A program made the translations under genes and the position numbers. Of a stretch of 40,454 nt of DNA, positions 1-40,454 are shown one piece after another (within the stretch, counting starts at the first letter, position 1; each line of letters opens with the position of its first letter). The notes under the pieces are model-generated. The model worked only from the letters and a program-made list of their open reading frames with translations, had not been told where the DNA came from and searched no databases. The stretch comes from Haloferacaceae archaeon B1-Br10_E2g22 (GTDB lineage: Archaea > Halobacteriota > Halobacteria > Halobacteriales > Haloferacaceae): NCBI GenBank assembly GCA_001563795.1, contig LKML01000008.1, positions 1-40,454 on the forward strand. The letters are read 5' to 3'.

Positions 1-42
1 GCACCTGGAATCAGTGGCCGGTCTCCACTGTCGGGTACTCTT

Positions 43-1743
43 CTACAGCAACATTGCAATAACCGCAAAGTGCAGAATAATGATGATGGCAATGGCGACC
101 AGCATCTCATCAGAGAGACCGTCGTCTTTGTCTGGGTCGTCTTTGTCCGTCATATCCTCGGCTGTAGTGTCGGCAGTCGACTTGCCATCAGCACTCACGT
201 CCTCGTCGGTTGTTGTCTGGTCGGCTGATTCGGCGTCTTCGTTTCCATTGTCGGTTGCCGTCGGTTCGTCAACCGAGCCGGTGTCAGTAGTTGTCTCAGC
301 TCCTTGCTTGCTTACATCGGCGACTCGCAGCGTATCTCGAACGAGTGGAATCCTCGAGGCTGTTTGCTCGGCGAGTTCGGCAATAGAGGCCTCCTCGTTC
401 TCCGTGGCGGCTACAATGATTTGCTGTTGTTTCTCGGTAAACGTTGGTTCCGCTGTCGAACTCCTCGAGGCCGTCTCATCGCTGTCGTCTTCAGCGAGTT
501 CAACGCCGTCTTCGTAGGTGTCTCGAGTGTCTCGGACGAGCGGCAGACGTCCACCCGTCCGGTCGGCGATTTCGCGGTTGGTTAATTCGGGGTTCTCGAG
601 GGCAGTCTCCAAGATTGCTCGCTGGCGGTCGGAAAACACATCCGAGGCAGTGGTATCGGGAAGCTCGATCTCGTCGTCATCATCGACGATGATTGCTGTG
701 TCTTCGGCTTCGCCGTCTTCGTTGTCCTTGTCGTCGGTTTGTTCTTCAACGTTGCCGACCCATGGCTTTTCGTCGTACTCATGTTCGTAGATTGTATCCC
801 GCACGAGCGTGATTCGAGTGTCCGTTTTGGCGGCGATTTCAGCAGTTGTCAACTCGGGATTCGAGAGTGCGGCCTCGAGAATCCGGATCTGCGTTCCTGA
901 AAACGCGGCTGTGTCGACTGCTTCCAACACAGCCGGTTCGCCGTCGCTGTCACCGCTGGAGTCGTCGGTCGTCTCTGTGTCGTCCGATTCGTATGCTGCC
1001 AGCGTATCTCGGACGAGGGTGATTCGCGACCAGGTCTGTCTGGCAATCTCGCGGTTGGTCGCCTCCGGGTTGGCCGCTGCGGCCTCGAGAATCTCAAGTT
1101 GTGCGTCCGACCAGTTTTCGGTATCGATCTCTGCGGTCTGGTCGGCTGTCGTCTCCTCGCCAGTGTCGCTTGGAACGTCGTACTGATCAAGCGTATCTCG
1201 AACCAGTGTCACTCGAGCGTTTGTTTGGTCGGCAATGTCTGCGTTTGACAATGACGAATCCTCGGCGGCGACTTCGAGAATGTCTTGTTGGACAGCCGAC
1301 GGCTCGTCGGGGACGCTTGGTGGTGAGTCGGGGTCAGTATCGTCAGTCTCGGTACTATCGGTGTTGGCCTGTTGGGTATCAATTAGATGTCCGTACACAT
1401 CGCGGGTGTCTCGAACCAATGTGAGACGTGCACCTGTTTGTTCGGCGAGTTCAGCGTTCGTTATTTGTGGGTTTTCAGCGACGAGCTCCAAAATCACTTG
1501 TTGTGTTTTACTGAGGGGTTCGCTGCTGTCGTCAGTTGAGCCTTCTTCTGTCGCGGCTTCAGCAAGATCTTCTGGGAGTGTGACATCGTCTTCGTACTGC
1601 TGACGCGTGTCTCTGATGAGTGTAAGACGATATCCAGTCTGCTCGGCGATTTCGCTGTTTGACAGTTCGGGCTTCTGTAATGCGAGTTCCAGAATCTCAC
1701 GTTCGGCATCTGAAAAAATAACCGAATTCGTTGTTTTTCCCAT
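43..1743 (-). CDS. Multi-repeat HTH-like protein, seven 41-aa repeats, acidic linkers, C-terminal transmembrane tail
   Basis: 566-aa ORF. Repeats begin at aa 10, 77, 148, 211, 281, 370 and 435, consensus [F/W/L]SxxQxxILExAxxNPELTNAEIAEQTxxR[IVL][TP]LVRDTxxxY. C-terminus is EMLVAIAIIIILHFAVIAMLL. Confidence 0.9.
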   Translation of the reverse strand: MGKTTNSVIFSDAEREILELALQKPELSNSEIAEQTGYRLTLIRDTRQQYEDDVTLPEDLAEAATEEGSTDDSSEPLSKTQQVILELVAENPQITNAELAEQTGARLTLVRDTRDVYGHLIDTQQANTDSTETDDTDPDSPPSVPDEPSAVQQDILEVAAEDSSLSNADIADQTNARVTLVRDTLDQYDVPSDTGEETTADQTAEIDTENWSDAQLEILEAAAANPEATNREIARQTWSRITLVRDTLAAYESDDTETTDDSSGDSDGEPAVLEAVDTAAFSGTQIRILEAALSNPELTTAEIAAKTDTRITLVRDTIYEHEYDEKPWVGNVEEQTDDKDNEDGEAEDTAIIVDDDDEIELPDTTASDVFSDRQRAILETALENPELTNREIADRTGGRLPLVRDTRDTYEDGVELAEDDSDETASRSSTAEPTFTEKQQQIIVAATENEEASIAELAEQTASRIPLVRDTLRVADVSKQGAETTTDTGSVDEPTATDNGNEDAESADQTTTDEDVSADGKSTADTTAEDMTDKDDPDKDDGLSDEMLVAIAIIIILHFAVIAMLL

Positions 1744-1884
1744 TACTGAACCCTCTGTGTGGTCGGAACACGGTTGGTTGACTGGCCAACGATACTCGCA
1801 GTGATGGATTCTACCCCACTGAATCCGGTTATCATATGACTTACTTACTTTGACCTACAGTAATTAATCTACCCCTTCTTATAT

Positions 1885-1930
1885 ACCGCAAGGAGAATAC
1901 CCGCGTCTTTAGCCGCGAGATGAATCCGAC
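1885..1930 (+). mobile_element. Possible relict right-end hairpin of an IS200/IS605-family element
   Basis: CCGCAAGGAGAATACCCGCGTCTTTAGCCGCGAGATGAATCC resembles the hairpin seen after haloarchaeal IS1341-type tnpB genes. No tnpA or tnpB nearby. Confidence 0.3.
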
Positions 1931-2056
1931 AACTCCACAGCCGTGAGTGATCTGGTGGATAAACCGGTGTGCGTGTCTCTCCACGGCGTGGCCGAGGGTT
2001 GATATAGGTCGGCCAGCAACTATCAAATACTTGTCTATGTACACACAGGGTGACCA

Positions 2057-2485
2057 ATGACAACCGACCAGCCGATTGCTGACAGTGACGACCATCCAAT
2101 TTTACTGTTCGACGGCGTTTGTAACCTCTGTAACGGCTCGATACAGTTTATTATCCCGCGCGATCCTGACGGCACGCTTAGATTTGCGCCGCTGCAGTCC
2201 GATATAGGCCATCGTGTTCGAGAGGCGACGGGGCTGTCGACTGACGATCTCGAGACGGTCGTACTGATCGACGATGGGATGGCCTACACCAAATCCGACG
2301 CAGCAATCCGGGTTGCCGAACATCTCGGGGGAATCTACCGGCTGCTATCGGTCGGCCGACTCGTTCCACGGAGCGTTCGTGACCAGATATATGATTTTGT
2401 TGCGGCCAACCGATACGACTGGTTCGGCCGAAAAGACCAGTGTATGCTCCCTGATGAGGATGTTAGTGATCGGTTCCTCGAGTAG
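2057..2485 (+). CDS. DCC family thiol-disulfide oxidoreductase-like protein (DUF393)
   Basis: ILLFDGVCNLCNGSIQFII motif typical of the DCC/DUF393 family. Confidence 0.9.
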   Translation: MTTDQPIADSDDHPILLFDGVCNLCNGSIQFIIPRDPDGTLRFAPLQSDIGHRVREATGLSTDDLETVVLIDDGMAYTKSDAAIRVAEHLGGIYRLLSVGRLVPRSVRDQIYDFVAANRYDWFGRKDQCMLPDEDVSDRFLE

Positions 2486-2554
2486 TAGGAGCCATGCCGA
2501 TTCGTTCATAACTAAAACAGAACGTTCAGTATCGTTGGCGGCAACACGTAATTC

Positions 2555-4624
2555 ATGTCTCGGTCGATTCGAGTGCTCTACGTCGACGACGATCCTCAGT
2601 CGCTCGATGTGATCCCCAACCGGTGTGAAGCAGTCTCGGAGCTCCGATTCGAAACCGAATCGCATCCTCGAACCGTTATCGAGCAAATTCATTCGGACCT
2701 TGATTGTCTCATTACTGACTACCGGATGCCGACAATGGACGGTATCGAACTGCTCACGGAGGTCTCCGAACAGCAGCCAGATCTTCCGATCTTGTTGCTG
2801 ACCGGACATGGTGGTGGCGAAATCGCCTCCGAAGCTCTCCAGAAAGGTGCGACCGAGTATATGGAAAAATCGACTGCCATCGAACAGCCGGATCTGTTGG
2901 CCAACCGGGTGCGGAACGCAGTCGAACAGATGCGCCGCGAGCAGACGAACCGTGCGCTGGCAGCCGACGCCAACCGATTTATTCGAGCGGCCTCGCCGAC
3001 AGCCGTCTACGAGGCGGCTATCGATCTGACCTGTGAGACGCTTGGCTTCGAAGACGCTGCTGTCATCGAACATACACAGGACGGCTGGGCGGTTGTCGCT
3101 CACAGCGGCCTCTCGGAGTCAGTTCGAACAACACTACCAAGTCTCGACGTTCTTCAGGAGGCACGTGAGGCCACCAACCCCGTCGTCGTCGATGCCGGTG
3201 TTATTGAGTCACTCGAGACCGCGAGCTGCTGGGTCTCGCTTGGGTCCGACAGTGTGCTTGTCGGTCGAACTGCTGTTTCCGATACGGCTGTCGAGTATCT
3301 CCGGGATGCGATCTTGATTTTGGCTCGCAACGCCGAAAGCGCACTTACTCGACTCGAACAGGCTGCTTTGCTTGATGAGCGCAAACGCGAACTCAAGCGT
3401 CAGCGGAACGAACTCGCCTCACTGCGGCAGACCAACGAAGTGATCCGCTCAGTTAACCGCGCAATCACCAGTGTGAGTTCACAACGAGAGATTGAACGAC
3501 TCGTCTGTGAACGACTCGTCGGGACGGATCGATACGAGTACGCCTGGGTCGGCGAGTACGACCTCGAGACCAATCTGGTTACCCCACGAGCCAAAGCTGG
3601 AGTCGGTCCAACTGTGACTATCGACTCGCCGGTCTCGTTGTCGGATCGGTTTCGACCCGAAACTCTCGAGACCGTTATTGACCACCGACAGGTAGCGGTC
3701 GAAACAACCGACCGTACTGACCAACTGGAGACGAACCTCCGGTATGCTCATCCAACAGGGGCCGAGACGGACACTGGAACAGCGGCACTTGTCCCAATTG
3801 TCCATAACAACGTACTGTACGATGTGTTGATTGTGTATGCTGCAGATCACGCCTCGATTGGCCACCGTGAACAGGATGTATTGGCCGAACTCGGCGAGAC
3901 CATCGGCTATGCACTCCGAGCGGCCGAACAGCGACGCGCGCTGGTCGGAGATGCGACGACAGAGGTCGTTTTTGAGATTGACTGTCCGGACGAACCGTTG
4001 ATTGAACTGTCGGCAGTCGCCGACTGCACAGTCAGCCTCGAGAGTCTAAGCGCACGCTCAGATGGCCGGCTCCGACAGTTCATTCTCATCGAAGGCGCTG
4101 GCCCTGAGGCGTTCAGAGAGTACGCCGAACGCATCCATATAGACCAACCGACAGTACTGGTCGAACGAGACGACTGTTTCGTTGCGACACTGACGACCGA
4201 CAGTAGTCCAGTCGTTGACTGCATTGCCGAACAGGGGGCCTCGTTGTCGGCGTTCAGCGCAACCGAAGGTCGTGGAACGATTTCGATGACAGTTCCCAAA
4301 ACAACTGATATTCGAACGCTGGCCGAGCAGTTCAATGCAGCATTTTTATGGGCGGAACTGCGCGCAAAACGACAGCTCGATTCAACTGCTGATACACCAC
4401 AAGGATTCCGACAACAACTTGAAGCAACACTCACCGACCGGCAACACGAAACACTGCAAGCTGCCTATCATTCTGGCTTTTTCGCATGGCCTCGAGACAA
4501 CACCGGCGAAGCAATCGCCGACAGACTCGGCATCAGTGGGCCGACGTTTCTCCAACATCTCCGTGCTGGCGAACGAAAACTGCTCGAGGCACTGTTCAAG
4601 CAGGATCAAACCGTCTACAATTGA
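2555..4624 (+). CDS. Response regulator with receiver, GAF-like and bacterio-opsin activator (HTH_10) domains
   Basis: N-terminal receiver domain (VLYVDDDPQSLDV...ITDYRMPTMDG...LLLTGHG), central GAF-like region, C-terminal ISGPTFLQHLRAGERKLLEALF. Confidence 0.9.
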   Translation: MSRSIRVLYVDDDPQSLDVIPNRCEAVSELRFETESHPRTVIEQIHSDLDCLITDYRMPTMDGIELLTEVSEQQPDLPILLLTGHGGGEIASEALQKGATEYMEKSTAIEQPDLLANRVRNAVEQMRREQTNRALAADANRFIRAASPTAVYEAAIDLTCETLGFEDAAVIEHTQDGWAVVAHSGLSESVRTTLPSLDVLQEAREATNPVVVDAGVIESLETASCWVSLGSDSVLVGRTAVSDTAVEYLRDAILILARNAESALTRLEQAALLDERKRELKRQRNELASLRQTNEVIRSVNRAITSVSSQREIERLVCERLVGTDRYEYAWVGEYDLETNLVTPRAKAGVGPTVTIDSPVSLSDRFRPETLETVIDHRQVAVETTDRTDQLETNLRYAHPTGAETDTGTAALVPIVHNNVLYDVLIVYAADHASIGHREQDVLAELGETIGYALRAAEQRRALVGDATTEVVFEIDCPDEPLIELSAVADCTVSLESLSARSDGRLRQFILIEGAGPEAFREYAERIHIDQPTVLVERDDCFVATLTTDSSPVVDCIAEQGASLSAFSATEGRGTISMTVPKTTDIRTLAEQFNAAFLWAELRAKRQLDSTADTPQGFRQQLEATLTDRQHETLQAAYHSGFFAWPRDNTGEAIADRLGISGPTFLQHLRAGERKLLEALFKQDQTVYN

Positions 4625-4848
4625 TTTTTGTTCTACTGTCACCGGAATCCCGCTGTTGGAGTTCAAGCCGACTGCGGCCTTTCGCGTTCAACACCTAGCC
4701 GTTATACACGCCCGTTGATATGTGTCAACATCGTCTAGTTAGCCACGAGCAACGGCACCGTTCGTTGCGGACGTCTGTGACTGTCGCTGTATGCACACTT
4801 GTGGAAAAACCTTGCTCAGTGGCGCTGTAAAGACTATTCAGTGTTTGA

Positions 4849-4896
4849 ACCTATGTGAATAGGAAAACTCATAGAACAAAACCTATCTACATAGGT
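4849..4896. promoter_or_regulatory. Duplicated palindrome ACCTAT-N4-ATAGG(T)
   Basis: ACCTATGTGAATAGG at 4849-4863 and ACCTATCTACATAGGT at 4881-4896, centres 32 bp apart. Confidence 0.5.
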
Positions 4897-5070
4897 ATAA
4901 TCGTTAATTACATGGGCGGCTTGGTGATGAATGTGTCAAAAGCGGCGGGCCGCAGTTTGGCAGATTACTGCCACAGCGGGTTCCGTCGTTCAGTCGACAC
5001 ATGCAATCCCACCACAACCCACACACCGACCGCCAGATAGCTCATCCACCCACCCACCACCCACCCACTC

Positions 5071-5212
5071 TGGCCGTGTTACGCCCACGGCTAGGATGAG
5101 CAGCGGCGGTCTTTGCTGTTAGTTGGTTACCGCTGTCACTTCTGCCCTCCATACCACACTTCAGCCTGTGAGGCTGTAGGCTACCAGTGCGATGCGGTTT
5201 TACCTCACAGGC
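5071..5212 (+). promoter_or_regulatory. Multi-hairpin region upstream of raSEA
   Basis: TGGCCGTG/CACGGCTA (5071-5078/5086-5093), CAGCGG/CCGCTG (5101-5106/5130-5135), GCCTGTGAGG/CCTCACAGGC (5164-5173/5203-5212). Confidence 0.5.
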
Positions 5213-5226
5213 CACTAAGAGCGACA

Positions 5227-6303
5227 ATGAGCAAACCGAGCCCTGAAGTGTACGAAGATGGGCGCGGAATGGACGCACACAATGCAGTGATGCGTGAAAT
5301 CCGCGGTCTCAAAGAGAAACACTACGATCCTCACGAACCTACACGCGTCTGGGTTGATGAGGATAACACCCCCGATGGCGTCTATGAGTCGCTGACGATT
5401 ATTCTCAACACTGGTGGCTGTCGGTGGGCCCGTGCGGGCGGCTGTACGATGTGTGGCTATGTTGCCGAAAGTGTCGAAGGCGGCACAGTCGAACACAGTG
5501 CACTGATGGATCAGATCCAGGCCTGTCTGGATCACGAAGCCGAACACACTGACGAGCCCGCAGAGCTAATCAAAATCTACACCTCGGGGTCGTTTCTCGA
5601 CGAGCGTGAAGTTCCAGCCGAGACTCGCCGAGCCATTGCTGAGACCTTTGGTGATCGAAAGCGGATCGTCCTCGAGTCGCTCCCTGATTTCGTCGCCGCC
5701 GAGAAACTTGCTGATTTCACCGACGAGGGACTCAGCGTTGACATTGCCATCGGCCTCGAAACTGCCACGGACAGAATCCGCCATGACTGTGTGAACAAAT
5801 ACTTCGATTTCGCCGACTTTGAGGACGCCTGCGCGACTGCCAAAGATGCGGGAGCCGGCGTAAAAGCCTATCTCCTGATGAAACCGCCGTTCCTCTCAGA
5901 ACGCGAGGCACGCGACGATATGATCGAGTCGATCCGGCGGTGTGCGGCGGTTGAGGGCTGTCATACAGTGTCGATGAACCCCTGTAACGTCCAGCAGTAT
6001 ACGATGGTCAACGAGCTGTTCCGCGAAGGCGGCTACCGGCCACCGTGGCTCTGGTCAGTCGCGGACGTACTCGAACAGACAGCGGATGTTGAAGCTATCG
6101 TCATCTCCGATCCGGTCGGCCACGGCTCGGATCGGGGCGCGCACAACTGCGGCGAGTGCGACGACAGAGTCCAGAAAGCGATCAAGGACTTCGATCTCCG
6201 GCAAGACGAGAGTGTGTTCGGCCAAGTAAGTTGCGAGTGCAAACGCACGTGGGAACTAGTCATCGAAGAAGAAACGAGCTATGCGATGCCGTTGGCGCGC
6301 TGA
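5227..6303 (+). CDS. raSEA: Archaeosine biosynthesis radical SAM protein RaSEA
   Basis: GGCRWARAGGCTMCGYVAES radical SAM cluster motif and IYTSGSFLDEREVP, typical of the COG1244 family. ATG at 5227 preferred over the ORF-track start at 5113. Confidence 0.85.
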   Translation: MSKPSPEVYEDGRGMDAHNAVMREIRGLKEKHYDPHEPTRVWVDEDNTPDGVYESLTIILNTGGCRWARAGGCTMCGYVAESVEGGTVEHSALMDQIQACLDHEAEHTDEPAELIKIYTSGSFLDEREVPAETRRAIAETFGDRKRIVLESLPDFVAAEKLADFTDEGLSVDIAIGLETATDRIRHDCVNKYFDFADFEDACATAKDAGAGVKAYLLMKPPFLSEREARDDMIESIRRCAAVEGCHTVSMNPCNVQQYTMVNELFREGGYRPPWLWSVADVLEQTADVEAIVISDPVGHGSDRGAHNCGECDDRVQKAIKDFDLRQDESVFGQVSCECKRTWELVIEEETSYAMPLAR

Positions 6304-6312
6304 AAAAGTGCC

Positions 6313-6595
6313 CTAATCGTCACCTGATTTGTAGACACCGGATCGATGTTCAATCGGGTAGACATCTACAATCCGTTCGCGGTGATTACAGTCGGCACCA
6401 AATCGAAACTGACCGATCCAAAGCTTCGAGTGCGGGAAACCAGCGAGGGTTTGAGGCATCGAGTCTCCGCTACTGGTCAGCCGCGATCTCGTCGAGTTTG
6501 TCGGTGATTCGCGTCTGTGGGTGACTATCCAGATCATCGTAGCTCCGCTTTGCGGGCGCACGAAACTGCCACGTCCACTCGCTGTCTTCACTCAT
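6313..6595 (-). pseudogene. RelE/ParE-type toxin, disrupted by an in-frame TAG and a frameshift
   Basis: Frame 1 reads MSEDSEWTWQFRAPAKRSYDDLDSHPQTRITDKLDEIAADQ then TAG (6470-6472). A second frame continues PQTLAGFPHSKLWIGQFRFGADCNHRERIVDVYPIEHRSGVYKSGDD. ATG lies inside the antitoxin stop region (AATGAGTGA). Confidence 0.8.
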
Positions 6596-6854
6596 TGCGG
6601 ATTTCGTCGCGGCTAAACACCTCGCTGTCGTCTGTTCGGCGAGCGTATTCGACTGCAGCGATCTCTTTCCAGCTTTCGCGCGTTAGACCTGGATGTTTAA
6701 CCGCATCACGAAGCGCGTTGCGGACGAACTCACTGCGACTGTTGTATCCTTCCTCCTGCCATGTCGCGTCGACGTCTTCGAGAAACGATTCGATCAGGCG
6801 AATATTGATGTTCGCTTTCTCCGGCTCGTCGGTCGATGTATCTGTACTCGACAT
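6588..6854 (-). CDS. Ribbon-helix-helix (CopG-type) antitoxin-like protein
   Basis: NINIRLIESFLEDVDATWQEEGYNSRSEFVRNALRDAV, an RHH fold signature. Confidence 0.85.
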   Translation of the reverse strand: MSSTDTSTDEPEKANINIRLIESFLEDVDATWQEEGYNSRSEFVRNALRDAVKHPGLTRESWKEIAAVEYARRTDDSEVFSRDEIRNE

Positions 6855-6914
6855 ACACGTGAATTACACATAACGGATAAAACGCGTTGTCCAGCCGAAA
6901 CAGCAGCTCCGTCG

Positions 6915-7592
6915 TCAGGACTGAAACCCGGCTAAAATTCCCTGTCCGTCAGTGCCACCGATATCCGGCAACGTCGACCGCTCTGGGTGCGGCATCAACA
7001 CAGCCACCGAATCGGTCTTGCCGAGAATCCCGGCGACGTTGTGCGTCGATCCGTTCGGATTCGCCTCCTCGGTCAGGTTGCCGTCTTCGTCGCAGTACCG
7101 AAAGAGGATCTGGTCGTTTTGTTCTAGATCCTCGTATCGTTCGTCAGTGATCTCGAAGCGACCCTCGCCGTGGGCAATCGGGATCTCGATGATGTCGCCT
7201 TCGTCGAACGCCTCAGTCCAGGGTGTGTCAGCGTTTTCGACCCGCAGATGGACGTGTTCGCACTGAAACCGCGCGCTTTTGTTGGTCGTAAACGCGCCGG
7301 CAGTCAGTCTCGACTCCGAGCCGACCTGCGCGCCGTTGCAGACGCCGAGAACAGGGGTGCCGTCGTCGGTAGCCGCGCGAACTTCGTCCATAATCGGCGA
7401 GCGGGCAGCCATCGCCCCCGCACGCAGGTAATCGCCGTACGAAAACCCGCCGGGAAGCATGATGCCCGTGGTGTCTTCGGGAAGGCCGTCTTCGTGCCAG
7501 ATGCGTTCGGCGTCGACGCCGAGGTAGTCTAACGCACGAACGGCGTCCCGATCGCAGTTCGAGCCACCGAACTGAATGACGGCGACGGTCAT
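6915..7592 (-). CDS. purQ: Phosphoribosylformylglycinamidine synthase subunit PurQ
   Basis: VIQFGGSNCDRDAVRAL, GGFSYGDYLRAGAMA and GVCNGAQ motifs. Confidence 0.97.
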   Translation of the reverse strand: MTVAVIQFGGSNCDRDAVRALDYLGVDAERIWHEDGLPEDTTGIMLPGGFSYGDYLRAGAMAARSPIMDEVRAATDDGTPVLGVCNGAQVGSESRLTAGAFTTNKSARFQCEHVHLRVENADTPWTEAFDEGDIIEIPIAHGEGRFEITDERYEDLEQNDQILFRYCDEDGNLTEEANPNGSTHNVAGILGKTDSVAVLMPHPERSTLPDIGGTDGQGILAGFQS

Positions 7593-7852
7593 TTTGCGTT
7601 CGCTGCCTCCGCTACCGAAACCTCATAGTCGTGAATGGTCGGGTTCGCCAGCAGGCGTTCGGCCATCTCTTCGGCACGCTCGGTGGCCTCATCGGCGCTG
7701 TCGGCCTCGAGGTCGAGTTCGTACTGGTCGGCTGCCCGGAGGGCCGACAGCTCAAAGCCGAGTCGCTGGAGGGCTCCTTTCGTTGTTTCGGCTTCCGGAT
7801 CGAGCACGCCGCCTTTCAGCCGAACAGTTACGGTCGCGGTGTAGGTACTCAT
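7589..7852 (-). CDS. purS: Phosphoribosylformylglycinamidine synthase subunit PurS
   Basis: TATVTVRLKGGVLDPEAETTKGALQRLGF. Stop overlaps the purQ start (ATGA). ATG at 7852 preferred over the ORF-track start. Confidence 0.95.
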   Translation of the reverse strand: MSTYTATVTVRLKGGVLDPEAETTKGALQRLGFELSALRAADQYELDLEADSADEATERAEEMAERLLANPTIHDYEVSVAEAANAK

Positions 7853-8016
7853 AGCCGAACCTCTGCAAGCGTGGTCAAAAGCTCTTTTGAAACCCACCCC
7901 AGCGGTTCGGGTCATCTCAACGGATTGTCGACCATTCGCCGGATGGACACGTTTTTGCTTGCGGCTTGCTTTCGGCCGGTAATGACCGCACTCGACTGCA
8001 GCCTGGAGGTGTTCCG

Positions 8017-8985
8017 ATGACGACTGAGCGCACCGAGATCACCGTTATTGGTGGAGATAAAACCGGACTCATCGCTCGAGTCACAACGCTCTTGTTCGAG
8101 CGCGGAATCAATATCGAAGACCTCGATCAGGCAGTTCGCGATGGGCTCTTTCGGATGTCGATGCGCGTCGATACCGGCGAGATGACTACCGAACGTGACG
8201 AACTCCGGGAGGCGCTCTCGGAGTTGGGCCGGGAACTCGGCGTCGAAATCCAAGTGCGGTTTCCAAGCGATCGGCAAACCCGCCGCATCGCAGTGTTTGT
8301 CACCAAAGAATCTCACTGTCTGGAAGCACTGCTCGAGGCCGAAGACACAGCGGAACTAGACGCCGAAATCGCCGCTGTTATCGGCAACCGTGGCACGCTC
8401 CGTGAGGTGGCCGAAGCCCACGATGTCCCGTTTTATGACGTTGGCGACGGCAAGGGATCGCCGGACGAAGACCGGATGCTCGATATTCTGGCCGAACACG
8501 ACGTTGATTTAATCGTGTTAGCTCGCTATATGCGGATTCTCGGCCCGAAGATCGTCTTCCGCTACGAAGACCGGATTATCAACATTCATCCCAGCCTGCT
8601 GCCGGCGTTCCCCGGCGCAGCCGCCTATCGGCAGGCCAAAGAAGAAGGTGTCAGGATCGCCGGTGTCACCGCCCACTATGTAACAACGGATCTCGACCAG
8701 GGACCGATTATTGCCCAGCGCGCGTTTGATGTGCCGGATGATGCGCTCATCGACGAAATCAAAGCTCGCGGCCAGCCACTCGAGGCCGAAGCGCTTCTTG
8801 AGGCGGTCGAACTCCATTTGGACGATGCGGTCTCGGTTCACCGTGGTCGAACCAGTCTCCGAGACGGAGCCGATCGGTCGGCGTATCAACTCGGACTCTC
8901 CGAAGCGGCCCAAAACGCCAATCCGACCGAACCAGTTGATGATGCCATCGAACAACGCGATGCACCGACCGTAGCCGACGACTAA
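8017..8985 (+). CDS. purU: Formyltetrahydrofolate deformylase (ACT plus formyltransferase domains)
   Basis: N-terminal ACT domain (ITVIGGDKTGLIARVTTLLFERGINIED), then LARYMRILGPKIV...INIHPSLLPAFPGAAAYRQA. Confidence 0.93.
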   Translation: MTTERTEITVIGGDKTGLIARVTTLLFERGINIEDLDQAVRDGLFRMSMRVDTGEMTTERDELREALSELGRELGVEIQVRFPSDRQTRRIAVFVTKESHCLEALLEAEDTAELDAEIAAVIGNRGTLREVAEAHDVPFYDVGDGKGSPDEDRMLDILAEHDVDLIVLARYMRILGPKIVFRYEDRIINIHPSLLPAFPGAAAYRQAKEEGVRIAGVTAHYVTTDLDQGPIIAQRAFDVPDDALIDEIKARGQPLEAEALLEAVELHLDDAVSVHRGRTSLRDGADRSAYQLGLSEAAQNANPTEPVDDAIEQRDAPTVADD

Positions 8986-9026
8986 CGTCTCTTTTAGCTC
9001 AGAAAACCCTCGCAGCTACGCGGTTG

Positions 9027-10055
9027 TTACAGTTCTGTAAGTCGTTCGACCGCATCGACAACTGCTGGTGCCTCGAACCATTCGTCGTCGGTGTAGGCGT
9101 TGGCACCAGCGGTGTACATCGCCGAGACGGCCTCGATGACTTCGTCGGGCAACTGGATTGGTTCATGCTCACAAAGCGGTCGCCAGTCAGCGACCTCGGC
9201 GGTTTCGACAGCACGTTTGGCATCGCTAACCGACGCAACCCATTCGGGCTGTTCGCGCTTGTAGTATTGTCGAATGACCTCTTTCGAGAGCTGTCGGTCG
9301 CCGACTGCAAACCGGTTTTCGTCAAACGTTCCGACAACGTCGGCAACCTGTAGCATCCCGCCGTGGTACAGACACTCTATTTTGCCATCCTCGTGTCGAA
9401 AGCCGACTGAGTCGGCGTGTTCGGTGATGAGTTCGTTGACACTCAACGCAAGTGACTCGAGTGCCTCAATCGAGGCTTCGCCTGCGATCTCGTCGGCTTC
9501 CTGGCGTGTGAGATATCGATCCTGTTCTTCGTACTTACTCGAGAACTCAACAACCGGTTCGGGCAGTTCGACGGCTTCGTCGGGCCATGAGTCGCTTTCG
9601 AGGCCGTAGTCGGCTGGTTCGCCGCGCGTCCGGAGACTCGAGCCAACGGGGACGGTGTTTCGAAACACAACTTCCAGTGGGATAAGAAAGTTCTCGCCGG
9701 CTGCTTCGTGGTAGGTTTCATAGTCGTACCCCCCGTTGCTGTCGTAGGGGAGATCAGGAACCTGCGTGAGTGCGATTGTCATTTCGGTTGGTGGGTTCTG
9801 ACAGTCCGAGAGATTACCGATCTCGTCGCTTTCAGGATCGACGACGCCACGGTAGTGGGTCGGAACACCGTGGGCCTCGAGCAGCTCGAAGTTGAACGCA
9901 CCCATCGTACAGAGGCTTTGGCCTTTCTGTGGGATGGCATCGGGCATCTGGCCCCAATCGAAAACGGAGTAGGCATCAGTAAAGACGAATCGGCCCGCAC
10001 CAAGAGCGTTCGCCGTCGGCTTGTGGTCGACACGGAATTCCTTTACGCTCGTCAT
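9027..10055 (-). CDS. purC: Phosphoribosylaminoimidazolesuccinocarboxamide synthase
   Basis: MTSVKEFRVDHKPTANALGAGRFVFTDAYSVFDWGQMPDAIPQKG and later SAICAR synthase-like motifs. ATG at 10055. Confidence 0.88.
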   Translation of the reverse strand: MTSVKEFRVDHKPTANALGAGRFVFTDAYSVFDWGQMPDAIPQKGQSLCTMGAFNFELLEAHGVPTHYRGVVDPESDEIGNLSDCQNPPTEMTIALTQVPDLPYDSNGGYDYETYHEAAGENFLIPLEVVFRNTVPVGSSLRTRGEPADYGLESDSWPDEAVELPEPVVEFSSKYEEQDRYLTRQEADEIAGEASIEALESLALSVNELITEHADSVGFRHEDGKIECLYHGGMLQVADVVGTFDENRFAVGDRQLSKEVIRQYYKREQPEWVASVSDAKRAVETAEVADWRPLCEHEPIQLPDEVIEAVSAMYTAGANAYTDDEWFEAPAVVDAVERLTEL

Positions 10056-10165
10056 GGTCGTATCGGCGGCTGCCGGCCGTATCAATGTTTCAGTTTCACG
10101 TTTCGATACCCCCATGGGGGGCCGCGACCGACCCCTTTTTACTCGGCACTCTCTTTCTGTTGGTA

Positions 10166-11557
10166 ATGACGCGCCGGTCGGCCGCTGGGCTCTCAGCCGA
10201 GGATATCGAGTTCGAACACGTTGCTGAGACCGATCAGTCCTTCGAGAATGCCTTGGCGAAAGCCCGAGACGGCACTCGCTTGGCGATTGACGATGCAGTC
10301 GAGTTGTTGACAACCGGTACTGACCGAGAGGAAATCGATCTTCGACGCAAAGAACAGGTACTCGAGATCGCCGACCGCAGACGGGCCGAACGCGTCGGCG
10401 AGGACGTGACGTTCGTCGCTAACCTCAACAACAACGTTACGACCGCCTGCAACGTGGGTTGTTTGTTCTGTAATTTCAAAGACTCCGCACATGCCTTCGA
10501 GGCAACAAGCGACCTCGAGCATGCGGGGTTTACCAGAACGCCGACCGAGTCCAGACGAATCGTCGATGAGACTCTCGAGAGGGGTATCTCGGAGGTCTGT
10601 TCGGTCTCGGGACTCCATCCTGCGTTCGCACTTGACGACGAACACCACGAGATCTTGGCAACCTACGACGACCCAGCCAGTACGGTCAACTACAAGCCGC
10701 CCGAACAGTACAGCACTGATCCAGGTACATACCTCGAACAGATGCGGGCGATGTCGCTCGAGGGCGTTCATCTACACTCGATGACTCCCGAAGAGGCCTA
10801 CCACGCCCGCCGTGGAACCGACTGGTCTTACGAGGACGTCTACCGCCGACTCCGCAAGGCAGGAGTTGATACCGCACCGGGAACTGCCGCCGAGATTCTC
10901 GTCGATGAGGTTCGGGACGTGATTTGTCCGGGCAAAATCACCACTGCGGGTTGGCTCGAGGCAATGGAAGGGGCGATGGCCGCCGGGTTGGGAACAACGG
11001 CGACGATCATGTACGGCCACGTCGAAACCGAGATGCACCGGGCGATCCACCTAAAAAAGGTTCGCGACCTCCAAGACCGAACGGGTGGAATCAGCGAGTT
11101 CGTTCCGCTTTCGTTTGTCCACCAGAATACGCCGTTGTATACACACGGCGTGGTTGACGGCGGAGCGAGCGATGCCGAAGACGAACTGATGGTCGCTGTC
11201 TCGAGGCTCTTTCTCGACAACATTGAAAACATCCAAAGCTCGTGGGTCAAATACGGCAACGCCAAAGGACTCAAACTCCTCAACTGCGGAGCGAACGATT
11301 TTATGGGGACGATTCTTTCCGAGGAGATCACCAAACGTGCCGGCGGCAGCTACGGCGAGTTCCGCAGCGTCGCAGAGTACGTCGAGATGATCACCGCAAT
11401 TGGCCGCCGACCAGTCGAGCGATCGACCGACTACGAAACCAGACGGCCCATCGAGATCGACGGTGGCCCCTACGGACCAACAATCGGCCCACGAGCGGAT
11501 GGCACTCCGCTGTTGGCTCCAGTCGACCAAACCGAACCGTTGGCGGCCGACGACTGA
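10166..11557 (+). CDS. cofH: F420 (FO) synthase subunit 2
   Basis: Radical SAM CNVGCLFCNF, ATIMYGHVET and GANDFMGTILSEEITKRAG motifs. ATG at 10166. Confidence 0.95.
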   Translation: MTRRSAAGLSAEDIEFEHVAETDQSFENALAKARDGTRLAIDDAVELLTTGTDREEIDLRRKEQVLEIADRRRAERVGEDVTFVANLNNNVTTACNVGCLFCNFKDSAHAFEATSDLEHAGFTRTPTESRRIVDETLERGISEVCSVSGLHPAFALDDEHHEILATYDDPASTVNYKPPEQYSTDPGTYLEQMRAMSLEGVHLHSMTPEEAYHARRGTDWSYEDVYRRLRKAGVDTAPGTAAEILVDEVRDVICPGKITTAGWLEAMEGAMAAGLGTTATIMYGHVETEMHRAIHLKKVRDLQDRTGGISEFVPLSFVHQNTPLYTHGVVDGGASDAEDELMVAVSRLFLDNIENIQSSWVKYGNAKGLKLLNCGANDFMGTILSEEITKRAGGSYGEFRSVAEYVEMITAIGRRPVERSTDYETRRPIEIDGGPYGPTIGPRADGTPLLAPVDQTEPLAADD

Positions 11558-11589
11558 CGCCTCGACGCACTCGTTTTAGCTGATTTGGG

Positions 11590-12756
11590 CTACTGCGTCG
11601 CAGCCGGCCGTTCGCGGGTAGCGACCGCCCGGTACCGCTGGCCGGCTGCGGAACGCTCAAAGAGCGCCGAGCGGATTCGCTTCGAGAGCCACCCCTCGCC
11701 GGCTGCAGCCTTAGGTGGCTGTCTGGCAGCCTCGAGTCTCTCGCGCCGAAGTGACTCGGGCAAATAGCGTCCGTACACCGGCAGGCGCTCGAACAGTGGG
11801 ACGCCAGCGTCTTCGGCAATCGACTGTAGTTCCTCGAGAGCAGGCCAAGCATACTCGGGGTTGATGTAATCGTCGGTGATCGGCGAAACGCCGCCCAGAT
11901 CATCGATGCCACACTCGAGCAATGCTCGAGTCGGCGAGAGGTTTGGTGGTACCTGTACGGAAACCGACTCAGGCAGTGCGAAGCGAGCCATCGCTACGAT
12001 ACGCCGCATCGTCTCGACCGGGGGCGTCTCGAACGACGAGCGGTCGTTCGGGACGACGTTCTGGATAATGACTTCTTGGATGTGGTCATATCGGGCGTGG
12101 AGTTCAGCAATCGCCAGCAGGCTCTCGGCACGGTCGTGCCATGTTTCGCCGATTCCGACCAGCAGGCCAGTCGTAAAGGCAACTCCCTCCCGTCCAGCCG
12201 CCCGAATCGTATTGAGCCGCTGGCCGGGGGTTTTCCGCCGCGAGCCGGCGTGGGCCGCAACATCGGCGGTGGTCTCGAGCATCACGCCCATCGAACAGTT
12301 GACTTCCCGAAGCCGACGGAACTCCGCTTGGGTCAGATCCCCTGGATTCGAGTGTGCAAGCAACCCCTCTTCGAGTGCCATCTCACAGGCTGCATACAGA
12401 TATTCGGTAATTGAGTCATAGCCCCACTCCTCGAGTTGGTTGTGAATTGCCGTATAGCGCTCGTCGGGTTTATCCCCGAAGGTAAACAGCGCCTCCGTAC
12501 AGCCTGCATCGGCCCCTGTCTGGAGTATGCTCCGAATTTCGTCGGGGCTCATCAGTGTGGCCTCGCCGGGTACATCGTAGTATGTACAGTAGCTACAGGT
12601 ATAGCGGCAGGCAGTCGTCAGCGGAACGAATACGTTCCGCGAAAAGGTGAGTTCGGCCGCCGGATTAACATCTACGGGCCGCACTGCCAGCAGCCTTTGG
12701 CGGGCCTGCTCGTCGATCGAGATATCGATGTCATACTGGTCGGCCGCAGGAAACAT
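11590..12756 (-). CDS. cofG: FO synthase subunit 1
   Basis: Radical SAM CRYTCSYCTYYDVPG, TTGLLVGIGET and NVVPNDRSSFE motifs. Confidence 0.95.
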   Translation of the reverse strand: MFPAADQYDIDISIDEQARQRLLAVRPVDVNPAAELTFSRNVFVPLTTACRYTCSYCTYYDVPGEATLMSPDEIRSILQTGADAGCTEALFTFGDKPDERYTAIHNQLEEWGYDSITEYLYAACEMALEEGLLAHSNPGDLTQAEFRRLREVNCSMGVMLETTADVAAHAGSRRKTPGQRLNTIRAAGREGVAFTTGLLVGIGETWHDRAESLLAIAELHARYDHIQEVIIQNVVPNDRSSFETPPVETMRRIVAMARFALPESVSVQVPPNLSPTRALLECGIDDLGGVSPITDDYINPEYAWPALEELQSIAEDAGVPLFERLPVYGRYLPESLRRERLEAARQPPKAAAGEGWLSKRIRSALFERSAAGQRYRAVATRERPAATQ

Positions 12757-12822
12757 ACGCTCGACTCAGCGAGCGACAGGCAAAAACCGCTCGGCTCCCG
12801 ACGCTTTCGGCCGCCGACTCCG

Positions 12823-13446
12823 CTACTCGCGGACAACGCTGACGCGCCCGTCGGTCGTCTCGAGGTCGAAGCCAGCCGAAGAAAGCCAACTGGCGGCCCC
12901 TCGAGTGCTGTGGATCAACACTTCGGCGAGATCCGCCGGCTCGTCGATATCAGTTGCCAACCGGCGTGAATCAATCGTCTCAACATTCGCTTGGATCTGG
13001 GTGGCCGCCCGGCAGTGATCGAGAAACGAAAGGCCGTGGTAGTCGACCCGAAACGCTGGTTCACGGACAACGAGTGCGTTGGTACCACCGCCTAACCCTG
13101 GGGCGATTGTTACCCCCGCGTCGCTTTCGGTGAGCCGCCGGACGTCTGTTGGCTTGACCAACGGGAGGTCTGCCATTACAACGAGCGTGGGCTCGCCGTC
13201 GGCCAGCCGGGCGTTGATTGCTGCGGTGAGCGGTCGGTCGTCGACTGCAACTGTCGTCCGGTCGGGGAGGGTTTCATCGTCAATACGAGCGGTTGCCACT
13301 ACCGTGGGCTGACAATCGGCTGCAGTAAGCGTCGAGACAACATCTTCGAGCATCGCGCGGGCAAACGCCTGTCGCTCGGTCGGCGACAACACGGCAGCCA
13401 GTCGGCTCTTTGGAGCCTCGAGATCAACAGGGACCAAACAGCGCAT
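12823..13446 (-). CDS. cofC: 2-phospho-L-lactate guanylyltransferase
   Basis: MRCLVPVDLEAPKSRLAAVLSPTERQAFARAMLEDV and VVMADLPLVKPTDV. ATG at 13446. Confidence 0.92.
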   Translation of the reverse strand: MRCLVPVDLEAPKSRLAAVLSPTERQAFARAMLEDVVSTLTAADCQPTVVATARIDDETLPDRTTVAVDDRPLTAAINARLADGEPTLVVMADLPLVKPTDVRRLTESDAGVTIAPGLGGGTNALVVREPAFRVDYHGLSFLDHCRAATQIQANVETIDSRRLATDIDEPADLAEVLIHSTRGAASWLSSAGFDLETTDGRVSVVRE

Positions 13447-13471
13447 GGGGAAAACAGCCCGCCTAGAACGA

Positions 13472-14653
13472 TTAGAACAGCGATTCGAGTTCGTCGCTGT
13501 CTTCGTTGACGAGATTGCTGAGGTTTTCTTCGCTTTCGTCACGAATCTCGTCGATGTTATCTTGGGCCTCGATGGCGACCTGCTGGAGTTCTTTGATCCG
13601 TGGGACGTTGGTGACTCCCGAAAGCAACACGACACTCGAGACGCGTCCAGAGCCGTCTGTCGGGTAGTCCCCGCCGCGGACTTCCATACTGCCGGTTTGC
13701 TCTTCGAGCCATTTGCGGCCGCGTTCGATTCCTTTGCGGTTGAGATACTTCGAGGGGCCGGCCATCACGAGCAGTGCACGTTCGGTGCCTTCGACCTCAC
13801 ACGGGAGTGTGAGCCGACCGAGCGTCGCTTTGCGAACCAGGCTGGTAATTCGGTTGGTCGTATGTGCGCTGTCTGCGGTATCCGGATCGCTCCCGCCGCC
13901 GCGGAATCGCGAGAGTAGCCCACCGCTTGAGGTTTCTTCGACTTCTTCTTCGGCAAACCCAACCGTCGAGACACCGCCGCCGGCGAGCGTGTTGATGATT
14001 TCGGAGGAATCAACAACCGATTCGGCGACTTCTTGGCCTCGTTGGACTTCACCGGCACCGAACAGGATCCCAAAGCGGCGGACGATCTCGCTGTTGATTT
14101 CGTCGTAACCACTCTGGACGGATTCGCCGGTTTTGCGCCACGAGTCGTTGTCGAACACCAACAGATTGTCTACCTCTCGGACGAACGTCTGGAACGAGCG
14201 AGCGGCGTTGAGCGTATAAATGCCTCCTTCGTCGCTGCCAGGCAGTACGCCGAGCCCATAGACGGGTTCAGTATAAATCCGTTTGAGGTGTTTCGAGATT
14301 ACTGGTGCGCCACCGGATCCAGTGCCGCCGCCGAGGCCGGCGACCACAAGAAAGGCATCGACCTCGTGGACGGGAATCGAATCAATCGAACCTTGGATCT
14401 CGTCGATGTCTTCTTCGGCAATTTCTGCGCCGAGTTCGTTGTCCGCACCGACACCGTGGCCCTTGACGCGCGATTGGCCGATCAGTACGCGATTTTCTTC
14501 TGGGATCTGTTGTAATCCCATGAGATCGGCTTTTGCAGAGTTGACCGCGACAGCCGCTCGAACGATGTTCGAACCGGTTTCGGCATCGTACTCGAGGAAC
14601 TTATCAACGATCTTGCCGCCGGCCTGCCCGAAGCCGATCATTGCGAGTTTCAT
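13472..14653 (-). CDS. cetZ: Tubulin/FtsZ-like CetZ GTPase
   Basis: GFGQAGGKIVDKF and GLGGGTGSGGAPV tubulin signature. Overall haloarchaeal CetZ layout; paralogue number not assigned. Confidence 0.92.
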   Translation of the reverse strand: MKLAMIGFGQAGGKIVDKFLEYDAETGSNIVRAAVAVNSAKADLMGLQQIPEENRVLIGQSRVKGHGVGADNELGAEIAEEDIDEIQGSIDSIPVHEVDAFLVVAGLGGGTGSGGAPVISKHLKRIYTEPVYGLGVLPGSDEGGIYTLNAARSFQTFVREVDNLLVFDNDSWRKTGESVQSGYDEINSEIVRRFGILFGAGEVQRGQEVAESVVDSSEIINTLAGGGVSTVGFAEEEVEETSSGGLLSRFRGGGSDPDTADSAHTTNRITSLVRKATLGRLTLPCEVEGTERALLVMAGPSKYLNRKGIERGRKWLEEQTGSMEVRGGDYPTDGSGRVSSVVLLSGVTNVPRIKELQQVAIEAQDNIDEIRDESEENLSNLVNEDSDELESLF

Positions 14654-14974
14654 ATATTGTCTCCCCTTGCCATTGCCAAAAGTACAGTGGGAAGGTGAAT
14701 ATAAGCTTTATGATCAGGTAAGTTTTCAGGAGTATATAGCCAGTGGCTAATCGCATGACAGTAACCTGTCGTCTCGAAAACGCGATTTTATTGGAAGACA
14801 CTCCCTACTACTGATAACTACCACCACGGAGGCGTCTACGTGTGGTTTCGGCCCCATTCTGACCGGTTTGCCGTGCGCTCACGTTCTCGCGCGCGGTGTA
14901 TCTCCATGTTGGTATTTCGACCACACGTCGAAAAAGATACGAAAAGACGGACAGAACCTCGCCGTTCAGCCGGG

Positions 14975-15862
14975 CTACTCGAGGCCGAGATATGATGCCA
15001 ACGAGGTGAGTTCGGATTCCTCGAGGCCGAACGCCGAGACAGCGTTGTCGGTGGTCGTGTTGTCGAACTTCAGTGATCGATACTGATCAGCACCCATCGG
15101 GAACCCCGGAACTTTTCCGGCAACCGACAGCCCAACGCCAGCCAACCCCATCGGTACTGGTAGCACAGTAACGGATCGGCCATCTGCTCGGTGGGCCAAC
15201 TCTGCGACATCGGCCAGTGTGAGGACGGCCGGTCCGCCGAGTTCGTAGGTTTGGCCGATGTGTTCGTTGGCCTCGAGAGAATCAGCGAGCATCGCCACGA
15301 GATCACCAACCCAGATTGGCTGGAACCGTGTTTTGCCGCCGCCGGGAAGCGGCGTGAGGAATGGTGGGGCGAGTTTCTTCGTAAAGGAGACGAACTCACC
15401 GCCCTCTCCGAACACAACTGACGGTCGGATGAGTACCCACTCGAGATCCGACTCACGGACGTGCGTTTCGGCTTGGCCTTTCGCCCGAATGTAAGCGGTC
15501 GCCCCGTTGGGGTCTGCACCCAGCGCACTCATCTGGACAAAGCGTTCGACACCACTTTCTTCGGCGGCTCGGACGAGATTTTCGGTACCGTGACGATGAA
15601 TTTCATCGTGCATTTTGTTGCCGCCTTTCGGTTTGAAAAGCGGCGAGAGCGCAACGAGATTAACGACAGCATCGTGGCTCTCGAGTGCTGATTCGATCGA
15701 CTCGTAGGCAGTAATATCACCACTGACAGTTTCGACAGTCTCAGGCAAGTTCGTCGCATTCGGGTTGCGTGCCAGTACCGTTACCGCATGACCGCGGTCA
15801 CATAGCTCCTCGACGAGATTGGTGCCGATAAAGCCGTTTCCACCGGCTACTAAGACGTCCAT
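14975..15862 (-). CDS. NAD(P)-binding epimerase / NDUFA9-like SDR protein
   Basis: MDVLVAGGNGFIGTNLVEEL Rossmann motif. Confidence 0.88.
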   Translation of the reverse strand: MDVLVAGGNGFIGTNLVEELCDRGHAVTVLARNPNATNLPETVETVSGDITAYESIESALESHDAVVNLVALSPLFKPKGGNKMHDEIHRHGTENLVRAAEESGVERFVQMSALGADPNGATAYIRAKGQAETHVRESDLEWVLIRPSVVFGEGGEFVSFTKKLAPPFLTPLPGGGKTRFQPIWVGDLVAMLADSLEANEHIGQTYELGGPAVLTLADVAELAHRADGRSVTVLPVPMGLAGVGLSVAGKVPGFPMGADQYRSLKFDNTTTDNAVSAFGLEESELTSLASYLGLE

Positions 15863-15945
15863 ACCATAATCTTGCACTGGATTGACCTAAAGGTAGCGTG
15901 AACAGAGAGCGAACGGTTCATACCTCGCCGCTCGGAGGCTATGAT

Positions 15946-16530
15946 ATGCTCGTTACCCTCGAGGGTCTCGACGGCAGCGGCAAAACGACTGTCCGCAAGG
16001 CGTTAGCCGACGACTACCCTGAAGCAGTCTTTACGCGAGAGCCAACCGAATCGTGGTATGGCGAGGCAGTCTACCGGTCTATCGGCGAGGAGTCAGCTAA
16101 TGCGCTCGCTGAGTTGTTTTTGTATACTGCTGATCATGCCGACCATCTCTCGCGAGTGATTCGGCCCGCGCTCGCTGCTGGAAAACTCGTGATTTCGGAT
16201 CGCTACAGTGACTCACGGTACGCCTATCAGGGCGCAACGCTTGCTGAGGAACTCGACGAGCCAATCAACTACATCCAATCAGTCCACGAACCGTTTACGC
16301 ACAAACCGGATCTGACGTTTTATCTGGATATCGACCCCGAGACAGCCGCCGAACGCAGCGGAAAAACCAACAAGTTCGAACAGTCGACGTATCTCCAGGC
16401 GGTCAAAGCCAACTACGAACAGTTGATCGAAGCCGACCCCGAGCGGTTCGTCCGAATTGATGCGACACGGTCGCCAGAGGCTGTCTACGAGCAGATTCGG
16501 AATCAACTAACCACCACACTTGAGCAATAG
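15946..16530 (+). CDS. tmk: Thymidylate kinase
   Basis: [15 protein letters not shown]-loop, TREPTES and [15 protein letters not shown] motifs. ATG at 15946. Confidence 0.95.
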
Positions 16531-16544
16531 CCACTGACAAGTCG

Positions 16545-16862
16545 CTACTGTGTTTCCGGGAGTTCGACTTCATCGGGTTGGGCGACATACAACAGATCAA
16601 CGGTGATCCCAACCGCCATCGGGAGGCCGATCATCACACCGAAGACGACAACCGGCGAGCCGAGGTTCGGGCCGATTCCCAACACGCCAGAGACGACCAG
16701 TGTCGAGGCCAACAGAATCACCGGCGGAATAAACAACGCATATATGACCCAGCCGATCTGTGTCTCGAGCCGAAGGCGGAAAAACCGGGTGCAGACGGCC
16801 GCAATAAGCGTGTGGACGACCAACACAATCCCGAACAACACTAACCCGATAATCGAGAGCAT
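16545..16862 (-). CDS. Small hydrophobic membrane protein of unknown function
   Basis: 105-aa ORF with about three predicted hydrophobic segments by eye. Confidence 0.7.
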   Translation of the reverse strand: MLSIIGLVLFGIVLVVHTLIAAVCTRFFRLRLETQIGWVIYALFIPPVILLASTLVVSGVLGIGPNLGSPVVVFGVMIGLPMAVGITVDLLYVAQPDEVELPETQ

Positions 16863-16920
16863 ACCTGCTGTAGGTACCGGTGGCTTTTTGACGTATCGCT
16901 CTGGAGTCGGTCTCGTCGGG

Positions 16921-17154
16921 TTAGTCGTCCAGTGAGATGTACGTCTTTGTCTCTAAGATGCCCTCGAGCGACTGGATGTCTGTGGTTGTCGTCCCGAGGA
17001 TGTCATACACCTCCCGTGCACTGAGTTCGACGATAAGATCGTACGCTCCCGCGACAATATGTGCCTCAGCGACGGCCGGCAACTCCCGTATGTCGGCGAG
17101 CAGCGACTCAGAGGCAGCCACATCCGTTTTAACCATGACGAACGCGTGAACCAT
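16921..17154 (-). CDS. Stand-alone Lrp/AsnC ligand-binding (RAM) domain protein
   Basis: MVHAFVMVKTDVAASESLLADIRELPAVAEAHIVAGAYDLIVELSA; no HTH domain. Confidence 0.9.
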   Translation of the reverse strand: MVHAFVMVKTDVAASESLLADIRELPAVAEAHIVAGAYDLIVELSAREVYDILGTTTTDIQSLEGILETKTYISLDD

Positions 17155-17235
17155 GTGTTATACTCACACACCAGCGACAAAAGCGTTCCCACGCCGGGGA
17201 TACAGTTATCTGCGCCGAGCGTGTTACATTTTCAC

Positions 17236-17925
17236 ATGCGCGTACTGATCATTGGTGCCGGTCGAGTGGGGCTCCGCACTGCTCGCGTCCTTCGAGAGGA
17301 AGGCCACGAGGTAACGATACTCGAGTGTGACCGCGAACGGGGCGACCGCGCCCGTGAGTTGACGTTCGATGTGGTCGACGGTGATGGTTCTCGCGAAGAG
17401 ACACTCGAAGCCGCAGGTGTTGACGAGGCTGATGCGGTCGGCGCACTGACGGGAGATCTCAATGCCAACTTCGCGGCCTGTCTGATTGCCAAACAACACG
17501 GCTGCTGGACGGTGATGCGGATCGACGAAGACTACCGCGAAGAGATCTACCAGCAGTACGCCGACGAGGTCGATGAAGTCGTCTACCCTGAGCGACTGGG
17601 AGCTATTGGTGCGAAAAACGCAATGCTCGGCGGCTCAATTCAGGCGATTGCTGATGTCGCACAGAGTCTACAGATCCTGTTGATTACGATCACCGAACAG
17701 TCGCCGATGCGGGGCTATACGTTGAGTGAGGTCACACTGCCGTCCAATGCCCGTATTCTGGCGTTCGGTAAACAACACGAATCGTTGGGGATTCCGCTTC
17801 CGGATGATTCTCTGGAGGCTGGCGATCGGGTCGCTGTGCTCGCAGAGTTCTCGGAACTCGAGGATGTTAGACAACTACTGGTTGGCGATGAAAGCCCAGC
17901 GGCCGCCGTTGCCGGAGGTGAGTGA
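17236..17925 (+). CDS. TrkA family potassium uptake regulator (TrkA-N plus TrkA-C)
   Basis: MRVLIIGAGRVGLRTARVLREEGHEVTILE and a C-terminal TrkA-C-like domain. ATG at 17236. Confidence 0.92.
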   Translation: MRVLIIGAGRVGLRTARVLREEGHEVTILECDRERGDRARELTFDVVDGDGSREETLEAAGVDEADAVGALTGDLNANFAACLIAKQHGCWTVMRIDEDYREEIYQQYADEVDEVVYPERLGAIGAKNAMLGGSIQAIADVAQSLQILLITITEQSPMRGYTLSEVTLPSNARILAFGKQHESLGIPLPDDSLEAGDRVAVLAEFSELEDVRQLLVGDESPAAAVAGGE

Positions 17926-18158
17926 GTGTGGTAACTGGCTACATTCTCGTCAAAGCAAACACTAGCGAAGCCGATCGGCTCAACAGTGCAATCGCAGAAC
18001 TCGACGGTGTCGTCCAGACGAACATCGTCGCGGGCGATGTCGACGTTATCACGAAAATCAACGTCGAGACGCCGTCTGCAGTGAAAGATATTGCTGCAAG
18101 TGGGATTCAGACAATCGATGGTGTCGAAACCACCCAGACCTACATCGCCATGGAGTAA
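17922..18158 (+). CDS. Stand-alone Lrp/AsnC ligand-binding (RAM) domain protein
   Basis: GTG start overlaps the trkA-like stop. VVTGYILVKANTSEADRLNSAIAELDGVVQTNIVAGDVDVITKINV. Confidence 0.9.
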   Translation: MSVVTGYILVKANTSEADRLNSAIAELDGVVQTNIVAGDVDVITKINVETPSAVKDIAASGIQTIDGVETTQTYIAME

Positions 18159-18161
18159 CGC

Positions 18162-18650
18162 TCAGCGACCGCCGGCAGCATCGCGAGCGCGCTCGAGGAT
18201 GCCAGCGACCGGATCAGTGTACGTATAGCCAGGAATCACTCCTTGGACGAACGTGCCTTCGACGTAATCGATGACGGCTGCAGCGTCGTCGATCCCGCGT
18301 CGAGGGTTGGAATCTTCAAGTGTTACCTCGACTGCGGCAGTCTCTGCATACCGGGTTACTGTCGGTGATAGCTCGCGGTCGATGCGAAAAATCCCGCCGA
18401 TATCGCGAACACGAAGTTCGAACGTTTCGAACCAGCCGTTTTCGACCACTTCGGCGACTTCCTCTTCGGTTACCGCCTGCAGTAGTGGAACTTTGCTTTC
18501 AACAGTAAAGACGAACTGCGGTTCGGTTTCGGTTACATCGACTGTCCCCTCAAACGTCGTCGTTGTCGAAATAAACTGGTCATCAGCAGTTCGTTCGAAC
18601 GCCGAGTGGTTTCTGAATGCACGTATGAGTCTGCTAGGGAGTTCGCTCAT
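18162..18650 (-). CDS. DUF5813-like haloarchaeal protein
   Basis: MSELPSRLIRAFRNHSAFERTADDQFISTTTTFEGTVDV. Family name from memory; not searched. Confidence 0.75.
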   Translation of the reverse strand: MSELPSRLIRAFRNHSAFERTADDQFISTTTTFEGTVDVTETEPQFVFTVESKVPLLQAVTEEEVAEVVENGWFETFELRVRDIGGIFRIDRELSPTVTRYAETAAVEVTLEDSNPRRGIDDAAAVIDYVEGTFVQGVIPGYTYTDPVAGILERARDAAGGR

Positions 18651-18810
18651 AGGTTTATTGAGGTGCCGAGTTCGGAAAAGCGTCGCTGTTTTGACTTGTG
18701 TGTGATGGGTTGTCACTACGGTGATGCCTCAGTGATTGCGTTGGTGGCTAGGTTCCGGAATGATACTCCGCACCCCTAATCATTAAGTAAAACCGACCTA
18801 TAGAGTAACG

Positions 18811-18912
18811 TGACGCTTCGCTTTGGAGGGCCGAAGCGTCAGCGGGGACCAATCTGAGGCAGCTGGCCTACGCGAGACCTTTTTTCTCGTGTGGGCGAGC
18901 TAGCCTTTTTCT
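18811..18912 (+). ncRNA. Candidate structured small RNA
   Basis: Perfect 10-bp stem TGACGCTTCG/CGAAGCGTCA (18811-18820/18832-18841), second hairpin CGAGA/TCTCG (18873-18877/18885-18889), T5 run at 18906-18910, AT-rich element 20-30 nt upstream. Confidence 0.35.
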
Positions 18913-19022
18913 ACGCATGTGCTGAACACTAGGTTATTGCTGTAGAGGCGTGGCTCTTCGTCCGTGGGACACCGATGGCTCTTTGATTAGTCTATGCACC
19001 CTCGAGGCAACGAAAGCAGTAT

Positions 19023-19106
19023 GCGAGGGCTGGGATTCGAACCCAGGGACCCCTACGGGAGCGGGTCTTAAGCCCGCCGCTTTTGGCCTGGCTCAGCCAC
19101 CCTCGC
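19023..19106 (-). tRNA. tRNA-Leu (anticodon TAA)
   Basis: GCGAGGG acceptor, GCGGG-CTTAAGA-CCCGC anticodon arm, variable arm, GGGTTCGAATCCC T-arm, CCCTCGC 3' acceptor. 84 nt, no intron seen. Confidence 0.95.
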
Positions 19107-19154
19107 GCAGTTGGAGTTTACCTATCTCACAAAAGTGGGTTTCGATATCGAGGC

Positions 19155-19493
19155 CTACCAGTCGACGCTCAGCGAGCCATCGCCGTGTGGGTTCGGTGTG
19201 AGTTCGATATCTTCGCGGCGGTCGATGATGTGAATCACGCCGTCGCCCTTTTTCGCCGGACAGAGTTCGGCGGCCTCGATGTTTTCTTCAAGCTCCGAGT
19301 CGTCCAGAAAGTAGGATTTTGGCCGGGCAACGCCGGTCTCGAGATCTAACTCCCAGTTCCGGGAGGCTTCGGCACACCGGCCCGCCCCGAAGCAGTTGTT
19401 CGCCTCGAAGATGATTTTGTACGGCTTTTCGTCGACCGGCGGGGCGTCGTCGGCGGTTCCGTACTCGCTGGGTTTCGGCCGCTTGTCGCTCAT
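19155..19493 (-). CDS. Ferredoxin-like protein
   Basis: NNCFGAGRCAEAS ... AAELCPAKKGDGVIHII; C-x5-C ... CP pattern typical of small Fe-S ferredoxins. Confidence 0.8.
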   Translation of the reverse strand: MSDKRPKPSEYGTADDAPPVDEKPYKIIFEANNCFGAGRCAEASRNWELDLETGVARPKSYFLDDSELEENIEAAELCPAKKGDGVIHIIDRREDIELTPNPHGDGSLSVDW

Positions 19494-19600
19494 AGGTGGT
19501 CGTGTGGGCTACGCGAGCTTTCATTTGTCGGTCGACACAGCTTCGGGCCAGTTTGACCGCCAACAGGAGCCTTTTGCGCGCCAGCGTATAACGAATTTCA

Positions 19601-20680
19601 ATGACCCAGTCGACTGATTCGTTCGGAGAGTGGCCGCTCAAACGTCTGATGACCGAGGTCTGTGGCTCCGGGCATAAATCTGCAGAAGACCTGACACGCG
19701 AGCAGGCAGCCGAAGCCTTCGAGCGGATTATCGCCGGCAAACCCGACCCTACTACCCTTGGGGCGTTTTGGCTCTCGAACCGCTGGAAGCGCAACACGCC
19801 CACCGAGTTGGCAGCCTACACCGATATTATGTGTGAACACGTCGATTATGCCGCTCCCGATTGCGATCCAGTTGACTGTGGAGCCAATTACGATGGTAAA
19901 GGCACAAGCGCAATTTTCGGCGTCGCTGCGGGTGTCGTCGCTGCCGCTGTAGGGACGCCTGTTGTCGTCCACTCCGGTGATCGTATACCGACCCAAAAAC
20001 AGGACGCCTACAAACACGTTCTCGAGGAGTTGGGCGTCCGAACCCAACTCACCCCTCAAAAGTCTGCAGAGATGGTCGACGAAACGGGGTTCGGTTTTTA
20101 CTATCAACCCGCGTTTAACCCCGTTGTTGACGAACTGTTCGACCGCCGGGATCAGATGGGCGTTCGAACGTTTCTCAACACGATCGAGACGCTAGCAAAC
20201 CCGGCAGCGGCTACGGTTCATCTCGGCTCGTTTTATCATCTCGCGTTTGCCAAAAAGGTAGTCGACACCCTCACCGAGAGCACTCATCACGACATGGAAC
20301 GTGTGATTATGTTCCAGGGAATGGAAGGCTACGACGACATCCGGCCCGGATTTACGAAGGTCGCCGAGTGGGACGCCAACGGCGGCGACGGCGAGCCGAG
20401 CTTCGATGATTACGGCATCGAAACCGCCGACTACGGCATGGATTTCGAGGCCGATGATCTCGCGGTCGACAATATCGCGGTCGATTCGGCGGCGATCACC
20501 GAGGACGTTATCGCTGGCGACCGTACAGATCAGTTTGCCGATGCCGTTGCGCTCAACGCTGCCCTGCGGATCTATGCGCGAAAGGATGCCGACAGCCTCG
20601 AGGAAGGCCTCGAAGCTGCCCGCGAGGCTATCGACGACGGCAGTGCGGCCGCAGTACTAAGGGACTTACAGGCGTACTAA
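19601..20680 (+). CDS. Anthranilate phosphoribosyltransferase-like (glycosyltransferase family 3) protein
   Basis: TrpD-like N-terminal helical domain and VHSGDRIPTQKQDAYKHVLEELGV. Glycine-rich motif diverged (CGANYDGKGTS). Confidence 0.82.
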   Translation: MTQSTDSFGEWPLKRLMTEVCGSGHKSAEDLTREQAAEAFERIIAGKPDPTTLGAFWLSNRWKRNTPTELAAYTDIMCEHVDYAAPDCDPVDCGANYDGKGTSAIFGVAAGVVAAAVGTPVVVHSGDRIPTQKQDAYKHVLEELGVRTQLTPQKSAEMVDETGFGFYYQPAFNPVVDELFDRRDQMGVRTFLNTIETLANPAAATVHLGSFYHLAFAKKVVDTLTESTHHDMERVIMFQGMEGYDDIRPGFTKVAEWDANGGDGEPSFDDYGIETADYGMDFEADDLAVDNIAVDSAAITEDVIAGDRTDQFADAVALNAALRIYARKDADSLEEGLEAAREAIDDGSAAAVLRDLQAY

Positions 20681-20766
20681 CCAACGGCCTGTGAATCGTT
20701 TTTACGGTCTCTAAGAGATTTCAGGATAGACCGCAGAAGCTAAACGGTGTTCGCCGCTATAAGTCA

Positions 20767-21837
20767 GTGATGCAACGTCTCCGGCGTCGGACGCCCCAAG
20801 AGTTCGACTGCGTGCTTTCGTCGATGTGTACGGTTCCGCACCCCGCTGCGCACGACGAGGCCGTTCGTTTTCTGTCATCGAACCCCGGCGATCCAGCAAC
20901 CTACCAGACAATCGCCAAACTAGAGGATGAGGCCGTCGAGTTGCTCGGCGAAATCACTGATCTCGACGAGCCGTATGGATACATTACCAGTGGCGGCACC
21001 GAGGCCAACATTCAGGCAGTTCATGCCGCTCGAAATCTCGCCGAGACGGATTCTCCCAACCTTGTTGCGCCCGAAAGTGGTCATTTCAGTCTAACGAAGG
21101 CCGCAGAGATGTTGGGTGTCGAACTCCGGACGGTTCCGGTCGACGACGACTATCGCGCTGATCTCGAGGCACTCGAGGCCGCAGTTGATTCCGATACGGT
21201 CGTCGTGGTTGGCGTCGCCGGCACCACCGAGTACGGCCGCGTCGACCCAATCGCGGCGATGACAGACATCGCCCACGATGCTGGCGCACGGATGCACGTC
21301 GACGCCTCGTGGGGTGGGTTTATTCTTCCCTTTACGGAGTACGAATGGTCGTTTGCTGATGCGCCAATCGATTCGATGGCCATCGACCCGCACAAGTTCG
21401 GCCAGGCACCCGTCCCCGCGGGTGGCCTACTGGCGCGTGATCGGGCGACCGTCGACGCGCTGGCGGTCGATACACCGTATCTCGAGACGACCTCACAGGC
21501 AACGCTCACCGGCACCCGCAGCGGGGCGGGCGTTGCCGGCGCACTGGCGGCCATGGAGTCGTTGTGGTCGGCGGGCTACCGCCAGCAGTACCGCGACCAG
21601 CAGGCCAACGCCGAGTATCTGGCCAGTGAGTTGCAGGCGCGTGGGATCGAGACAGTCGAGCCGACGCTGCCGTTGGTGGCCGCTGAGTTGGCTCCTGGGA
21701 CGTTTGAGTCACTCCGCGAGGTCGACTGGCGGATTTCGCGGACGGCCAGCGGCGAGTTGCGGGTCGTCTGCATGCCGCACGTGACACGCGAGGGGTTGGA
21801 GTCATTTGTGAGTGACCTCGACCGAATTCGCTCGTAA
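20767..21837 (+). CDS. mfnA: Tyrosine/aspartate decarboxylase (PLP-dependent, MfnA family)
   Basis: [33 protein letters not shown] and [18 protein letters not shown] (PLP lysine). Confidence 0.92.
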
Positions 21838-21895
21838 ATAAATATAAGCGGATTAGTGCTTAACTCGGCCGCTAACGGCAGCTTTGTACTTGTAG

Positions 21896-22120
21896 GTCGG
21901 AACACTACAGAAATCCTCAGCAGGATATTCATTAGCCAAATCATTTTATGCTGATACGTATGGATGCACTGTTTGTGGTACGACCAAAGAGCCACATTAC
22001 GAGTCAACTCCAGCTGTTGACATCCACGGTAGCATAAAGCGGCCCGATGGGGGAACTAAAGAGGTCAATTCAACTGCAACTACGGACTACACTGGTATCG
22101 TTTCACGAGTAGTATTTTAG
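21896..22120 (+). pseudogene. Possible truncated ORF remnant without a start codon
   Basis: Open frame of 74 codons then TAG, no ATG or GTG: VGTLQKSSAGYSLAKSFYADTYGCTVCGTTKEPHYESTPAVDIHGSIKRPDGGTKEVNSTATTDYTGIVSRVVF. Confidence 0.35.
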
Positions 22121-22204
22121 TTTCGGTGATAGATCAGGTTAGTCGGCGGTGATTATTTTTCTAGATGACAACCGCTTTTTGCAACGCCCGTCCTGAATAC
22201 CAAT

Positions 22205-22615
22205 ATGGCAATCCTCATCCCCTATGACGGCTCCGAGCCCGCACAGCAGGCAGTCCGCCACGCCCTCGACCACTGGGGCGGCCACAAACTCGTTTTCCTC
22301 CGGGTGGTCGAAGCCGCCGATGGCTCGCTGGAAGCCGGCGTCGACCTGATCAAAGAACGCCTCAAGGAGTCCCGCCAGGAGGGTGCCGTCGAGCTACCCG
22401 ACGACCTCCTCGAGCGGCTGGCCGACGTTGAGTACGAACTCGAGACCGTCGTCGGCAAATCCGCCCGCGAGATCGTCGCCTTCGCCGAAGACAACGACAT
22501 CGACCACATCGTCATCGGGAGCCACGGCCGCAGCGGCCCCTCTCGGGTGCTGTTGGGTAGTGTCGCCGAGCGCGTCGTCCGGCGCGCGCCGACGCCGGTG
22601 ACAGTTGTTCGCTAA
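22205..22615 (+). CDS. Universal stress protein (UspA family)
   Basis: MAILIPYDGSEPAQQAV and IVIGSHGRSGPSRVLLGSVAERVVRRAPTPVTVVR. Confidence 0.95.
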   Translation: MAILIPYDGSEPAQQAVRHALDHWGGHKLVFLRVVEAADGSLEAGVDLIKERLKESRQEGAVELPDDLLERLADVEYELETVVGKSAREIVAFAEDNDIDHIVIGSHGRSGPSRVLLGSVAERVVRRAPTPVTVVR

Positions 22616-22677
22616 GCGGTGCCAGCCGTCGGCCACAAATCAGCGGCTTTTAGACCGTCTTGGCCAACTCGTAGGTA

Positions 22678-24786
22678 ATGAGTCACGACGAGTTTCCAAC
22701 CGAGACCCCTGCGGTGGTGACCTGCGGGCTGCCGTATGCTAACGGTGATTTACACGTCGGCCACCTTCGAACCTACGTTGGCGGCGATGTGTACTCTCGA
22801 GCCCTCAAACGCCTCGGCCAACAGACGGCCTTTGTCTGTGGGTCTGATATGCACGGTACGCCCGTTGCGGTCAACGCCGAAAAACAGGGCGTCTCCCCTG
22901 AGGAGTTCGCCTTAGAGTGGCACGAGACATACAAAGAGACGTTTCCCCGCTTCGATGTCGAGTTCGACAACTACGGTCATACACACGACGAGACCAACAC
23001 CGAACTCACCAAGCAGATCGTCAGCGAACTCGAGGCCAACGGCCACATCTACAAAAAGGAGATCATGGTCGCCTACGACCCAGCAGAAGACCAGCATCTC
23101 CCCGACAGATACGTTGAGGGAACCTGTCCGTACTGCGGAGAAAAAGCCCGCGGCGACGAGTGCGATGAGGGCTGTCAACGCCACTTAGAACCGGGCGAAA
23201 TCGAAGATCCCGTTTCGTCGATCACCGGCAACCCCGCCGAATACCACGAACGCACGCACAAATTTTTCGAGGTCTCGGCGTTCACCGACTACCTTTCGGA
23301 ATTCCTTGACCGACTCGAGGGGACCTCAAACGCCCAAAACCAGCCGCGCGAGTGGATCGAATCCGGTCTTCAGGACTGGTGTATCACCCGCGATATGGAC
23401 TGGGGGATAGATTATCCCGCCGAGGCTGACGAGAACGCAAGCACTGCGGAGTTGGTGCTGTACGTCTGGGTTGATGCGCCAATCGAATACATCTCTTCGA
23501 CGAAACAGTACACCGACCGCGTCGGCAGCGAGACCTACGACTGGGAAGAACCCTGGAAAGAAGACGGCGAAATCGTCCACGTCATTGGTCGGGACATTAT
23601 CCAGCACCACTCGATTTTCTGGCCCGCGATGCTCTGCGGTGCGGGCTACAACGAGCCACGGGCGATTATGGCCTCCGGCTTTGTCACGCTGGGCGGCAAA
23701 GGGTTCTCGACGAGCCGTGATCGGGCCGTCTGGGCCGACGAGTATCTCGAGGAGGGCTTCCATCCAGATCTGCTGCGTTATTATCTGGCCACCAACGGCG
23801 GTTTCCAGCAGGACGTAGACTTTTCGTGGGATAAGTTCCGTGACCGCGTCAACACCGAACTGGTCGGGACGCTCGGAAACTTCGTCTACCGGTCGCTGCT
23901 GTTTGCAGCCCGCAACTACGAGGGCGCACCTGATGCGACCGTCTCCGAGGAGGTAGACGACCGAATCGCCGAAGCAACCGAGGCGTTCGAAGCGGCAATC
24001 AACGACTACTCGATCCGGAAGGCGGGCAACGCCGCCATCCGACTCGCCCAGTTCGGCAACGAGTACATCCAGCGCAACGAACCCTGGAAGCTCACCGATG
24101 ACGACCCAGACCGGGCCGCTCAGGTCATCTATGACTGTGTACAACTCGCCAAGGCACTCGCGGTGATCTTTCAGCCAATTGCCCCCGAGACCTGCCAGCG
24201 ACTCTGGGAACAACTCAGCGAGGAGGGGCGGGTCAGCGAGACGACCATCGAGGCCGCTCGCAAAGCTCCACAGGGGACGTTCGGCGAACCTGACGAACTG
24301 TTCGAAAAGATCGAAGCAGAGCGTGTCGACGAACTGAACGAAAAACTCGAATCACGGGTTGCTGAAGCGACTGAGAACGACCAAGACGCAGACGAATCTA
24401 TGACAGACGACACCGACACAGACGAATCTATGACAGACGACAGTAGCGACCTCGAGCCACTCGTAGACGACCGAATCAGCTTCGGAGACTTTCAGGATCT
24501 CGACCTCCGGGTCGGTGAGGTCGTCTCGGCTGAATCGGTCGAAGACGCCGACAAACTCGCCAAACTCGAAGTCGATATCGGCCACGAGGTTCGACAACTG
24601 GTTGCGGGAATCAAACAGTTGCATGATCTCGAGGCGCTACCGGGCATGCGCGTGATCATCGTCGCCAACATGGAGAAAGCCGAGCTGTTCGGCGTCGAAT
24701 CCAACGGGATGCTGTTGGCCGCAGGCGAGCAGGCCGACATTCTAACGACCCACGGCGACGCCGAGGTCGGCACACGCGTTCAGTAG
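22678..24786 (+). CDS. metG: Methionyl-tRNA synthetase with C-terminal tRNA-binding domain
   Basis: CGLPYANGDLHVGHLRTYVGGDV, KGFSTSRDRAVW (KMSKS-equivalent) and C-terminal LRVGEVVSAESVEDADKLAKLEVDIG. Confidence 0.97.
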   Translation: MSHDEFPTETPAVVTCGLPYANGDLHVGHLRTYVGGDVYSRALKRLGQQTAFVCGSDMHGTPVAVNAEKQGVSPEEFALEWHETYKETFPRFDVEFDNYGHTHDETNTELTKQIVSELEANGHIYKKEIMVAYDPAEDQHLPDRYVEGTCPYCGEKARGDECDEGCQRHLEPGEIEDPVSSITGNPAEYHERTHKFFEVSAFTDYLSEFLDRLEGTSNAQNQPREWIESGLQDWCITRDMDWGIDYPAEADENASTAELVLYVWVDAPIEYISSTKQYTDRVGSETYDWEEPWKEDGEIVHVIGRDIIQHHSIFWPAMLCGAGYNEPRAIMASGFVTLGGKGFSTSRDRAVWADEYLEEGFHPDLLRYYLATNGGFQQDVDFSWDKFRDRVNTELVGTLGNFVYRSLLFAARNYEGAPDATVSEEVDDRIAEATEAFEAAINDYSIRKAGNAAIRLAQFGNEYIQRNEPWKLTDDDPDRAAQVIYDCVQLAKALAVIFQPIAPETCQRLWEQLSEEGRVSETTIEAARKAPQGTFGEPDELFEKIEAERVDELNEKLESRVAEATENDQDADESMTDDTDTDESMTDDSSDLEPLVDDRISFGDFQDLDLRVGEVVSAESVEDADKLAKLEVDIGHEVRQLVAGIKQLHDLEALPGMRVIIVANMEKAELFGVESNGMLLAAGEQADILTTHGDAEVGTRVQ
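24389..24442 (+). repeat. Tandem 30-bp repeat inside metG (two copies)
   Basis: CAGACGAATCTATGACAGACGACA at 24389-24412 and identically at 24419-24442. Confidence 0.95.
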
Positions 24787-25212
24787 TCAGTCGATTTCGA
24801 CTGTCGTCCCTTTTAGTTGGAGAATCTCGACGGCTTCTTCGAGTGCCTTTTGATCGCGGGCGGTGAGGGTGGTTTCGTGTACGCCATCGTCGGCCTCATA
24901 CATGACGGTAAGTTCGGTGTCCTCGACGGTGATGCGGTTGATATCGTAGACCGGGATTGTCGCCGACTGCTCGAGTGTTGACCAGAGAATCGTTCCGGGA
25001 ACAACAAAAATAAAAAGAGTGAGCAGCAGCGAGCCGACAGCACTCAGCACGGCTGCGAGTGACTGCTCAACGAGTACCGCCTGGACAACCTCATGAAATG
25101 GGCTAACTAACCCAACAAAACCACCACCAATAATCAGTACTTGGAGCCACGACTGCCGGCCTGCATGCGACGTACCGCCGACGAGTCCACGAGGCGTGTG
25201 ACGAACGCGCAA
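24787..25212 (-). CDS. Hypothetical membrane protein with about two TM segments
   Basis: 141-aa ORF with a TTG first codon. Reading frame continues open upstream to about 25425 without an obvious ATG/GTG. Confidence 0.6.
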   Translation of the reverse strand: MRVRHTPRGLVGGTSHAGRQSWLQVLIIGGGFVGLVSPFHEVVQAVLVEQSLAAVLSAVGSLLLTLFIFVVPGTILWSTLEQSATIPVYDINRITVEDTELTVMYEADDGVHETTLTARDQKALEEAVEILQLKGTTVEID

Positions 25213-25436
25213 TCGACCGTTGACAACGCGGGCGATACCCGTCCGTGTGCGAAAGCTCCAGACGCCAGTCTCTTTTATGCCAATTAGTTGTCGAGTGCCG
25301 ATAAAATAGATTCGCTGGCGCTTCGTTGGGCTATCCGCAAAACTGCAAACGCCGAGGTACCAACAAGCGACTGCGTGGTCGGCGGGCCGCTGGAGAATCC
25401 ATATGTTTATTATCGGGTGTAACTACAGGTGAATAG

Positions 25437-25538
25437 ACTCAGTAGCCTCCCGGGTTCCATCTCTCCCCGCTGGCAGCCCCCACCTACCCTTCAAGCCCCC
25501 ATCGGTAGTGTCGTCGGAACACCGAACGACTACTGAGT
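25437..25538 (+). ncRNA. Candidate structured RNA closed by a 9-bp stem
   Basis: ACTCAGTAG (25437-25445) pairs with CTACTGAGT (25530-25538). Internal hairpin TCGTCGG-AACA-CCG(A)ACGA. TATA-like TTTATTA at 25406-25412. Confidence 0.35.
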
Positions 25539-25750
25539 CGCCTGTTTCGTCTTCCTAACGGTCGGTGTCACCCATTGTGCCCGGTAGGGATTTGTACCTG
25601 CCGCTGGTTAGTATGGTATACGATGACACAACCTTTCGGTGACTCCCCCAAACCGGTGTGTACCGTCCAGCGAGACGGTGAGAAACCACCGGGAGCAAAG
25701 CACTTATCCCCGGACCGACCCGACTTACGCCCAATAGTGGCGAGCCAACT

Positions 25751-27976
25751 ATGAACGAAGTTCAACTCGAAGTGGCGAAGGCGTACCCAAACGATTCGGG
25801 ACGTGGTATCGCTCGCCTCGACCCTGATACACTGTTGCATCTCAAGCTCTCTCCCGGAGACATTATTGAGATTGAGGGTGGCGAAACAACGGCCGCGAAA
25901 GTCTGGCGGGCCGACCGGCAAGACTGGAACACCGACACCGTCCGTATTGACGGTTTTACCCGCCAGAATGCGGATGTCGGCATCGGCGAGCGCGTGACGA
26001 TCCGGAAAGCCGAGGCAGAAAAGGCCGACAAACTGGTGCTTGCACCCCCCGAAGAGGCGAGCGTCCAGTTTGGCTCTGATGCCGCCGGGATGGTCAAACG
26101 ACAGATCCTCAAACGTCCGGTTGTCGAACGCGATATCGTCCCTGTGATGAGTTCGACGAACCATCCGTTTATGCGCTCGCCGGGCCAGGCGATCCCCCTG
26201 ATCGCCGTCGAGACCGAGCCGGATGGCGTCTGTCTCATTACCGAAGACACCGAGGTCGAACTCCGCGAAGAACCAATCAGTGGGTTCGAAAAGACCGGCG
26301 GCGGCATTACCTACGAAGATATCGGTGGGCTCCAAAGCGAGATCCAGCGTGTCCGCGAGATGGTCGAACTGCCGATGAAACATCCCCAGATCTTCAAGAA
26401 ACTGGGAATCGAACCACCGCAAGGTGTCTTGCTTCACGGTCCGCCCGGAACAGGTAAAACGCTGCTTGCGAAGGCGGTGGCCAACGAGACCTCTGCGAGT
26501 TTCTTCTCGATTGCCGGCCCCGAGATTATCTCGAAATACTACGGAGAGAGCGAACAACAGCTCCGCGAGATCTTCGAGGACGCCAAAGAAGAATCACCCG
26601 CGATCATCTTTATTGACGAACTCGACTCGATTGCGCCCAAACGTGAAGACGTAACGGGCGAGGTCGAACGCCGTGTTGTCGCCCAACTACTGACGATGAT
26701 GGACGGCCTCGAGGCCCGCGGCCAGGTCATTGTTATCGCTGCGACCAACCGTGTCGACAGCGTCGATCCAGCACTCCGTCGCCCTGGTCGGTTCGACCGC
26801 GAGATAGAAATCGGCGTCCCCGACGAAGTCGGCCGCAAAGAGATCCTCCAGATCCACACCCGCGGCATGCCGCTTTCGGACGATGTCTCGTTGGATCACC
26901 TGGCCGACGAAACCCACGGCTTCGTGGGTGCTGACATTGAGAGCCTCACTAAAGAGGCTGCAATGAAAGCTCTGCGGCGGTATCTACCTGAGATCGATCT
27001 CGACGAAGAGGACATCCCACCGAGTTTGATCGACCGAATGATCGTCAAACGCAACGACTTCAGCGGCGCGCTCAACGAGGTCGAACCCTCTGCGATGCGC
27101 GAAGTGCTGGTCGAACTCCCCAAAATCACCTGGGACGATGTGGGCGGACTCGAATCACCCAAACAACAGGTCAAAGAGAGCGTCGAGTGGCCACTCACAT
27201 CCCCCGAGAAGTTCGAACGGATGGGTGTCGAAGCACCGAAAGGTGTCCTGCTGTACGGCCCGCCCGGTACCGGCAAAACGCTAATGGCGAAAGCAGTCGC
27301 CAGTGAAACGAACGCGAATTTCATCTCAGTGCGTGGCCCACAACTGCTAAGCAAGTGGGTCGGTGAATCCGAAAAGGCGATCCGCCAGACCTTCCGGAAA
27401 GCCCGGCAGGTCAGTCCGACAATCATCTTCTTCGATGAACTCGATAGCCTTGCGCCCGCTCGCGGCCAAGATATGGGTAACAACGTCTCTGAGCGTGTTG
27501 TCAACCAACTCCTCACAGAACTCGATGGCCTCGAGGAAATGGGCAACGTGATGGTGATCGGTGCGACCAACCGGCCGGATATGATCGACCCCGCACTGAT
27601 TCGCTCAGGGCGGTTCGACCGGTTGGTAATGATCGGCCAACCCGACGAGGAGGGACGAGAACAAATTCTCAAAATCCATACCGGCGAGACGCCACTCGCG
27701 CCGGATGTGAGCCTCCGAGAGATCGCCGAAATAACGGATGGCTACGTCGGGTCGGATCTCGAGTCGATTGCTCGAGAGTCGGCCATCGAGGCGCTGCGTG
27801 ACGACGACGATGCTACCGAAGTCGAGATGCAGCACTTCCGGCGTGCCATGGAGTCAGTGCGACCAACAGTAACCGAAGACATCATGAACTACTACGAGGA
27901 GATCGAAGACCAGTTCCGCGGCGGCGGCCGCGACCAGCTGGGCGAACGCCGCGACGGCCGAATCGGCTTCCAGTAA
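25751..27976 (+). CDS. cdc48: CDC48/VCP-type AAA ATPase (two AAA modules)
   Basis: Two Walker A motifs ([34 protein letters not shown]) and an N-terminal CDC48-N domain. Confidence 0.97.
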
Positions 27977-27997
27977 GCCGCCGACCTGTATATCTGT

Positions 27998-28672
27998 TCA
28001 GTAGATCAACTTGTCGTTGTTTTCGATCATGTACAACGAACGGGCAGCGATGTTGACAGCGTGATCGCCGATGCGTTCGAGATCGCGGATCGTCAATAAA
28101 AACCGAGAGACATCTTCCATGAACTGCTCGATATTATCATCGGGGTTCATCTGTTCGCTTTCGATCAACTCGCGGACGACAGTATCGCTGGCCTGTTCAG
28201 ACAGATAATCGAGATCGTCATCACGGTCGTCGACCGCATAACACAACTCGGTGTCATCTTCGGCGTAGGCAGTCATCGCTTCGTCCAGCATCTCGAGTGT
28301 GACCGTTCCAAGCTCTTGGATGTCGATCTGTGGAAAGATGTTGGTCTCGCCGTCGGTAACATAGCCGCCGAGGTTTGTAGCCAGATCAGCGATGCGCTCG
28401 AGGTCGGTGATAATTTTGAACGAGGCCGCAATAAACCGGAGGTCACCAGCGACCGGCTGCTGGAGGGCGATCAGATCCGTACACTGTTTTTCGAGATCGA
28501 GATACTGCTGGTTGATTTCGCTGTCGCCGTCGATCACCTGCTGGGCGAGTTCGTGGTCGTTGGTTTCGAGCGCCCGGAGTGCCATCTCGAGGCGTTCGGC
28601 GACCAACTCGCTCATCTCGAGCACCTCAGTTCGTAGATCTGCAAGCTGTGATTGATACTCGTTTCTGGGCAT
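27998..28672 (-). CDS. phoU: Phosphate signalling complex protein PhoU
   Basis: Helical PhoU repeats: DLRFIAASFKIITDLERIADLATN and LLTIRDLERIGDHAVNIA. Confidence 0.95.
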   Translation of the reverse strand: MPRNEYQSQLADLRTEVLEMSELVAERLEMALRALETNDHELAQQVIDGDSEINQQYLDLEKQCTDLIALQQPVAGDLRFIAASFKIITDLERIADLATNLGGYVTDGETNIFPQIDIQELGTVTLEMLDEAMTAYAEDDTELCYAVDDRDDDLDYLSEQASDTVVRELIESEQMNPDDNIEQFMEDVSRFLLTIRDLERIGDHAVNIAARSLYMIENNDKLIY

Positions 28673-28773
28673 ACCCCTGTATGAGGCAAGCCCATAGAAA
28701 AGAATTACCCACCAAAAGTATGTAATGAACGTCTCTCAACTACTCGCCGGCTGCGAATCACGCGGTGGTCAGC

Positions 28774-29628
28774 TTACCCGAATTTACCGGTAATATAGTC
28801 TTCGACGCGCTGGTTGTCGGGGTTCTCGAAAATCTTTTGGGTGTCGTCGAACTCGACGAGCTCACCGCCGGTCAAAAAGACGGCTGTTTTATCCGAGATG
28901 CGGGCGGCCTGCTGCATGTTGTGGGTGACGATGACGACTGTATACTGCTCGGAGATGTCAGCGATCAGATCCTCTATTTGAGAGGTCGCCACTGGATCCA
29001 GTGCGCTTGCGGGTTCGTCCATTAAGATGACTTCCGGGTCGGGAGCGATTGCTCGCGCAATACAGAGTCGCTGTTGTTGGCCACCCGAGAGCTCGAGGCC
29101 GGATTCATCAAGTTGGTCTTTGACCTCGTCCCACAGTGCTGCACCTTTCAGTGCTTCTTCGACGCGCTGGTCGATATCGCCCTCGTAGCCCTGAATATTC
29201 AGCCCGTAGGCGACGTTATCGTAGATCGATTTCGGAAACGGATTGGGCTGTTGGAACACCATCCCGATTTTACGACGCAGGGCGACCGGATCGACATCGT
29301 CGTCGTAGACGTTTTTATTCGAAAACAGGAGTTCGCCCTCGATGCGGGCCGCTGGGATGAGATCGTTCATTCGGTTGATACACCGCAGGAAGGTAGATTT
29401 CCCACAGCCTGAGGGGCCGATAAGTGCGGTGACCTGTTTTTCAGGGATATCCATCGTGATATCCTCGAGCGCCTGCGTCTCGTTGTAAAAGACGTTGACG
29501 TTGCGGGATTTGATGATCGGTTCGTCGATGAGCGAGCCCGAAGCGGTGTTTCCGGCAGACAGATTCGAACCCGGCGTGGGCGAGGCGACGGTCTCGGTGC
29601 TGTCGGTATCAGTCTCGGGTTCACTCAT
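28774..29628 (-). CDS. pstB: Phosphate ABC transporter ATP-binding protein PstB
   Basis: [45 protein letters not shown] and [16 protein letters not shown]. Confidence 0.97.
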
Positions 29629-29747
29629 GAATGTATCACGTTGTTATCTCGGCGGCAAATAGCTGTTGCGGAACCCCTCTGGCTGTCGGTCACACTCGTG
29701 GGGACGAAACACGAACCATTCAAAAGGATGGTTATCCAAGGTCGAAT

Positions 29748-29855
29748 ATGATTCCACTCGAATCCGCACCTATTCCAATCGAAGCGACCGCCGCAGCGGT
29801 GCTCGTCGTCAGTATCGCACTGTCGGTTCTTTGGGTTTTCTCGCTGTTCCGGTGA
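29748..29855 (+). CDS. Putative 35-aa single-pass membrane microprotein
   Basis: MIPLESAPIPIEATAAAVLVVSIALSVLWVFSLFR; one hydrophobic helix. Confidence 0.5.
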   Translation: MIPLESAPIPIEATAAAVLVVSIALSVLWVFSLFR

Positions 29856-29861
29856 CGACGC

Positions 29862-30557
29862 TCATCCATCCGTCCGGAGATTCGCACGCGCTTCAAACCA
29901 TTCGGCGGCGGCTGCAACGGCCTCGCTGTCAGTGCTGCTGAAGCTCACCCGGACGTACTCGCCAGGATAGCTGCCGACGCTCACTGCAAAGCGTTCGTCG
30001 GCCTGTTTTAGTCGCTCGAGCAGCGCGCTTTCGGGTTCGTCGACGACAACCGTCTGTGTATACACCTGCTGGCCGGTGAACTCGGAGGCAACCGACTCGA
30101 ACATCGCTTTCATTTCGCTGGGAACGCCCGGCAGTACGTAGATTCCCTTGATGACTGCCCCCGGAGCAACGCCGACCTCGTTGGGAAGCATGCGCGCGCC
30201 AGCAGGCAGATCAGTTGTGCCATCGTCCAACTCTGCGGCCGCATATCCTCCGTGAGTGGTGAGCCACTCGTGGGCCGCCTCGTGGTGGGTCACGTCGCGG
30301 CCGACCGCCGCGGCAACACCTGCCATTGTCACGTCATCGAGCGTTGGCCCCAACCCGCCGGTGACGACGACCGCATCGTAGGCCGTCTGGTAGTCGCCAA
30401 CGACCTCGGCGATCGTTTCGGTTCGGTCGGGAACTGTCGTGATTCGTTTGACCCGACAGCCGCGGTCGGTCAGTTGCTCGGCGAGCCACGTGGCGTTGGT
30501 GTTGACCGTCTGGCCGACCAGCAACTCATCGCCGACAGTAACAATTGCGACGTTCAT
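29862..30557 (-). CDS. CinA/MoaB-like molybdopterin-binding domain protein
   Basis: VTVGDELLVGQTVNTNATWLAEQL and VVTGGLGPTLDDVT motifs. Confidence 0.93.
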   Translation of the reverse strand: MNVAIVTVGDELLVGQTVNTNATWLAEQLTDRGCRVKRITTVPDRTETIAEVVGDYQTAYDAVVVTGGLGPTLDDVTMAGVAAAVGRDVTHHEAAHEWLTTHGGYAAAELDDGTTDLPAGARMLPNEVGVAPGAVIKGIYVLPGVPSEMKAMFESVASEFTGQQVYTQTVVVDEPESALLERLKQADERFAVSVGSYPGEYVRVSFSSTDSEAVAAAAEWFEARANLRTDG

Positions 30558-31318
30558 CGCTTTTCGTCGTCGTCTTCGGTATCTAATCCCATCGAAACTC
30601 GGACATCGTGCAGCCGGTCGATCTGCCGACGGTAATAATAGAGCCCACCGGCCCCAATCATCGAGAGAATGACAACCGCGCCACCGAAGATGTACAGATC
30701 CCGCTCGAGATAGTACTGGGCAACAATCGTGCCGCCGGTAACTTCATCCCAGGTAATATGTACTCGGTTGTCGATGATTTCAGTCTCGCCGCCACGCGGG
30801 GCAACGTTGCTAAATAAGAAAAAGTCCATCCGGTAGTCCTCGGGGAGGACGACTTCATAGGAGCCCTCAACGAAGACGGGCACTGCGAGTCGGCGTGGGG
30901 TCGCACCCGCTGAGAAAGCCAACTGGCCGTCTGCTGGGGCGGTCACATAGACCTCGTCGGGCGTCTGGTCGACGTCCCCATCCTCGCTGTCGCGGAGTTC
31001 GGTGCCGTTGAGTTGTGTACCGTCTTCATACTGGAACCGAACCGCAGAGATATCCAGCGGCCCTTCAGTGCCGAGACCGGTCGATTGATACAGCCGGAGC
31101 GTCTGGCCCTCCTCGACACGATAGACGGCCTGTACTTCGTCGGCAGTATGCAGACTCAGGTGGCCGTCGCGGTCAGTCTCCCACTCATAGGGTTCGGCAG
31201 GCTCGCGATCCAACACCTCGTCGTCGATCTCGCCGCCGCCGGTCGCCCAAGCCAGACACCCCGCGCTCATCGCAAGCAGCGCGAGTGCAACAACAGCAAG
31301 GACGAGTCTACGATTCAT
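30554..31318 (-). CDS. DUF5803-like lipoprotein/membrane protein
   Basis: Signal peptide with lipobox-like SAGC and a C-terminal TM (YIFGGAVVILSMIGAGGLYYYRR). Family name from memory. Confidence 0.75.
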   Translation of the reverse strand: MNRRLVLAVVALALLAMSAGCLAWATGGGEIDDEVLDREPAEPYEWETDRDGHLSLHTADEVQAVYRVEEGQTLRLYQSTGLGTEGPLDISAVRFQYEDGTQLNGTELRDSEDGDVDQTPDEVYVTAPADGQLAFSAGATPRRLAVPVFVEGSYEVVLPEDYRMDFFLFSNVAPRGGETEIIDNRVHITWDEVTGGTIVAQYYLERDLYIFGGAVVILSMIGAGGLYYYRRQIDRLHDVRVSMGLDTEDDDEKR

Positions 31319-31487
31319 TGTCCCTCCGGTGGTCTGGCTCTCTGGGGCGGTGCGGCGCGGCGGTCTCACACAGTACTGTCATATCCATAGCGGCGTGTGA
31401 TTGTCTCAACTAGTCAGTACTGCCGAGGACTGTTGAGCCTATCGCAACGGGCGCGACGGCTAAGTCAGTCGACAGCGAACAGTTGGT

Positions 31488-32810
31488 ATGCCCCCGTCGC
31501 TCGAGACGCCCATCGATATCGGCGGTCACACCGTCAAAAACCGACTCTACCGCGCACCGCTTTTGGAGTGTGCGGGCAACGGGCCGGACGCCGTCGAGAC
31601 ACTCATTGCCGACCTCGAGCCAGCCGCTGTCTCGGGAGCCGGCCTCGTCTGTCAGGGGGCGACCATCGTCCGGTCGCCGGGCGGCTGTGCTGCGCCGAAT
31701 ATGACCTATGTCGATGACCCGGCGTTTGTCGAGACTCTCTCAGCGCTCACCGAGGCAATCCACAGCCACGGCGCGGCGATTGCAATTCAACTCGAGGCCG
31801 GCGGTCTGCGGAGCATGGAAACCTGGCACCGAAGCTACCGTACGGCGAATCCGGGACTCCAACAGTGTGCAGTCTCGCAGCCGCCGTGGCCCCTCCGGCT
31901 GCTCGAGCGCTTCGGTGTTCTCTCGTATAATCCGCACGTCCTTTCGACCGAGGAGGTCTACGAACTGGCAGCGGATTTCGGCCGGTCGGCCGCCTGGGCT
32001 ACCGACGCAGGCTACGATATCATCCATCTCGCCGGAGCCAACATGGGAATCATCCAGCAGTTTCTCTCGCCGTTTTACAATCAGCGTCGCGACGAGTTCA
32101 GCGATGGCGTCCGGTTTCTCGAGGTCATCGCCGACGAAATCCGCCAGCGGTGTGGCAACGTCCCGCTGATGACGAAAATCCCGGCCGAGACAGCCACTCC
32201 GCCAGGTGTTGGCCCGCACCTCTCTGTATCCGACGCCCTCGAGATTGCCGACCGCCTCGAGCAGGCTGGTTTTGACGCGCTGGTGCCTGTTTCTGGGTCT
32301 GTTGTCTGGGATATGAGCATCATCAAAGGCGAGTACCCCGGATGGGCGTGGGCTGACGATCAGTTCACAGATGGGTATGCTGAGGCGTTCGGCGGGCCAC
32401 TGCGCCGTCGACTTCTTCGGTTCGGCAACTGGCTCGAGTCTTTTTATTACGATTTCGAGCCGGCCTGGAACAGCGGGCTGTCGCGGGCAGTCGGCAAGCG
32501 CGTTGACATCCCGGTGCTCGCAGAGGGCGGTATTCGGACGCGCGGCCAGATTGACAAACTCCTTGGTTCGAACTGCGAGATGGTCGGGTTGGGTCGGCCC
32601 TTCTATGCTGAGCCGCGATTGCCTGCACGATTACTCGATGCGGATCCCGAGACGGCCGTAGTTTGTGAGAACTGCAACAACTGTACGGTTCCACAGGCAA
32701 CCGGCGCAGCAGGCGTCTGTCGGACACCGAGTGTGCTTCGGGAGGCAGGTCGCCTTCGCAAAGCCGGAGCCTACGAGACGGCCTCTGGCGATAACTCCCG
32801 TGTTGACTGA
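31488..32810 (+). CDS. NADH:flavin oxidoreductase (old yellow enzyme family)
   Basis: VKNRLYRAPLLE, VPVLAEGGIRTRGQIDKLL and MVGLGRPFYAEPRLPARLL. Confidence 0.88.
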   Translation: MPPSLETPIDIGGHTVKNRLYRAPLLECAGNGPDAVETLIADLEPAAVSGAGLVCQGATIVRSPGGCAAPNMTYVDDPAFVETLSALTEAIHSHGAAIAIQLEAGGLRSMETWHRSYRTANPGLQQCAVSQPPWPLRLLERFGVLSYNPHVLSTEEVYELAADFGRSAAWATDAGYDIIHLAGANMGIIQQFLSPFYNQRRDEFSDGVRFLEVIADEIRQRCGNVPLMTKIPAETATPPGVGPHLSVSDALEIADRLEQAGFDALVPVSGSVVWDMSIIKGEYPGWAWADDQFTDGYAEAFGGPLRRRLLRFGNWLESFYYDFEPAWNSGLSRAVGKRVDIPVLAEGGIRTRGQIDKLLGSNCEMVGLGRPFYAEPRLPARLLDADPETAVVCENCNNCTVPQATGAAGVCRTPSVLREAGRLRKAGAYETASGDNSRVD

Positions 32811-32877
32811 TAGATCAACTACCTCGATTGTCTGACATCGGCGAGTATGTTTTATATGCCGAGGTAAACAGAGAGGT

Positions 32878-33486
32878 ATGAATCGGGCAACAACGTTCGT
32901 CACCGGTGTGCTTGCTGGGCTGGCGACTGTCGCGGGGCTACGGTATTATCGGTCGCGAGCAACCGAGACTGTCGCCTATGAGCGTCGGCAACTCGGCGAC
33001 TGCGAGATCAGACAGTATCCGTCGGTCGTACTCGCCGAAACCGTCGCCAAAACCGAAACCGCTGCCAGAAAGCGACTCGAGCAGTATCTCGCTGGTGCCA
33101 ACACGGCCGCCGAGCGGATTCCACCGACAACACCCATCCGAGCCAAACACAGGCCGCTCGAGGTAACGACACCACAGAAGGACACAGCGACTGCCGCGCC
33201 CGTTCGTGTCTGTACGTATCTACCCCCACAGTACAGCCCACAGACTGCTCCAGAACCGACCGACCACACGGTTCAGTTGACCGTCGAGACGCCCCGGACG
33301 GTCGCAGTGCAGTCTGTCTCGCTGTATCCCTCTGCTGGCCGACTCAAGCGAACACGAGACCGGCTGTTTGCGAGTCTCGAAGACACTGACTGGGTGGCAA
33401 TTGGCTCGCCGTTTGTCTTTCGGTACGACAACTCACTTGTCGGCTCGCTGACCGGCCGCACCGAGGTCGGCATCGAAATCGCCTGA
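32878..33486 (+). CDS. SOUL heme-binding family protein with N-terminal TM
   Basis: YERRQLGDCEIRQYPSVVLAETV and VAIGSPFVFRYDN; N-terminal hydrophobic helix. Confidence 0.83.
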   Translation: MNRATTFVTGVLAGLATVAGLRYYRSRATETVAYERRQLGDCEIRQYPSVVLAETVAKTETAARKRLEQYLAGANTAAERIPPTTPIRAKHRPLEVTTPQKDTATAAPVRVCTYLPPQYSPQTAPEPTDHTVQLTVETPRTVAVQSVSLYPSAGRLKRTRDRLFASLEDTDWVAIGSPFVFRYDNSLVGSLTGRTEVGIEIA

Positions 33487-33498
33487 AACAGCGGTCAA

Positions 33499-35310
33499 TT
33501 ATGCCTTTTCAGCGACGGTTAGTGCTGTCGAGCCCTCGATAGCGATCAACCGGTCGTCTTGATTGACTAACCGAATCGAACCGATGGTTACTGACTCGTT
33601 GCGATCCGGCAGCCGAAGAGGTTCTGAATCCGCTGGATCTGTCGGCTCTTCGATCACGATATCCGTCTCGGGTATCTCGCGGTTGGTTTCGTTCGTTCCC
33701 GAAGGCGCTGTCTCGTTCGCCGGCGTGTCGGCCTCGACCGCCTCGAGCGAGACGAAGAAGGCCTCCTCGGTGGCATTGATCGAGACGCGATGGCCCCCAA
33801 CAATGGGGTCTGCTGTCGCCGGCTCGGCGGCAAACGGTGTCTCCGTGTCGTTGTTGTGGGTCAACGAGACACGATAGGTTGAGCCACCGCCAACTGTACT
33901 CCAGGCTTCGCGGTCGATTTCGACTGTCTCGCTCCAGCCCAGCCCGCCAACTCGGAGCGTCGTCTCGCCGCTGTCGGCCAGCCGGCCTGCAGAAGTCTCG
34001 GTCGACCAGATGTGTCGGTCGGTGTTTCTGACGATCACCCCCGAGGTGTTGAGCTCGGTCGTCTCGCCAAAGCCTTCCAGTGGAATCACACTGCGTTGGC
34101 CGTCAGGAACGTCTTCGCCGTAGGTGAGTTCATAGCCGTTGATCTCGATTGGATCGCCCGGCAGGTCGGCCTCACCGGCAGTCGTGAGATTCACTGGAAC
34201 TGCCGGCGCGGCGACAACCAGTGCGCCACCGAGCAGCACAATCAGTCCGAACTGCCGGTAGGTCATCGAATCGAACTGTTCGGTGATCGTCCGAGGATTG
34301 GGCGTCGCCTGTGTGGGTACCATCGGCTCGTCGCGGGCGACAACCGCGTAGGTGACGATGGCAACCAACACGAACACCAACGCGAGTCCGAGTGCGCGGT
34401 ACAGCACGTACACATCGTTGCCACGGAACCAGTAGATAGCCCACAGTGACCTCGAGACGGCGAACAACAACACCCCAACCCAGAGATAACTCGCTGGGGG
34501 ATGCGGTTCATTACGATACCACAGCAGTGCCAGGCCGACTAAGACACCCAACAGCAGTCCAATCGCATGCCCCTGGACGGCAATCGAGGCGAACCACGGC
34601 GTGCTGAAGCTGCTTTCGGCGACTGCAATCTGCTGGGGCACTAACGCCGCATCGAGCAGGCGGCTCAACACTCCCTGGCCGACACTGGCGAGTACGACCA
34701 CGAGCGGATACCGGACGAGCCCGAAGCCAGCAAATGCGAACACAACCGTCGAAAAGCCAATGACAGGCCCCAGCGCGAGCATCGTACCGACAATACCGAT
34801 GAGAATCGTTATCGCCGGAAAAATGACGATTGCACGGACGGTGGGTGTCGTCCAGAGCTGTTGGGCTGTGCTCGAAGCGCGGTCACTGTCAGTGTAGTGG
34901 CCCCACCAGTATTCGGCCAACGAACCGAACGCCAGCGTTCCGAGCAGGTTCCCTGTGAGGTGGCTAAACCCGGCATGCGAAAAGCCAGCAAACAGCATTC
35001 CAAACGGATCCAGATAGCTCCAGGCTCGAAACGGCAAGACGATCGGGTCGTTTGGATCCGCACGGCCATCCTGGAGGCCGTAGTAGACGACCACCAGTAA
35101 CACACAGACAATCAACGTCCCCCACGGAACGCCTCCGACGAGCCGGCGTTTGAGCTGGGAGACGAACCGCTCTGGGTGAGTAAGCTGTACGAGTATGCCA
35201 ACCGACAACAGCATACACAACGCCAAGGCTAGCCGCTGTAGTGGCAGTGCCGCCAGCGTTGTCTCTACGGCTTCGGCAACCAACAGCGTACCACCACCAA
35301 CCGACAGCAT
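33499..35310 (-). CDS. Rhomboid family intramembrane protease with C-terminal extracytoplasmic domain
   Basis: HAGFSHLTGNLLGTLAFG, GFSTVVFAFAGF (GxS) and VQGHAIGLLLGVLVG (HxxG) motifs. Confidence 0.88.
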   Translation of the reverse strand: MLSVGGGTLLVAEAVETTLAALPLQRLALALCMLLSVGILVQLTHPERFVSQLKRRLVGGVPWGTLIVCVLLVVVYYGLQDGRADPNDPIVLPFRAWSYLDPFGMLFAGFSHAGFSHLTGNLLGTLAFGSLAEYWWGHYTDSDRASSTAQQLWTTPTVRAIVIFPAITILIGIVGTMLALGPVIGFSTVVFAFAGFGLVRYPLVVVLASVGQGVLSRLLDAALVPQQIAVAESSFSTPWFASIAVQGHAIGLLLGVLVGLALLWYRNEPHPPASYLWVGVLLFAVSRSLWAIYWFRGNDVYVLYRALGLALVFVLVAIVTYAVVARDEPMVPTQATPNPRTITEQFDSMTYRQFGLIVLLGGALVVAAPAVPVNLTTAGEADLPGDPIEINGYELTYGEDVPDGQRSVIPLEGFGETTELNTSGVIVRNTDRHIWSTETSAGRLADSGETTLRVGGLGWSETVEIDREAWSTVGGGSTYRVSLTHNNDTETPFAAEPATADPIVGGHRVSINATEEAFFVSLEAVEADTPANETAPSGTNETNREIPETDIVIEEPTDPADSEPLRLPDRNESVTIGSIRLVNQDDRLIAIEGSTALTVAEKA

Positions 35311-35345
35311 TTAGCGGTGGGAAACCAGTCGGTCTCGAGCCACAG

Positions 35346-35624
35346 CTACAGTTTGCTCTCGGCGTCGTCGGCCAACTCTTTCATACGTTTTCCGACTCGA
35401 CCGGCGTTCGAAAACTCGTCTTCGCTCATCGCAGTCGCCAAGGCGTTGCCCAACACGAACACAGCGTGTTTGTGTTCGCTTTTCGATTTATGAACGTGTG
35501 AGGGATCGACGCTCAGTTCTTCGTAGGGATCAAACAGCGACGAATCAACTGACTCTTGGGCCCGGAAGCTCTCCATGATGGTTACCATCTGTTCGTGGAG
35601 CTCCAACAGTTCGTCTTTGTGCAT
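35346..35624 (-). CDS. UPF0058 family protein
   Basis: MHKDELLELHEQMVTIMESF and SHVHKSKSEHKHAVFVLGNALA. Confidence 0.88.
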   Translation of the reverse strand: MHKDELLELHEQMVTIMESFRAQESVDSSLFDPYEELSVDPSHVHKSKSEHKHAVFVLGNALATAMSEDEFSNAGRVGKRMKELADDAESKL

Positions 35625-35687
35625 GGCTGTTCGTATGAACGGTTGTAATTTAAGCGTTGTTGGCGGACTGTTCGAACTTTCGAGGGG

Positions 35688-35915
35688 TTAGAAGACGTAC
35701 TCGTCTTCGTGGCCCATCATGCCGTCGTCTTCGAAGCCCGAACCGGAGCCACCCACCGGGTCGTTATCCATCGGTCCACTGGTCTTGTAGGCTTTCATCC
35801 CTGTCGAAAGCAGGTTTTCTATCGCTTCTTCTCGGTTAAGGAACTCCCCCTGTTCGACAAGCTGTGTGATCTGCATCTCTAGATGTTCGGGGATGTTGAT
35901 CTCGACTTTCGGCAT
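35688..35915 (-). CDS. Ribbon-helix-helix CopG-type regulator
   Basis: MPKVEINIPEHLEMQITQLVEQGEFLNREEAIENLLSTGM. Confidence 0.85.
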   Translation of the reverse strand: MPKVEINIPEHLEMQITQLVEQGEFLNREEAIENLLSTGMKAYKTSGPMDNDPVGGSGSGFEDDGMMGHEDEYVF

Positions 35916-35944
35916 CTGAACAGTCGAGGATTACCGGAGTGCCC

Positions 35945-36001
35945 ATTTAAAACTGCCGGCGTTGTCGATCCGATTACCCACAGCCGCGTGCGGTATATAT
36001 A
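35945..36001. promoter_or_regulatory. Divergent promoter pair
   Basis: TATATATA at 35994-36001 lies about 30 nt before the ATG at 36030. TTTTAAAT (minus strand, 35945-35952) lies about 30 nt before the RHH start at 35915. Both spacings fit leaderless mRNAs. Confidence 0.6.
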
Positions 36002-36029
36002 CAGTTCCCGGCCGCCTGTGTGTGAGATA

Positions 36030-36620
36030 ATGAACGATGTGACCGAGCTGTACCGTGAGTTCGGCGACAACCGACTGCCACCAGGCCAGCGCGAAACCGA
36101 CGGCTTTCCTGTGCTTTCGAAAAGTGGGACGCCCGCAGTCGATCCCGCCGAGTGGCGCCTGGAGGTCTTCGGCGCGGTCGAAACCGAACTCAGCATTTCG
36201 CTCGAGGAGTTTCGGGCGCTGCCAAGCGAGACGCAAATTCAGGATTTTCACTGTGTCACCGGCTGGAGCAAGTTCGACTGTCAGTTCACCGGCGTTCGAT
36301 TTCCGAGTCTCCTCGAGCGTGCAGGCGTGAGGAACGATGCAGTCCACGTGATGTTTCATTCGGCGGACGGCTACACCACAGATCTCGCCTTAGCAGACTG
36401 CATGCGCGATGAGGTTCTTTTGGCCTACGGCTACGACGGCGAGTCGTTGCCCGCCGACCACGGCGGTCCGGTACGCGTCGTCACGCCGCACAAGTACGCC
36501 TACAAAGGCGCAAAGTGGGTCACGGGCCTCGAGCTACTCACCGAGCCTGAACGCGGCTACTGGGAACAGCGCGGCTACTCACAGACGGCCAACCCCTGGG
36601 ACGAACAACGCTATGGGTAG
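36030..36620 (+). CDS. Sulfite oxidase-like molybdopterin-dependent oxidoreductase
   Basis: FHCVTGWSKFDCQFTGVRF and GGPVRVVTPHKYAYKGAKWVTGLEL. Confidence 0.92.
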   Translation: MNDVTELYREFGDNRLPPGQRETDGFPVLSKSGTPAVDPAEWRLEVFGAVETELSISLEEFRALPSETQIQDFHCVTGWSKFDCQFTGVRFPSLLERAGVRNDAVHVMFHSADGYTTDLALADCMRDEVLLAYGYDGESLPADHGGPVRVVTPHKYAYKGAKWVTGLELLTEPERGYWEQRGYSQTANPWDEQRYG

Positions 36621-36677
36621 ACCGATCCCGTCGACCGATAGTCACCCTAAAGAGTGCCGAGTTCCGAACAGTTCCTA

Positions 36678-38096
36678 ATGGACTCGCCGCCTGCGGCCGA
36701 CCAGCCACGACTCGTCAGCCGGTCGGTTCGGCTTGACGGCGAGCTACCTCCGTTTCGTGACCTTTTGAGCGCGATGGACTCACCCCGAACTGTGTGGGAT
36801 GGCCCAACCGAGCCGACGGTGATCGCCGGCGGCGCGGCTGCAACGCTCACTGCCGAGGGCCCCGAACGGTTCGAACACATCAAAGACGCCGCCGAACGGT
36901 TGTTTTCTTCAGGAGATGTTCACGCCGGCACCGAAGCCGCCTGTCCTCGATTGTTCGGCGGCTTTAGGTTTCACGCAACTGAGCCGAGTGCGGCCAACAG
37001 CGCAACGGTTGATACCGACGGCGGCCAACCCTCTGAGGCCGAACCCACACCCTGGGCGTCGTTTCCCGACGCCAGGTTTGTGTTTCCCAGACTCCAGGTG
37101 ACGCTCACCGACCGCGGGCCGTGGCTAACGGTGAACGCTGTCGGGACTACGGCCTCTATCGAGGCGGTCGAAACACGACTCGAGGCCGAACGCGAACGAC
37201 TTGCTTCGCTGCCGACAGCCGACCCTGAGACTCCCCAGCCGGGGATTGCCGCCCGTCGGCGTACTACCACTCCTGAGTCGTGGCGGGCGGGTGTCACTGC
37301 CGCTACCGACCGTATCACCGACGGCATCCTCCAAAAGGTCGTGTTGGCCCAGGCGCTGGAAGTTGATGTTGCGGCGGACCTCGAAGTTGGTGATATCCTC
37401 TCGCGGCTCGGCACAAAGTATCCTTCCTGCAATCGGTTTTTGACCGAACCTGCCGGCCGACAACCGCCGGCGTTTTTTGGAGCGACACCCGAACGCCTCG
37501 TTTCTCTCCGCGGTCGAACTGTCGAGACTGATGCGCTGGCCGGTACGACAGGACGAGGTGAAACGCCCGCTGAAGACGAGTGGCTTGCTCGCGAGTTACT
37601 CGAGGACGACAAAAACGTCCACGAACACCAGTTGGTCGCCGAGACCATCTGCGAACAGCTCGAGCCGTTTGCGGCCTCGATTTCGGTCGGCGACCGTCAG
37701 ATTCGTCGGCTCGCAACCGTCCAGCATATCCACACCCCAATTACGGCCGAACTCGCCGCCGACAGCCACGTACTGGATCTCGTCGAGGCACTCCATCCGA
37801 CGCCCGCGGTCGGTGGGCTACCGCCGGATCTGGCACTTGAAACAATCGGCGAGACCGAACCGTTTGATCGCGGCTGGTATGCCGCACCAATCGGCTGGAT
37901 CGACGCCGCCGGCAACGGGACGTTTGCGGTCGGCCTCCGGTCGGCGGTAGCGACGCGTCGACGGGCCACCCTGTTTGCGGGTGTGGGTATCGTCGCCGAC
38001 AGCGATCCAGATCGCGAGTGGGACGAAATCGAGTTGAAGTTCCGGCCGATTCTCGACGAGCTCGAATCGACCGACAGCGCGTTGAGTGGCCAGTAG
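36678..38096 (+). CDS. menF: Isochorismate synthase
   Basis: Chorismate-binding motifs FFGATPERLVSLRGRTVETDALAGTTGRG, VQHIHTPITAEL and HPTPAVGGLP. Confidence 0.93.
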   Translation: MDSPPAADQPRLVSRSVRLDGELPPFRDLLSAMDSPRTVWDGPTEPTVIAGGAAATLTAEGPERFEHIKDAAERLFSSGDVHAGTEAACPRLFGGFRFHATEPSAANSATVDTDGGQPSEAEPTPWASFPDARFVFPRLQVTLTDRGPWLTVNAVGTTASIEAVETRLEAERERLASLPTADPETPQPGIAARRRTTTPESWRAGVTAATDRITDGILQKVVLAQALEVDVAADLEVGDILSRLGTKYPSCNRFLTEPAGRQPPAFFGATPERLVSLRGRTVETDALAGTTGRGETPAEDEWLARELLEDDKNVHEHQLVAETICEQLEPFAASISVGDRQIRRLATVQHIHTPITAELAADSHVLDLVEALHPTPAVGGLPPDLALETIGETEPFDRGWYAAPIGWIDAAGNGTFAVGLRSAVATRRRATLFAGVGIVADSDPDREWDEIELKFRPILDELESTDSALSGQ

Positions 38097-38105
38097 CCCG
38101 GTTGG

Positions 38106-38423
38106 TTACGGCGCGCCGGCAAGCACGAACATGCTTTCGTCGTCGGCTTCGATCTGGCGTTCGCTGTCGGGATCGATCCGGAGGGCCTCACCAGGAGTCA
38201 TCGAAACCGCCTCATCGTCGACGGTTACAGTGGCCGACCCCTCGACGAGGACGTACACTTCTTCTTGATCGTTTTCGGCGTGATCGTGCGGTTTGCCTTC
38301 CCAGCCCGGCTCGCAAGTGAGTACCGAGATACCGAGTTGTTCGCAGTCGAGTTCGTCGCGCAGGAAATGCAGGCCACCGCCGGCCGGCTCAACGTCTTCG
38401 TAGTTGGCTTTGGTGTACGACAT
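38106..38423 (-). CDS. Cupin domain protein
   Basis: PGWEGKPHDHAENDQEEVYVLVEGSATVTVDDE. ATG at 38423. Confidence 0.92.
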   Translation of the reverse strand: MSYTKANYEDVEPAGGGLHFLRDELDCEQLGISVLTCEPGWEGKPHDHAENDQEEVYVLVEGSATVTVDDEAVSMTPGEALRIDPDSERQIEADDESMFVLAGAP

Positions 38424-38515
38424 CACCAGAGAGTAGCCTGCCGACCCGCAAATGTACTGTGGCCGTCGACGAGAATCCGGTGGGTGGCCCACAGGCACGA
38501 ACCTGCAGTCGACAC

Positions 38516-39715
38516 CTAATCGTCGGATTCGGCTTCGGCATCCGCACCCGTCTGTGCGCTGGTCGCGGCATCAACACGCGATGGCTCGGCGAGCCCGTGG
38601 ACGAGGGCGTTTTCAGTCTGATTGTCGAACAGATGAAGACTCGTTTTGTCAAACACCACCGAAAGTGCTTCGTCCGTCTCGAGTGGGGTTTCGGGGCCGA
38701 CACTCATCAGGATCTGACCGCTCGCGCTGGGGTCTTCCATGTCGACGGTCGCACCGCGAGAGGTGACAAGATAGACGAAGATCTCATCGCCCATCGGCTC
38801 GGTGACATCGGTGTAGGTCTCGACCGGCGCGGTCACCTCGCCGGTAGCGTTTTCGGCTGGAATTACGTGTTCGGGTCGCACGCCGAGAGTCACCGCTTGG
38901 CCGGGCGAGACCCCGATCTCTGAGGGATCGAACTCGACGTCGACGGAGCCCGATTCGGAGCTGAACCCCTCGGTGGTGATCTCACCGGTCATGAAGTTCA
39001 TCGCGGGCGAACCGATAAAGCCAGCCACAAACCGGTTGGCTGGCTCGTGGTAACACTCCAGTGGGGGATCGATCTGTTTGAGTGTACCGCCGTCGAGAAC
39101 GGCGACCCGGTTCGACATCGTCATCGCCTGGGCCTGGTCGTGGGTGACGTAGACGATGGTCGTATCCAGTTTGTTGTGGAGTCGCTGGAGCTGGGTTCGC
39201 ATATGGACCCGGAGTTCAGCGTCGAGATTTGCCAGCGGTTCGTCCATCAGAAACACGTCGGGTTCCCGAACGATAGCGCGGGCGATGGCGACGCGCTGTC
39301 GCTGGCCGCCCGACATCTCGGTGGGCATTCGATCCAGCATGCCGGTGAGCTGGACGGTGTCGGCGGCCTCCTCGACACGCCGATCCATCTCTTCTTTCTC
39401 GAACTTCCGCAGCTGGAGGCCAAACGAGATGTTGTCGTAGACGTCTTTGTGGGGAAACAGCGCGATGTTCTGGAAGACCATCGCGATCCCCCGGTCTTTC
39501 GGGGGGAGGTTCGTCACATCGCGGTCGCCGATCTCGATGGTGCCGCTGGTGGGTTTGGTGAGGCCTGCGATCATCTCGATTGTGGTCGATTTTCCACAGC
39601 CCGAGGGGCCGACGAGCGTGACGAACTCGCCGTCTCGGATGTCGAGATCCATGTTTTCTATTGCGACGTTGCTACCGTACTCTTTTCTGATGTTTCGGAG
39701 GGTGATGGTTGCCAT
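38516..39715 (-). CDS. Carbohydrate ABC transporter ATP-binding protein (UgpC/MalK type)
   Basis: [35 protein letters not shown] and a C-terminal TOBE region. Confidence 0.95.
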   Translation of the reverse strand: MATITLRNIRKEYGSNVAIENMDLDIRDGEFVTLVGPSGCGKSTTIEMIAGLTKPTSGTIEIGDRDVTNLPPKDRGIAMVFQNIALFPHKDVYDNISFGLQLRKFEKEEMDRRVEEAADTVQLTGMLDRMPTEMSGGQRQRVAIARAIVREPDVFLMDEPLANLDAELRVHMRTQLQRLHNKLDTTIVYVTHDQAQAMTMSNRVAVLDGGTLKQIDPPLECYHEPANRFVAGFIGSPAMNFMTGEITTEGFSSESGSVDVEFDPSEIGVSPGQAVTLGVRPEHVIPAENATGEVTAPVETYTDVTEPMGDEIFVYLVTSRGATVDMEDPSASGQILMSVGPETPLETDEALSVVFDKTSLHLFDNQTENALVHGLAEPSRVDAATSAQTGADAEAESDD

Positions 39716-40454
39716 TATTCTTTCAGTGCTCCGGAGGTGAGTCCGCTGACGATTTTTTCCTGAGCGACGACAACCAGAATGGCCACGGGAACAACCGCGA
39801 CGATGCTGGCTGCGGCCATCAGGTCATACCGAACCTGAAACTGCGACTGGTAGGAGATGATACCGTCGACAATTGGTGCCCAGTCCTGGGCAGCCGTACC
39901 GGTCAGCAGAAACGAGAAGAAAAACTCGTTGTAAACTGCGATGAACGTGAGGATGCCGGCGGTGGCGACGCCGGGCGCAGACAGCGGCACGATCACACGA
40001 AACAGCGCGCCGAGTCGCGTGGTGCCTTCGATTCGGGCAGCGTCTTCGAGCCCATCGGGGATCTGACTGTAGAACGTTGTCAGAATGAAGATCGCCAGCG
40101 GCATGAAGATCGCACTCAGCGGGATGACCACGCCGGGGGGCGTGCTGTACAGCTCGGGTGGCGTCAGCCCCAAAAAGGCTATCTGCTGGCTAAACAGCTG
40201 GAACAGTGGAATAAAGAACGACGCCGGTGGGAAAAAGCTGATTATGAGGACGGTCAACAGCAGCGTCCGCTTGCCGCGGAACTCGAGTCGACCGAACGCG
40301 TAGCCAGCGAGGCTGGCGACGACCAGTACGAAGACGGTCGTCAGCGCGGCAAACACGAAGCTGTTGAACAGATACAGATGCAGCGGGATCTGCTGGAAGA
40401 TCTCGACAAAGGAGCTGGGATCGAAGCCAACCGGCAGGAGCCCAACCCCCTCAC
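39715..40454 (-). CDS. Carbohydrate ABC transporter permease (partial, runs off window end)
   Basis: Frame stays open past the ORF-track M at 40356 to the window edge. EAA-like loop DGLEDAARIEGTTRLGALFRVIVPLSAPG. Stop overlaps the downstream ATG (TAATG). Confidence 0.93.
   Translation of the reverse strand, partial: EGVGLLPVGFDPSSFVEIFQQIPLHLYLFNSFVFAALTTVFVLVVASLAGYAFGRLEFRGKRTLLLTVLIISFFPPASFFIPLFQLFSQQIAFLGLTPPELYSTPPGVVIPLSAIFMPLAIFILTTFYSQIPDGLEDAARIEGTTRLGALFRVIVPLSAPGVATAGILTFIAVYNEFFFSFLLTGTAAQDWAPIVDGIISYQSQFQVRYDLMAAASIVAVVPVAILVVVAQEKIVSGLTSGALKE

Follow-up and report, generated by a model that had tools for sequence, protein, structure and literature searches.

Noc of Bacillus subtilis belongs to the ParB family and carries an amphipathic helix at its N-terminus. 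It is reported to bind scattered chromosomal sites and to bring DNA to the membrane (PMC4331003). The placement of archaeal chromosomes relative to the membrane is largely obscure, and a review of the archaeal cell cycle gives the means by which Sulfolobus achieves DNA segregation as not known (PMC7617429). Transmembrane transcription regulators (TTRs) are defined by a predicted DNA-binding domain and at least one transmembrane region (PMC10269533); in the archaeal TTRs ArnR and ArnR1, a cytoplasmic HTH and a membrane helix are held in one polypeptide (PMC13286277). No mention of tandem or multiple DNA-binding domains was found in the main text of the paper that defines the class (PMC10269533).

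The window, that is, the whole 40,454-nucleotide haloarchaeal stretch analysed here, carries a gene for a 566-aa protein in which an array of seven HTH units precedes a C-terminal hydrophobic helix (Table 1). Its predicted DNA-binding domain matched Pfam HTH_24 over the curated cut-off (E = 2.5e-26, 6 stretches), and hydropathy and the structural model predict a transmembrane segment, kept in all eight orthologues. Because a DNA-binding domain and a transmembrane region together define the class (PMC10269533), the protein is by sequence a TTR. For reasons explained below, we tentatively read it as a multivalent DNA-to-membrane tether, with a probability of roughly 0.45. A characterised family of the same architecture would have spoken against the original prediction; none came up in Pfam or NCBIfam, among PDB structures or in the open-licence papers searched, where we found nothing relevant on tail-anchored or repeated archaeal HTH proteins.

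Table 1 Features of the array gene and its upstream region, in window coordinates
Feature	Position	Strand	Evidence or remark
Gene for the tail-anchored seven-HTH protein, 566 aa	43..1743	minus	stop codon 43-45; contig end 42 bases from the 3' end
HTH unit 1 (aa 10-50)	1594..1716	minus	profile match, self-alignment, model
HTH unit 2 (aa 77-117)	1393..1515	minus	profile match, self-alignment, model
HTH unit 3 (aa 148-188)	1180..1302	minus	self-alignment, model; among the best-modelled units
HTH unit 4 (aa 211-251)	991..1113	minus	self-alignment, model
HTH unit 5 (aa 281-321)	781..903	minus	helix 3 not formed in the AlphaFold2 model; longest linker (48 aa) next
HTH unit 6 (aa 370-410)	514..636	minus	self-alignment, models
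HTH unit 7 (aa 435-475)	319..441	minus	self-alignment, model; among the best-modelled units
Acidic tail linker, predicted disordered (aa 476-544)	112..318	minus	pLDDT <50 from aa 483
C-terminal hydrophobic helix, predicted tail anchor (aa 545-566)	46..111	minus	hydropathy, model, conservation
Conserved upstream block GAAGGnGTAGATTrATTACT...GTATGA, ~50 bp	1831..1880	minus	common to Halohasta and Halonotius

Self-alignment confirmed the predicted seven units of 41 residues without indels, starting at aa 10, 77, 148, 211, 281, 370 and 435, with pairwise identities of 15–26 of 41. The repetition greatly exceeds what chance would give: one 41-mer of the protein matches another, without gaps, at 26 positions, and 100 shuffled versions reached no more than 14. 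The core R[IVL][TP]LVRDT, described beforehand as almost invariant, is kept in six of the seven units, unit 1 reading RLTLIRDT. Counts of length and composition agreed with the expectation of linkers of 22–48 residues (26, 30, 22, 29, 48 and 24 in order) rich in D, E, T and S, which make up 23%, 15%, 15% and 9% of linkers and tail; the net charge of the protein is −105. That the last 22 residues form one hydrophobic helix was likewise upheld, by the helix modelled at aa 545–565 and by Kyte-Doolittle hydropathy, which over 19 residues peaks at 3.12 from aa 548 and stays at or below 0.92 in segments starting before aa 500. No DNA-level tandem repeat was detected in the gene, so the duplications look old; recent tandem duplication was rejected on this ground and on the divergence of the units. 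Some units of Halohasta salina and of Halonotius terrestris resemble each other most within their own protein. There are 43 HTH_24 matches in the window’s genome (84% complete) and no other listed open frame there has more than two stretches, which fits the earlier remark that most haloarchaeal HTH proteins carry one or two units. HMG-box and Mga matches in Pfam were discarded as the HTH stretches over again (none or one passes alone), as was a viral or plasmid origin, with no encoded relative among viral contigs and no plasmid match.

AlphaFold2, with seven orthologues, modelled tri-helical units (H1–H2–turn–H3), helix 3 being missing in unit 5, with the best pLDDT of the array (78–91) in units 3 and 7. 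The full-protein model has disordered linkers and the terminal helix, with block-mean pLDDT of 79–87 over aa 551–566; its low pTM (0.19) is expected because the units are beads on a string. When unit 6 was modelled alone, its helix 3 was incomplete. Foldseek matches were N-terminal domains of Lrp/AsnC proteins, at probabilities of up to 0.99 (rmsd ~1.2 Å over 40 columns) but weak E-values, and when single units were scanned alone, HTH_24 matched 37 of 45 and AsnC-type profiles 10 of 45, in keeping with the HTH assignment for which a profile check of the 41-aa unit had been proposed. A non-HTH fold had been named as the outcome to watch for; the units were modelled as HTH, in the geometry given above. 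The original prediction left the choice between a winged and a tri-helical HTH, of which the tri-helical form stood (Pfam, AlphaFold2 and Foldseek) and the winged form did not: neither AlphaFold2 model contains a strand, and the best HTH_24 stretch stops at profile position 28, where an acidic linker follows. Models and profiles thus support a wingless, tri-helical HTH of Lrp/AsnC type as the predicted unit. The chain outside the units consists of linkers and the tail helix, and Pfam gave no match in the 566-aa protein to a C-terminal RAM (AsnC ligand-binding) domain or to a ParB-type core domain.

Residue 1 is taken here as the first of each unit, a scheme that agrees with HTH_24 numbering. 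Among the 56 tail-anchored units, A24, R35 and D36 are invariant (each 56/56), and V34 (55/56), R30 (52/56) and T37 (51/56) nearly so. Comparison with the HTH pattern puts A24 and V34 in the predicted core, which leaves R35 and D36, on helix 3, as the invariant residues that are exposed. Their invariance on the recognition helix suggests a single ligand common to the seven heads. R35 is common in the genome’s other HTH_24 domains, many of which read TVR; it is R30 and the invariant D36 that distinguish the array units. The acidic look of the units is the normal haloarchaeal one: mean helix-3 charge is −0.1 in array units versus +0.2 (sd 1.8) in 26 further HTH_24 domains that the genome encodes, and acidic character is therefore no argument against DNA binding. 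Purifying selection is clearly stronger on units than on linkers in all six Halohasta pairs (pN/pS 0.27–0.39 versus 0.56–0.72, with pS near saturation in several) and in three of six Halonotius pairs, those with H. terrestris (0.43–0.44 versus 0.61–0.70); the three close Halonotius pairs showed no unit–linker difference, both being ~0.2.

The tail-anchored seven-unit protein was present in 4/4 Halohasta genomes, including that of the window, and in 4/4 Halonotius genomes examined (H. roseus, H. aquaticus, H. terrestris and H. pteroides), the orthologues in genomes of the window’s genus, H. litorea and H. salina included, being ~48–52% identical. The survey of unit number that had been called for gave seven in all eight full-length orthologues; in each, the linker that follows unit 5 is the longest and the last 22–24 residues are hydrophobic. 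Across 394 genomes of the class, the matches listed for the unit profile contained no genome with more than four units outside Halohasta and Halonotius. A distant, tail-anchored four-unit protein of 252 aa occurs in another haloarchaeal genus (L056 and L065–L067; 4/32 genomes, with a fragment in a fifth). It shares VRD units, an acidic tail linker and a C-terminal hydrophobic helix with the seven-unit protein but lacks linkers between several of its units and mostly has His at the R30 position. Paralogues lacking the anchor were also found: a soluble six-unit protein without the tail helix in Halonotius roseus and H. aquaticus (L021:6040-7170 and L062:6365-7510), from which it follows that such an array can work away from the membrane, and an eight-unit protein without tail anchor, split over two frames, in the related archaeal MAG A07HN63 (L023:6007-7610). 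Both the six- and eight-unit paralogues start with alternating unit types.

More remote relatives carry a single unit. A Halonotius protein (L054:2211-4535), with no Pfam match over cut-off, combines a short N-terminal domain, an acidic region, one VRD-type unit and a long coiled coil, and a 260-aa protein (L059) is another one-unit relative. Among the weaker profile matches, in several other haloarchaeal genomes, were small proteins of ~85–145 aa (L031, L033, L035, L036, L037 and L043), of which, as a group, we know of no description. They resemble the array in joining a related HTH through a short linker to at least one hydrophobic helix at the C-terminus; unlike it, they have one unit, and the VRD signature is missing from their helix 3 (SVSYVGKTRREY, for instance). 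In another haloarchaeal protein, a related N-terminal HTH is joined to an Mrr-type restriction nuclease domain (Pfam Mrr_cat; L034:793-1626), and a further protein with such an HTH (L008/L038) looks similar to it in sequence.

The conserved upstream block is non-coding, lies ~90–140 bp 5′ of the start codon and is found once per genome, before the array gene (also in the upstream regions of L060, L016–L020 and L022); it is probably a promoter or operator, judging by position and conservation. Genome scans for a regulon carrying the block returned one good match per genome, the array gene’s own; genome G003 gave an extra match with three mismatches, and a reversed-pattern control in that genome likewise gave one match. 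An RNA hairpin after the block was rejected, with apparent stems that differ by genus and RNA folding z of −1.2 to +1.5. Rfam gave no element at the array gene and only a tRNA elsewhere in the window. An ORF at 13472-14653 (minus strand) looks, by eye, like a CetZ/tubulin-family member (GLGGGTGSGGAP motif), and ORFs near it appear, also by eye, to be probable coenzyme F420 (Cof) biosynthesis genes.

In the window, the array gene is preceded by genes for a DCC1-like oxidoreductase and for a Bat-type regulator. Its orthologues in three further Halohasta species are divergent from orc1/cdc6 (95–97% identical across species), and repeats of the form TTTCAyyGGAAAC...GGTGTG lie in and next to the intergenic region, 3–5 forward between the two genes and 2 inverted at the orc1 side, some ~44 bp apart; going by the archaeal consensus, we take these to be ORB-like. 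The orc1/cdc6 gene and the clustered repeats probably mark a replication origin immediately upstream of the array gene, with putative positions at L060:5280-6103, L016:2981-3822 and L017:3002-3757. No ORB-like repeat was found in the 40 kb of the window, and the best paralogues of the origin-side Orc1 in the window’s 84%-complete genome, in which no close orthologue was found, are 41–42% identical. Within 6 kb of the Halonotius array gene there is neither orc1/cdc6 nor an ORB-like repeat, and no neighbour gene is conserved at the locus between the two genera. Since origin-side placement is absent from the window’s species and from Halonotius, we treat it as one phylogenetic event and as a lead only.

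In the reading we prefer, the C-terminal helix would seat the protein in the cytoplasmic membrane, leaving the N-terminus on the cytoplasmic side together with the seven units, strung on flexible acidic linkers; we infer this orientation because ~540 residues precede the sole hydrophobic segment, none come after it and there is no hydrophobic N-terminus. Each minimal, wingless Lrp-type HTH would, as a monomer, be a weak DNA binder. All seven units have the same reading-face residues (R30, T/P32, R35, D36 and T37), and seven equal heads on flexible linkers could bind with high avidity to the same sequence, or to DNA generally, such that the array would keep the chromosome close to the membrane and bring remote sites together. 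It is on the likely weakness of wingless heads and the avidity that seven of them on flexible linkers would give that our preference for a tether is based. Counted in its favour are the constancy of seven units and tail, the conserved reading face, the constraint on the units, the Lrp/AsnC fold, a helix-3 charge ordinary for the genome, the absence of any sensor candidate besides the tail helix and the four-unit version of the same plan. Counted against it are the missing wing, a reading face with an invariant Asp, which is untypical of DNA contact, the net charge and acidic linkers that could repel DNA, the tail-less six-unit paralogue, the lack of a shared neighbour, the siting beside a probable origin in three Halohasta species only and the incomplete helix 3 of unit 6. 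A stricter version, a dedicated archaeal chromosome-to-membrane anchor whose seven HTH heads share one specificity on flexible linkers and whose number is held by selection, is possible but doubtful. As a whole, the earlier reading of the protein, a tail-anchored HTH array that could be a DNA-to-membrane tether or a scaffold, is partly supported.

The same protein could instead regulate transcription from the membrane, at clustered operators of a small regulon and possibly at its own promoter, with the membrane helix controlling access or release. This would suit its place within the published TTR definition (PMC10269533), the single-copy conserved upstream block, as an autoregulatory operator might be, and the existence of a soluble paralogue. 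We nevertheless think it unlikely, as there is no sensor domain (besides the tail helix, the eight orthologues offered no sensor candidate) and no residue past that helix, seven like read-heads exceed the needs of a one-site regulator, and the upstream block has no further copy that would point to a regulon.

Somewhat more unlikely is a protein scaffold, in which HTH units past DNA binding would gather one protein partner at the membrane, for instance RNA polymerase, a basal transcription factor or a component of the division machinery. Units without a wing and an invariant Arg–Asp pair on the reading face would be at home in such a role, as would the pairing of one unit with a long coiled coil in the Halonotius L054 protein. 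The TFE winged helix, which contacts RNA polymerase, is the best sequence match among solved structures (E = 0.007), but this match is weak: against the NCBIfam models for TFE the protein scores 36.1 bits (cut-off 180, PRK06266) and 29.5 bits (cut-off 149.5, TIGR00373). The genome’s own TFE, with helix 3 reading ELNTVRRALF, has neither R30 nor D36, so we do not build on the match, and a TFE-like RNA polymerase binder was set aside; the fold matches, moreover, point to Lrp/AsnC DNA-binding domains. Least likely, and improbable, is a tether specialised as a membrane-attachment factor for the adjoining replication origin. The divergent orc1/cdc6 gene and ORB-like repeats of three Halohasta species invite it, but those loci are one event, the window’s species has the DCC1-like and Bat genes in their place, with neither the repeats nor a close Orc1 orthologue, and Halonotius has neither gene nor repeats nearby.

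If the stricter version, the dedicated anchor, is the true reading, it would be a way of tethering for which we found no description in Archaea. The conserved array offers a concrete, deletable candidate for chromosome placement in Halohasta. Halonotius, with both a tail-anchored seven-unit protein and a soluble six-unit paralogue, offers a natural contrast by which the membrane’s part could be tested directly.

Each array unit resembles the N-terminal HTH of Lrp/AsnC proteins in helices 1 and 2, by profile, and in its predicted tri-helical fold. It departs from them in having Arg for the usual Ser at position 30 and an invariant D36, and the array differs in having seven copies per chain, no wing, no RAM or effector domain and a tail anchor. 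With the TTRs ArnR and ArnR1 it shares an HTH, predicted to be cytoplasmic, and a membrane helix in one chain, but it has seven HTH units rather than one, an anchor at the extreme C-terminus and no sensor domain. In its proposed working principle the array would resemble Noc; the two proteins are unrelated, and the multivalency of the array would come from tandem HTH units combined with a transmembrane tail.
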